Below are positions 1 to 64,000 of a DNA stretch of 64,000 bases, in pieces. Position numbers and translations under genes: made by a program. Origin of the DNA: Streptomyces dengpaensis. GTDB taxonomy: Bacteria > Actinomycetota > Actinomycetes > Streptomycetales > Streptomycetaceae. Each line of letters opens with the position of its first letter. The first letter of the stretch is position 1. The notes under the pieces are model-generated. The model was given only the letters and a program-made list of their open reading frames with translations. It was not told where the DNA came from and did not search any database. The stretch lies in assembly GCF_002946835.1 (NCBI RefSeq), contig NZ_CP026652.1, positions 8,370,001 to 8,434,000 of the forward strand, given 5' to 3'.

Positions 1-3000
1 TCGGGCTGGCTCGCATCCAGCAGCTGGCCGGTCTTGGCGACCTCTTCGACACGTCCCTGGTGTTCGAGAACTACCCCTGGGACGACCCCGCCGAGCTGGC
101 GGACCCCGGGCTGCGGATCACCCCAGACCTCGGCCATGGGCGGGACGCGACCCACTATCCGCTCACCCTGATCGCTGCCCCGGGGCGGCGTCTCTACCTC
201 CGCCTCGACTACCGCGACGACCTCGTCGACCAGGCCACGGCCGCCGGATTCCTCGACCGGCTGACCCAGGTGCTCGACTTCGTCGTCACCGACGCCGATC
301 GGCCGATCGGCCGGATCGACCTCATTACCGGCGAAGAGCGCCGGAACCTGCTCGTCACCCGCAACGACACGGTCAGGGAGACGAGCGGGACGACCCTGCC
401 GGGGTTGTTCGAGGCACGGGCCGCCGAAACGCCGGACACACCCGCAGTGGTCTGCGATGAGACCACCCTGACCTACCAGAAGCTCAACGAGCGGGCAAAC
501 CAGCTGGCCCACCTGCTCACGACCCGCGGCATCGGACCCGAACGCATCGTCGCCCTCGCCCTGCCCCGTTCCACCGACCTCGTCATCGCCGTCCTCGCCG
601 TCCTCAAAGCCGGCGCCGCCTACCTCCCCCTCGACCCCGAATACCCCCACGCCCGCCTGACCCACATGGTCACCGACGCCCACCCCGCCCTCCTCCTCAC
701 CACCACAGCCACCCAGTCCAACCTCCCCACCACACAAGACACCCCCGTCCTCCTCCTCGACACCCCGGACACCACCACCGGCCTCGCCAACCACCCCACC
801 CACAACCCCACCCCCGCCCTCGCACCCGACCACCCCGCCTATGTCATCTACACCTCCGGTTCCACCGGACGACCCAAAGGCATCGTCATGCCCGCGGGCG
901 CACTGCTGAACCTCCTGGAGTGGCACCACAGAGCGGTCGGCGGCGAACCGGGTACCAGGACCGCGCAGTTCACGGCGATCAGCTTCGACGTGTCCGCGCA
1001 GGAGGTGCTGTCGGCCCTGCTCTTCGGTAAGACGCTGGTGGTCCCCGCTGAGGACGTCCGGCGTGACGCGGCCCGGTTCGCCGCGTGGCTGGACGACCAC
1101 CGGGTGGAGGAGTTGTTCGCGCCGAACCTGGTGCTGGAGGCCCTCGCCGAGGCCGCCGTCGAGCAGGGCCGTACGCTGCCGCGGCTGCGTACCGTCGCGC
1201 AGGCCGGTGAGGCGCTGACGCCGAGCCGCCTGGTCCGTGAGTTCCACCGGTCGGCGCCGGGCCGCGCCCTGCACAACCACTACGGCCCCACCGAGACGCA
1301 CGTGGTCACGGCCCACACCCTGGGTGAGGACCCTGACGACTGGCCGTTGTCCGCGCCGATCGGCCGGCCGATCGCCAACACCCGTGCCTATGTACTGGGT
1401 TCCGGGCTTCAGTTGGTAGCGCCGGGTGTGGTGGGGGAGCTGTACATCGCGGGTGCGGGCGTGGCCCGCGGCTATCTGCACCGCCCCGGTCTCACCGCCG
1501 AGCGTTTCGTCGCTGACCCCTACGCGCCCGAACCCGGCGCCCGCATGTACCGCACCGGCGACCTCGTACGCCGGAACCGGGACGGCGACCTCGAATTCAT
1601 CGGCCGCGCCGACCATCAGGTCAAGATCCGTGGGTTCCGTATCGAACCCGGCGAGATCGAGGCCGTGCTGGCCGACCACCCCGACATCGCCCAGGCCGCC
1701 GTGGTCGCTCGCGAGGACGAGCCCGGCAGGGCCCGGCTGGTGGCCTACGTGGTGGCGCGGGAGGCGCTACGGCCCGACGACGTAAGGGAGTTCACACGGG
1801 ACCGGCTGCCTGAGCACATGGTGCCGTCGGCCGTCGTACTCCTGGAACACCTTCCGTTGACGGCCAATGGCAAGCTGGACCGTGCGGCGTTGCCGGCGCC
1901 CGAGTTCACGTCGGGTGGGGCGGGGCGGGAGGCGCGTACGCCGCAGGAGCAGATCGTGTGCGATCTGTTCGCGCAGGTGCTCGGGCTGCCGCGGGTCGGG
2001 GTCGACGACGACTTCTTCCATCTGGGCGGGCACTCGCTTCTGGCCACTCGTCTGATCGCCCGCATCCGGGCCGCCTTCAGCGTCGAGATCGGCCTGCGCA
2101 CGCTCTTCGAGGCCCGGACCGCCGGCGCGGTGGCGGCCCGCCTCGACACCGCGGGGCCCGCGCGGCTGGCCCTGACCAGGCAGCGACTGCCCGACCTCGT
2201 ACCGCTGTCCTTCGCTCAGCGCCGACTGTGGTTCCTGCACAAGATGGAAGGGCCGAGCGCCACTTACAACATTCCGCTCGTTCTGCGGCTGACGGGTGAG
2301 CTGGACAACGAGGCCCTGCGCGCGGCCGTGGGCGATGTGGTGGCCCATCACGACAGCCTGCGCACGGTGTTCCCCGAAGCCGAAGGCACCCCGCATCAAC
2401 ACGTCCTCGACTCCGTCACCGTCGAGCTGTCCGCCACCGACATCACCGAGACTGAGCTGCCGGACGTACTCACGTCAGCGGCCCGCCACCTCTTCGACCT
2501 GGCCGTCGAACCACCGCTGCGCGCCGAGCTGTTCCGCGTCGCACCCGACCGGCACGTTCTCCTTCTCGTCCTGCATCACATTGCGGGTGATGGTTGGTCG
2601 TTGGGGCCTCTCGCTTCCGATCTTGCTCGTGCTTATACGGCGCGGACGCAGGGGCAGGTGCCGGGGTGGTCCGATCTTGCGGTGCAGTACGCGGATTACA
2701 CGTTGTGGCAGAACGAGCTGCTGGGTGACCAAGATGATCCCGACAGTCTCTTCGCGATGCAGATCGACTACTGGACTCGGACGTTGGCGGGGCTGCCGGA
2801 TCAGTTGGCGCTGCCCACCGACCGTCAGCGCCCGGCGGTCATGTCCTATCGGGGCGACTACGTCAGGGTCGACATCGATCCGGCACTGCACCGGCGTCTG
2901 ACCGATCTCGCGCGGTCCACGGGTGCCAGCTTGTTCATGGTGCTGCAGGCGGGTCTCGCGGCTCTCCTCACCCGTCTGGGCGCGGGTCGTGACATTCCTC

Positions 3001-6000
3001 TGGGCAGTCCCATCGCGGGTCGTACGGATCACAGTCTCGACCATCTGATCGGGTTCTTCGTCAACACCCTGGTCCTGCGAACTGATACTTCGGGCAATCC
3101 GACGCTCACCGAGCTGATCAGCCGGGTCCGTGAGACGTCGTTGGCCGCTTACGCCCATCAGGACGTGCCCTTCGAGTACCTCGTCGAGCACCTCAATCCC
3201 ACCCGCACCCTCGCCCACCACCCTCTCTTCCAGATCATGCTGGCCCTGCAGAACGCCCCCGAAGCGGCCTTCCAGCTCCCCGGTCTTCACATCGATGTGG
3301 CGCCCGGACGCACGCACACGGCCAAGTTCGACCTCTTCATCAGCCTCGCCGAGCAGCGTGGTGCCCACGGTGAACCCCAGGGCATCACGGGCGCCGTCGA
3401 GTACTCCAGCGACCTCTACGACGCTTCCACCGTCCAGGCCCTCTTCGACCGCTGGATACGGCTCCTCGACACCGCCACCACCGACCCCGACCAGCCACTC
3501 GACGGCATCGACCTCCTCACCCCCGAAGAACACCAACAGGTGCTCAACACCTGGTTGGACACCGAGGCCGAGGTCGGCGAGGACCTGGTGCCGGTGCGCT
3601 TCGCCGGGCAGGCGCGGGCCACGCCGGAGGCCGTTGCCCTGATCGCCGGGGACACCGCCGTGACGTACGCGGAACTGAACAGCCGTGCCAACCGGCTGGC
3701 TCACGCCTTGCTGCGCCGGGGCGCCGGACCGGGCACGGTGATCGCGCTCGCCCTGCCGCGCTCGGCCGACCTGGTGGTCGCCCTCCTGGCGGTGCTCAAG
3801 ACCGGCGCCGCGTACCTGCCGCTGGACCCGGACCATCCGTCCGGGCGCATCGCGTACGTGCTGGCGGACGCGGAGCCGACGCTGCTGCTCACCACCCTGG
3901 CGACGGACGCGCGGCTGCCGGGCGGCGGCTCGCCGCAGCGGCTGATGCTGGACTCCGCGGACGTACAGGCGGTGCTGGCCGACTGCCCCGACACCGACCC
4001 GGCCGACGCCGACCGTGCCGCGCCGCTGCGGGCAGCCGACGCCGCGTACGTGATCTACACGTCCGGCTCGACCGGCCGTCCCAAGGGCGTGGTCGTGCCG
4101 CACGCCGCTCTGCTCAACTTCCTGGTGGCCATGCGGCAGAAGGTGCCGCTTCGGCCCGACGAGCGGCTGCTCGCGGTCACCACGGTCGCCTTCGACATCG
4201 CCGCGCTGGAGTTGTACCACCCGCTGCTCTCGGGTGCCGCGGTCGTCCTCGCGCCCAAGGAGGCCGTCCCCCAGCCGTCCGCCGTGCTCGACCTGATAGC
4301 CCGGCACGGTGTCACGGTCGTGCAGGGGACGCCGTCACTGTGGCAACTGCTGGTCGCACACGAGCCGGAGGCCCTGCGCGGACTACGCATGCTGGTCGGC
4401 GGCGAGGCGCTGCCCATTGCCCTGGCCGACTCGCTGCGGACCCTCACCGAGGACCTGACCAACCTGTACGGACCGACCGAGACCACCATCTGGTCGACCG
4501 CCGCGGACCTGGCCGGCGCCACGGGTGCCCCGCCGATCGGCCGGCCGATCACCAACACCCGTGTGTACGTCCTGGACGGCGGACTACGGTTGGTCGCGCC
4601 GGGTGTGGTGGGGGAGCTGTACATCGCGGGTGCGGGTGTGGCCCGCGGCTATCTGGGCCGGCCGGGCCTGACGGCGGAGCGTTTCCTCGCCGACCCGTAC
4701 GGCAGCGAGCCCGGTGCCCGTATGTACCGCACCGGCGACCTGGTGCGCTGGAACCCGGACGGCGAGCTGGAGTTCATCGGCCGCGTCGACCATCAGGTCA
4801 AGATCCGCGGGTTCCGTATCGAACCCGGCGAGATCGAGGCCGTGCTGGCCGACCACCCCGACGTCGCCCAGGCCGCCGTGGTCGTCCGCGAGGACGAGCC
4901 CGGGGACGCCCGGCTGGCCGCCTATGTCGTCGCCGACACCTCGGCGCGCGGGTACGACGAGAAGGTCGAGCGGAACCAGCTGAGCGAGTGGCAGGACCTG
5001 TACGACTCCGTCTATACCACCGCGCCCAAGACGGCGTTCGGCGAGAACTTCGCGAGCTGGAACAGCAGTTACGACGGCCGGCCGATCCCGCTGCTTGAGA
5101 TGCGGGAGTGGCGCGACACGACCGTCGACCGCATCAGGACGCTTCGCCCTCGCCGCGTTCTCGAAATAGGCGTGGGCACCGGGCTTCTCCTTGCCGGGCT
5201 GGCACCCGAGTGCGAGGAGTACTGGGGGACCGACTTCTCACCCACCGTCATCAAGGACCTTCAGCGCCACGTCGACGCGGATCCCGTCCTCGCCTCCCGG
5301 GTCCGCCTGCGCACTCGGCCGGCCCACGACTTCGACGGCCTCCCCGCAGGCCACTTCGACACGATCGTCCTCAACTCCGTCGTGCAGTACTTCCCGAACG
5401 CCGTTTACCTGGAACAGGTCGTCGCCAACGCCGTCCGCGCGCTCGCCCCCGGCGGGGCCCTCTTCATAGGCGATGTCCGCAACCCGCGGCTGCTGCGCAC
5501 CTTCGCCGCCGCCGTCCACACCGCGCGCGCCGACGACCCGACGGACACGGCCGCCGTCCGCCGCGCCGTCGAGCACAGTCTCGTCCTGGAGAAGGAACTC
5601 CTGGTGGACCCGGAGTACTTCACCGCGCTCGCTCACCACATCCCCGACCTCGCCGGCACCGACATCCAGCTCAAACGCGGAACCTCCCACAACGAACTCA
5701 CCCGCTACCGCTACGACGCCACCCTCTACAAAACCGGCATCACCCCCCACCCCCTCACCGACACCCCCACCCGCCCCTGGCCCCAGCACACCGCCCCAGG
5801 CGCCACCTTCGCCGATCTGAGCCACTACCTCGAAGCCGAGCGCCCCGCCGAACTCCGCGTCACCGGCGTCCCGAACCCCCGCCTCACCCACGAACTCGCC
5901 GTCCAGCACACCCTCTACGGGGACACGCCTTCGTCCGCCGACACCGCCCATCCCCAGGTCACCCTGGAGGCCTTCCACGCCCTGGGCGACGAGCACGGCT

Positions 6001-9000
6001 ACTGGACCGGCATCACCTGGAGCACCCACGACCGCGACACCGTCGACGTCCTCCTCCTCGACCGGAACCGGCCTGCCGAAGGCACCCCTGTCGGCACCTA
6101 CGCCCCTGCCGGCACGGGCACCTCCGCCACGCCCCTGTCGACCTGGACGACCAACCCCGCCGCTCGCCGCGGCACCGGCGCCCTCGTCACCAAGCTCCGC
6201 GAGCACAGCCGTCACCATCTGCCCGACTACATGGTCCCGGCGTTCATCGTCCCCCTCGACCGGCTCCCCCTGACGGCTAACGGCAAGCTGGACCGTGCGG
6301 CGTTGCCGGCGCCCGAGTTCACGTCGGGTGGGGCGGGGCGGGAGGCGCGTACGCCGCAGGAGCAGATCGTGTGCGATCTGTTCGCGCAGGTGCTCGGGCT
6401 GCCGCGGGTCGGGGTAGATGACGACTTCTTCCATCTGGGCGGGCACTCGCTTTTGGCCACTCGTCTGATCGCCCAGGTCCGGGCGGTCTTCGGGGTCGAG
6501 CTGGAGCTGCGCTCGCTCTTCGAGGGTCCGACGCCGGCCGAGGTGGCCACGCTCCTGGACACCGCGGGGCCCGGCCGTCTGGCGCTCACACGGCGGCAGC
6601 GGCCCGACGTCATGCCGCTGTCCTTCGCCCAGCGTCGGCTGTGGTTCATCCACAAGATGGAGGGCCCCAGCGCCACTTACAACATTCCGCTGGCCCTGCG
6701 GCTGACGGGCGAGCTGGACCGCGACGGGCTGCGGGCCGCCCTGGGTGACGTGGTGGCCCGTCACGAGAGCCTGCGCACGGTGTTCCCGGAGGCCGAGGGC
6801 GTGCCGTACCAGCAGGTGCTGCCCGCCGAGACGGCTGTACCGCGTCTCACCGTCACACCGACGACCGAGACGGAGCTGCCGGACGTACTCACGTCAGCGT
6901 CCCGTCACCCCTTCGACCTCGCGGCCGAACCACCGCTGCGCGCCGACTTGTTCGAGCTGTCGGCGCAGGAGTACGTGCTGCTGGTGGTGGTGCATCACAT
7001 CGCGGGTGACGGTTGGTCGCTGGGCCCTCTCGCCTCTGATCTTGCTCGTGCTTATACGGCGCGGACGCAGGGGCAGGTGCCGGGGTGGTCCGATCTTGCG
7101 GTGCAGTACGCGGATTACACGTTGTGGCAGAACGAGCTGCTGGGTGACCAGGATGATCCCGACAGTCTCTTCGCGACGCAGATCGACTACTGGACCCGGA
7201 CGTTGGCGGGGCTGCCGGATCAGCTGGCGCTGCCCACCGACCGTCCGCGCCCGGCGGTCATGTCCTATCGGGGGGACTACGTCACGGTCGACATCGATCC
7301 GGCACTGCACCAGCGTCTGACCGATCTCGCGCGGTCCACGGGTGCCAGCTTGTTCATGGTGCTGCAGGCGGGTCTCGCGGCTCTCCTCACCCGTCTGGGC
7401 GCGGGTCGTGACATTCCTCTGGGCAGTCCCATCGCGGGTCGTACGGATCACAGTCTCGACCATCTGATCGGGTTCTTCGTCAACACCCTGGTCCTGCGAA
7501 CTGATACTTCGGGCAATCCGACGCTCACCGAGCTGATCAGCCGGGTCCGTGAGACGTCGTTGGCCGCTTACGCCCATCAGGACGTGCCCTTCGAGTACCT
7601 CGTCGAGCACCTCAATCCCACCCGCACCCTCGCCCACCACCCCCTCTTCCAGATCATGCTGGCCCTGCAGAACGCCCCCGAAGCGGCCTTCCAGCTCCCC
7701 GGTCTTCACATCGATGTGGCGCCCGGACGCACGCACACGGCCAAGTTCGACCTCTTCATCAGCCTCGCCGAGCAGCGTGGTGCCCACGGTGAACCCCAGG
7801 GCATCACGGGAGCCGTCGAGTACTCCAGCGACCTCTACGACGCTTCCACCGTCCAGGCCCTCTTCGACCGCTGGATACGGCTCCTCGACACCGCCACCAC
7901 CCACCCCGACCAGCCACTCAGCACGATCGGCGTCCTCTCCGCCGAGGAACACCGGAAGATCTTCCGCGACTTCAACGACACCGGGCTGCCCCTGCCCGAG
8001 GCGTCTCTCGCAGAACTCTTCACACGGCAGGCGGCCAGGACGCCGGACGCTCCCGCCGTCACGGACGGGGAGACCTCTCTGACATACGCGGAACTCGACT
8101 CCCACGCCAATCAGTTCGCCCACGAGCTGATCGCCAGGGGAGTGCGCCCCGGCGACTCCGTCGCTGTCCTTCTGCGACGTTCCGTCGTGACGGTCACCAC
8201 AGTCCTCGCCCTGACGAAGGCCGGCGCCGCCTACGTGCCGCTCGACGAGCGTCACCCGGCCGAGCGCATCCGGCATGTCCTCACCGACACCGGCGCCCGC
8301 CTGCTGGTCACCGACGACCTGACGGGCCCTCGACCAGGCGCTGAGGCATGTGAGTTGATCCGACTGACCTCGTTGGGCCATCCCGAGGCCGACCCCGGCG
8401 ACCCCGAGGCCACCGTCCATCCCGAGGCTGCGGCGTATGTGATGTATACGTCCGGCTCGACCGGTATCCCCAAGGGAATCGTGGTCAGCCACCGCAATGT
8501 CGCAGCTCTGGCCCTGGACCCTCGTTTCGACGGCCGGGCTCATGAGCGTGTCCTGCTGCACTCGCCCACCGCGTTCGATGCTTCCACCTACGAACTGTGG
8601 GTGCCTCTCCTCAACGGTGGAACTGTCGTGGTCGCCCCCGCCGGCGACCTCGATGTCCCCACCCTTCAACAGGTGATCGTCGAGCAGCGTGTCACCGCTC
8701 TGTGGCTGACCAGTTCCCTGTTCGACGTGGTCGTCGACCACGCCCCCGAGTGCCTGGCCGGAGTGCGCCAGGTGTGGACCGGCGGAGAAGCCGTCTCCGG
8801 CACGTCCGTCCGACGCGTTCAGGAAGCCTGCCCGTCCCTGACCGTCGTGGACGGATACGGACCCACCGAGACGACCACCTTCGCCAGCTGCCACCCTGTC
8901 ACCACTCGCTACGACGGCGGCCCGGTCGTGCCCATTGGCCGCCCGATGGCCAACATGCGTACCTACGTCCTCGATGCTGGACTGCAACCCGTTGCGCCCG

Positions 9001-11759
9001 GCGTCATCGGTGAACTCCACATCGCCGGCGCGGGCCTGGCCCGCGGCTACCTGCACCGCCCCGGCCTGACCGCTGAGCGCTTCGTCGCCGATCCCTACGC
9101 TCCCGATCCCGGTGCCCGTATGTACCGCACCGGCGACCTCGTACGCCAAAATCCGCAGGGCGTACTGGAGTTCATGGGCCGTGCCGACCATCAGGTCAAG
9201 ATCCGCGGGTTCCGTATCGAACCCGGCGAGATCGAGGCCGTGCTGGCCGACCACCCCGACATCGCCCAGGCCGCCGTCCTCGTCCACGAGGACCAACCCG
9301 GCAACACCCGCCTCATCGCCTACATCGTCACCAACACCGACGCGACAACCTCCAGCGACGAGGAGGAGCGGAGCCAGATCGGGGAGTGGAAGGATCTCTA
9401 CAACTCACTGTATGCCGAGCCGGGTTCGGAGTTCGGTGAGGACTTCTCCGGATGGAACAGCAGTTACGACGGTGAGCCCATCCCGCTGACCGACATGCGC
9501 GAGTGGCGTGCGGCCACGATCGAGCGCATCAAGGCGCTCAAGCCCGGCCGAGTTCTGGAGATCGGCGTGGGCACCGGGCTTCTCCTCGGCGGGCTGGCAC
9601 CCGAGTGCGAGGAGTACTGGGGGACCGACTTCTCACCCACCGTCGTAGAGGCGTTGCGGCGCCACGTCGATGCCGACCCCGAACTCGCCCGGCGTGTCAC
9701 CCTGCGAGCACAGGCCGCACATGAGCACGGCGAGCTGCCGCAGGGCCACTTCGACACGATTATCCTCAACTCCGTCGTCCAGTACTTCCCGAACGCCGGT
9801 TACCTGGAACAGGTTGTCGAGCAGGCCTTCCGTCTGCTCGCTCCTGGCGGAGCCGTGTTCATCGGTGACATCCGCAACCCGCGGCTGCTGCGCACCTTCA
9901 CCAGCGCGGTCCAGGCGGCCTGCGCCGACGACGTCGGCGACACCACCGCGGTACGCCGCGCCGTCGAGCAGCGCCTCGTCCTGGAGAAGGAACTCCTGGT
10001 GGACCCGGAGTACTTCACTGCGCTCGCTCACCACATCCCCGACCTCGCCGGCACCGACATCCAGCTCAAACGCGGAACCTCCCACAACGAACTCACCCGC
10101 TACCGCTACGACGCCACCCTCTACAAAACCGGCATCACCCCCCACCCCCTCACCGACACCCCCACCCGCCCCTGGCCCCGGGATCTCGGAGCCCTCGCCG
10201 AGCAGTTGCGCACCGCACGGCCCGAGCGGCTGCGGGTAACCGGCGTCCCGAACTCACGTATCGCGCACGATCTCGCCGTTCAGCACGCCCTCGAAGCCGG
10301 GACGGCGCCGACCGGTCCGCTCGTGCCCGGTGTCGATCCGGAGGACCTGCACCGGCTGGGGGAGGAGCACGGCTACTGGACCGCGATCAGCTGGAGCACC
10401 CACGATCCGGCCGCCGTCGACATCACCTACGTCCGGCGCGGACTCCTGGGGGAGGGCGTCGCCGTCGGCACGTACGCCTCCGCGGGCGCCGCCGGTCCCG
10501 GTACGCCGCTGTCCTCCTGGACCACCAGTCCGGCCGCTGGCCGGGACACCGGCGCCCTGCTCATCGCCCTGCGCGAGCACACCCGCCGTCTGCTGCCCGA
10601 CTACATGCGCCCCGCCGCCATCGTCCCCCTCGACCGGCTGCCGCTCACCGCCAACGGCAAGCTCGACCGCGCCGCGCTCCCCGCGTTCGCCCCGGAGCGC
10701 GCCGACATCGGCCGGGCACCGGCCACGCCGCAGGAACAGGTCGTGTGCGAGCTGTTCGCGGAGGTGCTCGGGCGGCCCGTCGTCGGTGTGGACGAGGACT
10801 TCTTCGACCTGGGCGGGCACTCCCTGCTGGCCACCCGGTTGATGGCTCGGCTGCGGGCCGCCTTCGGTGTCGAGCTGGGTCTGCGGAGCCTGTTCGAGGC
10901 GCCGACCCCGGGCGGGATCGCGGCCCGGCTCGAAGTCGACGACTCGGACGGCTCCTACGAGGTGGTGTTGCCGCTGCGCGCCCGGGGCAGTCGGCCGCCG
11001 CTGTTCTTCATCCACCCGGGCGGTGGCATCAGCTGGTCGTACAGCGCGCTGATCAAACAGCTCGGTCCGCAGTACCCGCTGTACGGGATCCAGGCACGCG
11101 GCCTGGCCCGTCCGGAGCCCCGGCCGGGCAGCATCGAGGAGATGGCGGTGGACTACGCCGACCAGATCCAGAGCGTGCAGCCGCACGGGCCCTACCACTT
11201 GGCCGGCTGGTCCTTCGGCGGACTGTGCGCGCACGCGCTGGCCGCGGAGTTCCGGCGGCGCGGTGAACCGGTGGCGCTGGTCGCGGTGCTCGACGTGATC
11301 CCCAACTGGCAGGGGCTGACTCATGCGGACGTACCCGCGCCCGACGACCGGGTGATGCTGCTTTACCACGTGGGTCTCGTCGATGACGGCACCCACCGGC
11401 AGGACGACGAGGAGATGACCTTCGCCAGGGCGCGGGAGATCCTGCGCCGCCAGGGAAGCGCGCTGGCCAACCTGGACGAGGACCGGCTCGCGGCGATCAC
11501 CGAGATCTCGGCGAACAACACCCATCTGACCATCGACTACCGGCCTGGCCCGATCGACGGCGACCTGCTGCTGATCGCCTGCTCGGAGCAGCAGGACCCG
11601 CCGGTCGACGCTGCAGCCTGGCAGCCGTACGTCCGTGGCACCGTCGAAGCGCATGTGGTGCCCGGCGAGCACGGGACCATGCTGACCCGGCCGGACACGC
11701 TGGCCGAGATCGGTCGGATCCTGTCGGCCAAGCTCCACGAACTCACCGGCGACGAGTGA
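1..11759 (+). CDS. acmC: Actinomycin-type NRPS, Pro / N-Me-Gly / N-Me-Val modules with thioesterase (5' partial)
   Basis: Multimodular peptide synthetase; the frame is open from base 3, so the gene starts upstream of the window. Domains in order, numbered from the GTG at 60: end of a C domain (to ~90), A1 (~107-620), PCP1 (Ser in GGHSLL ~659), C (HHIAGDG ~838), A2 with inserted N-methyltransferase (VLEIGVGTG ~1700), PCP2 (~2129), C (~2312), A3 with N-methyltransferase (~3164), PCP3 (~3585), TE (GWSFGG ~3717). Specificity residues seen: A1 D,V,Q,L..H,V,V (proline code), A2 D,I,L,Q,L,G,L,I,W (glycine code), A3 D,A,Y,W..G,G,T,F (valine-like). Pro-sarcosine-MeVal plus TE is the C-terminal part of the actinomycin pentapeptide lactone synthetase. 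The kynurenine-pathway genes downstream agree. The product assignment is family inference and is strong. Confidence 0.93.
2623..3500 (+). repeat. NRPS internal direct repeat, copy 1 (C domain)
   Basis: About 880 bp of the condensation domain that is nearly identical at the nucleotide level to 7042-7919, offset 4419 bp. The identity includes third codon positions, which suggests recent intragenic duplication or gene conversion. Confidence 0.85.
7042..7919 (+). repeat. NRPS internal direct repeat, copy 2 (C domain)
   Basis: Second copy of the near-identical condensation-domain segment at 2623-3500. Shorter near-identical blocks also join the A/PCP linkers (about 1857-2060 and 6280-6480) and the ends of the two methyltransferase inserts (about 5585-5785 and 9970-10178). 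Confidence 0.85.
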
Positions 11760-11830
11760 CGTTCGCAGGCCGCCTTCGAGGCACACCCCGTCCGCTTTCT
11801 GCGAGGACCGACACCCGAGGACTGACGACG

Positions 11831-12463
11831 ATGCTGACCGACGTGCTCTCCGTCGACTTGGCCAAGGCCCTTGAGGCCGCCGGCGGCTGGCTGAGCGACT
11901 ACATCCGCCAACCGCACAGCGAACTCGGACGCACCGGCCCGGTGTGCCCGTTCGTCGAACCGGCCCAGCGCGCCGGTGCGCTGGAGATCCGGGTCAGGCT
12001 GGTGGGTCCCACCCCGAGCCAGACCCTCATCGACGAGATCGTCCGCTGCGGCCTGGACGAGTTCAGCGAGGTCGACTGGAAGGCCGGCAACCCGAATCTG
12101 CGCTCGCTGCTGCTCGTCCTGCCGGACCTGCCGCCCGAGCATCTGCACCTGCTGGACGCGGCGCACACCGCGCTCAAGCCCGAGAGCGTGCGCCGCGGGC
12201 TGATGATCGCCCAGTTCCACGAGAAGTGCCGGGAGAAGGCCGCCCGCAACCCGGAGTTCGAGGTGAGCTACGCCCCCGTGCCGATGATGGCGGTGCGTTC
12301 GATGGCGATCCATGACGTGCTGTTCCTGGCGGACCGGCGGGAGTGGTTCGAGGAGTACGCGAGCCGCTTCGGGGCCCGCTACCGCAACTCGGCGCACGGC
12401 ATCGATCCGCTGCTGACCGAGATGTACGAACGGGCCTGTGCCACACACAGGCTGGGGGGCTGA
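11831..12463 (+). CDS. DUF6875-like hypothetical protein in the actinomycin cluster
   Basis: A 210-residue soluble protein that I recognise only as DUF6875-like; no catalytic motif is evident. It follows the NRPS stop by about 70 bp and runs in the same direction as the kynurenine genes, so it is probably in the same operon. The ATG at 11831 has a GAGGA-like ribosome site about 10 bp upstream. A GTG at 11756 overlapping the NRPS stop is an alternative start, but the 25 residues it would add look like non-coding sequence. The segment FHEKCREKAARNP and a tail rich in aromatic residues are conserved-looking. Function unknown; its position suggests a role in chromophore or peptide assembly, which is inference only. 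Confidence 0.7.
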   Translation: MLTDVLSVDLAKALEAAGGWLSDYIRQPHSELGRTGPVCPFVEPAQRAGALEIRVRLVGPTPSQTLIDEIVRCGLDEFSEVDWKAGNPNLRSLLLVLPDLPPEHLHLLDAAHTALKPESVRRGLMIAQFHEKCREKAARNPEFEVSYAPVPMMAVRSMAIHDVLFLADRREWFEEYASRFGARYRNSAHGIDPLLTEMYERACATHRLGG

Positions 12464-12498
12464 GTGATGCGCGACGAACCGCGGCCCGGGGGTGCGCG

Positions 12499-13377
12499 AT
12501 GACCGGTGCCGCGGTGTACCGGGGAATGGATCAGGCCACATTGGACCGGCAGTACTCGCCGAGTTCCCACGTGCCGAGCCTCGGGGCCTACCTCCGCGAG
12601 TACGAACGGCTGAGCGCGGCAGCCCGCCGGGACCATCCGGTGCGGACCGGTCTCGCCTACGGCACACATCCGGCCGAAGTGCTCGACTACTTTCCCGGCA
12701 CGGGTCCGGGGCGTCCGCCGCTGCTGGTGTTCGTGCACGGCGGGAACTGGCAGGCGCTCGGCCGCGCCGAATCGGCCTTCCCGGCCCCGCCGTTGCTGGC
12801 CGCCGGTGCGGCGGTCGCGGTGGTCGAGTACGGACTGGCACCGGACGTCGGGCTGGACGCCATGGCGGGGATGGTGCGGCGCGCCGTCGACTGGCTGCTG
12901 CGGCACGCGGACCGGCTCGGGTTCGCCTCGAACCGGCTCCATCTATGCGGCACCTCGGCCGGCGCGCATCTGGTCGCGATGGCCCTGTTGCCCGGCCCGC
13001 CGGACGGCCCGGACGTGTCCGGCCGGATCGCCGGGGCGGTGCTGCTCAGCGGCATGTACGACCTGGAGCCGGTCCGGCTGTCGTACGTCAACGAGGCGCT
13101 GCGGTTGGACGAGGCCGGGGCGCGTCGCAACAGCCCGCTCGGCCTGCTGCCGGAGCGGCTGCCCCAGGTGGTGGCCGCCCGCGGCGGCAACGAGACCGAG
13201 GAGTACGTCCGCCAGCACGAGCGGATGGTGACGGCGCTGCGCCCCCGGGCGGCGGTGACGGAGGTCATCGCCGAGCGGCGCGACCACTTCGATCTCCCCT
13301 ACGACCTGGGGGTGAGGGGCACCGAGCTGGGCGACGCGGTCCTCGCGCAGATGGAACTGGGAGGAACGACCACATGA
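12499..13377 (+). CDS. Kynurenine formamidase-like alpha/beta hydrolase
   Basis: A 292-residue alpha/beta-hydrolase fold enzyme. It has the oxyanion motif HGGNW and the nucleophile elbow GTSAGAH, the layout of the kynurenine formamidase/HSL-type esterases that hydrolyse N-formylkynurenine. Start at ATG 12499, 36 bp after the DUF6875-like gene. Its stop overlaps the next gene's ATG by four bases (ATGA), implying translational coupling with tryptophan dioxygenase. The two enzymes act consecutively on tryptophan, which supports the assignment. It corresponds to the arylformamidase step of 4-methyl-3-hydroxyanthranilate (4-MHA) formation in actinomycin clusters. A general esterase role is the alternative, but the context makes it unlikely. 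Confidence 0.85.
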   Translation: MTGAAVYRGMDQATLDRQYSPSSHVPSLGAYLREYERLSAAARRDHPVRTGLAYGTHPAEVLDYFPGTGPGRPPLLVFVHGGNWQALGRAESAFPAPPLLAAGAAVAVVEYGLAPDVGLDAMAGMVRRAVDWLLRHADRLGFASNRLHLCGTSAGAHLVAMALLPGPPDGPDVSGRIAGAVLLSGMYDLEPVRLSYVNEALRLDEAGARRNSPLGLLPERLPQVVAARGGNETEEYVRQHERMVTALRPRAAVTEVIAERRDHFDLPYDLGVRGTELGDAVLAQMELGGTTT

Positions 13378-14228
13378 CCACCGAGGAGACCGCCCAGGGC
13401 TCCGGACAGAGCCTCGGATGTCCGCTGTCCGCAGCCGTCCCGCCGGGCACCACCCCGTACGCGCACTACGCGCGCATGGACGAGCTGTTGGCGCTGCAGC
13501 ATCCGCTCAGCCCGGCGGACACCGAGCCGGGCTTCATCATCATGAGCCAGGTCAAGGAGCTGCTGTTCAAGCTGCTGCACACGGAACTCACCACCGCCCG
13601 CGACCAGTTGCACAAGGATGGGCTCGGAGACGCACTGTGGACACTACGCAGGTCGGCGCGAGTACAGCAGGTCCTGTTGGTGTCCTGGGAGACGTTCTCC
13701 GTGCTGTCACCTGTGGAATTCGCAGAGTTCCGGGACGTCCTCGGGTCGGCCTCAGGCTTCCAGTCGGCCGGCTACCGGCGGCTGGAGTTCCTCCTCGGCA
13801 ACAAGAACCCGGCGATGGCGCAGCCGCACCGGAACACGGTCGGCTACGACGCAGTGGTGAACCAACTGCACGAGCCGAGCCTGTACGACGCGGCACTCGC
13901 ACTGCTGGCCCGCCGCGGGCTGCTCATGCCGGATGACTCCCCAGCCCGGGACACCACACTGCCGTACCGGACCGGCGCGGAGGTCGAGGACGCCTGGCGG
14001 GTGGTGTACCGAAATCCGGTGCGCCACCACGACCTGCATCTGCTCGCCGAGGCACTCATGGACACCGCGGAGCAGTTCGCCCGCTGGCGCTACACGCATC
14101 TCGTCACCGTGCAGCGGATGTTGGGCGCCAAGCCGGGCACCGGCGGCACCGAGGGCGTGGCCTGGCTCGCCCGGATCAGCGAGCACCGCTTCTTCCCGGA
14201 GCTGTGGTCGGTGCGCTCGACGCTCTGA
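13374..14228 (+). CDS. kynA: Tryptophan 2,3-dioxygenase
   Basis: Heme enzyme that opens the indole ring of tryptophan to N-formylkynurenine, the committed step to the actinomycin chromophore. The 284-residue length fits bacterial TDOs. Family signatures seen: FIIMSQVKELLFKLLHTEL near residue 45-65, RYTHLVTVQRMLG, the GTGGTEG loop, and the C-terminal HRFFPELW that includes conserved aromatic and acidic positions. The start ATG overlaps the upstream formamidase stop. A second, cluster-dedicated TDO beside an NRPS is typical of actinomycin-type pathways rather than of general tryptophan catabolism. Confidence 0.95.
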   Translation: MTTEETAQGSGQSLGCPLSAAVPPGTTPYAHYARMDELLALQHPLSPADTEPGFIIMSQVKELLFKLLHTELTTARDQLHKDGLGDALWTLRRSARVQQVLLVSWETFSVLSPVEFAEFRDVLGSASGFQSAGYRRLEFLLGNKNPAMAQPHRNTVGYDAVVNQLHEPSLYDAALALLARRGLLMPDDSPARDTTLPYRTGAEVEDAWRVVYRNPVRHHDLHLLAEALMDTAEQFARWRYTHLVTVQRMLGAKPGTGGTEGVAWLARISEHRFFPELWSVRSTL

Positions 14229-14299
14229 CCCACCGGACAGGTGACGGAGAACGCCAGGGACACGGCAGACGCCGACGACACGAAAGAGAAGGAGTGCCG

Positions 14300-15562
14300 A
14301 TGGAGGGCGGGATCCCGCGCGCGGCGGCCGAGGAGTTGGACGCGGCCGATCCGCTGGCCGAGTTCCGGGAGCGGTTCGTCATCACCGATCCGGAGTTGAT
14401 CTACCTGGACGGCAACTCGCTGGGTCGGCTGCCTGCGGCCACCTCGGACCGGCTGCGCGAGGTGGTCGAGGAGGGCTGGGGCGGCGGGCTGGTGCGGTCC
14501 TGGCAGGGGTGGATCGACTGGGGCGCCCGGCTCGGCGACCGTCTTGCCGAGCACGTGCTCGGCGCCCGGCCAGGCGAGGTGGTGATCTCGGACTCGACCT
14601 CGGTCAACCTGTACAAGCTGGCCGGTGCCGCGCTGGACGCCGCGCCGGGGCTGGGCACCGTCCTGATGGACGCCGAGGACTTCCCGACCAACCGGTACGT
14701 CATGCAGGGCCTCGCCGACCAGCGCGGGCTGCGTCTGCGTCGGCTTGGCTCCGATCTCGACGGCGGCCTCGATCTCGACGTGCTGCGCTCCGCCCTGGAC
14801 CAGGACGTCGCTCTGGTGGTGCTGTCGTTGGTGTCGTACCGCAGTGGCGCGCTGCTGGACATGGCGAAGGTGAACGAACTGGCTCGCGCGGTCGGCACCC
14901 GGGTCCTGTGGGACCTGTCGCACGCGGCCGGAGCCGTCCCCATCGACCTCGCCACGACCGGCGCGGAACTCGCCGTGGGGTGCACGTACAAGTACCTCAA
15001 CGGTGGCCCGGGTTCGCCTGCCTTCCTCTTTGTGCGCCGCGAGCTGCAGGCCGGGCTGCGCCAGCCGGTGTGGGGCTGGTTCGGGCAGCGGGAGCAGTTC
15101 CGGATGGGGCCCGACTACGATCCGGTGCCGGGGATCGAGCGGTTCCTGGTGAGCACCCCGCCACTGCTGTCGCTGGCGGCGATCGATCCGGCTCTCGCCC
15201 TCGTCGAAGAGGCGGGCGTGGCGCGGATCCGGGCCAAGGGGCTGCTGCTGGGCCGGCTGGCCGACGACTTGGCGGACGCCTGGCTCACCCCGCTGGGCTT
15301 CCGGCCGGCCTCGCCGCGGACTCCGGAGCGTCGCGGTTCGCATGTGGCGCTGTACCACCCCGACGCCTGGCGGATCTGCCAGACGCTCGCCGCTGACGCG
15401 AAGGTCGTCTGCGACTACCGAGTCCCGGACCGGCTGCGAATCGGCCCGTCCCCGCTCTACACCCGGTTCACCGAGGTCTGGGACGCGCTGGCCCGCCTCC
15501 GCGAGGTCGCCGCCGGGCGCACCTATGCCTCCCACCCCGGCGATCTGGCCCGGGTGACATGA
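14300..15562 (+). CDS. kynU: Kynureninase / 3-hydroxykynureninase
   Basis: PLP-dependent hydrolase, 420 residues, that cleaves (hydroxy, methyl-)kynurenine to the anthranilate chromophore unit plus alanine. Visible family features: IYLDGNSLGRLP near the N terminus, DSTSVNLYKL, the WDLSHAAGAVP aspartate segment, and GCTYKYLNGGPGSPAF carrying the PLP lysine. ATG 14300 has AAGGAG six bases upstream, which fixes the start against a longer frame that begins inside the TDO tail. It sits between TDO and the methyltransferase, matching the route tryptophan to kynurenine to 3-hydroxy-4-methylkynurenine to 4-MHA. It is equivalent to the AcmH/AcmK hydroxykynureninases by function. Confidence 0.93.
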   Translation: MEGGIPRAAAEELDAADPLAEFRERFVITDPELIYLDGNSLGRLPAATSDRLREVVEEGWGGGLVRSWQGWIDWGARLGDRLAEHVLGARPGEVVISDSTSVNLYKLAGAALDAAPGLGTVLMDAEDFPTNRYVMQGLADQRGLRLRRLGSDLDGGLDLDVLRSALDQDVALVVLSLVSYRSGALLDMAKVNELARAVGTRVLWDLSHAAGAVPIDLATTGAELAVGCTYKYLNGGPGSPAFLFVRRELQAGLRQPVWGWFGQREQFRMGPDYDPVPGIERFLVSTPPLLSLAAIDPALALVEEAGVARIRAKGLLLGRLADDLADAWLTPLGFRPASPRTPERRGSHVALYHPDAWRICQTLAADAKVVCDYRVPDRLRIGPSPLYTRFTEVWDALARLREVAAGRTYASHPGDLARVT

Positions 15563-15627
15563 CCGTCGGCCCGGCGCGGCCCATCGCTTGCCTGAACCCT
15601 CACCACCCCACCCGATACGGAGTACCC

Positions 15628-16668
15628 ATGGCACACGCCTCCCCGCTCACCACCGACGGCCTGGTACAGATCCTGTTCGGCTCCTCGGCCTTCCAGATGC
15701 TCAACGCCGGCCGCAATCTGGGCCTGTTCCCATTGCTCCACCGGCACCCAGGCCTGACCCCGCAGGAGATCGGGCGTGAACTCGGCCTGGCGGAACGCCC
15801 GGTGCAGATCCTGCTCCTGGGCACCACCGCCCTGGGGCTGACGGCCCGTCAGGGTGACGGTTACCTCAACGCCGAGGTCCTGAAAGGCAAGTTCGAGGAC
15901 GGGACCTGGGAGATCATCGAGGACCTGATCGAGTACGAGGAGCGGATCGTCCGCCCCGCCGAGGTGGACTTCACGGAGTCGCTGCGCGAGAACACCAACG
16001 TCGGCCTGCGGCGGATCAAGGGAACCGGCACGGACCTGTACCACCGGCTGTCCGCGGACCCCGACCTTGAGCAGCTGTTCTACCGCTGCATGCGGTCCTG
16101 GTCCCGGCTGTCAAACCCCGTACTGGTCGAGCAGGCCGACTTGACCGGGGTGCGCCGGGTGCTCGACGTCGGCGGCGGTGACGGCGTGAACGCCATCGCC
16201 CTCGCACAGGCGAACCCCGGCGTCGAGTTCACCGTCCTCGACCTCGCCAGCACAGTGGAGATCGCTCGCCGCAAGATCGTCGAGCACGGCCTGGCCGACC
16301 GCATCTCCGTCCGGGCGGCCGACATCTTCGCCGACGCCTATCCGCCGGGGCACGACTGCGTGCTGTTTGCCAACCAGTTGGTGATCTGGTCGCCGCAGGA
16401 GAACGTGCGCCTGCTGCGCAAGGCCCACGCGGCCCTGCCCGACGGCGGGCGAGCGCTGGTGTTCAATGCCATGTCCGATGACAGCGGCGACGGCCCGCTG
16501 TACGCGGCCCTCGACAACGTGTATTTCGCGACCCTGCCCGCTGCGAGCAGCACCATCTACCGGTGGGGGCAGTACGAGGAGTGGTTCGCCGAGGCCGGCT
16601 TCGTGAAAGCCGAGCGGCTGCCGGGCGGCCGGTGGACGCCGCATGGCGTGATCAGCGCGGTCAAGTGA
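15628..16668 (+). CDS. SAM-dependent methyltransferase, probable 3-hydroxykynurenine 4-C-methyltransferase
   Basis: A 346-residue class I methyltransferase of the dimerising O-methyltransferase family. It has an N-terminal winged-helix dimerisation region (residues ~1-100), then the SAM-binding motif VLDVGGGDGVNAIALA (~190) and the LANQLVIWSP region. In actinomycin producers, members of this fold (AcmI/AcmL) C-methylate 3-hydroxykynurenine, and its position next to kynureninase supports that role here. ATG 15628 is preceded by GGAG, and the upstream in-frame ATG at 15559 lacks such a site. The O-methyltransferase fold does not by itself prove C-methylation; the call rests on context. Confidence 0.85.
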   Translation: MAHASPLTTDGLVQILFGSSAFQMLNAGRNLGLFPLLHRHPGLTPQEIGRELGLAERPVQILLLGTTALGLTARQGDGYLNAEVLKGKFEDGTWEIIEDLIEYEERIVRPAEVDFTESLRENTNVGLRRIKGTGTDLYHRLSADPDLEQLFYRCMRSWSRLSNPVLVEQADLTGVRRVLDVGGGDGVNAIALAQANPGVEFTVLDLASTVEIARRKIVEHGLADRISVRAADIFADAYPPGHDCVLFANQLVIWSPQENVRLLRKAHAALPDGGRALVFNAMSDDSGDGPLYAALDNVYFATLPAASSTIYRWGQYEEWFAEAGFVKAERLPGGRWTPHGVISAVK

Positions 16669-16694
16669 CGCCCCAGCGAGAACCGGAGTCGGCC

Positions 16695-17987
16695 ATGTCC
16701 CTCACTTCCCACGACGCCTCGCTGACTGGCGGGGGCGCCGCATGCCCCGCCGGTCCGCACATGATGGATCCGGATTTGCTCGGGGACCCCTTCGGCGGCT
16801 ACGGCCGACTGCGCGAACAGGGCCCCGTGGTCAAAGGCAGGTTCGTCGACGGCACCCCGGTGTGGTTCGTGACCCGTTACGACGATGTCCGCGCGGCGCT
16901 GCGCGACCCTCGGTTCGTCAACACTCCCTCCAACGTGCCGCGCGAGGGGGGCGCGGATCCGCGCGAGGGGATGATGGAGCTCCTCAAGGTCCCCGGGCAT
17001 CTGCGGGGCTATCTGCTCGGCTCCATCCTGGACAGCGACCCGCCGGACCACCCAAGGCTGCGCCGTCTGGTGACCCGGGCGTTCGCGGCCCGCCGGATCC
17101 TCGATCTGCGGCCGGACATCGAGCGGATCGCCGACCGGCTGCTGGCAGAACTGCCCCACCGGGAGGAGGACGGGGCGGTCGATCTCCTGGAGCACTTTGC
17201 ATATCCGCTGTCGATCACGGTGATCTGCGAGCTCGTCGGGATTCCGGCGGCCGACCTCGACCGGTGGCGGGAGTGGGGCGGCGACCTGGTGTCGATGCGG
17301 CCTGAACGACTGCAGCACTCCTTCCCTGTGATGATCGACTACTGCCACGAACTGATCGAGCGGCGTCGCGCCGCGCTCAGGGACGATTTGCTGAGCGAGC
17401 TGATCCGGGCTCAGGACGACGACGGCGGACGGCTCAGCGACATCGAGATGGTCACCATGATCCTCACGCTGGTGCTGGCCGGCCACGAGACGAGCGCGCA
17501 TCTGATTGGCAATGGCACCGCCGCACTGCTCACCCATCCCGACCAGCTGGTGTTGCTACGCAAGGACCCGGTGCTGCTGCCGCGCGCGGTGCACGAGTTG
17601 ATGCGCTGGTGCGGGTCGGTGCACGTGGCGCGGCTGCGCTACGCCACCGAGGACCTGGAGCTCGCCGGCACGCCCATCGCGCGCGGTGACGCGGTCCAAC
17701 TGGTGCTGGTGTCGGCCAACTTCGACCCACGCCACTACACCGACCCGGAACGCCTGGACATCACGCGTCAGCAGGACGGGCAGGCCGAGAACCATGTCGG
17801 CTTCGGCCACGGCATTCACTACTGCCTGGGTGCCACGCTGGCCCGGCAGGAAGGCGAGGCGGCCTTCGCCAAATTACTGGAGTACTACCCGGACATGGCG
17901 CTCGCAGACGGTGGCGCGGAGCTGGACCGAGCCGTGCTGCCGGGCAGCTGGCGACTGAACTCGCTTCGGCTTCGGCTTCGGCCCTGA
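16695..17987 (+). CDS. Cytochrome P450, possible actinomycin proline/4-oxoproline or kynurenine oxidase
   Basis: Soluble bacterial class I P450, 430 residues. I-helix LVLAGHETSAHL, K-helix VHELMRW with the E..R pair, and heme loop FGHGIHYCLGATLARQE with the cysteine ligand are all intact. It starts 26 bp after the methyltransferase, with CGGAG ahead of ATG 16695. Codon 394 is a TTA (17874-17876), so translation may depend on the bldA tRNA. A ferredoxin gene lies just beyond a terminator on the other strand. P450/ferredoxin pairs in actinomycin clusters are known to oxidise proline residues in X-type actinomycins, and hydroxylation of the chromophore precursor is the alternative. Substrate not decidable from sequence. 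Confidence 0.93.
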   Translation: MSLTSHDASLTGGGAACPAGPHMMDPDLLGDPFGGYGRLREQGPVVKGRFVDGTPVWFVTRYDDVRAALRDPRFVNTPSNVPREGGADPREGMMELLKVPGHLRGYLLGSILDSDPPDHPRLRRLVTRAFAARRILDLRPDIERIADRLLAELPHREEDGAVDLLEHFAYPLSITVICELVGIPAADLDRWREWGGDLVSMRPERLQHSFPVMIDYCHELIERRRAALRDDLLSELIRAQDDDGGRLSDIEMVTMILTLVLAGHETSAHLIGNGTAALLTHPDQLVLLRKDPVLLPRAVHELMRWCGSVHVARLRYATEDLELAGTPIARGDAVQLVLVSANFDPRHYTDPERLDITRQQDGQAENHVGFGHGIHYCLGATLARQEGEAAFAKLLEYYPDMALADGGAELDRAVLPGSWRLNSLRLRLRP

Positions 17988-17991
17988 CCGT

Positions 17992-18039
17992 GCTCGCAGA
18001 CAGGGGCCGCCCGACGTCGGGCGGCCCCTGTCTGCGAGC
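17992..18039. terminator. Bidirectional transcription terminator
   Basis: Perfect 48-bp palindrome (24-bp arms, centre GAC/GTC) between the convergent P450 and ferredoxin genes, with no other function apparent. Confidence 0.9.
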
Positions 18040-18065
18040 GTCTTGGAGACGGACCGGAAGGACGC

Positions 18066-18272
18066 TCAGTCGCCGGGCGGCCCGTTCCCCAAGGCGATGG
18101 CCTGCACCGGGCAGGACAGCGCTGCCTCCTGCACCTGCTGCCGCGCCGCTGTCGCAGCCCCTCCGGGCACCAACTCCGAGTACCCGTCGTCGTCCTGAGT
18201 GAACACGCCGGGCGCCGTCAGAACGCACTGCCCGGACCCTATGCATGTGTGATGGTCGATGCGGATCTGCAT
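18066..18272 (-). CDS. [3Fe-4S]-type ferredoxin
   Basis: A 68-residue electron carrier for bacterial P450s. The cysteine pattern is C-x5-C near the N terminus (CIGSGQC) and a distal CPVQAI, the three-cysteine set of [3Fe-4S] ferredoxins. It is convergent with the P450 across a shared terminator and likely reduces it. The ATG at 18272 begins the typical MQIRID-type strand, and the long open frame further upstream is the antisense of the LmbU gene. A similar ferredoxin is reported as the partner of the actinomycin 4-oxoproline synthase P450; assignment to that role is inference. Confidence 0.92.
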   Translation of the reverse strand: MQIRIDHHTCIGSGQCVLTAPGVFTQDDDGYSELVPGGAATAARQQVQEAALSCPVQAIALGNGPPGD

Positions 18273-18309
18273 GAAAGGCCGTCTCCGGTGGTCGGGCGGG
18301 CAGGGTTCG

Positions 18310-18957
18310 TCAGTCACCGAGTTCGTGCGCGGCGGCGCGGTCAAGTGCCACGAGTATCCATTCCTCGAAGTCCCCTTCGACCTTCGACGCGGCATCGCGC
18401 CAGCGCTCCACGCGATCGACGGGCACGCTGATCCTGGGCAGACTGACCCGTGCGAGCGGGGCCGCCCGATTACCTTGACGGCTCTCCCGTAGCTGGAGTC
18501 TGAGCCGGTTCCTGGACCAGCCGTGCTGCTCCGCGCGGTCGAGCCACGTGTCCGCCTGCGCGGGAGGGAGGGAGGCAACCTCGGCATGGTGGCCGAAGCT
18601 CAGGTTCTCGCGCCGTCGCCCGAGCTCGAAGTGCCGCGCCACCCAGGCGTAATTGCGCAGTGTTTGGTAGTCGAGCCCGGCGGCCTGCACTCCGGTCCGG
18701 TAGCGGTCGGCGTATCGCTCCTGGCCGTACACGAGCCAGTCGCCCAGACACCAGGCGGATGAGTCGGCGATCTGGAAGATGTGTAGTCCGGCCTTCTCCC
18801 ACCGGTCGTACGGCAGGATGGCCGGGATCTTCAGGCCGACCCGCGTGGTCAGGATCCGCCCCTGGTTATTGCTTCCGCGGCGAGCGGCCGCGTCGCCTGG
18901 TCTGCGGTCAACTGCTAAATGACTGTCACGCTGGCGGTACTTGGCGATTTGCTGCAC
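18310..18957 (-). CDS. LmbU-family cluster-situated transcriptional regulator
   Basis: A 215-residue regulator of the LmbU family, best known from the lincomycin cluster and present in actinomycin clusters. Characteristic segments: SSAWCLGDWLVYGQERYADRY, LDYQTLRNYAWVARHFE, LSFGHHAEVA and GWSRNRLRLQLR. It lies upstream of the ferredoxin on the same strand, 37 bp apart, so they may be co-transcribed. Codon 14 is TTA (18916-18918), in the N-terminal part where bldA-dependent control is most effective, so the regulator and hence the cluster may be developmentally gated. The ATG at 18957 is assumed; the first 30 residues are poorly conserved and a later start is possible, which would exclude the TTA. 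Confidence 0.9.
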   Translation of the reverse strand: MQQIAKYRQRDSHLAVDRRPGDAAARRGSNNQGRILTTRVGLKIPAILPYDRWEKAGLHIFQIADSSAWCLGDWLVYGQERYADRYRTGVQAAGLDYQTLRNYAWVARHFELGRRRENLSFGHHAEVASLPPAQADTWLDRAEQHGWSRNRLRLQLRESRQGNRAAPLARVSLPRISVPVDRVERWRDAASKVEGDFEEWILVALDRAAAHELGD

Positions 18958-19185
18958 GAGCTTTCCCCCTGGAATTGAGCCATTGCCAAATCTGGTACCA
19001 GTCGGTCAGCGGCCGAGGACCGTGAAAGGTCATCAGCCCAAAAAACCGTAGATCACCGATCGATGTATCGTCAATGATCATTTCCGGACGGGTTGTGACC
19101 GGTTCGGCCGTAAAGGCGCCCACGGTTGACACGCTCGCGCGTCGGTGGTTTCGAAACCCCTGGGCAACCCCACACGTCCGGGCCG

Positions 19186-20034
19186 TTATGGTGCGGACGG
19201 GGTCGCGTGGGTCGGGCTGCCGAAGTTAGATCGCTCGGCTGCATCGATGCCATCAAGGATCAATTCCAAGCCAACCCGGAATGCTTCCTTGGCCTCCCGC
19301 TCCAAATACGGTACGACGTCACCCGACTCCTCCTCTGCGACATCGACGGCGGCAGCGGTCGCGTGCGTTTCCAGCGCCGCCAGCGCTGGGAAGCGCTCGG
19401 CGAAGTCTGGCGCCACCTCTGTGAGCAGGGTGGTGCGCACCGCCCACCATTCCTCGTCGGACACCCCGGTCTCCGGCGCGGCCTGCCGGTGCTCCGCGGC
19501 AACCCGGGCCATGCCCCGGATGAACTGGAACAGCACGGCGATAGCCCGGCGGATCTTCAACGGTTCCAGGTCGATTCCACCGAGGGTCCGCACCACCGTC
19601 TCCAGTTGCGTGTATTCACCGGGCCCGAGTACCGGCCTGGCTTGGGAGACCTGCAGCACCCATGGGTGTCGCAGGTAGAACGCCCATGTGTCGTCCGCCC
19701 AGGCGGTGATCGCCACGCGCCATCCCGCGCCGGTGTCGTACTCGGTGGGCAACTCGGCCAGGACCTGGTCGTGCATGAGGTCGACCAGTTCACTCTTGCT
19801 AGGCACGTAGGTGTAGAGCGCCATGGCGGTCCGTCCTAGACAGGCCCCCACCGCCCGCATCGACAGGGCTGCCATCCCTTGCTCTTCGGCGACCGCGATG
19901 CCCGCGGCCACGATTGTGTCGACGTCGAGTCCCGGCTTGGGCCCGGGTGCGGCTCTGGTGCCCCCGGAATCGGCTGAGCGCCAGAGCAGATCCATCGAGC
20001 GGCGGGCATCACCCTGTCCGGCAAAAACAACCAC
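19186..20034 (-). CDS. TetR-family regulator (TetR_C_1 type)
   Basis: A 282-residue repressor. An N-terminal helix-turn-helix (GMAALSMRAVGACLGRTAMALYTYVPSKSELVDLMHD, ~55-95) is followed by the all-alpha ligand domain of tetracycline-repressor-like proteins. The GTG start at 20034 is supported by AAGGAG about 8 bp upstream. It is divergent from the flavoprotein and exporter genes, and two related dyads occupy the shared 114-bp promoter region. It probably represses both directions and responds to the antibiotic or an intermediate. Its place in the actinomycin cluster suggests export/resistance control; the ligand is unknown. Confidence 0.88.
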   Translation of the reverse strand: MVVFAGQGDARRSMDLLWRSADSGGTRAAPGPKPGLDVDTIVAAGIAVAEEQGMAALSMRAVGACLGRTAMALYTYVPSKSELVDLMHDQVLAELPTEYDTGAGWRVAITAWADDTWAFYLRHPWVLQVSQARPVLGPGEYTQLETVVRTLGGIDLEPLKIRRAIAVLFQFIRGMARVAAEHRQAAPETGVSDEEWWAVRTTLLTEVAPDFAERFPALAALETHATAAAVDVAEEESGDVVPYLEREAKEAFRVGLELILDGIDAAERSNFGSPTHATPSAP

Positions 20035-20043
20035 CTTGCAACT

Positions 20044-20092
20044 CCTTACTGCATAAAGTAACCTCGCCCAGGCATCTCCTTACGCTGTAAGG
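20044..20092. promoter_or_regulatory. Probable TetR operator pair in a divergent promoter
   Basis: Two related dyads: CCTTAC-GCT-GTAAGG at 20078-20092 (perfect) and CTTACTGCATAAAGTAA at 20045-20061 (TTACT/AGTAA arms). They lie between the TetR start (20034) and the flavoprotein start (20149), where an autoregulatory operator is expected. Confidence 0.7.
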
Positions 20093-20148
20093 ATATCAGG
20101 CGGACGCGGTCCGTCCTTGGGATGCCCGGCACTCTTGGAAGGTTTTCG

Positions 20149-21036
20149 ATGGCAGAGCTCCCTGTTTCATTCATCCAGGTCACCGACATCACACACGTCA
20201 CACCGCGCATGGCCCGAGTGACGTTCGACGCCGACCAAATCGACGACTCCGTCGGCCACGCGCCGGACCAGCAGGTCAAGCTCTGCTTCCCGCGGTCAGG
20301 TCAGCGACTGCCCGTCCTGCCGGAACAGGGAGACGACGCGACGAGCTGGTACCAGGCATTTCTGGCCATTCCGGAGAGCGAACGGCCGTGGATGCGCAGC
20401 TTCACCATCCGCCGACGCCGACCGGGCACGAACACAGTCGAAATCGACTTCGTTCTGCACGGGGACACCGGCCCCGCTACCAGCTGGGCCGGTTCCGCCC
20501 GACCCGGTAGTCAGCTGGGCATGGTCGGCCCGTCGGCGATCTACTCCGCGCCTGTCTCCCTGACGGACTCGATCGCGAACTCCGAATGGCTCCTCCTCGC
20601 CGGCGACGAGACCGCGTTGCCTGCCATCGGCACCCTGCTGGAGGCCCTGCCCGAGGGAGCCCATGCCCTGGCCTTCATCGAAGTCGCCGACGCCGCCGAG
20701 CGGCAGAACTTCGAGACCGTCGGGAACACCACCGTTAACTGGCTGTACCGCGAGGGAACTCCGGCCGGCCAGAGCGACATGCTGATCGACGCGGTACGCA
20801 ACGCCGAGTTTCTCCCTGGCCGCCCGTTCGCTTGGCTGGCCGGCGAGTCAGGCGCCGTCCGGGCGCTCCGCCGTCATCTGGTCAACGACCGAGGGCTGGA
20901 TAAGCGGTCGATCGACTTCAGCGGGTACTGGCGGTTCAAGCTGACCCAGGACGACGCGCCGACCACGGAGGACATGGCCGAGGCGCAGGAGCGGCTCGCG
21001 GAGTTTCAGGCCGCCGCCGACGGCCGTCCGGAATGA
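20149..21036 (+). CDS. Siderophore-interacting protein (SIP) family FAD/NAD(P)H flavoprotein
   Basis: A 295-residue flavoprotein of the SIP/FAD-binding-9 family. RSFTIRRRRPGTNTVEIDFVLHG (~85-110) carries the FAD-binding R-x-F/Y-T pattern, LLAGDETALPAIGTLLE (~143-160) the pyridine nucleotide part, and GESGAVRALRRHL the C-terminal domain. ATG 20149 follows GGAAGG by 7 bp. It sits between the TetR regulator and the exporter/resistance genes. Family members reduce ferric siderophores. In an actinomycin cluster it might instead act on a quinonoid or phenoxazinone intermediate or the drug, which is speculative. Confidence 0.85.
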   Translation: MAELPVSFIQVTDITHVTPRMARVTFDADQIDDSVGHAPDQQVKLCFPRSGQRLPVLPEQGDDATSWYQAFLAIPESERPWMRSFTIRRRRPGTNTVEIDFVLHGDTGPATSWAGSARPGSQLGMVGPSAIYSAPVSLTDSIANSEWLLLAGDETALPAIGTLLEALPEGAHALAFIEVADAAERQNFETVGNTTVNWLYREGTPAGQSDMLIDAVRNAEFLPGRPFAWLAGESGAVRALRRHLVNDRGLDKRSIDFSGYWRFKLTQDDAPTTEDMAEAQERLAEFQAAADGRPE

Positions 21037-21042
21037 ACCACG

Positions 21043-21075
21043 CGGAGGGGCCCAGCACTCGGCTGGGCCCCTCCG
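21043..21075 (+). terminator. Intrinsic terminator hairpin
   Basis: Perfect inverted repeat with 14-bp arms and ACTCG loop just after the SIP gene stop, separating it from the ABC exporter genes. Confidence 0.8.
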
Positions 21076-21115
21076 TGACTCGACCGAAAAGCGGTAGACA
21101 CGAAAGAAGGATCTC

Positions 21116-22099
21116 ATGATCACAGTGCGAGGTCTCGCCCGGCAGTTCGCCCTACGCGGGCGGACCGTCGACGCGGTGAAGGGCATCGACTTCGACGTGG
21201 CTGCCGGGGAACTGGTCGGGTTCCTCGGCCCTAACGGGGCTGGCAAGACCACAACCCTGCGGATGCTGACCACCTTGCTGCGACCCACCCGCGGCTCGGG
21301 CACTGTGGCCGGCTGCGATCTGCTGACGGACCCACAGGGGGTTCGGCGCAGGATCGGTTATGTGGCGCAGGGCGGTTCCACCTGGCCGGAGTCCAAGGTC
21401 GCAGAGGAGATCGAGCTGCAAGCCCGGCTCTACGGCCTGTCGCGGGCCGAGGCCAGGCGGCGCGGGACGTTACTGGCGGAGCGGCTCGACCTTTCTGGCC
21501 TGGACCAGCGCCCTGCCAAGACGCTCTCCGGCGGCCAGCGACGTCGGCTCGACATTGTGCTCGGGCTGGTGCACGAGCCCGAGCTGGTGTTCCTGGACGA
21601 GCCCACCTCGGGACTGGATCCGCAGAGCCGGGCCAACCTGTGGGACCACGTCCGCCGGATGCGCGCCGAGCAGGGCATGACCGTCTTCCTCACCACCCAT
21701 TACCTCGACGAGGCCGATGCCCTCTGCGACCGGATCCTGGTGACGGACGACGGCACGATCGTCGCCGAAGGGACCCCGGATGAGCTCAAGGCCCGCGTTG
21801 CAGGTGATTCGATCACAGTCGACGTCGCCGACCAGGCCGCCGAGGCCGCCGAAGTGGCACGCCGACTGCCCGGCGCGCACGAGGTGACTGTCGTTGCTGA
21901 CACCGTGCGGTTCAGGGTTTCCCGTGGTGACGCCGTCCTGGCCGACCTGCTGCGCGCCCTGGACAGTCATCGGATCACCATGACCTCGGTCAAGGTGAAC
22001 CGGCCCACCCTCGACGACGTGTTCCTCAGCCTGACGGGGCGCTCCCTGCGCGACGGCGAGGCGGCGACCCCGGCCATGGAGGCCACTCATGCTGCGTGA
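21116..22099 (+). CDS. DrrA-like ABC exporter ATPase (antibiotic self-resistance)
   Basis: A 327-residue nucleotide-binding subunit. Walker A GPNGAGKTTTLRML (~38-51), Q-loop region, signature LSGGQRRRLDI, Walker B LVFLDEPTSGLD and the switch histidine LTTHYLDEAD are intact. The C-terminal ~80 residues match the DrrA/daunorubicin-resistance extension. ATG 21116 follows GAAGGA. The permease gene overlaps its last 11 bases, so the pair is translationally coupled. In actinomycin clusters the equivalent genes (acmrA/B) lie beside a UvrA-like protein, as here. Role: drug efflux. Confidence 0.93.
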   Translation: MITVRGLARQFALRGRTVDAVKGIDFDVAAGELVGFLGPNGAGKTTTLRMLTTLLRPTRGSGTVAGCDLLTDPQGVRRRIGYVAQGGSTWPESKVAEEIELQARLYGLSRAEARRRGTLLAERLDLSGLDQRPAKTLSGGQRRRLDIVLGLVHEPELVFLDEPTSGLDPQSRANLWDHVRRMRAEQGMTVFLTTHYLDEADALCDRILVTDDGTIVAEGTPDELKARVAGDSITVDVADQAAEAAEVARRLPGAHEVTVVADTVRFRVSRGDAVLADLLRALDSHRITMTSVKVNRPTLDDVFLSLTGRSLRDGEAATPAMEATHAA

Positions 22100-22856
22100 C
22101 ACCTGGCTGATCTTCCTCAGGGACATGAAGCTGTGCCTGCGCAATCCCACCTGGCTGATCATCGGGATCATGCAGCCGTTGTTGTATCTGTTCCTCTTCG
22201 GACCGCTCATGGTGACGGTGGTCGACCACACCCCCGGCTTCCCGTCCGGCAACGCCTGGGCTGTGCTCACGCCGGCGCTCATCGTGCAGACGGCACTGTT
22301 CAGTGGCTCGTTCGCCGGGGTCGGGCTGCTCACCGAGTACCGGGTCGGCGTGGTCGACCGCTTTCGCGGCACCCCGGCCAGCAGGTCCGCACTGCTGTTC
22401 GGCAAGGTCCTGGCCCAGGCCGTTCAAGCCACCGCGCAGTCTGCGCTGATCGTGCTCGTGACGCTGCTCGTCTTCGACCTGAACGCGCCGGCGTTCGGCA
22501 TGCTGCTGAGCCTCGCGATCGCTGCGGTGCTGGCCATCACGCTGTCCTCGGGATCGTACGCACTGGCGATGGTCCTCAAGAGCGAGGCCGTGTTTCCCTC
22601 GCTGATGAACGCCGTGCTCCTGCCATTGCTCCTGCTGTCCGGTGTGCTGCTGCCGGTCACCGAGCAACTGGCCCCCGGTTGGCTCTACAACCTGGCTCGG
22701 ATCAACCCTCTGACTCACGTGGTCGACGCCGAACGTGCCGCGTTCCGGGGGGACTTGAGCTCGACGGGACTGCTGACGGGATCCCTCGTCCTGTTGTCCA
22801 TGGCCGGGTTGGCCCTTCTATGGGGCACGCGGACTTTCCAGAAGGAGAATGCCTGA
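22089..22856 (+). CDS. DrrB-like ABC-2 type exporter permease
   Basis: A 255-residue integral membrane protein with about six hydrophobic segments and the ABC-2 conserved loop in the ALLFGKVLAQAVQATAQS region and LLPVTEQLAPGWLYNLARINPLTHVVDAERA near the C terminus, typical of DrrB/ABC-2 antibiotic permeases. It starts inside the ATPase gene and is followed after about 70 bp by the UvrA-like gene. It forms the membrane half of the self-resistance exporter. Confidence 0.92.
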   Translation: MLRDTWLIFLRDMKLCLRNPTWLIIGIMQPLLYLFLFGPLMVTVVDHTPGFPSGNAWAVLTPALIVQTALFSGSFAGVGLLTEYRVGVVDRFRGTPASRSALLFGKVLAQAVQATAQSALIVLVTLLVFDLNAPAFGMLLSLAIAAVLAITLSSGSYALAMVLKSEAVFPSLMNAVLLPLLLLSGVLLPVTEQLAPGWLYNLARINPLTHVVDAERAAFRGDLSSTGLLTGSLVLLSMAGLALLWGTRTFQKENA

Positions 22857-22929
22857 CAGCGGCATCTCCCTGCCTGACCACGACCGGGGCTCTCCGGAGA
22901 GCCTCACCCGTACCATCCGAGGAGCACAT

Positions 22930-23832
22930 GTGAGTACCGACGCCATCAAGGTGACCGGTGCGCGGGAGAACAACCTCAAGAACGTCTCGGTGCAGATCCC
23001 GAAACGGAGCCTGACGGTCTTCACGGGCGTCTCCGGCTCGGGCAAGTCCTCCCTGGTGTTCGACACCATCGCTGCCGAGGCTCAGCGCCAGCTCAACGAG
23101 ACCTTCACCGCCTTCGTCCGCAATTTCCTGCCTGACCATGGCCGTCCGGACATGGACGCCATCGAGGACATCTCCGCCGCGGTCGTCATCGACCAGAAAC
23201 GCCTGGGCGGCAACCCACGCTCCACAGTGGGCACCATCACGGACATCAACCCGCTGCTGCGGCTGCTGTTCTCACGCGCAGGTGACCCCGTCGGCCTGCC
23301 GCCCAGCGCCTTCTCGTTCAACGACCCCCAAGGCATGTGCCCGACCTGTGAGGGCCTGGGCAGGGTCGTGGAACTCGACCTCGACGTATTCGTCGACCGC
23401 ACCAAATCCCTCAACCAGGGCGCGCTGCTGCACCCCGACTTCTCCACAGACAGCTGGTACTGGCTGAGTTACGTGAAGTCCGGCTTCTTCGACAACGACA
23501 AGCCGTTGGCTGACTTCACCGAGCAAGAGTGGAGTCTGCTGCTGCGCGGAGAGATGCCACAGAAGCTCCGGCTGGTCTGGCAGGGCAACACACTGAACGT
23601 CAAGTACGAGGGTCTGGCAGCCAAGTTCACCAGGCTCTACATCAAGAAGGAGGACATGTCCGAGCGCAACCGCCAGGTCTTCCAACGGTTTGTATGCTCG
23701 GCTCCCTGCCCAGACTGCGCAGGCACCCGCCTCGCGCCCGCCGCCCGTGCCAGCCGGATCGCCGGCCACAACATCGCGGACCTCACCTCTATGGAGGCCG
23801 AACGCCTGGGTGTGGTCCTGGCGGGGTTAGTA
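22930..23832 (+). pseudogene. UvrA-like (DrrC-type) self-resistance gene, 5' part, split by IS110
   Basis: The first ~301 codons of a DrrC/AcmrC-type UvrA paralogue, an ABC-type DNA-binding ATPase lacking the full UvrA insertions and associated with resistance to DNA-intercalating antibiotics. GTG 22930 has GGAG five bases upstream. Walker A GVSGSGKSSLVFDT and zinc-type CPTCEGLG and CPDCAGTR pairs are present. The frame continues as VVLAGLV then runs into the IS110 left end and stops at 23868. The remainder is at 25364-26731. Without the 1534-bp insert the gene would encode about 755 residues, a normal DrrC length. Confidence 0.9.
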
Positions 23833-24069
23833 ATCCGAAGCCCTGACGGGCACACCCCGACGGGGTGAAAATCTGGGTGGGGGCGTCCGGCTGACGTCGT
23901 CTGGACTTGGCGTGTTCCGAGCCCGCGGGTTAGTAGGACGCTGGGATCCCCTTCGACAGGCACTCGGAACTGTTGCCTCGCGCACGTGTATCAGACTCTT
24001 CAGCCTGCTGGGCTCCCGCTGGACGTCCCCGCCGTCAGCGGGAGTTCGGCACGCGGAGGGGGATGAGGC
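23833..24069 (+). ncRNA. Putative IS110 bridge RNA
   Basis: Noncoding left end of the IS110 element. An 8-bp stem (23914-23921 with 23963-23970) closes a loop that contains GGGTTAGTA at 23927-23935. This is identical to the nine bases of target plus core at the left junction (23824-23832), as expected for a left target guide. GACAGGCAC on the loop's 3' side (ending at 23963) pairs partly with the right target strand. A second hairpin with CTCCCGCTG/CAGCGGGAG arms follows near 24020-24046 and could belong to the donor loop. Family knowledge: IS110 recombinases use such RNAs. RNA ends are not defined. Confidence 0.65.
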
Positions 24070-25341
24070 ATGGAGGTCGTTCACGAGCGGTGCGCCGCCG
24101 TCGACATCAGCAAGGCGGATGCAAAGGTCTGCATCCGGGTGCCGGGCCAGGGTCGTCGCCGGCGCAAGGAGACCCGGACGTTCACCACGATGACCCGCGA
24201 CCTGCTGGCGATGCGGGACTGGCTGCTGTCCGAGGGCATCACCGTGGTAGGCATGGAGGCCACCGGCGACTACTGGAAGCCGATCTTCTACGTCCTGGAG
24301 CACGACGTCGAGTGCTGGCTGCTCAACGCCCGCCACATCAAGGCCGTCCCCGGCCGCAAGACCGATGTCAAGGACGCCGAGTGGCTGTGCGAGCTGGTCG
24401 AGCACGGCCTGGTCCGGCCCAGCTTCGTGCCGCCCGAGCCGATCCGGCAACTGCGTGACCTGACCCGCTACCGCACCGATGTGGTCCAGGAGCGCACCCG
24501 CGAGGCCCAGCGGCTGGAAAAGTTCCTGGAGGACGCGGGGATCAAGCTGTCCGTGGTGGTCTCGGACATGCTGGGCAAGTCTGCCCGGGCGATGCTGGAG
24601 GCCCTGATCGCCGGCGAGCGCGACCCACGGGTGCTGTCCGCACTGGCGCTCGGCCCGATGCGCGGCAAGATACCGGTCCTGACCGAGGCCCTCACCGGCC
24701 GGTTCACCGACCACCACGCCTTCGTCGTGCGCACCATGCTGGACCGCATCGACGCTGCGAACGCGACTGAGGAGCGGATCAGCACCGAGATCGCCCAGCG
24801 GCTGGAACAGCATGAGGCCCCCGACGGCCGCTCGTTTCGGCAGCTGATCGACCTGCTGGTCACTGTCCCCGGCGTCGGGACCCGAGCCGCCGAGGTGATC
24901 CTGGCGGAGATCGGCGCGGACATGTCCCGCTTCCCCAGCGCCGGTCACCTGGCCTCGTGGGCGGGGGTCTGCCCCGGCAACAACGAGTCCGGTGGCAGGC
25001 GCATGTCCGGCCGGACCCGCCACGGCGACCGCTACCTCAAAGCAGTCCTCGGCCAGGCAGCCTCCAGCGCGGGCCGGTCCAAAGGCACCTACCTCGCCTC
25101 CCGCTTCAAACGCATCGCCGCCCGACGGGGCAAGAAGCGGGCGCTGGTCGCCGTCGGGCACTCGATCCTGGTCTCGGCCTGGCACATGCTCACCCACGAT
25201 GTCGTCTACCACGACCTCGGCCCCGACTACTTCCTTGAACGCCTCGGCAGTGACGGCCGCGCCCGCAAGACCCGACGCCTGGTCGGCCAACTCAACGAAC
25301 TGGGCTACCAAGTGGTCCTCCAATCAGCAGACACGGCCTGA
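24070..25341 (+). CDS. IS110-family recombinase (transposase)
   Basis: A 423-residue DEDD recombinase. The N-terminal RuvC-like domain shows VDISKADAKVCIRV (D), GMEATGDYW (E) and KTDVKDAEWLCELV (DxxxD). The C-terminal IS116/IS110/IS902 domain shows VPGVGTRAAEVILAEIG, SWAGVCPGNNESGG and LGQAASSAGRSKGTY with the likely serine. ATG 24070 follows GGAGGGG. The gene is full length with no lesion, so the element may still be active. Confidence 0.95.
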   Translation: MEVVHERCAAVDISKADAKVCIRVPGQGRRRRKETRTFTTMTRDLLAMRDWLLSEGITVVGMEATGDYWKPIFYVLEHDVECWLLNARHIKAVPGRKTDVKDAEWLCELVEHGLVRPSFVPPEPIRQLRDLTRYRTDVVQERTREAQRLEKFLEDAGIKLSVVVSDMLGKSARAMLEALIAGERDPRVLSALALGPMRGKIPVLTEALTGRFTDHHAFVVRTMLDRIDAANATEERISTEIAQRLEQHEAPDGRSFRQLIDLLVTVPGVGTRAAEVILAEIGADMSRFPSAGHLASWAGVCPGNNESGGRRMSGRTRHGDRYLKAVLGQAASSAGRSKGTYLASRFKRIAARRGKKRALVAVGHSILVSAWHMLTHDVVYHDLGPDYFLERLGSDGRARKTRRLVGQLNELGYQVVLQSADTA

Positions 25342-25363
25342 GCTGCGAAGGGGGTGGATTTTC

Positions 25364-26731
25364 GTATCAGTCATGCCCCACGTGAAACCGGTCCTGGACG
25401 ACCTGGTCTCCCGTCTTCGGCACCTGGTCGACATCGGTCTCGGTTACCTGAGCCTGGACCGGGAGACTCGAACGCTTTCGGGCGGAGAGTCGCAGCGGAT
25501 CAAGATGGTCCGCCATCTGTCCAGCAGTCTGACGGAGATGCTGTACGTCTTCGACGAACCGAGCGTTGGTCTGCACGCACGCGACGTGCACCGGCTCAAG
25601 GAACTCCTGCTCGAACTGCGGGACAAGGGCAACACGGTGCTGGTGGTTGAGCACGACCCGGACATCGTGGCCATCGCAGACCATGTGGTCGACATGGGCC
25701 CGAAGGCCGGGACGCTGGGTGGCGAAGTGGTCTTCGAGGGGAGTTTCACCGGCCTTGTCGAGGCCGACACCCTTACCGGCCGCCACCTTCGGCACCGCCT
25801 ACCAGTGAAGGCCGAGCCCCGCCGCCCAACCGGGGCGCTCACCGTCACCGACGCGAATAGCCACAACCTCAGTGACGTCACGGTCGACTTCCCTACCGGC
25901 GTCCTGACCGTGGTCACCGGAGTGGCCGGATCGGGGAAGAGTTCTCTGGTCAACGACGAGTTCCTGAGCCGACATCCAGACGCGATCGTGATCGACCAGT
26001 CCTCGGTGACGGGCAGTCGGCGGTCCAACACCGCCACCTACACCGGGCTGCTGGACCCGATCCGCAAGCTGTTCGCCAAGGCCAACAGGGTCAGTGCGTC
26101 GCTGTTCAGCGCGAACTCCAAGGGCGCCTGCCCGAACTGCCAAGGGCTCGGTGTGCTCTACACCGACCTCGCGTTCATGGAGACGCTGAAGTCCGTTTGC
26201 GAGGTCTGCCAGGGCCGTCGCTTCTCCGACGATGTCCTCGGCTACCGGCTGCGCGGCCGGTCGATCAGCGACGTACTGGCAATGACGGCGGCCGAGGCGG
26301 CGGACTTCTTCACTGAGCCCAAGCTCCGCCAGATACTGCACGCACTGAACGAGGTGGGCCTGGACTACGTGGGTCTTGGCCAGCCGCTCAGCACCCTGTC
26401 CGGCGGCGAGTGCCAGCGCCTCAAGCTCGCGGCCGACCTGCACCGCGTCGGCAGCGTCTACTTGATGGACGAGCCCACCACCGGACTGCACATGTCCGAC
26501 ACCCAGCGCCTCCTCGGCATCGTCGAGCGCATCGTCGACCAGGGCAACACCGTGATCGTCATCGAGCACAACCTCGATATCGTCAAGAGCGCCGACTGGA
26601 TCATCGACCTCGGCCCAGAGGGCGGCAGTGGCGGTGGGAGGATCCTGTTCGAGGGAACCCCGGCCGAACTCCTGAAGGCCACCGGCTCTCACACCGCCGA
26701 GTTTCTCCGCCGGGACCTTTCGGGCGTCTGA
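25364..26731 (+). pseudogene. UvrA-like (DrrC-type) self-resistance gene, 3' part, split by IS110
   Basis: The remaining ~455 codons of the interrupted gene, in a different frame from the 5' part (offset 1534, one base more than a multiple of three). Contents: first ABC signature LSGGESQRIKMVRHL, Walker B YVFDEPSVGLH, second Walker A GVAGSGKSSLVND, zinc-type CPNCQGLG and CEVCQGRR, second signature LSGGECQRLKL and Walker B YLMDEPTTGLH. The domain order is complete when joined to the 5' part. A fragment starting at an internal codon could be made but would lack the first Walker A. Confidence 0.9.
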
Positions 26732-27064
26732 CGCATCCGTGCATGACCGCTCGTCGCCGCGCCTCGGCGGTGCGGGCCGGTACCGCGGATGCCGGGAGTC
26801 CTGGGGGCTCACCACTGTCGCGCGGTGGGGTCGTCGACTCCGCCGTCGGCCGGGAGATGGCCGTGTTGCTGATACGGCATGTCATCGGGGTGCCGCTCGA
26901 GCCGGGTACGCCGCCACGCCGTGTCGAAAGAGACGTTGCCGTTGCTGGTCCGTGTCAGCCGCCATGCACGCCAGCTCGTCCGTGACGAGAGCAGCCATCG
27001 CAGCATGGACGTGCTCACCGAACCACCGTGCCCTCGCCCAGCGGACGGATGTCCGCTGCGCTCC
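26732..27064. other. Intergenic stretch after the cluster, no supported gene
   Basis: Short overlapping frames in both directions, none with recognisable domains or a good ribosome site. It probably marks the right border of the actinomycin cluster, followed by remnants. Confidence 0.5.
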
Positions 27065-27409
27065 TCACGGTTTACCCACCGGATCTGCCGCGACATGCTC
27101 GTTGAACAGGGCCTGTGCTTTCGCGGCGTGGTGTGGTCGCTGAGCGCTGTCCATGCCGGCGGCCAGGAGGGTGTACAGCATTCGTTTCTGGGACGGGTCG
27201 GGGAAGCTGGCGAGGAACTCGCGCAGCACTTCGACGGCTTCGTGTTCGACGGTGCGCTCGGCTTCGGGGCGGTGCTGGGCGAACACCTCTGCGACCGTGG
27301 TCACTTTGTCGGTAAGCGCGGGAAATTGGGACCAGTCGGCGTTTTCCTGCTCGACCCATCGCACCAACACGCTTCCTGACCGTCGCCGCCGAGTCGGACT
27401 CGCCGACAT
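27065..27409 (-). CDS. Hypothetical protein, possibly a truncated fragment
   Basis: A helical, protein-like sequence (LVRWVEQENADWSQFP... VFAQHRPEAERTVEHEAVEVLREFLASFPDP) that I do not recognise. The 5' end abuts the CYP102 remnant on the opposite strand and the first residues are arginine-rich low-quality sequence, so the true start may be lost. The ATG at 27409 is a guess; a GTG near 27372 is as good. Composition and codon use are coding-like from about 27370 to the stop. Confidence 0.4.
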   Translation of the reverse strand: MSASPTRRRRSGSVLVRWVEQENADWSQFPALTDKVTTVAEVFAQHRPEAERTVEHEAVEVLREFLASFPDPSQKRMLYTLLAAGMDSAQRPHHAAKAQALFNEHVAADPVGKP

Positions 27410-27471
27410 CATCGAGCGACGGTGTCGCTGTGTGCCCGGCGCCAAAGGCCCTCGGCCGGATCGGCGTCGCG

Positions 27472-28187
27472 GAAGGCAACGCGGTCCACCCGTCCGATGG
27501 CACCACCCTGGACCGGGAGAACATCCGCCACCAGGTGATCACCTTCCTCATCGCCGGGCACGAGACCACTTGCGGCACCTTGGCCTTCGCTCTCTACCAT
27601 CTGGCCAAGCACCCGGTGGCCTTGCGGCTGGTGCAGCGGGAGGTGGACGAGCTGTGGGGGGACACCCCTGATCCGGAGCCCACCTTCGAAGACGTGGGCC
27701 GCCTGCGGCTGACCCGTCAGGTGCTCAACGAGACGCTGCGGCTGTGGCCGGCGGCACCCGGCTTCGGGCGGCAGGCCTGCCAGGACACCGTTCTCGGTGG
27801 ACGGATCGCGCTGCGCGCCGGTCAGGGCGTCCGCATCATCACCCCGATGCTGCACCGCGACCCGGCGTGGGGCGACAACCCGGAGGCCTTCGATCCCTTC
27901 CGCTTCTCCCCGGAGGCCAAAGCGGCACGCTCCCCGCACGCGTTCAAGCCACTACGGCACCTGCCGCGACGTCGCCGCCCGGCTCGGCGACGCCGCCGCC
28001 GAACTCGGCTGCGACACCGCCATCGCCCCGCTCGACGCGTACGCCGGGGGCCTGCCCACCGACCGGCCCGTGGTGATCGCCGCCGCCTCCTACAACGGTC
28101 AGCCGACCGACGCCGCCGCCGCGTTCGTCGACTGGCTTAAGAACGCAGCCCCGGGCGCCGCCGACGGAGTCACCTACGCCGTCCGTG
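27472..28187 (+). pseudogene. CYP102-type P450-reductase fusion, gutted remnant
   Basis: A piece of a self-sufficient fatty-acid hydroxylase (P450 BM3 family). It runs from ENIRHQVITFLIAGHETT (I helix) through LNETLRLWPAAPGF (K helix) to SPHAFKP, the residues just before the heme-cysteine loop. There the sequence jumps, out of frame, to YGTCRDVAARLGDAAAELGCDT...AAASYNGQP...FVDWLKNA, which is the FMN-binding flavodoxin domain. The heme ligand, inter-domain linker and first flavodoxin strand are deleted near 27957. The N terminus and the rest of the reductase are also missing. Not functional. Confidence 0.88.
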
Positions 28188-28232
28188 GGTTTGTTGTGGG
28201 TCTTTGGCGCGTGTGTGCTTGGGGGGTTGGTG

Positions 28233-30710
28233 TTATGGGCTGGGTGTCAGTTGCTGTTCGGCCCAGATGAGTTTGCCGTCCGGGGTGTTTCGGGTGCCCC
28301 ATTTGCGGCTGAGTCGGTCGACGAGGAGTAGGCCGCGGCCGTTTTCGTCGGCGGTGTGGGGGTGGCGGCGGCGTGGGGTGGTGTTGCTGGTGTCGTGGAC
28401 TTCGCAGGTGAGGGTCTGGTGGCGGATCAGGCGTAGTCGGATCCAGCCGTTGCCGTTGCCGTTGCCGTGGCGGATGGCGTTGGTGACCAGTTCGCTGATG
28501 ATCAGCTCGGTGGAGTCGGCTTGTTCGTCCAGTCCCCACAGGGCCAGCTGGGTGGTGGTGAGGGAGCGTGCGCTGCTGACGACGGAGGGCTCGGCGGGGA
28601 ACTCCCAGGAGGCGACCTGGTTCGGGCCGAGTGCGTGGGTGCGGGCGAGGAGCAGGGTGACGTCGTCATGGGGTGCGTTGGTGGGCAGTGTGTCCACCGC
28701 GGATGAGCAGAGGTCTTCCAGTGGGAGGTCGGGTCGTGTCAGGGCGGTGGCGAGGCGGTCCATGCCGGTGCCGATGTCGTGGTCGCGGGCTTCGATGAGG
28801 CCGTCGGTGTAGAGGGCGAGCACGCTTTCTTCGGGAAGTTCCAGGGTGACGGACTCGAAGGGGACCAGGCCGACGCCGAGCGGGGCTCCGGTGGGCAGGT
28901 CGGGGAAGGTGACGCCGCGGTGTGGGTCGATGATCGCGGGCGGGGGATGGCCGGCCCGCGCCATGGTGCACTGCCGGGTGACCGGGTCGTAGACGGCGTA
29001 CAGACACGTGGCGGCCATCGTCGCGGGGGCCGGGTCCCCGGGGTCGGAATCCGCCTCGGCGAGACGGATGACCAACTCGTCGAGGTGGGTCAGTAGTTCG
29101 TCGGGAGGCATGTCCATGTCCGCCAGTGTGCGTACGGCGGTGCGGAGCCTGCCCATGGTGGCGGCGGCGGTGATGCCGTGTCCGACCACGTCGCCGACGA
29201 CCAGGGCCACTCGGGCGCCGGACAGTGGGATCACATCGAACCAGTCGCCTCCGACGCCGTGGTGGCTGTCGGCGGGCAGGTAGCGCCAGGCCACGTCCGC
29301 GGCGGATCCGCCCGTTGCGTGGTGGGGGAGCAGGTGGCGCTGCAGGGCCAGGGCTGTGGAGCGTTCGCGCGCGTACTGGCGGGCGTTGTCCAAGGACAGG
29401 GCGGCCCAGCTGACGAGTTCCTCGGCCAGGAGCAGGTCGTCCTCGTCGAACGACAGACGATCCTGCGTCCGCACGAACATCGCCACGCCCAGCACGGCGC
29501 CCCGTGCGCGGATCGGGACGACCATCAACGAGTGCATCATGTGATCACGGATCTTTTTCGCCCGGGCTGCGTCGTGGTGGTTCAGCCACGTGCCGGGGGA
29601 GGTGTCCAGCAGCGGCTCGAAATGGGACTCTCCCGATTGCAGGACGCTGGCGAAGGGCGACGCCGGAGGGACGAACACCGGCTCTCCCCGCGCGAACAGG
29701 GACTCCGGGGCCCCCGGGTGGATGGAGGCAAGGCCCGCGCGGCAAAAGGCGGGGACGCGTCCGTCCTGGGGGCTGAGGCGCGCCGGGGCCTCCTCGCAGA
29801 GCGGGACAGACTCCGTCAGGTCGACGGTGGCGAAGTCTGCAAGGAGCGGCACGGCGAGGTCGGCGAGTTCCTGCCCGGTCCGCATGACGTCCAGGGTGGT
29901 TCCGATCCGCTTGCTGGCCTCGCCCAGGATCGCCAGATGCTCCCGCGCACGCCTGCTGTCGGTGACATCCACACTCACGACGCACACGCCCAGCGCACGG
30001 CCCTGTGCGTCGTCGAGGCGGAAGAAGGAGGCCGAGAACGTGGGTTCATGGCGCACATGCGGAGGAGCGAAGGCCCGGAACTCCACGTTGATCACCGGGA
30101 CGCCGCTCTGAAGTACCTGGCGCATCAGCGCCTCGAGCGTTTCGGCCTCTGTGCCGGGCGCCGCCTCCGTGAGCCTGCGCCCCAGCCGCTGTTCGAGGGG
30201 GATGCCGTCCTGGACGCCCTGGGTGTCGTTCACCCAGGTGCAGCGTAGCTGGGTGTCGCGTATCACGACGCCTACCGGCAGGTTGCTGGGGATGTGCAGC
30301 GCAGTTGGAAGGGACTGCACCGGCGATCCGTCCGCAGGCCGTGAGTCAAGCGTGGCCTTGTCGGTCGCCGACACGATCCACCGGGCCCGGCCGTCTTGTC
30401 CGGACAGCGTCTGCACCCACAGGCGCACGTTGATCCGGTGGCCGTCGCGGTGACGGACTGTGGTGAAGCCGGACCAGCGGGAGGGGGCACGGCTCGCCGC
30501 CAGGGCTGCTGCTTTGGCCCGGTCTTCAGCAGTCGTCAGCAGGGCGGCGGAGCGGCCCACCACTTCTGCGGCCGAGTAGCCGACCAGCCGCTGGGCAGCC
30601 TGCGTCCACCCGACCACCGTTCCTTTCGCATCCAGCAGGGCTATCGCCGCACCGGCCGTCTGGAAAGCCGTCTGATCTGGGGTGATCGCTGTTTGTGTAG
30701 AACTGTCCAT
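28233..30710 (-). CDS. PAS-PAS-GAF-SpoIIE phosphatase-HATPase regulatory protein
   Basis: An 825-residue multidomain regulator of anti-sigma/anti-anti-sigma switching as found in streptomycetes. Order: PAS (~10-130), PAS (~150-260, NLPVGVVIRDTQLRCTWVN), GAF (~280-450), PP2C-type SpoIIE phosphatase (GDWFDVIPLSGARVALVVGDVVGHG ~535-, DDVTLLLAR ~725) and a C-terminal RsbW-like HATPase (ELVTNAIRHG ~775, GRGLLLVDRLSRKWG). ATG 30710 has AGAAGGAA 9-12 bp upstream. An upstream extension is arginine/proline-rich noncoding sequence. Phosphatase acidic residues and the ATPase N box look intact. Signal unknown. A damaged partial copy of its PAS part lies at 33722-34178. Confidence 0.92.
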   Translation of the reverse strand: MDSSTQTAITPDQTAFQTAGAAIALLDAKGTVVGWTQAAQRLVGYSAAEVVGRSAALLTTAEDRAKAAALAASRAPSRWSGFTTVRHRDGHRINVRLWVQTLSGQDGRARWIVSATDKATLDSRPADGSPVQSLPTALHIPSNLPVGVVIRDTQLRCTWVNDTQGVQDGIPLEQRLGRRLTEAAPGTEAETLEALMRQVLQSGVPVINVEFRAFAPPHVRHEPTFSASFFRLDDAQGRALGVCVVSVDVTDSRRAREHLAILGEASKRIGTTLDVMRTGQELADLAVPLLADFATVDLTESVPLCEEAPARLSPQDGRVPAFCRAGLASIHPGAPESLFARGEPVFVPPASPFASVLQSGESHFEPLLDTSPGTWLNHHDAARAKKIRDHMMHSLMVVPIRARGAVLGVAMFVRTQDRLSFDEDDLLLAEELVSWAALSLDNARQYARERSTALALQRHLLPHHATGGSAADVAWRYLPADSHHGVGGDWFDVIPLSGARVALVVGDVVGHGITAAATMGRLRTAVRTLADMDMPPDELLTHLDELVIRLAEADSDPGDPAPATMAATCLYAVYDPVTRQCTMARAGHPPPAIIDPHRGVTFPDLPTGAPLGVGLVPFESVTLELPEESVLALYTDGLIEARDHDIGTGMDRLATALTRPDLPLEDLCSSAVDTLPTNAPHDDVTLLLARTHALGPNQVASWEFPAEPSVVSSARSLTTTQLALWGLDEQADSTELIISELVTNAIRHGNGNGNGWIRLRLIRHQTLTCEVHDTSNTTPRRRHPHTADENGRGLLLVDRLSRKWGTRNTPDGKLIWAEQQLTPSP

Positions 30711-31240
30711 CGGTCTTTTCCTTCTGTGTCCCCCGGGATGAGGTTTTCCGGATGCCTGTGTGCGTGTGAGTGCGCCGCCCGGGATCGGGTGGCGGGCGCC
30801 GGTCCGGCAACCGGACGGGCGATGCTGCACACGCGGGTTCGACTCGTGGAGGGTGGGCGGCGGCGACGGCTCGTCGGTGCTGGGGCCGACCGCGTTCTTG
30901 TGGGGGGTGGCGGCGGTGAGGGCGACGGCTGCTTGAGCTACGGGTCTTTCTCACAACTCAATGACGGAGGCCATCAGGTGCCGGACCTCGCCCGGCTGTC
31001 GGCGGCGCCGATCAGTGCGTGCATCCACACGGTGCGGCTGGGCTGCGGGGCTGAGCGATGGACACGCGCTCCCCGGCGGGGAGGCGACGGAAGCTCAGTC
31101 GGCCACGAGCAACTCTCCGGCAGGCCGGATGACCTCCCGGAGCGCCGCCCCATGCGGACTTGCATCGTTGTTGTCATGAGTCCGGTGCCGGTGAGGCAGC
31201 CCTTGAGGGTGTCGCTGCCGATTGGAGCCGGTGCCGGTGG
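30711..31240. other. Intergenic region with a tatC-tail remnant
   Basis: No full gene. On the minus strand at about 30835-30915 the sequence encodes GP.TDEPSPPPTLHESN, closely resembling the C-terminal tail of the intact TatC (DEPSPLPTHHESN, 37135-37200), with matching DNA over roughly 75 bp. This is a leftover of a second tatC copy. Confidence 0.55.
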
Positions 31241-32080
31241 TCAGGCTTGGTCGTCGAGCAGGGTGGCGAGGTGTGCGCCGAATCGGTTCTCCAGGTCCCC
31301 TTCCTGCTGCATCCCGCGTTTGAACAGGGTGGCCACGCGCTGCTGGGTTTCGGGCCAGGCAAGGGTGGCCGCGAAGGCACCACGGCCGTCGAGGAGCCTG
31401 TCGACGGGTGGCAGGGAGACTTGGTTGACCAGGTTCTTCGCTGTTTCGATCGGGCGCCGGTCGAAGGAGGCGAGGCGCCGTGCGAGCGTGTCGACGAAGC
31501 CGTCCAAGTCGCTGTCCGGAAGGGACCGGTTGACCCAGCCGTAGCGTTCGGCGGTGTCGCCGTCGAAGTCGTCCGCGCCGAGGATGATTTCCAGCGCGCG
31601 GCCCCGGCCGGTCAGCAGGGGGAGGCGCTCCGTGCCACCGCCTCCGGGGATGACCCCCGCGCCGACCTCGGGCTGGCCGAGGACCGCGTTTTCGCGGGAG
31701 GCGAAGCGCATGTCGCAGGCGAGGGCGAATTCGCTGCCCACGCCGCGCACGCGGCCGCGGATCTTGGCGATGCTCACCACGGGGGACTTGGTGAGGCGGA
31801 CGAACGTGTCCGTGGGGGTGGTCAGGCCGGTAGGGCCTGCGGCCTTGGCGATGCTTCCCGATCTGCCGGACATGTCGAAGTGGGCGAGGTAGAAGTCGGG
31901 GTCCGCGCTCTCGAACACGACGACGCGGAGGTCCGGGCTGGCGTCCATCCGTGCGAGCAGGTCCTGCAGCCCTTCGAACACGGTGTGGTCGACCACGTTC
32001 AGGGGCGGGTTGTCGAACACGGCCCGCCAGTAGGCGGGGGTCTCTTGGATGATGCGCACAGTCGCTGCCGATTCAGTCAT
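31241..32080 (-). CDS. Enoyl-CoA hydratase/isomerase family protein
   Basis: A 279-residue crotonase-fold protein. Seen: KSPVVSIAKIRGRVRGVGSEFALACDMRFA with the oxyanion-hole glycine segment, and LGQPEVGAGVIPGGGGTERLPLLTGRGRALE. The usual catalytic glutamates of hydratases are at E-V-G and G-G-T-E-R; the specific reaction is not assignable. The start is ATG 32080. The predicted -10 (32088-32093) ends only 7 bp upstream, so the message is probably leaderless. It shares its promoter type with the SDR and epoxide hydrolase genes, suggesting one regulon for detoxifying or modifying a lipophilic compound. Confidence 0.9.
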   Translation of the reverse strand: MTESAATVRIIQETPAYWRAVFDNPPLNVVDHTVFEGLQDLLARMDASPDLRVVVFESADPDFYLAHFDMSGRSGSIAKAAGPTGLTTPTDTFVRLTKSPVVSIAKIRGRVRGVGSEFALACDMRFASRENAVLGQPEVGAGVIPGGGGTERLPLLTGRGRALEIILGADDFDGDTAERYGWVNRSLPDSDLDGFVDTLARRLASFDRRPIETAKNLVNQVSLPPVDRLLDGRGAFAATLAWPETQQRVATLFKRGMQQEGDLENRFGAHLATLLDDQA

Positions 32081-32087
32081 GTCATCC

Positions 32088-32115
32088 CTACTAGATACTG
32101 AATTTAAAGTTGCAA
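32088..32115 (-). promoter_or_regulatory. Shared TTGCAA-type promoter/operator, copy A
   Basis: On the minus strand: TTGCAA (32115-32110), 16-bp spacer beginning CTTTAAATT, then TAGTAG (32093-32088). It aligns with the promoters at 33122-33149 and 39900-39927. Proposed HxlR-controlled promoter of the enoyl-CoA hydratase homologue. Confidence 0.65.
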
Positions 32116-32239
32116 GTCAGATGCCACTGGGTGCTTGGGTCGGTGTGATGCCTCGGGGTGGCGGGCCCGGATTCCGCTTCGGCGGGGGCGGGGCGTCATC
32201 GACGGGGGCCGGAGGCCGGCCGTCGGGCGGTGCGAGGGG

Positions 32240-32938
32240 TCAGAAGACGCGTTGGGTGCTCGCCGGCTGCGACAGTGCGGCCTTGACGCGCCGGGTTCCC
32301 TCGTCGGCGAGGACTTCGAGCCGGTCCCCGGCCAGGGCTTCCATGGTCAGCTCGGCCACAGTGGCGGCGCTGATCTTCGACGAGTCCGTCCATGCGCTGA
32401 GGTCGGTGTCCACGAAGCCGGCATGCACCCCTACCACCAGGGTTCCCTGTGGGTGCAGGGCCTGTCGCAAGGCGTCCGTCAGTGACCACTGTGCGGCCTT
32501 GGAGGCCGCGTAGCCGGGGAAGCGCGGACGGCTCGCCCAGGATGCCAGCGACAGCATGTTGACCAGTGCTCCGCCGCCGTTGCGGGCCAGGACCGGGGCG
32601 AAGGCCCGCGAGACGGCCCAGGTGCCGAAGTAGTTGACGTCCATCGCCTGGCGCGCACCGTCGAAGGTGCCCTCCATAAGCTGGGTGGTGTCGCCGCTGA
32701 TTCCCGCATTGTTGATGACGATGGAGACGTCTGTCGCCGCGGCCGCGGCCGCGGCGACGTCCTGTTCGTCTGCGACGTCCAGGCGCAGCGGGATGACGTC
32801 CTTGTCGACCACGCTCGCCGGGTCGCGGGCGCCGGCGTAGACCTTGGCGGCGCCGTGGTCGATCAGTGCGCGGGCGAATGCGCGGCCGATGCCGCGATTG
32901 GCGCCCGTCACGAGCGCCACTGATCCTGCGATATCCAT
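32240..32938 (-). CDS. SDR-family NAD(P)-dependent oxidoreductase
   Basis: A 232-residue short-chain dehydrogenase. Cofactor motif TGANRGIGRAFA (~10-22), NNAGISGD (~85), catalytic Ser in NMLSLASWAS and YAASKAA (YxxxK, ~148), and a short C terminus. ATG 32938 opens the canonical first beta strand; the longer frame upstream is non-homologous. It is transcribed divergently from the HxlR regulator across a 328-bp region holding promoter B, the arrangement of an HxlR regulator and its target. Substrate unknown. Confidence 0.93.
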   Translation of the reverse strand: MDIAGSVALVTGANRGIGRAFARALIDHGAAKVYAGARDPASVVDKDVIPLRLDVADEQDVAAAAAAATDVSIVINNAGISGDTTQLMEGTFDGARQAMDVNYFGTWAVSRAFAPVLARNGGGALVNMLSLASWASRPRFPGYAASKAAQWSLTDALRQALHPQGTLVVGVHAGFVDTDLSAWTDSSKISAATVAELTMEALAGDRLEVLADEGTRRVKAALSQPASTQRVF

Positions 32939-33121
32939 CGTGCTTCCTTTGCGACGCGCACGCCTTGTGCAGGCGGGCTCTCGGTGAGTGGCCGGTCCGC
33001 CGCCGGGTGGGGCCCGGAGGGGCATCGTCGGCGTTTTCGCCGCGGTCGGCGTGACCGCCACTGCCCGTCCGCCAGGCGTTTCCGAGCGGCTGGGGTGCGG
33101 GCGGCGTTGCCCGCTGGTTCG

Positions 33122-33149
33122 ACACTAACAGCTAACTTTAGATATGCAA
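33122..33149 (-). promoter_or_regulatory. Shared TTGCAT-type promoter/operator, copy B
   Basis: Minus strand: TTGCAT (33149-33144), 16-bp spacer, TAGTGT (33127-33122), upstream of the SDR gene and next to the divergent HxlR gene. A plus-strand TTGCAA (33178-33183) with TACTGT 18 bp later could be the HxlR promoter, leaving both starts under one operator region. Confidence 0.65.
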
Positions 33150-33266
33150 GCTAGAGGCTGGGTCGGTCGTACCTGAATTGCAAGAGAAAACTCAGCCGGT
33201 GTACTGTCGGTACGGCAGTGCAGCAGCTGGGACATGCGGAGCCCGGCATCATGTGGGAGGTGGGCA

Positions 33267-33791
33267 GTGTCCGTCGGAAGGCAGTTGTCAGGTCTCGCGG
33301 ATGACGAGCCGGCCTGCTCCATCGAGCGGAGCCTGCAGATTCTCGGCGAGCGCTGGTCCCTGCTCGTGCTCCGGGAGGTTTTCGCCGGCAAGCACAAATT
33401 CGCCGAGATCCAGTCGTCCCTCGGTATCGCCTCCAACCTGCTCAGCGCTCGGCTCAAGCTGCTGGTCGAGGCGGGCGTGCTGGACACGCAGACCTACCAG
33501 GACCCGGGCAGCAGGCCGCGGCAGAGCTACCACCTGACGGCGGCCGGGCACGACCTGCGGGTGGTGCTGGTTGCGCTCCAGCAGTGGGGCGACCGCCACC
33601 GACCGCGCCCTTCGGGCCCTTCCGCGCTCCGGCGGATGCGCTCCACGAACCGGCCCGTCCACGTCGGTTTCCTCGACGACGACGGTCACGAAGTGCCCGC
33701 CACGGACATCGTCATGCTGGGCGCAGCGCAGCCGGGCGTCGCGCACCCCGACACCGACGGGCAGGCGGTCCGGCAGGCGCAGCGCCCCTGA
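33267..33791 (+). CDS. HxlR-family transcriptional regulator with altered C terminus
   Basis: Winged-helix HxlR regulator: CSIERSLQILGERWSLLVLREVFAGKHKFAEIQSSLGIASNLLSARLKLLVEAGVL, then the R-P-R-Q-S-Y-H-L-T wing. GTG 33267 is chosen because GGGAGG lies 7 bp upstream; the frame also opens at 33234 without a site. HxlR proteins sense quinones, aldehydes or oxidants and repress a divergent oxidoreductase, as the SDR is here. The last ~25 residues (after HEVPATDI) are encoded antisense to a duplicated PAS fragment, so the tail appears to have been replaced by rearrangement. The DNA-binding domain is intact. Confidence 0.88.
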   Translation: MSVGRQLSGLADDEPACSIERSLQILGERWSLLVLREVFAGKHKFAEIQSSLGIASNLLSARLKLLVEAGVLDTQTYQDPGSRPRQSYHLTAAGHDLRVVLVALQQWGDRHRPRPSGPSALRRMRSTNRPVHVGFLDDDGHEVPATDIVMLGAAQPGVAHPDTDGQAVRQAQRP

Positions 33792-34178
33792 TCCGCCGGT
33801 CGCCCACGAGGAGAGCGCGGCCACCTCGGCCGCCGACACCGCCCACCGGCCGTCCTGTCCGTACAGCGACCGCACCCACAGGTGTACGCCGATGCCGCGG
33901 CCGTCGCGGTGGCGGAGTGTGGTGAAGCCGAACCGGTGGGAGGGGCACTGCTTCGCGCCGAGAACGCCGAGGCCCTTCGCGCGGGTCCCGGCTGCCGCCG
34001 GCAGGCGGCGGCGGAGCGGCCCACCACTTCTGCGGCCGAGCAGCCGGCCGGCCGCTGGGCGGCCTGGGTCCATCCGGCCATCGTCCCCTTCGCATCCAGC
34101 AGGGCGATCGCCGCGCCGGTGAGTCCGGCAGGCCGTCGGGGCGGTGGTGAACGCCACCCGGGGGCGGTCTTCTCTTGA
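33722..34178 (-). pseudogene. Partial, frameshifted copy of the PAS-SpoIIE regulator
   Basis: Minus-strand sequence matches the first PAS region of the intact protein at 28233-30710: GWTQAAQRPAGCSAAEVVGRSAA, then in another frame FGFTTLRHRDGRGIGVHLWVRSLYGQDGR, then LPVGVGVRDARLRC. At least one frameshift separates the blocks, and the copy ends abruptly where it meets the HxlR 3' end. Confidence 0.8.
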
Positions 34179-34183
34179 CTTGC

Positions 34184-34205
34184 TCCTCGGGCTGAAGCCC
34201 GAGGA
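34184..34205. other. Perfect hairpin of unknown role
   Basis: TCCTCGGGCT-GA-AGCCCGAGGA. The surrounding 34150-34320 has no supported gene. It may be a terminator or the end of a transposon remnant. Confidence 0.4.
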
Positions 34206-34324
34206 TTCTGGCCTTCTCGTCCGTTGCTGTGCCGCTACGCGGCACAGGGTTCGGGCGGGAATCCGTGGCTTCCTGTTTCTTCGCGCTGTGCCGGGACGAG
34301 TCCTGGTCTTACCGGCGCTCCGCA

Positions 34325-34390
34325 GGCTGTCACCGCCCGTCCGGCGGCCGTTTTGACGTTCTTCGCGGCATTGCATCAAGCGGTTGATGC
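34325..34390 (-). mobile_element. IS5-family transposase remnant, C-terminal scrap
   Basis: Minus strand reads RCINRLMQCREERQ, corresponding to the CINRLKQWRG-type segment that follows NTVER in IS5-family transposases. The matching upstream part is at 36240-36540, separated by the ISL3 insertion. Confidence 0.65.
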
Positions 34391-34396
34391 ACCGTT

Positions 34397-36239
34397 TGGC
34401 TTTACGGTGAGTCCTGGGTTCTGGCACAGATCTTGGGGAGCGGTCGCGGAGCGTCACTGCAGTGTTCGATTGCGAGGGTTCGGGTTCGCGTGAGACCGCG
34501 CACACCCCGCCGTCTTGCAGGCAAGAGTGACGCTTCGTCAGGTCTCTGGCTGTCCCCGCCGTCCTTCGCTGTGGCCGGTGACGGTGCTGGTCATGCAGGC
34601 CGATGCATCGTTCTGGGACTCTCTTGTGTTCGCCGGGATCGACGACGTGGACGTCGAGGCGGTGACCACCGCCTTCGGCACGGTCGATGTGGTGGCGAGA
34701 GGCCGGGCGGCCGGGGCGGCGTGTCCGGACTGCGGTCGCTTCTCGGACCGGGTGCACGACTCCTATCAGCGCAGGTTGAAGGATCTCCCGCTCGGTGAGC
34801 AGAGCGTCGTGATCCGGCTGACGGTCCGGCGTTTCATCTGCGGTGCGCAGGACTGCCCGCGCCGCACGTTCGCCGAGCCGTTCACTCAGCTGACCGCCCC
34901 GTACGCGCGCTTCACCACGCGGCTCAACCACATCCTGGAACGCGTCGGGCTCGCGCTCGCCGGACGGGCCGGCGCCCGGCTGGCGGACCAACTTGGCCTC
35001 CACGCAGGGCGGATGACCTTGTTGCGCAGCGTCACGGCGCTGCCGGATCCGCAGTTCAGCACGCCGCGCGTGCTGGGTGTGGACGACTTCGCGATCCGCC
35101 GGGGTCACACCTACTCCACCGTTTTGACCTGCGGAGAAACCCATCGTGTGGTCGATGTGCTCCCGACCCGCGAAGCAGGGCCGCTGACCGCCTGGCTGGC
35201 CGCCCACCCAGGCGTGGAGGTCATCTGCCGAGACCGGGCGGGCGCCTACGCACAGGGGGCCCGACTCGGCGCCCCCGATGCCCTCCAGGTCGCCGACCGG
35301 TTCCACCTGTGGCAGGGCCTCGGCCGGGCCGTGGAGACCTGCGTCGCCGCCCACCGCGAGTGCCTGCGCACCCCGACACCGCCGCCCAAGACGTCACCCC
35401 TTGACACGCCGCAAGACGAACCGGCCCCTCCCGGCCCGGATCCTGCCGGCCGACGGGCCCAGCGCAAGAAGGCTGCGCACGCCCTGGTCCACGAGCTGCT
35501 CGCGCAGGGCCACTCGCGTCGGGCGATAGCGCGACACCTGGGCTGGGTCCTCAACACCGTGCTGCGGTATGCGCGAGCCGTGCACTGGCAGGACACCCTG
35601 CGCGAAAACCGGCCCCGGCCCAGCAGACTGGACCCCTACAAGCCCTGCAGCGGCGGTTCACCGCGAGATGCACGAGCGTCACCCATCTGCACCGCGAACT
35701 GCTCGCCGAGCACGCCCCCGTCAGCTACGCCATGGTCCGCGCCTACATCGCCACCCTGCGCGCTGCCCCGCCGGACGCGCCGCCCCCGCCGCCGAAGGTG
35801 CGGCGGGTGACCGGCTGGCTCACCCGCCATCCCACGGCTCTGAGCGAGGAGGACCGCGCCGCCTTGAAGGACGTCCTGGCCCGCTGCCCCGAACTGGACA
35901 CCGCCGCCGGACATATCCGCGACTTCGGCGAGATACTCACCGGTCGCCTCGGCGCCACGCTCCCCACCTGGATAGACGCCGTCGACGCAAGCCAACTGCC
36001 CGGCCTCACCGGCTTCGCACTCCACCTGCTTCGAGACCTCGACGCCGTGACAGCCGGACCCAGCCTGCAATGGAGTTCCGGCGGCACCGAAGGCGCCGTG
36101 AACCGCATCAAGAAGATCAAAAGGCAGCTCTACGGACGAGCCGGATTCGAACTACTCCGCAAGATGATCCTGCTTCAGTAACCCTCCGCGACCGCTCCCC
36201 AAGATCTGTGCCAGAACCCCGTTTTCACCTACGAAGCCA
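34397..36239 (+). mobile_element. ISL3-family element nested in an IS5 remnant
   Basis: Near-perfect inner inverted repeats of 36 bp (34416-34451 and 36184-36219), extended outward by an imperfect TGGCTT... section to 34397 and 36239. ACCGTT flanks both ends (34391-34396 and 36240-36245). Joining the flanks across one ACCGTT reconstitutes the IS5 transposase reading through VER-CINRL, so the boundaries are well supported. Confidence 0.85.
34593..36181 (+). pseudogene. ISL3-family transposase, frameshifted
   Basis: The N-terminal zinc-binding part (CPDCGRF...CGAQDCPRRTF), the DDE domain (LGVDDFAIRRGHTYSTVL, CRDRAGAYAQGA, VADRFHLWQGL) and the C-terminal WSSGGTEGAVNRIKKIKRQLYGRAGFELLRKMIL are all recognisable. 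After LDPYKP (about 35644) the frame moves from one register to another, consistent with loss of four bases, and the C terminus continues in the new frame to 36181. It likely cannot make active transposase unless frameshifted in translation. The start at ATG 34593 is approximate. Confidence 0.88.
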
Positions 36240-36540
36240 ACCGTTCGACGGTGTTGCGCTGCTTGTAGGTCTCGCGGTCAAGGGCCGGTGGTCTGCCGCC
36301 CCGGCTGCCCCGGCGCAGACGGTGGCCCCGCTGGTCTGCGGGACGGGGATCACCGCCCTGACCTCGCGCCGGCGTAGGCGTTCACGGACGGCGCGTGAGG
36401 AGTACGTCTTGTCGGCCATGGCCACGTCTGGCCGGGTGCGGGGCCGTCCGCGTTGGCGGCGAACCCGCAGGCGGGCCATCACCATTCGGGAAAGCTGGCG
36501 CGTCGCCGGCCTGTCCGGCCCCCGTGACCGGGACGACTGA
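36240..36540 (-). mobile_element. IS5-family transposase remnant, central part
   Basis: The minus strand carries GRPRTRPDVAMADKTYSSRA, VRERLRRREVRAVIPVP and, after a slipped frame, RPLT/ETYKQRNTVER, the second-D and linker region of IS5 transposases. It has internal frameshifts and is cut at 36240 by the ISL3 element. Upstream sequence to about 36700 is too decayed to assign. Confidence 0.75.
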
Positions 36541-36712
36541 TCCTTTGGTGTCCGTCGTCCTTCTTCCTTTGCTCTGAGCGTGCTGTGGTCAAAGGCGGGC
36601 CGGGGGGAATCGTGCCACTCACCAGGGCGTGGGCGGCAGCGCAAGCCGCCCCCATGCGGGCCGTTGGCGGAGCATGGCGCCAACAGCCCTGCCGGCTCGC
36701 GTAGAACTCGGA

Positions 36713-37087
36713 TCAGGCGCGTGGCTGTTTGCTCAGTGCGTGCGTGCCGTGGACGAGGCCGCGTTCGGGGCGGTCCCCATCGTCGTCGTCGGCTGGTTCG
36801 TTGAGGCTGAGGGATGCCGTGATCTCGTGCAGGCCCGTCTCGTCCTCGGCCCTGGAGAGTGCCTTTTCGGCGAGTGCTCGTGGATGGAGGTCGCGGAGAT
36901 GGAGATCGGAGAATTCCGGGCCGAGTTCTTGGCGGATCTCGTTTTGGGCGCTGTCGGAGAAGGATCTGACCTTGCGGATGAGGGCGGATGTCTCGGAGAT
37001 CGCCTTGGGGAGCTTTTCGGGGCCGAGAACGACGATCGCGATCACGAAGAGAGTGAGTATCTCGAGCGGGCCCATGTCGAAGAACAT
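36713..37087 (-). CDS. tatB: Sec-independent protein translocase TatB
   Basis: A 124-residue protein. One N-terminal membrane helix (MGPLEILTLFVIAIVVLGPEKLP) is followed by an amphipathic helix and a long charged tail, and the FxxGPEKLP turn is the TatB/TatA hallmark. The longer tail, the E in the helix and its place after tatC favour TatB. ATG 37087 has AGGAGG 7 bp upstream. It is last in the order epoxide hydrolase-tatA-tatC-tatB; the usual streptomycete tatA and tatC are adjacent with tatB elsewhere, so the grouping is uncommon. Confidence 0.9.
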   Translation of the reverse strand: MFFDMGPLEILTLFVIAIVVLGPEKLPKAISETSALIRKVRSFSDSAQNEIRQELGPEFSDLHLRDLHPRALAEKALSRAEDETGLHEITASLSLNEPADDDDGDRPERGLVHGTHALSKQPRA

Positions 37088-37128
37088 GTGCGGCCTCCTG
37101 GGCAGTGCGGGTCACGAGCGGAGCGGGC

Positions 37129-37983
37129 TCAACAACGGTGGTTCGACTCGTGGTGGGTGGGAAGCGGCGACGGCTCGTCGGGGCCGAGGCCTGTGCCTGC
37201 CGCGTTCTTGCGTGCGCGGCGGCGGTCGTTGGCCCAGGAGAGGGCGCAGGCGGCCAGATACAGCGCGGTGATGGGGCCGGCGAGCGCGAGCATGCTGAGC
37301 GGGTCGCCGCTGGGTGTGGCGATGGCGGCGAACGCGGTGATGCCGAGGACCATGTGCCGCCACCAGCTGGCCATCCGCCGGGCTGTGAGGACGCCGGCCA
37401 GGTTGAGCATGACGAGGAGCAGGGGGAGTTCAAAGGAGACGCCGAAGACGACGACCATGCGGGTGGCCAGGTCGAGGAAGTCGTCGACGGGCAGGATGTT
37501 GGTGGCCTGGTGGGGGGTGAAGGAGATCAGCACCCGTGCTGTCGTGGGCAGGACGGCGTAGGCGAACGCGGCCCCGGCCAGGAAGAGGGGGATGCCGGTG
37601 GCGAGGAAGGCGAGGGTGTAACTCTTCTCGCCGCGGTGCAGGCCGGGGGCGAGAAACCTCCATAGCTGGTAGAGCCAGACGGGGCTTGCGCCGATGAGGC
37701 CGGCGGTCAGCGACACCTTGAGGGCGAGGGTGACGGGTGAGAGCAGGCCGTTGGTGGCGATGACGCCGCATCGTCCGGAGCCCGCCGTGCCGCCGTCGGC
37801 CAAGGGGACGCAGCCCGGCAGAGGTGCGATGACGAAGTCGATCAGCGGCATGTAGAACAGCCCCGCGACAACGGTCGTCACGATGACCGCGCCGATCGCC
37901 TTCACCAGGCGGTTCCGCAGTTCGCGGAGGTGGCCCGCAAGGGGCATGTGCCCCTCGGGGGCCGGGGATATGGCTGAGAGCAC
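37129..37983 (-). CDS. tatC: Sec-independent protein translocase TatC
   Basis: A 284-residue six-helix membrane protein that binds twin-arginine signals. HLRELRNRL near the N terminus, SPVWLYQLWRFLAPGLHRGEK (conserved F-x-x-P-G-L), and FGVSFELPLLLVML with the P-x-x-x-M/L helix are seen. GTG 37983 has GAGG about 8 bp upstream. It probably forms a second Tat translocase dedicated to neighbouring substrates, because housekeeping tatA/tatC are expected elsewhere in the genome (inference). Confidence 0.95.
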   Translation of the reverse strand: MLSAISPAPEGHMPLAGHLRELRNRLVKAIGAVIVTTVVAGLFYMPLIDFVIAPLPGCVPLADGGTAGSGRCGVIATNGLLSPVTLALKVSLTAGLIGASPVWLYQLWRFLAPGLHRGEKSYTLAFLATGIPLFLAGAAFAYAVLPTTARVLISFTPHQATNILPVDDFLDLATRMVVVFGVSFELPLLLVMLNLAGVLTARRMASWWRHMVLGITAFAAIATPSGDPLSMLALAGPITALYLAACALSWANDRRRARKNAAGTGLGPDEPSPLPTHHESNHRC

Positions 37984-38022
37984 GAGCAGACCTCGGTTCT
38001 TTCCCGCGGACGCCGTTGGGCG

Positions 38023-38334
38023 TCAGCGCACGCCGGCGTCCTGGACGTGGGCCCTGGCGGTGGTGTCCTTGGGCCCGGACGCGGTATCGAGGTCGCGCGC
38101 GGGAGCGATCTGGCTTGCGGAGTCGACCCGGCCCGCAAAGTCGGCCTGCGCGGGGGAGGAGCCTTGGGCGGTGGTCTCGTCCTCGCGGGTGCGCATGGCC
38201 TTGGTCTCGCTCTTGAGGATGCGCATGGACTGCCCGAGCGAGCGCGCCATGCCGGGAAGGCGCTTGGCGCCGAAGAGCAGGATGACAACGACGAGGATGA
38301 GCAGGATCTCGGGTGCTCCGAGTTTGCCGAACAT
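38023..38334 (-). CDS. tatA: Sec-independent protein translocase TatA
   Basis: A 103-residue pore-forming subunit. The single N-terminal helix [39 protein letters not shown] has the FGAKRLP hinge and amphipathic helix. The charged, glutamine-rich tail is slightly long. It lies 106 bp after the epoxide hydrolase and 39 bp before tatC on the same strand, consistent with an operon. Confidence 0.93.
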
Positions 38335-38440
38335 GATGGTTGCTGCCTTTTCGTGTCGGGAGCGTTGAATCGCTCCGCCGTGTGTGGGGGGTTGGGCTGG
38401 TGCGGGCGGGGCATGTGCCTGCCCCCGCCCGCACGGGTGG

Positions 38441-39760
38441 CTAGCGAAGGGGCCGGAAACCTGCGCGAAGCTCTTCTGTGAAGAGTTTCGGCTGTTCCCA
38501 GGCCGCGAAGTGCCCGCCCTTGTCGAGCTTGTTGTAGTGGATGAGGTTGGGGTAGGCCTTCTGTGCCCAGCTCTTCGGGGCTTGGAAGTTCTCGTCGGGG
38601 AAGGCGCTCACGGCAACCGGGATGGAGACGCCATTGGGGATGAGGGAGTATTTGTTCTCCCAGTACAGACGAGCGGCAGAAACCGCCGTGTTCGTCAGCC
38701 AGAAGAGCGTGATGTTGTCGAGGACGTCGTCACGGGTCAGGCCTTCCTTCTGTCCGGCGAAGGCCCGGGAGATCAGTTCCAGGCTGCGCCCGTCGTGGTC
38801 GAGCATGAAGGCCGCCAGGCCGATGGGCGAGTCTGTCAGCCCGGTCAGCGTCTGCGGGCGCGACCCCATGATGCGGGCGTAGGCGAGGTGCTTGTAGGTG
38901 AATTGCAGCTGCTCGTACGCGTGCTTTTCCTCGTCTGAGAGGCCGGGGGGCACCGGGCTGCCGGTCGCGAGCGCCTTGGCGATGTCGGGCGGAACCACGC
39001 CAGGCAAGTTGGTGTGAATGCCGACCAGCCCCTGGGGCTTCTGCACACCCATGCGATCCACGATGAGCGCACCCCAGTCGCCGCCCTGCGCCGCATACTT
39101 CGTGTATCCCAGGCGCTTCATCAGTGCTATCCAGGCACCGGCGATGCGGTCGGGGCCCCAGCCGGTCGTGGTCGGCTTGTCGGAGAACCCGTAGCCGGGC
39201 AGCGACGGGATCACGACATGGAAGGCGTCCGATGCCTTGCCGCCGTGTGCGGTGGGGTTGGTGAGCGGTTCGATGATCTTCAGCTGTTCGATGATCGAGC
39301 CGGGCCAACCGTGGGTGACGATGAGTGGCAGAGCGTTCTTGTGCTTGGAGCGGACGTGGAGGAAGTGGATGTCCAGCCCGTCGATCTCGGTGATGAACTG
39401 CGGCAGGGCGTTCAGTTTCGCCTCGACCTTGCGCCAGTCGTACTCCGAGGCCCAGTAGCGCGCTAGCTCCTGCATCGTCTCGAGCGGCACGCCCTGCGAG
39501 TGATCGGTGACGGTCTCGTGCTCGGGCCACCGCGTGGACACGATGCGCCGGCGGAGATCGACCAGATCCCTTTCCGGGAAATGAACACGGAAGGGACGGA
39601 TGCTCCCGCCCGCTGCCGGATGGAGGCCTGCTCCCCTTTCGGCTGCTGCGGCCGACTGGGCGGGGAACAGGCTGAAGGAACCCGCGACCGCCGCGGCCGT
39701 CGCAGCGGCCGAGGTGGAAAGAAAGGCCCGTCGAGAGTGCGGCGGAAGCATTTCAGACAT
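38441..39760 (-). CDS. Tat-exported epoxide hydrolase (EHN-domain alpha/beta hydrolase)
   Basis: A 439-residue secreted enzyme. The signal peptide has SRRAFLS followed by an alanine-rich hydrophobic stretch and AQSAAAA (cleavage near residue 37-40). The mature part starts with the epoxide hydrolase N-terminal domain ([13 protein letters not shown]...TRWPE) and continues with HGWPGSI (HGxP oxyanion), GGDWGALI (nucleophile Asp in GGDWG), YWENKYS (lid tyrosine) and [10 protein letters not shown] (catalytic His). ATG 39760 is preceded by GGAG. It is the first gene of a transcript that continues into tatA, tatC and tatB, so export machinery and substrate appear co-expressed. Natural substrate unknown. 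Confidence 0.93.
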
Positions 39761-39899
39761 GGTGAATCTCCAAGGATTGTTCGAATTTCGTCGTACAAGG
39801 GTCGGCGCGTGGATGCTGACGGCGCCCGGCCGATCGTTTCGGTGGCCCAGTGACCGGGCGCGGATGTACGGTCACCGGTCCGATTCGGTCGTGTCATCC

Positions 39900-39927
39900 A
39901 CGTTAAAGCCTAAATTTAAATTTGCAA
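39900..39927 (-). promoter_or_regulatory. Shared TTGCAA-type promoter/operator, copy C
   Basis: Minus strand: TTGCAA (39927-39922), 16-bp spacer ATTTAAATTTAGGCTT, TAACGT (39905-39900), about 140 bp ahead of the epoxide hydrolase. It aligns with copies A and B, including the flanking GACTTGCA and TTTAAATT. Confidence 0.65.
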
Positions 39928-40154
39928 GTCAGGTGGCGGTCGAGGCGTTCGTGGCGGCCCGCAAAGGACTCCTGCCTGGGCTGAGCCGGCTCCGGCCGCG
40001 GGCGGGCTCCGTCCAGGAAGCTCCGCTTCCCGGGCGGGTTTGCAGGGGCATCGGTCTCCCAAGCCCTGTCCGCGCGGCCCGGCGGGGCCGGGGGCTCCAA
40101 GGCGAGCCGCCCCGGTCCCGCCGGGCGAGGTGGTGCCAGGTTCGAACGGGTCAT

Positions 40155-41145
40155 CTACCGGTGCGATGCGGCCGCATGGGGGGCACGTCGTTCTCGGTCG
40201 CGGTACGGGGCCAGGAACGCGGTCAGCGCCGCCAGCATCTCCTCGGGAGCCTCCTGCCGCTGCGCCCACTTGCCGTAGAAGCGGGGCACATCCAGCAGCA
40301 CCCCGACGGCGCAACGCCAGGCCTCCTCCGCCAGGGCTTTGCTGCCGCGCACCAGCCGGGTGACGAACTCCTGACGGGGACCGGCGGCGGCCTTCCAGGC
40401 CCGGTTGCACGCGGTCACGCGGCCCGCTCGGCGGCCTTGGCCTTGGCCTCGTCCTCGGTGCTGGGGCGCACCTTGTGGCCGTGCTCGGCCGGGTCGGCGC
40501 AGCACACCGGCTGGTGCTCGTCGTCGAGCCTCGCGCTGTGGCCGGGGCAGCCTGGGTGACTGGTGGGTTCCCCAGACCGGTGGTCAGTTCCGAAAGAGGC
40601 CGGGCGGTGTCCTTCTCCCCGTACGACAGCCGCGTTGGCAGAAGGGTGACGCCTGCCATCTCCAGCGCCGCGATGGCCTGTTTGTGGGCCGCGCGGTCGG
40701 CCTGCTCGGCCTTCAGCAGCGCGAGTTCCTGGTCCCAGTGGCCGCGCCCGCCGCCGTCCTCGTCCCGGGCCAGCGCTCGCAGCAGGCGGTCCTGCGCGCC
40801 GGGCACGTCTTCGACCTCGGCGAGCTGGGCGATCTGCTCCAGGTCCATGCCCCCGGCCGAGGCCCGGCGCAGCGAGGCGTCGTCGAGTTGCTGCGCCCGG
40901 CCGAGCCGCTTGCCCGTCCCACGCTTGAGGCCCAGGGCGCCGCGCGCGGCCTGCTTCTGCTCGACCTCGTCCATCCCGATCAGCGAGAGTTCGGCCGCCT
41001 TGAGCGTGTCCTTGGTCGACATGCACTGGCGCTGGCGGTTCTCGATCAGGGACAGGAACCGCGTCCACGCGTCCCGGCCGACCAGGTCGGCGCGGACGTA
41101 CGCCTCGATCGGCCGCTTCTCGTGGCCCTCCGCTTTTCTCGGCGC
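40155..41145 (-). pseudogene. ParB-family partition protein, truncated and frameshifted
   Basis: The minus strand encodes EGHEKRPIEAYVRADL, LSLIENRQRQ, LGLKRGTGKRLGRAQQLDDASLRR, MDLEQIAQLAEVEDV and LSELTTGLGNP in one frame, then ARLDDEHQPVCCADPAEHGH in a second, then NRAWKAAAGPRQEFVTRLVRGSKAL to a stop at 40155 in a third. These are the middle and C-terminal parts of the large ParB/Spo0J-like proteins of streptomycete plasmids. The N-terminal ParB nuclease-like domain is missing at the junction near 41145. This is evidence of former plasmid DNA. Confidence 0.8.
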
Positions 41146-41283
41146 TGCCCCACCCCGAAAAGTGCAGGTCAGGGCCTGGTCGGCGGATCGCCGAACGTGA
41201 CCAGGATGCCGTCCAGCCTGACGGTCACCGTCCGGCCCGGGCTGCTTAGGAGCCGTGCGCAGGCCTCCATGTCCTCGTCGTAG
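41131..41283. repeat. 150-bp direct repeat, copy 1
   Basis: Aligns without gaps to 55131-55283 with roughly a dozen differences. It covers the last ~38 codons and 3' flank of the hypothetical gene at 41169-41474 and lies at the ParB remnant's broken edge. Confidence 0.85.
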
Positions 41284-41474
41284 CGCGCGACTTCGCGTTC
41301 GGGCGCCTCGAAGCGGGCTCCGCGCCGGATCGCCCCCCAAGGCTCCAGCAGCCGCGCCACCTTGGCCGTACTCGGCTCTGCGCTGGGATAGATGTGGAAT
41401 CCCGGCGTCTGCGTGTAGTCGACGTCGTTCGGGCCGTAGGGCATGTGTCCGGCGGTGGCCAACTCCACGGCCAT
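41169..41474 (-). CDS. Hypothetical protein (unknown family)
   Basis: Reads MAVELATAGHMPYGPNDVDY, then a SAEPSTAKVARLLEPWGAI segment and YDEDMEACARLLSSPGRTV. Protein-like with even composition, but I do not recognise the family. The frame is open further upstream (DDPEWAQGIAESANREEDAARRA...LPGLSEDLIETEQFRA) to beyond 41600, so the real start is probably an upstream non-ATG codon or has been lost against the divergent dipeptidase gene. A copy of its C-terminal ~38 codons recurs at 55169-55283. Confidence 0.55.
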   Translation of the reverse strand: MAVELATAGHMPYGPNDVDYTQTPGFHIYPSAEPSTAKVARLLEPWGAIRRGARFEAPEREVARYDEDMEACARLLSSPGRTVTVRLDGILVTFGDPPTRP

Positions 41475-41648
41475 GGCCCGGAATTGCTCCGTCTCGATCA
41501 GGTCTTCCGACAGTCCTGGCAGGTCCAGGGACGCGACTGCGGCGCGCCGGGCGGCGTCCTCCTCCCTGTTCGCGCTCTCGGCGATCCCCTGGGCCCATTC
41601 CGGGTCGTCGTATGTTCGCCGGGTTGAGGCGTGCGAGATGATCGCGTC

Positions 41649-42311
41649 ATGAATGAGATCGTCTTGATGTCGGACCCGAAGGTCACCGCGATACCCGTCA
41701 TGGAATGCGGCGAACGTCTCGTGGACGTGCGCCGCGGCGGCTCGTTGCTGGTCGACGCACGCAAACAGGATCCGGCAGATGCCTTCGCGTACCTGCGGGA
41801 TGGCGTGCTGGATCGGCTACTCAAGGCCCAGGCGATGCTTCCGCGGGGCCTGCGGCTGCTGTTCGTCGAGGGGTACCGGCCGCCCTCACTCCAGCGGGCA
41901 TACTTCGAGGAGTACGCCAATCAGCTGCGCGTCAGCCACCCTGAGTGGCTCGACGAGCAGATCCACTCGGCGGCGAGCCGCTATGTGTCCCCGCCCGACA
42001 TTGCCCCGCACAGTGCGGGCGCGGCCGTCGACCTCACCCTGGCCGACACCAGCGGGCGCGAGCTGGATCTGGGCACACGGATGAACGCGGACCCGGAGGA
42101 GAGCGAGGGCGCCTGCTACACCGACGCCCTCAACATCAGCGAGGAGGCCCGCGCCAACCGGAAGCTGCTGGGCTCTGTGCTCACCGCTGCGGGCCTGGTG
42201 AACTACCCGACGGAATGGTGGCACTGGTCCTTTGGCGACCGTTACTGGGCTCTGGTCACCGGGGAGGCCGCGGCCCTCTACGGCCCGAAGGAGATCACCC
42301 CGCGCCGCTGA
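41649..42311 (+). CDS. D-alanyl-D-alanine dipeptidase (VanX family)
   Basis: A 220-residue zinc peptidase of the VanX/DdpX type that hydrolyses D-Ala-D-Ala. Zinc and catalytic residues are visible: FVEGYRPPSLQ (Arg), PHSAGAAVDLTL (H..D zinc ligands) and EWWHWSFGD (Glu base and His ligand). ATG 41649 is taken; a GTG at 41631 in frame is possible. There is no vanHA-like neighbour, so this is more likely cell-wall recycling or intrinsic tolerance than a glycopeptide resistance operon. Its 3' end overlaps an IS630 scrap on the other strand. Confidence 0.93.
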   Translation: MNEIVLMSDPKVTAIPVMECGERLVDVRRGGSLLVDARKQDPADAFAYLRDGVLDRLLKAQAMLPRGLRLLFVEGYRPPSLQRAYFEEYANQLRVSHPEWLDEQIHSAASRYVSPPDIAPHSAGAAVDLTLADTSGRELDLGTRMNADPEESEGACYTDALNISEEARANRKLLGSVLTAAGLVNYPTEWWHWSFGDRYWALVTGEAAALYGPKEITPRR

Positions 42312-42575
42312 CCAGCCCGGCCTTGCCGGACTGACCGTTCAGACGCCGATAGCCGACGGTGGGGCGTCCCCAGCGGATGTCCTTCTCGCTACGGATGCGG
42401 GCACGTTCGCGGCGCTGGGCGGCCAGGACCTCGGGGTGCCGGGCGTTGGCGTTGCGCCAGCGCAGATAACGGTGCAGCTCCCGGGTCTGGATGGGGTGGT
42501 TGGGGTGGTGGGAATGGGCCAGAGTGAACTGCCCCAGTGGCCCGAAGTGTGCCTCGATTTTCCAGCTCGGCGGCG
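42295..42575 (-). pseudogene. IS630-like transposase C-terminal scrap
   Basis: The minus strand reads KIEAHFGPLGQFTLAHSHHPN and then LHRYLRWRNANARHPEVLAAQRRERARIRSEK, resembling the end of IS630-type transposases. It is fused to the broken IS4-family gene near 42575 and overlaps the dipeptidase 3' end. Confidence 0.6.
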
Positions 42576-43477
42576 GGATGGCGGCGGTGATCGAGGAAAG
42601 TGGTGGCCAACCGGTAGTGCCCCCGCAGCCGCAGCCCTTTGACGGTGGTCACCGCGATGTGCGAGTCGATGATCCGCAACCGGACCCCGTTGATCCGGGT
42701 CAGGTATGTTCCGTCGGGCAGCAGCGCCCAGCGGGCCGGGGTGCGCGCTCCCTTGAACCGGACGAGGAGCTGGGCGCCGTTGGCCGCGGCCTTGGCCAGG
42801 AAGTCGTCGGTGTCGAAGCCCCGGTCGTTCAACAACAGCATGCTGTCGTCCAGCAACGGCAGGAGCTGCTCGGCATACGCGGTCTCCTTCTGCGGCACCG
42901 GTCCGAAGACCGCGCCGAGCAGGGCTCGGGTCCCTGTCTCACACAGCACCATGAGCTTCAGCATCGGGTAGCCCTCCTGCCCGTAGCGGTGCTTGTGCTT
43001 GCCGAGCCAGGCGCACACCCGCGGCCGGTCGGGGGCCTTGGCGGAGCTGCATCCGTCGAAGGCGACGGTCCTCCAGTGCCGGTAGCACACGCCCGGGGTC
43101 CGGGGCCCGGCGACAGGACCGGCCAGGGCAGTGAACAGCTGCTCCAGCGGAGCCGCCCCAAGACGGCGACGCAGGTCACGCAGGGCCTTCTCCGACGGGC
43201 GCCGCATGCACAACTGCCGCAGGCCGGCGCTGAGTTTGTCCCACACCCGCGCGTATCCCAGGCCCGGGAAGAGCGCCATGGCCAGGACGAAGTACACGCC
43301 CGCCCGCGACGGCAGCCTCCGCACTCTCGCCTGCATGGTGCGCGTCTGGATCAGAACGTCATCGACGAGTTCGAACGGGAACTGCCGGGTCAGTTCCCCC
43401 AGATGTCCGGGCGCGTACACGCCCTCGGCGACGGTAACGGTGCGCGTGAGCACGCTGGTGGCACACTGGTTGGGCAA
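42576..43477 (-). pseudogene. IS4-family transposase, 3' truncated
   Basis: The N-terminal DUF4372-like part (LTRQFPFELVDDVL...LPSRAGVYFVLAMALFPGLGYARVWDKL) and DDE core (TVAFDGCSS first D, LLNDRGFDTDDFL second D) are present. After LATTFLDHRRHPAA the family sequence containing the catalytic glutamate is lost and replaced by an IS630-like tail. The outer end is near 43610 (CTTAACTACGCGGCCTTGAA). Start codon uncertain (TTG 43477). Confidence 0.85.
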
Positions 43478-43611
43478 CGGGACTCCTTCGAGCCGGAAGA
43501 CCTTCGTCGGCTTCCTCGCTCTACCAGGAGTCCCGTCCCCATGTGCGCCACATGCCCCGATCCGCCCCGCCCCCTTGACAGCCGCGATCTCGCCTTAACT
43601 ACGCGGCCTTG

Positions 43612-44850
43612 AAAGTACCCACTGGAGTTGCGTGAGCGTGCGGTGCGGATGTATCGCACCACGGAGCCGAAGCCGCAGATCAAGCGGCTGGCCGTCGACC
43701 TCGGAGTCCATCCGGAGGCCCTGCGGACCTGGATCCGTCAGGCCGAGGCCGATGCCGGCGAACGCGACGACCGGCTGACCACCGGCGAGCGCGAGGAACT
43801 CGCCCCTGCGCAAGGAGAACGCCCAGCTCAAGCGGGCGAATGAGGTGCTGCGGACTGCCTCGGCTTTTTTCGCCGCACAGCTCGACCCGACCCGGCCCAG
43901 GTGGCCGTTCTCCTCGACGAGCACCCACACCTGGGGGTCGAGCCCGTACTCCGGGAACTGCACATCGCTTCCTCCACTTACTACCGCTGGCGCCGCGCCG
44001 AGAAGGAGCCGTGCGAGCGGCGCCGCCAGGACGCGGAGCTGACGGAGAAGATCCAGCGGATCCATGCCGACTCCGGCGGGACCTACGGCTCGCCGCGCGT
44101 GCACGCCGTCCTGAAGCGTGAGGGCGTGCACGTCGGCCGCAAGCGGGTCGAGCGCCTGATGCGCGAGGACGGACTCGCGGGCATCAGCCCGCGCCGCATA
44201 GGCTTCACCCGCCGGGATTCCAAGGCCACTCTGGCCCCGGACCTGGTGCAGCGGGACTTCACCGCATTCGCGCCGAACCGACTGTGGGTCACCGACCTCA
44301 CCATGATCTCCACCGGCGAAGGCCCCTTGTGGCTGTCCGCGATCCGCGACGCGTTCTCCCGACGCGTCGTCGCGTGGGAGACCTCGGCCCGCGCTGACGC
44401 AGACCTGGTCTGTCCACGCTGGAGTACGCCCTGGCCAGCCGGGAGGTCGAGCCCGGACAGCTCATTCACCACGCGGACCACGGCTGCCAATACACATCCA
44501 TCAAGCTCACAACACGCCTGCTGCGAGCGGGAATTGAGGCATCCATGGGGTCCGTCGGGGACTCCTACGCGTCAACGCTCTGGCCGAGAACCTGTGGATA
44601 CTGATCAAGACCGAGTGCGTCCGCGGCCGCGTCTTCGCCACTCGCGCCGAGGCGAACCTTGCACTCTTCGAGTACATCGACGGCTTCTATAACAGCCGGC
44701 GCATCCAAGCCCGGCTCGGCTGGCTCAGCCCCATCGAGTTCGAGGAGAAGTACTACACCGACCAGGCGTCGGCCGAACAAGCGAACCTGAAACCCCGTCA
44801 CCCTGCCCTGACCAGCTGATCAGCACCTCCCGCACAACGGGGGAACCTCA
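43612..44850 (+). mobile_element. IS3-family element, degenerate
   Basis: Two overlapping transposase genes typical of IS3 with at least three frameshifts. The right end is near 44850, where TGAGGTTCCCCCGTT (minus strand) forms the terminus and cuts an older gene fragment. The left end has lost the orfA start where it meets the IS4 element. Confidence 0.75.
43620..44819 (+). pseudogene. IS3-family transposase orfA/orfB, multiple frameshifts
   Basis: OrfA: LRERAVRMYRTTEPKPQIKRLAVDLGVHPEALRTWIRQ, shifted at about 43803 (two bases lost) before LRKENAQLKRANEVLRTASAFFAAQLDP. OrfB: HIASSTYYRWRRAE..GSPRVHAVLKREG.. and NRLWVTDLTMIST with the first D, shifted at about 44410 (one base lost) and again near 44570 (two extra bases). 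It ends with ENLWILIKTECVRGRVF..YIDGFYNSRRIQARLGWLSPIEFE. All IS3 landmarks are present but not in one frame. Confidence 0.88.
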
Positions 44851-45007
44851 GTCCCGCTTGTTGCCGGCCTCCACCTCCGGCACCCTCACGGCCGTCAGCA
44901 GCTGGCCGATCTCCCGCCCGGTCAGCCCCTGTTCGGTGTCGCCGAGCACACCGGCCACCGCTGTGACGACCGGCGCAGGTCAGGGCTCGTACGTACGTGC
45001 TGCCATG
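44848..45007 (-). pseudogene. N-terminal fragment of an unidentified protein, cut by IS3
   Basis: ATG 45007 begins MAARTYEP, then an in-frame TGA, then PAPVVTAVAGVLGDTEQGLTG and REIGQLLTAVRVPEVEAGNKRD to the IS3 edge. It resembles the start of small TIGR02391/abortive-infection-like proteins (helical lead, TG-EIG-LL motif). It carries both a nonsense mutation and a 3' truncation. The identity is tentative. Confidence 0.45.
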
Positions 45008-45189
45008 TCGTCTCCGCTTCCTCCGTCCCATGGCCAGCCAGCCAGAATGACACAGGTGCGGAATGGACACCTGCCAATTCCCCACACCCGAAAGACTGCG
45101 GCGACGCCACACTCCGGGACGCAGGCCGACCTTCCAGCCGAGATTGACCTTCCCCTGCCTGGTTGCCTCGCAAAGATCACCCCCCGGCG

Positions 45190-45490
45190 CCGTGCTGCGG
45201 CTGGCGGGTGGTTGGCCTTCAGCGGTGGTGATTGCAGGTGTGCAGCCACTGCGGGAAGGCGTCTCGTCGTTCCTGTTCGCTGCGGTAGGGGGGCGGGCGT
45301 AGGCCCATTCGTCGAGCAGGGTGCGGTTGAGGCGTTCGACCTTGCTATTGGTCTGGGGCCGGTAGGGCCGGGTTCGCTCATGGGCGATCCCGGCCGCCGC
45401 GAGCGTGTCGCGCCAGTCGCGTGAGCGGTAGCAGGAGCCGTTGTCGGTCTCCTTCTTCTCGTCCGCGTGGATCTCGTTGTAGGCGATGCG
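45190..45490 (-). pseudogene. IS481-family transposase C-terminal remnant
   Basis: Minus strand: RIAYNEIHADEKKETDNGS, YRSRDWRDTLAAAGI and RTRPYRPQTNSKVERLNRTLLDEWAYARP, then in another frame PYRSEQERRDAFPQWLHTCNHHR, the standard end of IS481 transposases around the catalytic glutamate. The N-terminal two thirds are missing. Confidence 0.82.
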
Positions 45491-45540
45491 GCGTCTGCAA
45501 CAGCGGTGTCGCTGAGGCCAAGCAGGTCTGAGCATGAGGG

Positions 45541-45570
45541 GCCCCGGCCGGGTCGGCGTCCGGCCGGGGC
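45541..45570. terminator. GC-rich hairpin, repeated at 52619
   Basis: GCCCCGGCCGG and its complement around an 8-base loop, followed by a second inverted repeat to about 45617. The same two-hairpin block recurs at 52619-52702, after the small gene at 52700. Confidence 0.65.
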
Positions 45571-45620
45571 TTGGTCCCGTCCGCCCCTAGAGCTCACGGG
45601 GTACGGGGACGGGCGGGTCT

Positions 45621-45842
45621 ATGACCGCGCAGAGGTTTCGGTACCACCACCGCGTGTTCATCGCACCCCCCTGGCCGGAGATCTACGAACAAGACAGCGA
45701 GCGCAGGCAGTCCTACCAGGAGGCCGAGCGCACCTACGAGTCAATGGTCACGACGTACACCGCCTACGGCTACGAGCTGGTACACCTTCCCCTCACCTCC
45801 GTCGCGAAGCGGGCACGATTCGTCACCGACTCCCTTCGCTGA
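45621..45842 (+). pseudogene. C-terminal fragment of an AAA_28-type ATPase
   Basis: Reads FRYHHRVFIAPPWPEIYEQD, then an EAERTYESMVTTYTAYGYELVHLP segment and RARFVTDSLR, matching the end of small AAA-family ATP/GTP-binding proteins in actinobacteria. The Walker A and B portions are absent. An in-frame ATG at 45621 exists but the product would lack the catalytic core, so it is treated as a fragment. Confidence 0.65.
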
Positions 45843-45861
45843 CCACTTCGGATCAACTCGT

Positions 45862-47040
45862 CTAGGGCAGCGACGCCGCCCGGCTCTCCTCGTGGGCGTG
45901 CGGGTACTCCGCGGTGCGGTGCTGGAAGGCGAGCACCTTGAGGTTCTGGACGACGCCCCGGCGGATCTCGATGGCGCGCCGGATCGTGTCGTCGGCGTCC
46001 CAGCCGTCGGGGCCCTGGAGCACGGCGTCCAGATACGGCAGGAGGGCCTCGCTGTTCTCCCAGGTCGCGGAGTTCCACAGGTAGGAGGGGCTGTGGTCCA
46101 CCCCGTAGTACCTGACGTGGTCGCCGACGGTGAACATCGGGTCGGTGAAGGTGGTGGGCCGGGCCCAGTCGAAGCCCATGCCCTCGTCGCAGGAGACGTC
46201 GATGACCAGGGTGCCGGGGGCCAGCTTGGGCAGGTCCTCGTCTATCAGGAACATCAGCGGCGCGTCGGTGTCCTGCAGCACGCAGTTGACGATGATGTTG
46301 TGCCCGGCGAGGAACTCGGCCAGCGGCAGCGGGCCGTCCTCGGTGAGGGCGACACTGCGTCGTGGGTTGAGGGTGTCGTCGGCTTTGTCGTGGTCGAAGT
46401 GGACGATCCGCGCGGAGTGGATGGGGGAGCTGACGGCGGTGACGCCACGCGCGGTGAGCACGTCGACGTCGTGCACGCCCAGGGCGCTGAGCGCGGTCAC
46501 TGCGCCGCGGGCGGTCGCGCCGAAGCCGATGACGACTGCGCGCTGACGCCGTCCGTAGTCGCCTGTCACGCCGGTCAGTTGCATGGCGTGCAGGACCGAG
46601 GAGTACCCGGCCAGCTCGTTGTTCTTGTGGAAGACGTGCAGGTTGAAGGCGCCGCTGCGGGTCCAGTGGTTCATCGCTTCGAAGGCGATCAGGGTCAGCC
46701 GCCGGTCGATGGCGGTCTGGGTGACCTTCTTGTCCTGGACACAGTGCGGCCAGCCCCACAAAACCTGGCCCTCGCGCAGTTCCGCCAGGTCTTCGTGGAG
46801 CGGTTTGGCCAGCAGGATGACATCGCAGCCGGCGATGAGTTCCTCGCGCGTGCGGAAGCCCGCGACGAGCGGGGCGAGCTGGCTGTCTGGGACGCCGAAA
46901 TACTCTCCGTAGTTTTCCTGGAGGTAGATGCGCTTGCGGAGACCGGCGTCGATGCGGTCGAAATGAGCGGGGTGAACGGGCAGACGATGCTCGTTTTCCT
47001 TGCGGGTCTGCGACATGATTCCGAGCGTGAGCTGCTGCAA
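45862..47040 (-). CDS. N5-(carboxyethyl)ornithine synthase-like / alanine dehydrogenase-PNT family enzyme
   Basis: A 392-residue NAD(P)-dependent oxidoreductase. The N-terminal ligand domain starts LTLGIMSQTRKENEHRLPVHP, like carboxyethylornithine synthase and alanine dehydrogenase. The central Rossmann motif is VVIGFGATARGAVTAL (~170), followed by VIDVSCDEGMGFDWARPTTF and HSPSYLWNSATWENSEALLPYLD. It would reductively condense pyruvate with an amino-acid amine or be a related opine-type dehydrogenase; the exact substrate is not decidable. TTG 47040 with GGGG upstream is used; ATG 47016 is an alternative. It stands alone between remnants. Confidence 0.85.
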   Translation of the reverse strand: MQQLTLGIMSQTRKENEHRLPVHPAHFDRIDAGLRKRIYLQENYGEYFGVPDSQLAPLVAGFRTREELIAGCDVILLAKPLHEDLAELREGQVLWGWPHCVQDKKVTQTAIDRRLTLIAFEAMNHWTRSGAFNLHVFHKNNELAGYSSVLHAMQLTGVTGDYGRRQRAVVIGFGATARGAVTALSALGVHDVDVLTARGVTAVSSPIHSARIVHFDHDKADDTLNPRRSVALTEDGPLPLAEFLAGHNIIVNCVLQDTDAPLMFLIDEDLPKLAPGTLVIDVSCDEGMGFDWARPTTFTDPMFTVGDHVRYYGVDHSPSYLWNSATWENSEALLPYLDAVLQGPDGWDADDTIRRAIEIRRGVVQNLKVLAFQHRTAEYPHAHEESRAASLP

Positions 47041-47631
47041 AATGCCCCTTTGGTTGCTCCCTGTTTAGCACACCGGGGCAGTCCGGCAGCCGGTCGCGAC
47101 GGGCGGGGCCAGGGGCGGGCGCATGGGCGGGAGCAGGGTCCGGGCGACTCCGCGTGGCCCTGGGCGCTTCCGGGCGGCGGCATCGGTCTCTGCGGCGATC
47201 GGGTCGCACAGCTCGGGCGGCCTTGGTCGACACCCGCGGGCCTGAAGGCGCTGCGCCCCGCGGACAAGCAGCAAGTGTCGCCGAATCGCCCTACCCGCCC
47301 GCCGCCCTCGCCGAGATCGTCCGGATCTACGGGCTGCGGAACACCTGGTTCGCTCCGCCCCCGCCCACGCCGGCCGACCCGCCACCCGGTCCTGACGCCA
47401 TGCCAGGCCCGTGAGAGAGGGGGAGAACCGAAGCCCCAGCAGCCCCAGCCGGCCTGTTGGCCCCAAGCGCGCCGGGCCGTCCGTGTCTGGTTGACGCCCT
47501 GGGCCGTGCTGCAACGCTACTGGCGGGTATGGTCTACGAAGCCCCCACCCGCGGCCCTCCAGGAACTGATCAACACCGTCGGCAGCGGCAGATCTCTTTA
47601 TCTCTACTGCCCGGTCTGACAAACCACCGGT
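47041..47631. other. Intergenic stretch without a supported gene
   Basis: 590 bp with short proline-rich frames only. Pieces such as ALAEIVRIYGLRNTWF and LQELINTVGSGRSLYL look like eroded coding sequence, but no family is recognisable. Confidence 0.5.
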
Positions 47632-47979
47632 CTAGAGGCGGAGCAGGCGTTGAGTGATCTCCCGGTACTGTCTCAACGCGAGGTGGAGTTCGGCGGACTG
47701 TGTCTCGGGATCGTGGTCCTGCCAGCCCGCACGGAGGGTACGCCGCTGTTCGGCGAGGGCCTCCATGAGCTGGGCGATGGTCTCGTCGAAGGCGCCTTGG
47801 GCTTCCTCCAGTGACTCACGCGGAGTGTCGGGGAAGGTGTTGACGGCCCGTCCGAGGCGCCGGATGATCTTGTCCCGCTCGACCGACGGGAACAGGGGTG
47901 CCGGGCCGGGGGCGCGGCGTCCCGCGATGTCGCGGGGCCGGTCCGCAGGCTGTTGAGCGCGTGTCTGGTCGTACATCAT
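47632..47979 (-). CDS. Conserved hypothetical helical protein
   Basis: A 115-residue soluble protein with an unstructured proline/arginine N-terminal third, then FPSVERDKIIRRLGRAVNTFPDTPRESLEEAQGAFDETIAQLMEALAEQRRTL and a second helix ending LRQYREITQRLLRL, likely a helical hairpin. The first of two tandem ATGs (47979) has GGAAAG 9 bp upstream. It resembles uncharacterised actinomycete proteins; no function assigned. It is divergent from the desaturase pseudogene. Confidence 0.7.
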   Translation of the reverse strand: MMYDQTRAQQPADRPRDIAGRRAPGPAPLFPSVERDKIIRRLGRAVNTFPDTPRESLEEAQGAFDETIAQLMEALAEQRRTLRAGWQDHDPETQSAELHLALRQYREITQRLLRL

Positions 47980-48302
47980 CAAGTGCCGCTTTCCTGTGCG
48001 TGCCAGATTTCCGAAGCGGCATGGCTCTGAGCCGTGCCGCCAGTTAACGTCCGGCATCGACCCGTGTCAACGCGATGCCGCTTGCGAGCAGACGCAGTTG
48101 TTACCCAGGCGGGAGTAGGGTGCAGGAGGTGAGTGCCTTCCGTATGCCGGAACTCGGACCGGCCCGGAGCGCCCTCTCGTGCCCTAGTGAGTCCACCAGA
48201 CCACATTCCTTCCGCAGCACGCCACCCATCCCCACAGGGGCAGCCCGTGACCCCGGCCGCGCCGTCAGCATCCAGGCCAAGGAGTCACGCATGCCGCTCA
48301 GT

Positions 48303-49282
48303 CCACCACGTCCGGGACGGTCACACCGCCGGACACCGTTCCGACACCCGAAGGCTACGACGGGACGTCCCCCTTCCCGCCGGACGGCCCGGCACCCGCG
48401 CGACGGCGGTGAGCGACTGTACGCCGCCGTCACTGCGGTGATCGTCGTCCTGCCGTTCGTGGCGATCGCCTGGCTGGCTGCTGTGGGGCCGGCTCATCCA
48501 CCCGGCCGACATCGTCCTCGCGCTCGTCCTCTACACCGTCACCGGCCGGGGCGTCACGGTCGGCTTCCACCGCGGCCTCACCCACGGCGGCTACCGGGCC
48601 GTCCGCCCCGTGCGCATCGCGCTCGCGGTGGCCGGTTCGATGAGCTTCCAGGGCGATGTCATCGGCTGGGTCGCCATCCACCGCCGCCATCACGCCTTCG
48701 CGGACCGCCCCGGCGACCCGCACTCGCCGTACCGCTACGGCACGCATCTGCGCGGCCAGTTGTGCGGACTGCTGCACGCGCACGTCGGCTGGCTGTTCCG
48801 CAACGACCGTACGCCCGCCGAACGTTACGGCCCGATCTCCTGGCGACCGCGACATCCGTGCCGTCAACCGCGACTTCCCGGCGCTGTGCGTCCTCACGCT
48901 CGCCCTGCCGTTCGCGGCGGGCTGGGCCATCGGCGGCTCCTGGCTGCACGGCGTAACCGCCCTGCTGTGGGCGGGACTTGTCCGCATAGCGCTGCTCCAC
49001 CACGTCACGTGGAGCGTGAACTCCATCTGCCACATGATCGGTGAGCGCCCCTTCCGCACCCGGCGCCACGACCGGGCCACCAACCTGTGGCCGCTCGCCC
49101 TGCTCTCGTTCGGCTAGAGCTGGCACAGCCTCCACCACGCCGACCCCACCAGCGCCCGCCACGGCGTCGACCGCGGCCAGCTCGACCCGTCGGCCGCCGT
49201 CATCCGCCTCCTCGAACGCCTCGGCTGGGTGCACGACGTGCGCTGGCCGACTCCGGCCCGCGTCGCCGCCCGCCGCGCCTGA
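48303..49282 (+). pseudogene. Acyl-CoA (delta-9) desaturase, multiply broken
   Basis: A recognisable membrane desaturase: GRGVTVGFHRGLTH (first His box), GWVAIHRRHHAFAD (second His box), and SWHSLHHADPTSARHGV (third His box). Lesions: an extra T after the PARRR codons near 48411, a frame slip near 48480 before LWGRLIHPADIV, lost bases near 48830 (ERYGPDLL), and an in-frame TAG replacing the Glu codon in LSFGESWH (49117-49119). Four independent defects mean long-standing loss of function. Confidence 0.9.
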
Positions 49283-49709
49283 CACCGAGTCCTACTACGG
49301 AGTGAAAGTGACCCTGCGCGGAGCGGACCGTGTCCTTCGTTCCCACACCGTGGGTGGCGTTGAGCACGAGCTCTATGCACTGCTGGTGCTCTATCAGACC
49401 ACCCTGCGAGCCCTCATCGAAGCCGCCGCCACCGCTCGCCTGGACCCGGACAGGCTCTCGTTGACCGTCGCACTGCACACGGTTCGGCTGACGGTGATCA
49501 CCGCCAGATCGTCCGACCCGGCCGACCTCACGGCAGTCCTGGTCCACGCCCGCAACCTCGCACCTGCCAGGCGTCGTTCACGCACCAGCCCCCGCTGCGT
49601 CAAACGCACCCTGTCGCCCTACGCCTACGACAAGACCAAAGGCAGCGTCGGACACAAAACCGCCGTGACCATCGACGTCACCCTCCTGACCAGCACCGAC
49701 GGACCCTAA
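49283..49709 (+). pseudogene. IS4-family transposase C-terminal remnant
   Basis: The frame reads GVKVTLRGADRVLRSHTVGGVEHELYALLVLYQ...LTVALHTVRLTVITA...SPRCVKRTLSPYAYDK, the C-terminal region of an actinobacterial IS4-type transposase. The DDE core is missing at the desaturase junction. The following 49710-49961 holds nothing assignable. Confidence 0.75.
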
Positions 49710-49961
49710 CTTCCCGGTCTTGGGCTTTAGGCGTGGGTGGCCATGTGGGGGGAGGAAGCGGTCGTCGGGCGCCCGGTAGTAGGTCTCGACGTAGGCGGCC
49801 AGGGAGTTGCAGCATTGGGCTCACGGCACCCACCTCGAGGACATCATCGAGGCCGAAGCCCTGGATTGACCTGCCGGCCTGGAGGGATGGCGGCGGTGGA
49901 GGGAGAGGCCCTGCCGGTTGTCAGTAGCGGCAGTTAGAGTGATCTCTGTTTTTCGCGGCCC

Positions 49962-50338
49962 GTGGTGGAGGCGGTGGGTGCCGGCTCGCTGGTGGAGAGC
50001 CTGGCCACGCAGTTCCGGTTCACCTACGGCTTTGAGGCCGGGGTGAGTGAGAAGAGGTCGTGGGGCAACAGTCTTCCCGCGCTCGCCCACACCCTGCTCG
50101 ACGCGGGCCTGGGGGACGTCGAGGTCCTCATCGAGTATCCGGTGCCGCTCTCCAACTACCGGGTCGACGCCCTGCTGGCCGGCGCCCACCCCGTCACAGG
50201 CGAGCCGTCCTATGTGGTGGTGGAGCTCAAGCAGTGGACGGCTGTGCAGCCGGTGCCGGACGCCGAGGACCTGGTGACGGTGGAGGGGATGGGCAACACC
50301 GCCCGCCTGCACCCCATCGCGCAGGTACGGACTTCACG
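49962..50338 (+). pseudogene. DUF2075-family protein, N-terminal fragment cut by ISAs1
   Basis: Reads LATQFRFTYGFEAGVSEKRSWGNSLPALAHTLLDAGLGDVEVLIEY, then PLSNYRVDALLAG and [14 protein letters not shown], the nuclease-like N-terminal domain of DUF2075 P-loop proteins (V-E-L-K-Q motif). Similarity stops at LHPIAQVR, 20-25 bp before the ISAs1 end, and the helicase-like ATPase part is absent on the far side. GTG 49962 is a provisional start. Confidence 0.72.
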
Positions 50339-50391
50339 AAGTCCCTCCACGGTCAGGGCTTCGGCGTAGTCGCGTGACGTCCGTTTCGTGA

Positions 50392-51571
50392 TCATGTGAG
50401 TCCGAGGAGGGCGAGAGGTCGGCTGGCGTCGCGGGCGTTGCGCCGGAGGCCGGCGGCGATGCTGCTCTTCCCGGCGAGGCGAAGGGCGCCGATGGCGAGG
50501 TTGCGCCAGGTCGCCATGGCGCGGGGTGCGGAGCCGCAGCTGGGAGGCGTCCTCGGCGAACGTCACGTCTCGGACGTGGTGCAGGGCTTCGATCTTCCAG
50601 TGGCTGCGGATCAGCCGAGCGAGCTCGGCGGGTGTGGCCTGTTCCGCAGTGAGGCTGGTGACCGCGTAGACGGTCTTGATGCTGACCTTGCCGGTCTTGC
50701 GGTCCATTCGGCGGCGTTTGAGCTGGATGGCCTGGCGGGCGCCGGGAAAGAGCAGGCTGTTCGCCGTGCACACCTTGATGCGGCGGATCTCACCGCGTCC
50801 GTGGCCGGTGTCGTGGGTGCGGCCCTGCAGCGGGATCTGCTTCCAGGGAAGGGATTTGAGCTGCTTGTGGAGCTTCTTCTGGTTCCCTTTCGCGATCACG
50901 AAGTACTGCGCGCCTCGGCCGAGCAGGTAGCTGGCGTGCTCGCGCTGGGTGTGCATGGCGTCGCTGGTCACGACCACGCCCGCCAGATCGGCGAGGGTCT
51001 CCAGCAGAGGCTGGAAGCAGGTGATCTCGTTGGTCTTCTCGCCAACGTCGAGTTGGGCCAGGACCAGGCCGGAGAGGTGGTCACAGGCGGCGAGTAGATG
51101 AATCTTGCGGCCCGTGGCCCTGGCCGCTCCGCGTAGGGTCTTGCCGTCGACCGCCACTGCGTGCAGCCGGCCGTCGGCCCCAGCGCGCCGGTCGGCCAGC
51201 CAGCGGCCCACCGCCCGGTCCAACGCGTCGCCGTCGATGCGGCCCAGCAGCCGACGCACCGTCGCCTCCGCCGGCAGGCACCGCTTCGGGAAGAGCGGAT
51301 CGGGCCGTACGCCGAGATGCTCCAGGACGGACGGCGGGGCGTCGGTGATCCACTCACCCACCGCCAGCAGGGAGGTCGCTCCGGCCAGAACCGCGCACGC
51401 GGTCAGCGCAAGCATGACGACCAGAGCGTGCCGTACGCCGCGCGGATTGCGAGGGTCGGGCACCTCGGCCAGACGCTCCAGCAGGCCCGGGATCTCCCCG
51501 GGTACGGCCCCGGGATGCTCGCGGAGTTGGTCAAAGGCAAGCGGGATCGGCGATGACGCGTCGGCAGGCAC
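50392..51571 (-). pseudogene. ISAs1-family transposase, frameshifted near the C terminus
   Basis: [59 protein letters not shown] (first D), [18 protein letters not shown] (second D) and [20 protein letters not shown] (E) are present. Near 50530 the frame shifts, and the true ending [43 protein letters not shown] continues in another register to 50392. GTG 51571 starts 3 bp after the XRE stop. Confidence 0.88.
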
Positions 51572-51574
51572 GGT

Positions 51575-51796
51575 TCATTCGCCCGCGGTGTCCTCGGCCT
51601 CCCAGCGAAGCAGATCGCCTGGCTGGCACTTGAGCACCTCGCAGAGCGCGGCGAGCGTCGCAAAGCGCACCGCCTTGGCGCGGCCGTTCTTGAGTACCGC
51701 CAGGTTGGCGGGCGTGATCCCTACGCGGTCAGCGAGTTCGCCCACGGACATCTTCCGCCTGGCCAGCATCACGTCGATGTCGACGGCGATCGGCAT
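51575..51796 (-). CDS. XRE-family helix-turn-helix regulator (small)
   Basis: A 73-residue protein that is essentially one Cro/CI-type HTH: MLARRKMSVGELADRVGITPANLAVLKNGRAKAVRFATLAALCEVLKCQPGDLLRWE. This is the YozG/YdaS-like type that normally accompanies DUF2975 membrane proteins. Its ATG overlaps the DUF2975 stop (TGATG) and its stop lies three bases before the transposase GTG, so all three genes probably form one transcript. It likely binds the palindrome at 52320-52336 for autoregulation. Confidence 0.9.
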   Translation of the reverse strand: MPIAVDIDVMLARRKMSVGELADRVGITPANLAVLKNGRAKAVRFATLAALCEVLKCQPGDLLRWEAEDTAGE

Positions 51797-52287
51797 CAGA
51801 TCACCTCGTCCAACTCGGCCTGCATCTGCGCCGCTTCGACGTCGCGGGCGACGGCCTGGGCGAGCAGCATCCGCAGCACGAGCACGATGAGCGCGACTCC
51901 CAGGATGGCCACGCCAATCCCGCCCATGATGAGGGTGACGCCCGGGTCGTCCCGCTGGCCCGGCGCGTTGAGGACCGTGACTGCGAACCACACGAGAGCA
52001 GCCGCAACGATCGCGCCGATGATGACGTCCACGTACCGGAAGGCGGCGTGGGAGAACACGGTTCCGCGTCGCACCATCGTTACCAGTCGCCATACACAGA
52101 CCAGGGCGACCTGGGCCGTCCCGATGCCCAGGATCGTGATCACGCGCAGCGGGGTCAGCGGGAGCGACCCGTCCTCCGGGTCGCTCCCGCTGACCAACGC
52201 CCACACCATCAATGCCTGTACGAACACGGTGCCGGTGAGCACCACCACGAGCACGGCGCGCAGCGCGCGCACTGCCAGCTTTCCCAT
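51796..52287 (-). CDS. DUF2975 integral membrane protein
   Basis: A 163-residue protein with four predicted membrane helices: ALRAVLVVVLTGTVFVQALMVWAL, LRVITILGIGTAQVALVCVWRL, YVDVIIGAIVAAALVWFAVTVL and GVTLIMGGIGVAILGVALIVLVLRMLL, and a short acidic cytoplasmic tail. The family is always paired with a small XRE regulator and its function is unknown. ATG 52287 follows GGAAGG by 7 bp; the longer open frame upstream crosses the operator and is not used. Confidence 0.88.
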   Translation of the reverse strand: MGKLAVRALRAVLVVVLTGTVFVQALMVWALVSGSDPEDGSLPLTPLRVITILGIGTAQVALVCVWRLVTMVRRGTVFSHAAFRYVDVIIGAIVAAALVWFAVTVLNAPGQRDDPGVTLIMGGIGVAILGVALIVLVLRMLLAQAVARDVEAAQMQAELDEVI

Positions 52288-52319
52288 GACCCATCCTTCC
52301 ATCGAGCTACGATGGGAAT

Positions 52320-52336
52320 CTATCGAATCTCGATAG
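52320..52336. promoter_or_regulatory. Palindromic operator for the DUF2975-XRE genes
   Basis: Perfect dyad CTATCGA-ATC-TCGATAG, 33 bp upstream of the DUF2975 start, where an XRE autorepressor site is expected. Confidence 0.7.
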
Positions 52337-52618
52337 GTGAAGCAAGGGCTGGGCCGGAGGGCGGGCGGCGGTTTCGCACCATGGCGGGATGCCGCCGCCC
52401 CCTCCCGCGGCATGGCGCGTTGCGAAGGTTTTCGATCTTGCCGAAGTCGACCTTGCTTAGCCACAAATCGGACGCCATACGACTACGCCGAAGCCTTGGT
52501 CCTGTTTGTGAGCCAGGCCAAGTTGTCCCCCAAGGACTCAGTGCTTGAGGACGGATGATTGCAGCGGCGGTACAGAAAAGCAGTGAAGATGACGAAAGTG
52601 CTTCGTGGGAATGAAGCG

Positions 52619-52649
52619 GCCCCGGCCGGGATTCCGGTCCGGCCGGGGC
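52619..52649. terminator. GC-rich hairpin, repeat of 45541
   Basis: GCCCCGGCCGG/CCGGCCGGGGC arms followed by a second C/G-rich inverted repeat to 52702, at the 3' end of the minus-strand gene 52700-52888. The same block stands alone at 45541-45617. Confidence 0.7.
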
Positions 52650-52699
52650 CTGGTCCCGCCCGCCCCCAGAGCTCACGGGGGTACGGGGTCGGGCGGGGG

Positions 52700-52888
52700 C
52701 TAGGTGCGCGCGGCGCGGTACGTCCTCCACAGCTGGTCCGCCTCCGCGCACCGCCGCTCTCCGTGCCCGCAGCCGTCGCACGTGGTGGCGTGGTCGATGT
52801 AGGCGCGGTACGCGGTCTGGATGCGGTTGTACGTGCCGCTGTCGGCGACCATCTGATGTGGCCTGACGCGCTTCCCGAGTCGCGCCAC
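52700..52888 (-). CDS. Small hypothetical protein with paired cysteines
   Basis: A 62-residue protein: KRVRPHQMVADSGTYNRIQTAYRAYIDHATTCDGCGHGERRCAEADQLWRTYRAART. The C-DGC-GHGERRC pattern suggests a small zinc-binding or redox motif. GTG 52888 follows the upstream small gene's stop by 16 bp with AAGG ahead; an ATG at 52852 is possible. It resembles small streptomycete proteins found beside DUF397/XRE loci; function unknown. Confidence 0.6.
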   Translation of the reverse strand: MARLGKRVRPHQMVADSGTYNRIQTAYRAYIDHATTCDGCGHGERRCAEADQLWRTYRAART

Positions 52889-52904
52889 TCCCGCCTTACG
52901 CCGC

Positions 52905-53096
52905 TCACGACGCGCCGCCCTTGTGCGGGTGGTTGCGGATCTCGATGCTGCAGTCCGTCGCCCGCGACGGGTTCCCTGCGGTCGTGTACTCGGCCCGCTG
53001 CCGGGCCAGCGCCCCGCAGACACCACAGCCCGATGCGGGGGCGGGTTCGCTGAGGGGGAGTTCGAGCGTGATCGGCGGGTCCATGGTCGTCTTCAT
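52905..53096 (-). CDS. Small hypothetical protein with CGVCGAL motif
   Basis: A 63-residue protein: an acidic N-terminal part (MDPPITLELPLSEPAPASG) then CGVCGALARQRAEYTTAGNPSRATDCSIEIRNHPH, a possible zinc ribbon half-site. ATG 53096 has GGAGG 8 bp upstream, a strong start. It is divergent from the frameshifted gene at 53340 and co-directional with 52700-52888. Such proteins accompany DUF6879/XRE gene sets; role unknown. Confidence 0.7.
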   Translation of the reverse strand: MKTTMDPPITLELPLSEPAPASGCGVCGALARQRAEYTTAGNPSRATDCSIEIRNHPHKGGAS

Positions 53097-53197
53097 CCGC
53101 GTGCCTCCGCTGGCGTGGGCCTGCCCAGACACCGGAGCGCGGCGTGTGCACGGGCAGAGTGGTCGGGCTTCCGCTGGCCACGACGCTAGAAGCCCGA

Positions 53198-53327
53198 TGT
53201 GCAACACAGCCAGCAATGTGCAGATCTGTCTATGAACCTGCGCCAGACCAGAGTGATGGCCGTTTTGCCCTCTTGACCGACTAGCCCTATGGGATGACGG
53301 TGTTGCACACAACTGCACATCCCATAG
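53198..53327. promoter_or_regulatory. Divergent control region with TGTGCA boxes and an inverted repeat
   Basis: TGTGCA at 53198 and 53217 and its complement TGCACA at 53304 and 53314, plus the perfect inverted repeat CTATGGGATG (53287-53296) / CATCCCATAG (53318-53327). It lies between the small gene at 53096 and the operon starting at 53340. A candidate site for the XRE-DUF5753 regulator. Confidence 0.55.
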
Positions 53328-53339
53328 ACGGAGGCAGCC

Positions 53340-53598
53340 ATGTCGCTACTGTTCATCGGCATCGACCCGAACACCGGGGACAAGCAGAGTCCCACAGTGT
53401 GGGTTGACCAGGAGAAGAAGGAACTCGTCTTCCAGGGCTGGAAGCCAGGCACCGAAGGAAGCGGAATGCGCCGCGTTCGAGGTGCCCGGGCACGGGAAGG
53501 GGATCCCGGAAAGCGAGGCCGTGATCCGTATCCCGGCCAGGATGGTGCACATGATCAGGGAGGCGTGCGATGCCGTCGAGCGTGCCGACATTCGATGA
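53340..53598 (+). pseudogene. Small conserved hypothetical gene with one frameshift
   Basis: ATG 53340 preceded by GGAGG gives MSLLFIGIDPNTGDKQSPTV and a WVDQEKKELVFQGWKPGT segment; the natural continuation KEAECAAFEVPGHGKGIPESEAVIRIPARMVHMIREACDAVERAD lies in another frame after about 53455, consistent with loss of one base. The C terminus overlaps the DUF6879 gene start, as expected for an intact operon, so the lesion is recent or a sequence error. Proteins of this kind precede DUF6879 in streptomycetes. Confidence 0.75.
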
Positions 53599-54097
53599 GC
53601 TGATCGCGAACTGCAGGCACTCTGCTGAGCACTTGGAGATGCGCGACTCCTACGCCGTCGACTACGAAGAGGGCCCGTTCGCCGAGTGGCGGAACGGTTT
53701 CCGCCACGACCCATCCGACCGAGAGTCGTGGTGGCGGCAGTGGCTCGACCTGATCCAGGAGACCGTGGGCCGCGGCATCGTGGTGCGTCGGGCCCGGATC
53801 GTGTCCGAACCGGTCAGCGAGTACACGAAGTTCCTGTACGACGGCACCTTCACCAACGTCGCCGCAGGCGAGCAGGTGCGATGGCTGCCGCGCCGCCGGG
53901 CATCCGACATCGCCCTGCCGGGAAACGACTTCTGGCTGTTCGACGATCAGTGGGTCCACTGGAACCACTTCGCCGGCGATGGATCCTGGACCGGGGAGGA
54001 GATTACGGACGACCCGGCCGCCGCCAAGCTGTGCACCGAGGCGTTCGAAGCGGTGTGGGCGCGCGCCACCCCACACGACCAGTACGAGACCCACTGA
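53570..54097 (+). CDS. DUF6879-family protein
   Basis: A 175-residue protein: FDELIANCRHSAEHLEMRDSYAV, ESWWRQWLDLIQETVGRGIVVRRARIVSEPVSEYTKFLYDGT and VRWLPRRRASDIALPGNDFWLFDDQWVHWNHF are the family's conserved blocks. It is followed 25 bp later by the XRE-DUF5753 regulator; this pair is widespread in Streptomyces, in the WhiJ/BldB-like regulatory systems linked to development. It probably modulates the regulator; the mechanism is unknown. Confidence 0.9.
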   Translation: MPSSVPTFDELIANCRHSAEHLEMRDSYAVDYEEGPFAEWRNGFRHDPSDRESWWRQWLDLIQETVGRGIVVRRARIVSEPVSEYTKFLYDGTFTNVAAGEQVRWLPRRRASDIALPGNDFWLFDDQWVHWNHFAGDGSWTGEEITDDPAAAKLCTEAFEAVWARATPHDQYETH

Positions 54098-54122
54098 CAG
54101 GAAGCACCGGACAGGCCAGCTC

Positions 54123-54977
54123 ATGACCACCTCCCCGTCCTCGTCTGCCCAGGCGGCGCGCGAAGTCGTCGCGCTCCGGCTGCGAGACCTCCGCAAGAAC
54201 GCTGGGCTGACGGTCGTCGAGCTGGCCGGCCGGTGCGGCTGGCACCACTCCAAGACGTCCCGGATCGAGAACGCCGTCACTGCCCCCTCGGCCAACGACA
54301 TACGAGCCTGGGCCACCGCCTGCGATGCGGCCGAGCAGGCGCAAGACCTGGTCACCCAGTCCCTGAACGCCGAGTCGATGTACAGCGAGTGGCGTCACCA
54401 AGTGCGCCGAGGGATGAAGCAACTGCAGGACAGTGTCGTGCAGTTCTTCCACGACACGCGGCTGTTCCGGATCTACTCGTCGACGATGGTCCCGGGCCTG
54501 CTGCAGACCGAGGGATACGCGGCCGCGCTGCTCAGCAACATCGCCGACTTCCGCGGCATCCCCTCCAACGATGGCGCCGGAGCCGCGGCCGCGCGGGTCG
54601 AACGCTCCCGCATCATCCACGAACCGGGGCACCGCTTTGTGATGCTCATCGAGGAAGCGGTCCTGTACTCCCAGATGGGTGACGAGGACGCGATGGCTGC
54701 CCAGCTCGGCTACCTGCTCGCCGCTGGAGCCCTCCCGCAGGTGTCGCTGGGCATCATCCCCATGGCCACGCGCGAGCGCCTGCAGTGGCCCATCGAGACG
54801 TTCCATGTGTACGACGACACCCTCGTGTCGGTGGAGTTCCTGTCGGCGGAAGTGAACATCACGCAGCCCTCGGAGATCGTGCTGTACCTGAAGGCCTTCG
54901 AGCAGTTGCATGGCATGGCCGTGTACGGCGCAGGCGCGCGCGCCCTGATTGTGAAGGCCATCGACGCGCTGCGCTGA
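54123..54977 (+). CDS. XRE-family regulator with DUF5753 domain
   Basis: A 284-residue WhiJ-type regulator. The N-terminal HTH (LRDLRKNAGLTVVELAGRCGWHHSKTSRIENAVTAPSANDIRAW, ~20-65) is followed by the DUF5753 ligand/partner domain (SSTMVPGLLQTEGYAAALL, RHRFVMLIEEAVLY-like, LGIIPMATRERLQWPIETFHVYDD, VEFLSAEVNITQPSEIVLYLKAFEQL). ATG 54123 is in the short gap after DUF6879. A strong terminator follows. A likely target is the TGTGCA-containing region at 53198-53327. Confidence 0.93.
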   Translation: MTTSPSSSAQAAREVVALRLRDLRKNAGLTVVELAGRCGWHHSKTSRIENAVTAPSANDIRAWATACDAAEQAQDLVTQSLNAESMYSEWRHQVRRGMKQLQDSVVQFFHDTRLFRIYSSTMVPGLLQTEGYAAALLSNIADFRGIPSNDGAGAAAARVERSRIIHEPGHRFVMLIEEAVLYSQMGDEDAMAAQLGYLLAAGALPQVSLGIIPMATRERLQWPIETFHVYDDTLVSVEFLSAEVNITQPSEIVLYLKAFEQLHGMAVYGAGARALIVKAIDALR

Positions 54978-54994
54978 CCCCGGATACGACGAAG

Positions 54995-55032
54995 CGCCCC
55001 CTGCACGGCTCATGTGGACCGTGCAAGGGGCG
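54995..55032 (+). terminator. Intrinsic terminator
   Basis: 14-bp arms with one mismatch (CGCCCCCTGCACGG / CCGTGCAAGGGGCG) about 18 bp after the XRE-DUF5753 stop. Confidence 0.85.
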
Positions 55033-55130
55033 TCTTCACGCGTACTCGCGGCGGGAGGGGTCGCGAGGCCTGCAGTGCTGGATTGACGGACTTCCGGCGG
55101 CGCCGGGAGGGAGCCACCCTCTCAGGTAAC

Positions 55131-55283
55131 CGATTTTCGCGGCGCTGCCTCACCCTGAAAGTTGCAGGTCAGGGCCTGGTCGGCGGGTCGCTGAACGTGA
55201 CGAGGATGCCGTCCAGCCTGATGGTCACCGTCCGGCCCGGGGTGCTCAGGAGCCGTGCGTAGGCCTCCATGTCCTCGTCGTAG
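55131..55283. repeat. 150-bp direct repeat, copy 2
   Basis: Copy of 41131-41283. It carries the last ~38 codons of the hypothetical gene and is fused directly to an N-terminally truncated nuclease-like gene, so it marks a recombination joint. Confidence 0.85.
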
Positions 55284-56005
55284 CACTCGGCTTCGCGTTC
55301 GACACCCTGGAGACCCGCTACCGCCCGCCCCGGGGACCCGAGTTGCATCAGCCGGCCTCGTTCGCCGGCAAGGCTGCCGACGAGTTGCTGTCCTGGCTGG
55401 GCTTCGACGACGTGCAGGGCAACGCCCACCGCATCGTCACCAGCAGCAGCCCCGAGTCCCGGCCGGGCTACATCCTCACCCGCAGCGCGGACGTCCACGG
55501 GCGCTGCGTGGCCTTCGCCGGCCGCGGCAGTGACGCTCCGGGCGGCAGCGGCACGTTCATCAACGTCACCACGGACCATCTGCGCCAGACGGCCAATCAT
55601 CACCAGCTCGCCGAGGGGCTGGCCTACCCCACCTTCTACCGCAAGCTCTTCGTCGACCTGCGCGAGGAGATGACCGCGGCGGCGCAGCAGGCCCAGCAGG
55701 CCGGCACGGGGTTGTGGCCCAAGGACCAGACGCAGAGCGGGGCGAAGGTGGAGGGGATGTCCACCCTGACCGACGCCGCGGTGCTGCTTCCCAAGCTGTT
55801 CCGCCGGCTGGCGGACTATCTACAGCTCAACGACGGCGATCCCTCACTGGACGGCTTCCACGACTACCTGGAGCAGCGGGAGGACCGGCTGTTCATCCTC
55901 TCCACCGGGCAGTGGACGGGATTCGACACCGTCGTCAATGTCACGAACGGCAACACCGTTCGACTCACCGACGCACCGGAGGACCTCGTCTTCGACGAGA
56001 AGTAA
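55284..56005 (+). pseudogene. Staphylococcal nuclease-like (thermonuclease) gene, N-terminally truncated
   Basis: Open frame from the repeat joint: FDTLETRYRPPRGPELHQPASFAGKAADELLSWLGF, RPGYILTRSADVHGRCVAFAGRG, VTTDHLRQTANHHQLAEGLAYPTFYRKLFVDLREEMTAAAQQAQQAGTGLWPKD. The IDALETHF-like lead and the Y-G-R-P-V-A segment are those of actinobacterial SNase-fold proteins with a C-terminal extension. The first beta strands are missing, replaced by the repeat. The only in-frame start left is a TTG at 55343, so a working product is unlikely. Confidence 0.7.
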
Positions 56006-56170
56006 CCCCTCCACGCTGCCGTGACCGACGCCCCACTCGGGCTGGCCCGTTCTGACGGTGATCAGCTCCAGTTCGGCGAAGACCCGTGCCGCTCCCCGGT
56101 ATGGCACCGGGCGGCCGATGAACGTGTCCAGGAGGATGCGGTCGCCGACTGGCCGGTGGCGTGGGCGCCG

Positions 56171-56197
56171 GGGGGGCAGCACGCTGCGCTGCCCCCC
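56171..56197. terminator. GC-rich terminator hairpin
   Basis: Perfect 10-bp arms GGGGGGCAGC/GCTGCCCCCC between the nuclease remnant and the convergent membrane-protein gene. The flanking 56006-56271 contains no supported gene. Confidence 0.7.
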
Positions 56198-56271
56198 GGG
56201 CTCGGTGCCGTCTAGGAGCCGGCCGGGGTGATTTCCGGCATGTCGTGACACTGGGGATCCTCCCAACGCCG

Positions 56272-57144
56272 TCAGCCGGCCGACGGCACGTGCCGCGGGC
56301 GGCCGCTGTGAACGTCGGGCAGGGCCAGCAGCCCGAAGGCGCGGTGGGCCACACCTGTCCCACGCCGGACGACGGCCACGGAGATGAGGGCCGCCGCGGC
56401 GGGCACGCCGAGCCACCAGTCCAGCAGATGGATCAGAACACTTGAGGCTACGGCGCTGCCGAGCGCCACTGCGAAGACGGCACCCAGCACCGCGAGCACG
56501 ATGCGGACGTGCCCGGGTGCCGCACCGCTGCCCGGCTCACGCTCGCCCGACCCGAGCCAGTAGACCATCGCTGCCAGCATCACGGGTACGAGGACAGCTC
56601 CCATCCCGTACAGCGTCAGCGCGACCGGCGAAGACAGCCAGTCGCCGACGCGCGACAGGACCTGCCCGAAGCCCGGGTGCTCCGGCCAGGCCGCGAAGGT
56701 CTTCCGGTCGGCCGAGAAGAACCGCTGGTACCCGCGCCCGTCCCACCCGTGGACCAGGATGAAGAACATCCCGAGGTAGCCCACTCCGGCCTGGAGGAAG
56801 GCGGCGTACACGCGGCCGGCCGCGATCAGCCGCGCAGCGACCCAGTATCCGAGCAGGCCCTGGCTCACGTTGGTTGCGGCGAACAGGGCAACCAGCCAGG
56901 CGGGCAGCGCTTCGTGCCCACGCGCCACCTGCATCGTCTCCCAGTCCGGGAAGCCCCAGAGCAGCCATACGCCGCTGGGCGCGAACAGCACCGAGCAGTA
57001 CAGGACGGTGCCCATCAGGTACGGGTCCGACCACCGAAGGACGCGGCGGCGGGGCGAGCCGGGCCTGCTGGCGAGCCGGTACGCGGCGGCGGTCGCGAAG
57101 CTTGCGCCGATGCCGTACGACCAGAAGACGTCGACCTGGACCAT
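56272..57144 (-). CDS. Integral membrane protein, TetR-controlled
   Basis: A 290-residue protein with about seven hydrophobic segments (FWSYGIGASFATAAAYRLA, YLMGTVLYCSVLFAPSGVWLLWG, AWLVALFAATNVSQGLLGYWVA, AAFLQAGVGYLGMFFILVHG, VALTLYGMGAVLVPVMLAAMVYW, IVLAVLGAVFAVALGSAVASSVLIHLLDWW, PAAAALISVAVVRR). The family is not recognised. ATG 57144 follows GGAGA. An operator-like dyad at 57160-57177 sits directly upstream and the TetR gene is 77 bp upstream on the same strand, so it is very probably the repressor's target. Confidence 0.8.
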   Translation of the reverse strand: MVQVDVFWSYGIGASFATAAAYRLASRPGSPRRRVLRWSDPYLMGTVLYCSVLFAPSGVWLLWGFPDWETMQVARGHEALPAWLVALFAATNVSQGLLGYWVAARLIAAGRVYAAFLQAGVGYLGMFFILVHGWDGRGYQRFFSADRKTFAAWPEHPGFGQVLSRVGDWLSSPVALTLYGMGAVLVPVMLAAMVYWLGSGEREPGSGAAPGHVRIVLAVLGAVFAVALGSAVASSVLIHLLDWWLGVPAAAALISVAVVRRGTGVAHRAFGLLALPDVHSGRPRHVPSAG

Positions 57145-57159
57145 CGTGCTCTCCTTTCC

Positions 57160-57177
57160 GGAATGACACGTCATTCC
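57160..57177. promoter_or_regulatory. TetR operator, downstream copy
   Basis: GGAATGAC-AC-GTCATTCC, 8-bp arms, 15 bp upstream of the membrane-protein start. Same arms as the site at 57852-57869. Confidence 0.82.
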
Positions 57178-57221
57178 GCTTCGAAGGCAGGGAAAATGAA
57201 CGGTCCTTGCGGGCCTGCGGC

Positions 57222-57824
57222 TCAGGAGGAGCCGAGGCCGTCGAACATGAGGGTTTCCACCGTGTGGATCCACGGCTGACGCATGCCGGCCGGGTCCTGC
57301 ACGTGCAGCAGGCGTACGGTTCCGGTCACGATCATCCCGTTCACCGCGAGCCCGACCACATGAGCGTCCAGATCGCGACGCAGAAAGCCACGGTCCTGGC
57401 CGTTGCGGATGAACGCGGCGGTGTACGCGGCTGCCGCCTCCATGGCCTGGCCCGCGAGGTCGGGCTCGGCGCGGTCGATGGCTATCGCGTCGTAGAACAG
57501 AATGCGGCCCAACTCCGGTTCCGCCAGGACGAGCTCGAACAACTTGTGGCCGATCCGCCTGACCTGCTCCCGGTACTGCGACAGGGTCTGCGAGGAGCTG
57601 GGGTCTTCGTCGGACAGCGCGTCCGTTATCCGGCCGAGCGCCCGCGACACCACGCTCCGCGCGATGTCCTCCTTGTTCTTGAAGTAACGGTAGAACGTGC
57701 CGTGTCCGGCGCCGAGCTCCCGCGCGATGTCGGAGATACCGGTCGCGTGGTAGCCGCGTTCGGCGAATACCTTTCCCGCGGCGCGCAGGATCGCGTCCCG
57801 CTTGTCGACCACACCTGCGGGCAC
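57222..57824 (-). CDS. TetR/AcrR-family repressor
   Basis: A 200-residue repressor with N-terminal HTH KRDAILRAAGKVFAERGYHATGISDIARELGAGHGTFYRYFKNKEDIARSVV and an all-helical ligand domain (FELVLAEPELGRILFYDAIAIDRAEPDLAGQAMEAAAAYTAAFIRNG). GTG 57824 is used; the palindrome 57852-57869 lies just upstream for autoregulation and a second copy precedes the membrane gene. The ligand is unknown; the family's targets are usually efflux or lipid-metabolism genes. Confidence 0.92.
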   Translation of the reverse strand: MPAGVVDKRDAILRAAGKVFAERGYHATGISDIARELGAGHGTFYRYFKNKEDIARSVVSRALGRITDALSDEDPSSSQTLSQYREQVRRIGHKLFELVLAEPELGRILFYDAIAIDRAEPDLAGQAMEAAAAYTAAFIRNGQDRGFLRRDLDAHVVGLAVNGMIVTGTVRLLHVQDPAGMRQPWIHTVETLMFDGLGSS

Positions 57825-57851
57825 GGAGTTCCCCTCACGTCAGCGGAACGC

Positions 57852-57869
57852 GGAATGACGTGTCATTCT
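57852..57869. promoter_or_regulatory. TetR operator, autoregulatory copy
   Basis: GGAATGAC-GT-GTCATTCT, nearly identical to the dyad at 57160-57177, 28 bp upstream of the TetR start. Confidence 0.82.
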
Positions 57870-57935
57870 CGAACTGGCCACCGGCCACCGTCAAGAGACC
57901 CGACTCCGTCCGCTGGGCGAGGAAACCGAAGCAGA

Positions 57936-58106
57936 CGGCGTGATAGGGCCTTTTCCCATACCGGAGGGCACGCGTGTGGCCTGGTGGTAGTACATCCGCC
58001 AGCCCGCGGCTCCGTCCCCCTTGCGCCAGATCGAACTGTGCCTGGTCCTGCACTCGCCGAGCATGGTCTCGAACGTCAGATGCACCAGACCCGGCGCGAG
58101 CAGCAC
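57936..58106 (-). pseudogene. DUF4440/NTF2-like protein C-terminal fragment
   Basis: Minus strand reads LLAPGLVHLTFETMLGECRT and RHSSIWRKGDGAAGWRMYYHQATRVP, the end of a SnoaL/DUF4440-type cone-fold protein (S-S-x-W ... W-R-x-x-Y-H-Q). It is fused at its start to a methyltransferase piece in another frame. Confidence 0.6.
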
Positions 58107-58474
58107 GCCCGAGAGCTTATGATCGCGAAGTCGAATGCCGCGTCGTACGTGCCGTCCTCGGCGCCGAACGCGGTCTTCGGATCAGTGGCGTCGCCCACCT
58201 TCAGTCGCACCTGGCCCGTCCGGTCCGACAGCCGGCGCCGGGCCTTGGTCACCATCGTCGGGTCCAGGTCGAGCGCGTCGACCTTCGCGGCGCGGAAGCG
58301 GTCGACGATCATCCGCGTGCCGTAGCCGGATCCGCAGCCGATCTCCACTGCACGGCTGTCGGGCGGCAGCGGCCCGCCGGCCAAGCGCAGGAGGGCCGGA
58401 ACCTCGTAGAAGCGTTGGAGTGCCCGGCGGGCGGCGCTGTTGACCGCCGCTCTCTCGATCCGGTTCATCAACAT
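58107..58474 (-). pseudogene. Class I SAM methyltransferase, 3' truncated
   Basis: VMLMNRIERAAVNSAARRALQRFYEVPALLRLAGGPLP then AVEIGCGSGYGTRMIVDRFRAAKVDALDLDPTMVTKAR (motif I) and DAAFDFAII, where similarity ends. The C-terminal half is replaced by a DUF4440 fragment, so the enzyme is incomplete. Start ATG near 58474. Confidence 0.7.
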
Positions 58475-58499
58475 GACACGACCCCCATAGATGTCATCG

Positions 58500-58861
58500 A
58501 GTGGTAGCGCGGCCACCTCTTGCGGGGCGCCGTCGGCCGCGGTGGCCCTGTTCAGCTCCCTGGGCGACCCGGCCGGCTGGCGATCCTGCGCCGCCTCGCG
58601 GAGGGTGAGGCCCGGGTCACGGACCTGGTCAGCGGTGTGGGGCTGGCGCAGTCGACCGTCTCGGCACACCTGTCCTGCCTACGTGACTGCGGGCTGATCA
58701 CCTCCCGGCCGCAGGGCCGGGCCTCTCTGTACTCGCTCGCCCGCCCCGAGCTGCTGGACCTGCTCGCTGCCGCCGAGCAGTTGCTCGCCGCGACCGGCGA
58801 GGCCGTCGACCTATGCCCCACCTACGGCACCCACCCCGCCCCCGAGGAGCCCGCCCGATGA
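58500..58861 (+). pseudogene. ArsR/SmtB-family metal-responsive regulator, frameshifted
   Basis: VALFSSLGDPA in one frame, then (one base lost near 58571) LAILRRLAEGEARVTDLVSGVGLAQSTVSAHLSCLRDCGLITSRPQGRASLYSLARPELLDLLAAAEQLLA in the next: a winged-helix ArsR repressor of the CmtR type with cysteines in the recognition helix (SCLRDCGL) and near the end. No clear start remains. Its stop overlaps the CDF exporter ATG, so it was the operon's regulator. Confidence 0.8.
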
Positions 58862-59559
58862 GCACCGCCCCCGCCGCCACGCCCGACGTGACCAGCCCGG
58901 CCGCGCACCGCGCGGTGCGCTACGCGAAGTTCACCATCGGCTACAACGTCATCGAGGGCATCATCGCCGTCGCCGCCGGCACGGTGGCCGGGGCGGTCTC
59001 GCTGATCGGCTTCGGCATCGACTCCGGGATCGAGGTCGCCGCCGCCGTGGTCGTCCTCGTACGGCTGCTGGCGGAGATCAAGGGCGGCGAGCCGGACGAG
59101 GCCAAGGAACGCCGGGCGCTAAAGTTCATCGCCGTCACGTTCTTCGCGCTCGCCGCCTACGTCACCGTCGAAGGCGTCCGCGACCTGATCGGCGGGGAGA
59201 AGCCCGACACCTCCCTCGTCGGCATCGCCCTGACCGGCCTGTCTATCGTGATCATGCCGTGGCTGGCCCATGCCAAGCGCAAGGCCGGGCAGGAGATGAA
59301 CTCCCGTCTGGTCGTCGCCGATGCCGTTGAGACCAAGCTGTGCGCCTGGCTGAGCGTGTCGACCTTTGTCGGCCTGCTCGCGTTCGCCGCGTTCGGCTGG
59401 ACCTGGCTGGACCCGGTCGCCGGATTCGTCATTGCCGCCTTCGCGGTCATGGAGGGCAAGGAAGCCTGGGAAGGTGAACTCGTCTGCGACGACGGCTGCG
59501 AAGACGACAAGCCCGCCGAGTCCGGCGAGGCGGCCTCCTGCTCGGACGGCTGCAAGTGA
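58858..59559 (+). CDS. Cation diffusion facilitator-like heavy-metal exporter
   Basis: A 233-residue membrane transporter of the CDF type with about six helices. KFTIGYNVIEGIIAVAAGTVAGAVSLIGFGIDSGIEVAAAVVVLVRLL contains the conserved D of the metal site (GIDSGIE), and LVVADAVETKLCAWLSVSTFVGLLAF the second-site DxxxT. The C terminus is cysteine-rich: LVCDDGCEDDKPAESGEAASCSDGCK. ATG 58858 overlaps the ArsR stop. This is the only intact member of a decayed ArsR-CDF-lspA block. Metal not assignable (Zn, Cd or similar). Confidence 0.9.
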   Translation: MSTAPAATPDVTSPAAHRAVRYAKFTIGYNVIEGIIAVAAGTVAGAVSLIGFGIDSGIEVAAAVVVLVRLLAEIKGGEPDEAKERRALKFIAVTFFALAAYVTVEGVRDLIGGEKPDTSLVGIALTGLSIVIMPWLAHAKRKAGQEMNSRLVVADAVETKLCAWLSVSTFVGLLAFAAFGWTWLDPVAGFVIAAFAVMEGKEAWEGELVCDDGCEDDKPAESGEAASCSDGCK

Positions 59560-59925
59560 CCGCCTCCATCAGCGAGTCAGCAGCTCGGTCCGGCGCCCTC
59601 AGGCGCCGGACCGAGCTGCTGACTCTGGCCGCCGTCCTCGCCGGGACGGACCTGGCCATCAAGGCATGGGCCGAGCAGGCCCTGCCCGGCGCCCCGGTCG
59701 AAGGCGGCCCACTCGACGTCCAGCTCGCCTTCAACCCCGGCGTCGCGTTCTCCTTTGCCGCCGACGCGCCCGTCTGGACCATGCTCGCCGTTACCGGTTT
59801 GATCGCCGCCGTCGCGATCGCGCTGTGGCGGCCGCCGCCCGTGGGGCACCGCACTCGCCGCCATCCTCGGCGGCGCGGCCGCCAACCTCGCCGACCGGCC
59901 CGCGACGGCCAGTCGCCCGACGTGA
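59556..59925 (+). pseudogene. Signal peptidase II (lspA) homologue, truncated and frameshifted
   Basis: GTG 59556 overlaps the CDF stop. VLAGTDLAIKAWAEQALPG and LQLAFNPGVAFSFAAD-type sequences match lipoprotein signal peptidase, then a frame slip near 59845 leads to TALAAILGGAAANLADRP with the first catalytic Asp motif, followed at once by a stop. The last helix with the second catalytic Asp is missing. lspA copies often accompany metal resistance operons on actinobacterial plasmids. Confidence 0.82.
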
Positions 59926-59958
59926 GCAGTCGTATTCGGGCGGCGGGTCTAGTCGGCG

Positions 59959-60230
59959 TCACACTGAAGTCGTGAGGTTGCGGCAGATGTCGCCTTCGGT
60001 ACACGTGGCCGGGTCGGTTTGGGTCGCACGACGGGCGAGTCCGCGCAGCGCCGCACGGGCCGCGACGAGCTCGGCCATGCGGCGGTCGATTTCGGCAAGG
60101 TGTGCGTTGATCAGCTCGGTGACATGCCCGCAGGGGCCTGGCCGTCGTCGCGCAGTTCCAGGACCGAGCGGATCTCGGCGAGGCTGAGGCCGGCGCCCTG
60201 GGCGTCGCGTCCTCGGCGATGTCCGGCCTC
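59959..60230 (-). pseudogene. MerR-family metal regulator, C-terminal remnant
   Basis: Minus strand: AQGAGLSLAEIRSVLELRDDGQAP, frame slip near 60130, then HVTELINAHLAEIDRRMAELVAARAALRGLARRATQTDPATCTEGDIC to a stop at 59959. This is the dimerisation helix and cysteine-bearing C terminus of a metal-sensing MerR; the DNA-binding N terminus is lost. Confidence 0.78.
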
Positions 60231-60769
60231 AGGCGGCGATGACGCTCGGAAGGGCTCGCAGGGTGAAGCCGATCCGGGCGATGCTGATCACGGCCGCTAG
60301 GACCAGCGGCCAGGTGACCGCCGGGGCCGCCAGTGCGGCGCCGACGAGGACGGCCGCGTCGAGGACCACCAGGCCGACACCTCCCGTGATGACGGCTGTC
60401 CGCGTCCTGGCGTAGTTGGTACGGCCTACGGCGGCGGTGAACAGCGCGGCGACAACGGCGCACAGGAGTACGCCGAGTGCCAGCCGGGCCGGGACAGCGA
60501 TCGGCCAGGTCCAGGCGCGGCCGGTGATCAGCACGACGGCCCAGGACGCGGCGGCCACAGGCCCTGTGGCGAGGAGCGTCCGCGCCGTGCGGCACCCGGG
60601 CGACTGAAGGGTGAAGGCAGTGACGACCTCGGTCACGCCACCGAATTCGGCGAGCGCGGCGCGGGCGGCAGTCCGAGAGTCGCCGCTGATGCCCAAGTGG
60701 CGGCACGTCGGCGGGCAGGCAGCGGCCCAGCCGGGCGAGGTAGTCGTCGATCAGCGGGTGGCCGGACAC
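60229..60769 (-). pseudogene. HAAS/permease-prefix membrane protein, frameshifted
   Basis: GTG 60769 overlaps the PadR stop region: SGHPLIDDYLARLGRCLPADV, then (frame slip/deletion near 60697) ISGDSRTAARAALAEFGGVTEVVTAFTLQ and four hydrophobic segments (TGPVAAASWAVVLITG, ARLALGVLLCAVVAALFTAAV, TAVITGGVGLVVLDAAVLVGAAL, VTWPLVLAAVISIARIGFTLRAL). Such proteins are regularly paired with PadR regulators; the N-terminal cytoplasmic domain is damaged here. Confidence 0.7.
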
Positions 60770-61092
60770 GGCGGGGGCTCCAGCAGCGCGGTGACGGTCG
60801 CGGCGAACTCCCGCCACGTGGCGCGTTCGGTGTGCAGGCTCTTCTGGCCGGCCTCGGTGAGGGAGTAGGTGCGGCGGCGGCGACCGTCGACGACCAACCA
60901 CACACCGCCGATCAGTCCGGCATCCTCAAGACGGTGCAGAGCCGGGTAGACCGTGCCGGTGGGCAGGTCGAACCTCCCGCCACTGCCCTCCCTCAGTGCC
61001 TCGATCACGGCATAACCATGCCGCGGCCCCGCCTCCAGCGTGGCGAGAAGCAGGGGGTCGAGATGGCCCTTGAGGAGCTGCGCCTCCTTCAT
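60751..61092 (-). CDS. PadR-family transcriptional regulator
   Basis: A 113-residue regulator. MKEAQLLKGHLDPLLLATLEAGPRHGYAVIEALREGSGGRFDLPTGTVYPALHRLEDAGLIGGVW is the PadR winged helix, and GRRRRTYSLTEAGQKSL the wing. ATG 61092 has a short upstream region with the perfect dyad GTAGCA-A-TGCTAC three bases away. It is transcribed with the membrane protein that follows. Probably autoregulated. Confidence 0.93.
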   Translation of the reverse strand: MKEAQLLKGHLDPLLLATLEAGPRHGYAVIEALREGSGGRFDLPTGTVYPALHRLEDAGLIGGVWLVVDGRRRRTYSLTEAGQKSLHTERATWREFAATVTALLEPPPCPATR

Positions 61093-61094
61093 AG

Positions 61095-61107
61095 GTAGCA
61101 ATGCTAC
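61095..61107. promoter_or_regulatory. PadR operator-like dyad
   Basis: GTAGCA-A-TGCTAC immediately upstream of the PadR start, with related TATAGGTAG sequence to 61130. It would overlap the translation initiation or promoter region. Confidence 0.6.
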
Positions 61108-61149
61108 TCTTCGATGTATAGGTAGGTTGGCTACGCATGGGGGAGTGCG

Positions 61150-61617
61150 GTGCTGCTGCGGACCATCATCGTCATCCACATCGCGGCCGGGCTGACCGCG
61201 GTCACCGCCGGCGCGACGGCGATGCTTGCGCCGAAGCGTCCCGGCCGTCATCCGCGCAGCGGGCGCGCCTATCTCGGCGCGCTGGCCGTTCTCACCGCCT
61301 CGGCCGCGGTCGTCGCGACAGCTCGGCCACACACCGCTTACCTGCTGATCCTTGGCGCCCTCGCGTTCGCCTCGGCCGGGTACGGCTGGCGCGTCCGCCG
61401 CGTGCATCATCGGGGCTGGCGGTCGCGCCACATCACCGGCATGGCGCTCTCGTACGTCGCCATGTTGACCGCGTTCTACGTCGACAACGGCCCCCGACTG
61501 CCCCTGTGGAACCTGCTGCCCCCACTGACGTTCTGGTTCCTGCCCGCAGCCGTCGGCCTGCCCCTGCTGCTGCGAGCCCTGCGACGACACCACATGCCAC
61601 GCCGCTCCTCGGGGTGA
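61150..61617 (+). CDS. DUF2306-family membrane protein
   Basis: A 155-residue protein with four hydrophobic segments and conserved HIAAGLTAVTAGATAMLAPKRPGRHPRSGRAYLGAL and HITGMALSYVAMLTAFYVDNGPRLPLW blocks, typical of DUF2306 proteins. GTG 61150 has GGGGGAG a few bases upstream. It is divergent from PadR and may share its operator. Function unknown. Confidence 0.85.
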   Translation: MLLRTIIVIHIAAGLTAVTAGATAMLAPKRPGRHPRSGRAYLGALAVLTASAAVVATARPHTAYLLILGALAFASAGYGWRVRRVHHRGWRSRHITGMALSYVAMLTAFYVDNGPRLPLWNLLPPLTFWFLPAAVGLPLLLRALRRHHMPRRSSG

Positions 61618-61631
61618 GCAAGCGGCGGCGG

Positions 61632-62036
61632 TCAGTCGGCGGCGTTCTCGATGATGCGGCAGACCACTGCACCCTCGCCACGGTCGGCCGCCTGGTCGGC
61701 CTGGGCGCGGGCGTGCCGGAGGGTCGTACGGAGGGCTCGGAGGTCGGCGATGCGGCGGTCGATGTCGGCGAGGTGCTTGTCGAGCAGGTCGGTGACGAGG
61801 GCGCAGGGCTGTTCGCCACTGCGCTGGAGGTCGAGGATGCCCTTGATCTCCTTGAGGCTGAGGCCGAGGGCCTGGGCCTGGCGGATGAAGCCGAGGACGG
61901 GGACGGCGTCGTCGGTGTAGGTGCGGTAGCCGGCGGCGGTGCGCTCGGGTGGGTCGATGAGGCCGTTGGCCTCGTAGAGGCGGACGGCCTTGGGGCTCAG
62001 TCCGGTCTGGGCGGCGACGCGGCCGACGGTGAGCAT
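61632..62036 (-). CDS. MerR-family metal-responsive activator
   Basis: A 134-residue regulator: MLTVGRVAAQTGLSPKAVRLYEANGLIDPPERTAAGYRTYTDDAVPVLGFIRQAQALGLSLKEIKGIL is the MerR DNA-binding domain, followed by a long dimer helix. Cys78 (EQPCALV) sits where ZntR/MerR carry a metal-ligand cysteine and CueR has serine, and Cys126 (VVCRII) is in the C-terminal metal loop. It is divergent from the cyclodipeptide synthase; the dyad at 62078-62098 is its expected binding site. The metal is uncertain: the operator looks CueR-like but the cysteine at 78 favours a divalent ion. Confidence 0.93.
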   Translation of the reverse strand: MLTVGRVAAQTGLSPKAVRLYEANGLIDPPERTAAGYRTYTDDAVPVLGFIRQAQALGLSLKEIKGILDLQRSGEQPCALVTDLLDKHLADIDRRIADLRALRTTLRHARAQADQAADRGEGAVVCRIIENAAD

Positions 62037-62074
62037 GGTGGGGCTCCGTTCGTGCGAAGGGTTTCAGTGTGCGC

Positions 62075-62106
62075 TTGACCTTGCCCTATGGGCAAGGTTT
62101 TAGCGT
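62075..62106 (+). promoter_or_regulatory. MerR-type promoter with 20-bp spacer
   Basis: -35 TTGACC (62075-62080), perfect dyad ACCTTGCCC-TAT-GGGCAAGGT (62078-62098), -10 TAGCGT (62101-62106). The 20-bp spacer with a centred dyad is the hallmark of promoters untwisted by metal-bound MerR proteins. The ATG begins 7 bp after the -10, implying a leaderless transcript. Confidence 0.88.
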
Positions 62107-62113
62107 CCGGGGC

Positions 62114-62830
62114 ATGAGCACAGACCAAGGCGACAGCGGCGGCCGTACAGCGGCGATGTCGGTGACTCCGCTGAGCGGCCGGTGCGCCGAGGCGGTCGAG
62201 CGGGCCGAGCACGTCTGCTTCGGGATCTCCCCGTTCAACAGCTACTTCTCCACGGCCCGGATCCGCGAGCTGGCGGCGTGGGGGCTCGACCGGTTCGAGC
62301 GGGTGGACTTCTTCGTGCCCGACGTGCCGAGTGCGTTCACCTTCGAGGCGCTGGGATACGCCCCGGAGAAGGCGGCGTGGAAGGCTCGCAGGCAGGGCCA
62401 GTACACCCGCAACAAGATCGTCACCGCGCTGGGTTCGCTCGGTGTGACGGACACGGAGGCGCGGGTGCTGGGTTGGGCTGAGCTGGAGGCCAATGCGGTG
62501 TTCGGCCGTCTCCATGCGGGCGGGCTGCGCCGGTACGGCGAGGACGTAGCCTTTCGGGACGCCTGCCGGGAGGCGACCGGGTGGGTGCTGGCGGGGAAGC
62601 TGCCCGCAGGGCAGGCGCCGGACGAGGAGCAGGTGGAGCGGGCGGTGCGTTACTTCCTGGCCGAGCTGCCGCTGTTCATCGACACCCCGGCGATCGTCGG
62701 CGCCGAGACGTCCGTGTTCTGCTACCACGAGCCGCCTGCTGTGCTGCGCCGTCTGTACGGGGGCGAGCTGAGCTGGCGTCCCGCCGCCGGGCAGGGCTTC
62801 GCCGTTGTGGCACCGGCCGTACGCGACTGA
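62114..62830 (+). CDS. tRNA-dependent cyclodipeptide synthase (NYH subfamily)
   Basis: A 238-residue enzyme that condenses two aminoacyl-tRNAs to a cyclodipeptide (2,5-diketopiperazine). Diagnostic residues: catalytic Ser39 in GISPFNSYF with Asn42, the basic helix [12 protein letters not shown] for tRNA binding, Tyr180 and Glu184 in RYFLAELP, and Tyr204-His205 in FCYHEP. Asn/Tyr/His places it in the NYH group with AlbC. ATG 62114 coincides with the predicted transcription start. No tailoring oxidase is adjacent; instead a P-type metal ATPase follows after 17 bp. Product amino acids cannot be read off here. Confidence 0.93.
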
Positions 62831-62847
62831 GAGAGAGGAGTGCTGCC

Positions 62848-64000
62848 GTGACGACCACCACTCGGGCCGATGCCGAGCAGTCCATAGAACTGGCCATCAC
62901 CGGGATGACCTGCGCCTCGTGCGTGGCGCGGGTCGAGCGGAAGCTGGGCAAGCTGCCCGGAGTGACCGCGACGGTGAACCTGGCGACCGCGACCGCGCAC
63001 GTCACCCGTGAGGACCTGGCAGTCGAGGTGGCACAGCTGATAGCCGCCGTCGAAGCGATCGGTTACGGCGCCGAGGCGCCCCGGAGCGGCGCACCGGGCG
63101 CGGACGATGAGACGGTCGACGCCGAGGGCGCACACCTTTCCGGGCTGCGCCGCCGCCTGATCGCCTCGGCGCTGCTCGGCCTGCCCGTCGTCCTGGTGTC
63201 GATGATCTCCCCGCTGCACTTCCCCGGCTGGGAGTGGATCGCGCTCGCGCTGGCGACCCCTGTCGTGGCGTGGGGCGCGTGGCCGTTCCACCGGGCCGCA
63301 GCCCTGAACCTGCGGCACGGGTCGGCGACGATGGACACTCTCGTGTCGCTGGGCGTGCTGGCCGCCTACCTGTGGAGCGCGGGGACCTTGGCGCTGGGTG
63401 GGCATCACCTGTACCTGGAGGTGGCCGTCGTCCTGACGGCCTTCCTGCTGGCGGGCCGGTTCTTCGAGGCCCGTGCCAAGCGGCGGGCCGGGGACGCGAT
63501 CCGGGCGCTGATGGACCTGGGTGCCAAGGACGTCGCCGTACTGCGCGACGGAACAGAAGTCCGGATCCCGGTCGAGGAGTTGGCGGTCGGCGACCTGTTC
63601 CTGGTGCGGCCCGGCGAGAAGATCGCCACGGACGGTCAGGTCGTCGAGGGCGCATCAGCGGTGGACGAGTCGCTGCTGACCGGTGAGAGCGTGCCGGTGG
63701 AGGTCGAACCCGGCGCACAGGTCACCGGCGCCACCGTCAACAGCCACGGGCGCCTCGTTGTGCGCGCCAGGCGGGTCGGGTCGGACACAAAACTGGCGCA
63801 GATCGCCGCGCTGGTGGAGCGGGCCCAGACCGGCAAGGCGGAGGTGCAGCGCCTGGCCGACCGGATCTCGGCGGCGTTCGTCCCCGTCGTCATTGCCCTG
63901 TCGATCGGCACCTTCGCCGTGTGGATGGCGACCGGAGCCTCGGCCGCTACCGCGCTGACCGCCGCCATCGCTGTGGTGATCATCGCCTGCCCCTGCGCGC
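62848..64000 (+). CDS. Copper-type heavy-metal P1B ATPase (3' partial)
   Basis: Metal-exporting ATPase cut by the window end after ~384 residues. N-terminal HMA domain with [15 protein letters not shown] (CxxC), then membrane helices, the actuator loop with [17 protein letters not shown] (TGES) and the intramembrane CPCA that defines the CPC group (Cu+/Ag+). GTG 62848 has GAGAGGAG 7 bp upstream. It is 17 bp after the cyclodipeptide synthase, so it is co-transcribed from the MerR promoter. The phosphorylation domain lies beyond the window. Confidence 0.95.

Follow-up and report, generated by a model that had tools for sequence, protein, structure and literature searches.

A cyclodipeptide synthase gene between a MerR-type promoter and a copper ATPase gene in Streptomyces

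In CueR-copA and other MerR-family metal operons a MerR-type regulator, encoded by a divergent gene, acts at a long-spacer dyad promoter and the target is a P1B copper ATPase. Mining of cyclodipeptide synthase (CDPS) genes treats them as antibiotic-type pathways in which oxidases and methyltransferases take part. Cys-rich cytosolic metal buffers are represented by the bacterial metallothionein MymT and the plant phytochelatins, and small sulfur ligands made on copper stress by fluopsin C, which probably harms competitors as its copper complex, and by further small copper ligands induced by copper. In the pulcherriminic acid pathway a cyclic dipeptide is oxidised by a P450. In Bacillus, the part of PMC7731078 available to us presents a cyclic dipeptide of this pathway as an iron ligand.

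A system composed of MerR, CDPS and copA was not found in the literature searched; the first-pass annotation of the present locus likewise knew of no described system of such composition.

Layout of the locus, its promoter and its probable metal

The locus lies in a 64,000-nucleotide stretch of DNA from Streptomyces dengpaensis (the window), with the following features.

61632..62036, minus strand: MerR-family metalloregulator, 134 aa, with Cys78 and Cys126 in the sensor region (PF09278, 3.1e-21; PF13411)
62075..62106, plus strand: MerR-type promoter, −35 TTGACC, 20-bp spacer, −10 TAGCGT; located by motif search and kept in relatives
62078..62098, no strand: operator dyad ACCTTGCCC TAT GGGCAAGGT, a perfect inverted repeat with 9-bp arms (62078-62086 and 62090-62098)
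62114..62830, plus strand: CDPS, assigned to the NYH subfamily; ATG start, 238 aa, P1 pocket CGFPWLFF, P2 pocket AWVGEPA
62848..64000 in the window, plus strand: P1B-type Cu(+) ATPase (copA-like), GTG start; PF00403 and PF00122; N-terminal HMA domain with GMTCASC
58520..59559, plus strand: ArsR-type regulator and cation-efflux (CDF) genes (PF01022, 1.1e-15; PF01545, 6.3e-12), part of the same metal island but outside the CDPS operon

The MerR gene is divergent from the CDPS and ATPase genes, and 17 bp separate the CDPS stop codon from the GTG at 62848. In the sequence the MerR gene, the matching promoter, the CDPS gene and the Cu(+)-type ATPase gene are laid out as one unit. As only 7 nt lie between the −10 element and the CDPS ATG, a leaderless mRNA is likely. 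A scan of 61500-63100 returned no terminator and no sigma-70 promoter with a 16-18-nt spacer, the latter as expected of a promoter with a 20-bp spacer. MerR DNA-binding domains together with a dyad promoter of 19-20-bp spacer place the control region in the MerR family. The first-pass annotation had described the 20-bp spacer, the perfect dyad, the divergent MerR gene and a CPC-type copper ATPase 17 bp 3′ of the CDPS gene; the promoter, the gap and the score of the ATPase given below all agree with it, and its placing of a CDPS in a metal efflux operon controlled by MerR has strong sequence support.

The promoter motif TTGACCTTN11AAGGTNNTANNNT was then used as a search pattern. With up to three mismatches it occurred once in the window and in none of 100 dinucleotide shuffles; with up to two, there were two sites in the 8.7-Mb genome and none for a reversed-pattern control. 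One of the two is the CDPS-copA promoter and the other lies outside the window, upstream of a 48-aa Cys-rich metallothionein-like ORF. This ORF has no match to Pfam or NCBIfam profiles, and one of its 69 relatives is named Metallothionein by UniRef. In other genomes 28 sites with at most one mismatch were returned (15 sequence entries, 14 genomes), and the gene 3′ of the site was a CDPS in 9 cases, a small ORF of the 48-aa type in 14, a small membrane protein in 3, and copA and an unrelated-looking ORF in one each.

The full ATPase ends at 65046, beyond the window, and has 732 aa, 384 of them in the window, with CPC at the window edge. It scores 558 bits with the copper model TIGR01511 (cut-off 397) and also passes the Cd-family model (389 bits, cut-off 313.5). 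Besides CPC it has YN and MxxSS in its last membrane helices, signatures which we take to be those of P1B-1 copper ATPases, and it is assigned to this group. The metal handled by the operon is most likely copper, since the ATPase passes the copper profile and the same motif precedes the metallothionein-like ORF.

The regulator is less easily placed. Its best NCBIfam model is CueR, at 96.9 bits (cut-off 147.4), and it falls under the cut-off of every NCBIfam model. In an alignment with CueR, Asp118 stands opposite the first loop Cys and Cys126 opposite the second; an identity as the CueR equivalog, a Cu(I) sensor, was rejected on the score and on Asp118. Cys78 aligns with Ser in CueR and with Cys in the mercury regulator 4ua1, and a Cys at this position presumably has a meaning for divalent metals. 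The scores and Asp118 make another soft metal possible.

Conservation, detachment and loss

MerR and ATPase genes lie beside the CDPS gene in 12 of 12 relatives returned from a named genome collection, and in all five close CDPS matches (at least 77% identity, window included) among 295 Streptomyces genomes; the two sets have one genome in common. All three plasmid matches (about 80% identity, linear plasmids) have the CDPS gene beside MerR and a copA-like gene, with an ArsR/SmtB regulator gene adjoining the MerR gene and, on one plasmid, a cation transporter gene next to it. The synteny is therefore not unique to this genome; uniqueness, together with a lack of induction by metals, was what the first-pass annotation had named as damaging to its proposal. 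Among more distant CDPS, none of 25 returned loci at 34-55% identity (about 1.5-kb flanks) and none of 10 at 47-55% (about 5-kb flanks, one ending at a contig end) had MerR and ATPase genes.

The CDPS was found in 19 loci, 14 of type A and five of type B, the latter having the CDPS detached from the copA promoter. The neighbours most widely shared by type A loci are metal genes (DsbD-cupredoxin in 9/11, an HMA protein in 6/11), and the type A operon has neither a dedicated organic exporter nor a tailoring enzyme. A SAM methyltransferase gene is near the CDPS gene in six of 11 type A loci and its product could modify that of the CDPS. At type B loci the CDPS retains its own copy of the motif: a motif model built without these loci ranked the site ahead of the CDPS first in 5/5, with scores of 17-34, while the next site reached −3.8 at most. 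The MerR adjoining these CDPS genes is about 39% identical to that of the window, and in three of the five genomes a search at E 1e-35 brought up no MerR close to that of the window. Cys78 and Cys126 are both kept in 16/16 aligned loci (11 type A, five type B). The CDPS gene has dN/dS of 0.18-0.30 against the window gene, which indicates purifying selection in 15 of 15 tested pairs.

Ten MerR copies of at least 77% identity occur in nine of the 295 genomes, and all adjoin a copA-like gene or what remains of one, whether or not a CDPS gene intervenes. Among ten MerR-copA loci the CDPS is internally deleted in one (L111, upstream of its ATPase), perhaps lost in another (L108, where a possible remnant is visible by eye only and tblastn finds none) and absent without trace in three. 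Strain L055 keeps the CDPS with a broken ATPase. The coupling of CDPS and ATPase proposed at first is weakened by a CDPS with a broken ATPase in one strain and an ATPase with a deleted CDPS in one, perhaps two. At L102, which has a CDPS of the same branch (64%), MerR, an ATPase match and the motif are all absent from the 18.8 kb examined.

The enzyme and its possible products

The CDPS is complete and matches PF16715 (E=7.7e-71, 238.8 bits, cut-off 27) and TIGR04539 (269 bits, cut-off 45). Aligned to AlbC it has S37, N40, Y178, E182, Y202 and H203 (AlbC numbering), which we take to be the catalytic and NYH-subfamily residues. It is assigned by these matches to the NYH subfamily of the CDPS family, as was first read: an enzyme with all NYH residues, encoded first after the MerR promoter.

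The P1 pocket is CGFPWLFF in the window and CGYPSLFF in a sister row. Among the motifs given as text in PMC5816076, the nearest Cys one is VGYPSIFF, of the Cys-using CDPS 102. CGFPWLFF resembles the Pro-type LGLPWLFF of the table in that source at least as much, and P67 and W119, both in the window pocket, are common to all four Pro-type motifs in that table. Among sister rows that share this pocket frame, residue 119 is S, G, A, M or L. Similar P1 motifs are found in enzymes with different products according to the same part of PMC5816076, which calls the prediction uncertain. The motifs compared from it do not include the pair CGFPWLFF/AWVGEPA, and a cCC-group consensus motif was not found as text in the accessible parts of PMC5816076, PMC11610984 and PMC7487605. 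The best guess from the pocket is a product containing Cys; the pocket permits a thiol product but does not prove it. A cyclodityrosine (mycocyclosin-like) product, implied by database names, was ruled out: CGFPWLFF is not the cYY motif VG[IV]TMLFN with Asn at position 200 (motifs as seen in PMC5816076), and the enzyme scores 157 bits with the cyclodityrosine equivalog (cut-off 300).

Some members of the sister CDPS branch are found in copper islands, with a BlaI/MecI/CopY-type regulator, a peptidase and CopC/CopD in a row; other copper islands with sister-branch CDPS have SCO1 nearby. The sister ncs set had no copper genes among the neighbours scanned. On S. mirabilis pI the operon of a related CDPS, from the branch of the window enzyme, includes an MFS transporter gene, and a cupredoxin gene is about 4 kb and a P-type ATPase gene 9 kb away. 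An annotated 'cysteine synthase' beside it was considered as proof of a Cys substrate, an argument weakened because this PLP enzyme scores best with SbnA (237 bits, below the cut-off of 350), ahead of cysteine synthase (171). The word 'cyclodipeptide' does not occur in the main text of the plasmid study (PMC9195940). When 392 Streptomyces genomes were searched at E 1e-75 for CDPS closer to the S. mirabilis one (P0065), five genomes came back, with known type A loci only.

Proposed role and known systems

The CDPS gene is first in an apparent copper-detoxification operon, before the copper pump, suggesting that its product helps to handle toxic copper. The reading we favour, at a probability of about 0.45, is of a copper-induced, Cu(I)-binding cyclodipeptide working alongside CopA and the metallothionein-like protein. 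MerR would sense excess Cu(I) via Cys78 and Cys126 and turn on both motif sites. The CDPS would use two aminoacyl-tRNAs, one probably Cys-tRNA, to give a small ring dipeptide, at best guess cyclo(Cys-Cys) or cyclo(Cys-X), whose thiols would bind cytosolic Cu(I) as a tRNA-derived small-molecule partner of the metallothionein-like protein and buffer it until CopA exports the ion. The CDPS would be an accessory layer of the copper-stress operon, kept by selection, which the rest of the operon can do without. A bolder form, held more tentatively, has cyclo(Cys-Cys) made from two cysteinyl-tRNAs on copper induction as a minimal metallothionein substitute, encoded by a single gene of the pump operon; further actinobacterial copper islands under CopY-type regulators would house a second branch. 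The initial idea of a diketopiperazine that binds or buffers the metal, or signals it, is plausible; export of a metal-diketopiperazine complex by the ATPase found no support.

The cyclodipeptide itself, or a derivative formed by enzymes whose genes lie elsewhere (the nearby methyltransferase is a candidate), might instead be secreted under copper stress and bind extracellular copper or harm competitors as a copper complex, the ATPase protecting the producer. The MFS transporter gene in the S. mirabilis operon, near cupredoxin and P-type ATPase genes, would fit, as would the methyltransferase gene near 6/11 type A loci and the CDPS products measured in E. coli culture supernatants (PMC5816076, in the part available). 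The type A operon, however, lacks a dedicated organic exporter and a tailoring enzyme and its commonest shared neighbours are the metal genes noted above, and secretion seems unlikely. We hold it equally improbable that the enzyme makes a cyclodipeptide without a thiol, Pro-containing or other, which would serve as a signal or stress metabolite and whose synthesis copper merely triggers: P67 and W119 point that way, but position 119 varies in sister rows of the same pocket frame and similar P1 motifs serve enzymes with other products (PMC5816076, same part).

A passenger CDPS, a mobile gene of secondary metabolism caught behind a copper promoter with no metal role, would explain its deletion, possible loss or traceless absence in five of the ten MerR-copA loci, and the operon is plasmid-borne in some strains. 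Against this stand its presence in 19 loci, purifying selection in all tested pairs, the MerR-type promoter retained by the detached genes and the occurrence of part of the sister branch in copper islands with another regulator type; we give this little credence. Just as small a chance is given to an operon that responds chiefly to Cd, Zn, Hg or Ag, buffered by the thiol product. Cys78, with its counterpart in the mercury regulator, and the Cd-family score of the ATPase are in its favour, but the copper model is passed by a wider margin and the motif also precedes the metallothionein-like ORF and, in relatives, copA-like genes.

A CDPS appears to be wired into metal homeostasis in more than ten Streptomyces species, its operon lacking any tailoring enzyme, and relatives of the window CDPS occur in copper islands whose regulator is of another type. 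Should the product bind copper, it could represent a new class of metal ligand from aminoacyl-tRNA, and NYH CDPS with a CGFPxLFF pocket would gain a testable function, with a predicted inducer metal, copA and the metallothionein-like protein as predicted partners, and thiol chemistry.

The locus resembles the CueR-copA operon in regulator type, long-spacer dyad promoter, divergent gene and P1B copper ATPase target and differs in the CDPS between promoter and ATPase; its MerR differs from CueR in scoring below the equivalog cut-off and in having Asp for one sensor-loop Cys. With the NYH enzymes AlbC, Rv2275 and YvmC and the cCC/cCX and cPX groups of Gondry 2018 (PMC5816076, as far as available) the CDPS shares profile, catalytic residues and size, whereas its metal-type promoter, an operon without a tailoring oxidase and a pocket pair unlisted there set it apart. 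The proposed cyclic dipeptide metal ligand recalls the pulcherriminic acid pathway, but the genes here are of copper type and the operon has no P450. A small sulfur ligand under copper stress, as proposed, would be akin to fluopsin C, though made by different enzymes. As a proposed cytosolic Cys metal buffer it would parallel MymT and the phytochelatins, differing, if the Cys prediction holds, in being a two-residue ring made from aminoacyl-tRNA.

The putative cyclodipeptide synthase operon and a second motif site

The first-pass annotation had described a cyclodipeptide synthase (CDPS) with all NYH-subfamily residues, placed behind a MerR promoter with a 20-bp spacer and a perfect dyad and beside a copper ATPase. 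This description was borne out: the two 9-bp arms of the dyad match perfectly, all six of the six catalytic and subfamily residues were found in the CDPS, and the full-length ATPase, taken from the genome (732 aa, ending at window coordinate 65046, outside the window), lies above the copper-ATPase cut-off in a profile search.

Features of the operon and of the second motif site (window coordinates)
61632-62036, minus strand: MerR gene (Pfam and NCBIfam)
62075-62106: promoter preceding the CDPS gene, TTGACC, 20-bp spacer, TAGCGT
62114-62830: CDPS gene (Pfam and NCBIfam)
62848 onwards: P1B ATPase gene, only its start inside the window (Pfam and NCBIfam)
68682-68893, outside the window (10683-10894 of L002, the surrounding locus): second motif site and 48-aa Cys-rich, metallothionein-like ORF

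The gene order, the promoter motif, the conservation and the second motif site are all established at the level of sequence. Only 7 nt separate the -10 element from the CDPS start, so the CDPS mRNA is probably leaderless. The dN/dS values of 0.18-0.30, from 15 pairs with relatives, indicate purifying selection on the CDPS protein.

The motif TTGACCTTN11AAGGTNNTANNNT occurs once in the 64-kb window, with up to three mismatches allowed, versus in none of 100 shuffles. With up to two mismatches it occurs only twice in the 8.7-Mb genome, the reversed-pattern control giving no site; one site precedes CDPS-copA and the other, 6.6 kb further, precedes the 48-aa ORF. Neither Pfam nor NCBIfam gave a match to this ORF, one of its 69 relatives bears the name Metallothionein, and we take it to resemble mycobacterial MymT. 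A motif site was present in all 15 further handles surveyed, which represent 14 genomes (G085 and G298 look identical). Among the 28 sites with retrieved loci and at most one mismatch (further sites lack a locus), 9 precede a CDPS, 14 the same small Cys-rich ORF, one a copA-like gene (L064) and one an unrelated-looking ORF (L086); the remaining three, L089 and L081 with its duplicate L082, precede a small membrane protein. Two-mismatch sites, such as those of L077 and L088, look unrelated.

Window positions 58520-59975, which belong to the metal island, hold genes for an ArsR regulator and for cation efflux, together with a short ORF resembling signal peptidase II. A DUF326 protein, DUF326 being the family of copper storage proteins, is encoded within the same island as the CDPS operon (L002 14001-14411).

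Distribution and gene order in Streptomyces

The proposed search for this synteny in other actinobacteria found the arrangement recurring. MerR and a CopA-like ATPase adjoin the CDPS in 12 of 12 related Streptomyces loci (76-89% identity) and at all five loci, one with a broken ATPase, where a CDPS of at least 77% identity was found among 295 evenly drawn Streptomyces genomes (five genomes, window included). The two sets overlap, G085 appearing to be the genome of related locus L006. The set is also present on three Streptomyces plasmids, annotated there as heavy metal-responsive transcriptional regulator, tRNA-dependent cyclodipeptide synthase and heavy metal translocating P-type ATPase. Some CDPS match at the E 1e-10 threshold was found in 99 of the 295 genomes. 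Neither MerR nor ATPase was detected by tblastn beside the CDPS at the 25 loci retrieved for matches outside this group (34-55% identity, ~1.5-kb flanks), nor at 10 loci of 47-55% identity with ~5-kb flanks (one ending at 1.2 kb, a contig end). In a class-wide sample, three of 394 genomes, window included, had a CDPS match at 1e-45 or better. On these genus, control and class-wide counts the arrangement is evidently confined to a minority of Streptomyces, and CDPS relatives exist elsewhere. In G212 a short CDPS fragment (L058 6144-6320; 67% over 61 residues) lies 3.4 kb from a CopA-like gene.

Loci with all three genes fall into two ARRANGEMENTS, type A and type B. Type A (14 loci: the window, seven related loci, three extra from the genus sample and three plasmids) has the order MerR, promoter, CDPS, ATPase. 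The ATPase frame is open in 13 of these (730-736 aa), starting 10-48 bp past the CDPS stop; in the exception, L055 (6411-7695), frame changes and the loss of an internal part have disrupted it, with CDPS and MerR intact. Behind the window's ATPase lies a convergent SAM methyltransferase gene (L002 7130-7864), whose product could modify the CDPS product; related genes occur at 6 of 11 type A loci.

Type B comprises five loci (L007, L009, L010, L011 and L014), L009 and L011 having identical CDPS across the aligned part. The order is CDPS, convergent MerR (~39% identity), a small HMA (copZ-like) gene, confirmed by profile in L010 and L014, and ATPase; the CDPS is thus detached from the copA promoter. 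When a motif model trained only on type A and small-ORF sites was applied, the top-ranked site directly preceded the CDPS in all five loci, scoring 17-34 (next best -3.8 or less) and ending 6 nt from the start codon in each. The detached CDPS has thus retained a metal-type promoter. A second MerR near that of the window was found in two of the five genomes, and none in the other three at E 1e-35. Against promoter retention as a general rule stands the Streptomyces mirabilis CDPS in L102, which the tree places on the side of types A and B: the 18.8-kb stretch around it contains no motif site, no MerR and no ATPase match.

MerR of at least 77% identity was found as 10 copies in nine of the 295 genomes. 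The first gene divergent from it is an intact CDPS in five cases, a CDPS shortened internally by an in-frame deletion in one (L111, from G153) and copA-like in four. In one of the last (L108, from G278) a few codons resemble the CDPS end by eye, and tblastn reported no CDPS remnant there; the ATPase is kept in both L111 and L108. Such MerR-copA loci without an intact CDPS imply that the CDPS is an accessory that can be lost.

Neighbourhoods of more distant relatives

A tree of 36 rows separates the CDPS of types A and B and of L102 from the 47-55% relatives, a split with support of 86-88 that is not starred. On a plasmid of NBC_00637 (L101 8974-13239) a CDPS relative is followed in a row by a BlaI/MecI/CopY-type regulator, an M56 peptidase and CopC/CopD. 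Such a regulator or peptidase also lies near the CDPS in L044-L046 and in L096 and L097, two loci of another genus in G521, where regulator/peptidase and CDPS are not in one line. SCO1 genes are near the CDPS in four of these five loci; L045 has DsbD-like and redoxin-like neighbours in their place, the latter called by reading. The regulators score far under the cut-off of the CopY/TcrY profile that they match, and "CopY-type" is therefore a family label for a putative sensor.

In L047-L053 a rhodanese-like gene is near the CDPS in all seven loci, with a permease in five, thioredoxin-like genes in five and thioredoxin-reductase-like genes in three (profiles checked in L047 and L048). No copper gene was found among the neighbours scanned, and from its gene content this neighbourhood looks like thiol chemistry. 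An aldo-keto reductase-like neighbour in L095 was called only by reading. In L102 (S. mirabilis P16B-1 plasmid pI, 6588-9804) genes for a CDPS, an MFS protein and a PLP enzyme of the SbnA/cysteine-synthase (CysK-like) family overlap by 4 bp each. A cupredoxin gene lies ~4 kb and a P-type ATPase gene 9 kb away from this trio, which is a possible metallophore operon.

Predicted product and proposed role in a probable copper response

A literature search found no paper combining CDPS with copper and P-type ATPase, with genomic context and MerR, or with Cys-L-Cys, and the titles and abstract openings returned for CDPS, copper and Streptomyces do not describe the arrangement; subscription papers lay outside the search, so an earlier report could be missed. 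CDPS neighbourhoods were described by Aravind 2010 (PMC2922099), the main text of which does not mention copper, MerR or P-type ATPase.

The substrate pockets of the window CDPS read CGFPWLFF (P1) and AWVGEPA (P2). Of the 120 proteins listed (its own included, two rows partial), 118 retain the frame CGFPxLFF/AWVxxxx with few deviations, position 119 being variable among the more distant ones. According to PMC5816076, the motif of a Cys-using enzyme is VGYPSIFF, those of Pro-using enzymes are CGHPWLLY, LGFPWFMF, VGLPWFFF and LGLPWLFF, and the cCC specificity group comprises 60 enzymes, of which 11 were tested. The listed motifs of the cYY, cFX and cWX groups were eliminated and sister rows bear S/G/A, and for these reasons Cys is favoured as the predicted substrate, with a probability of about 0.55 and with Pro as a plausible alternative.

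The CDPS operon is most likely a copper response. Excess Cu(I), the presumed metal, would lead MerR to bind and activate the two promoters; a cyclodipeptide predicted to bind Cu(I) would then be synthesised, alongside the metallothionein-like protein and CopA, and CopA would remove the ion. A precedent for a dithiol diketopiperazine that chelates copper is given by reduced gliotoxin (PMC12472470).
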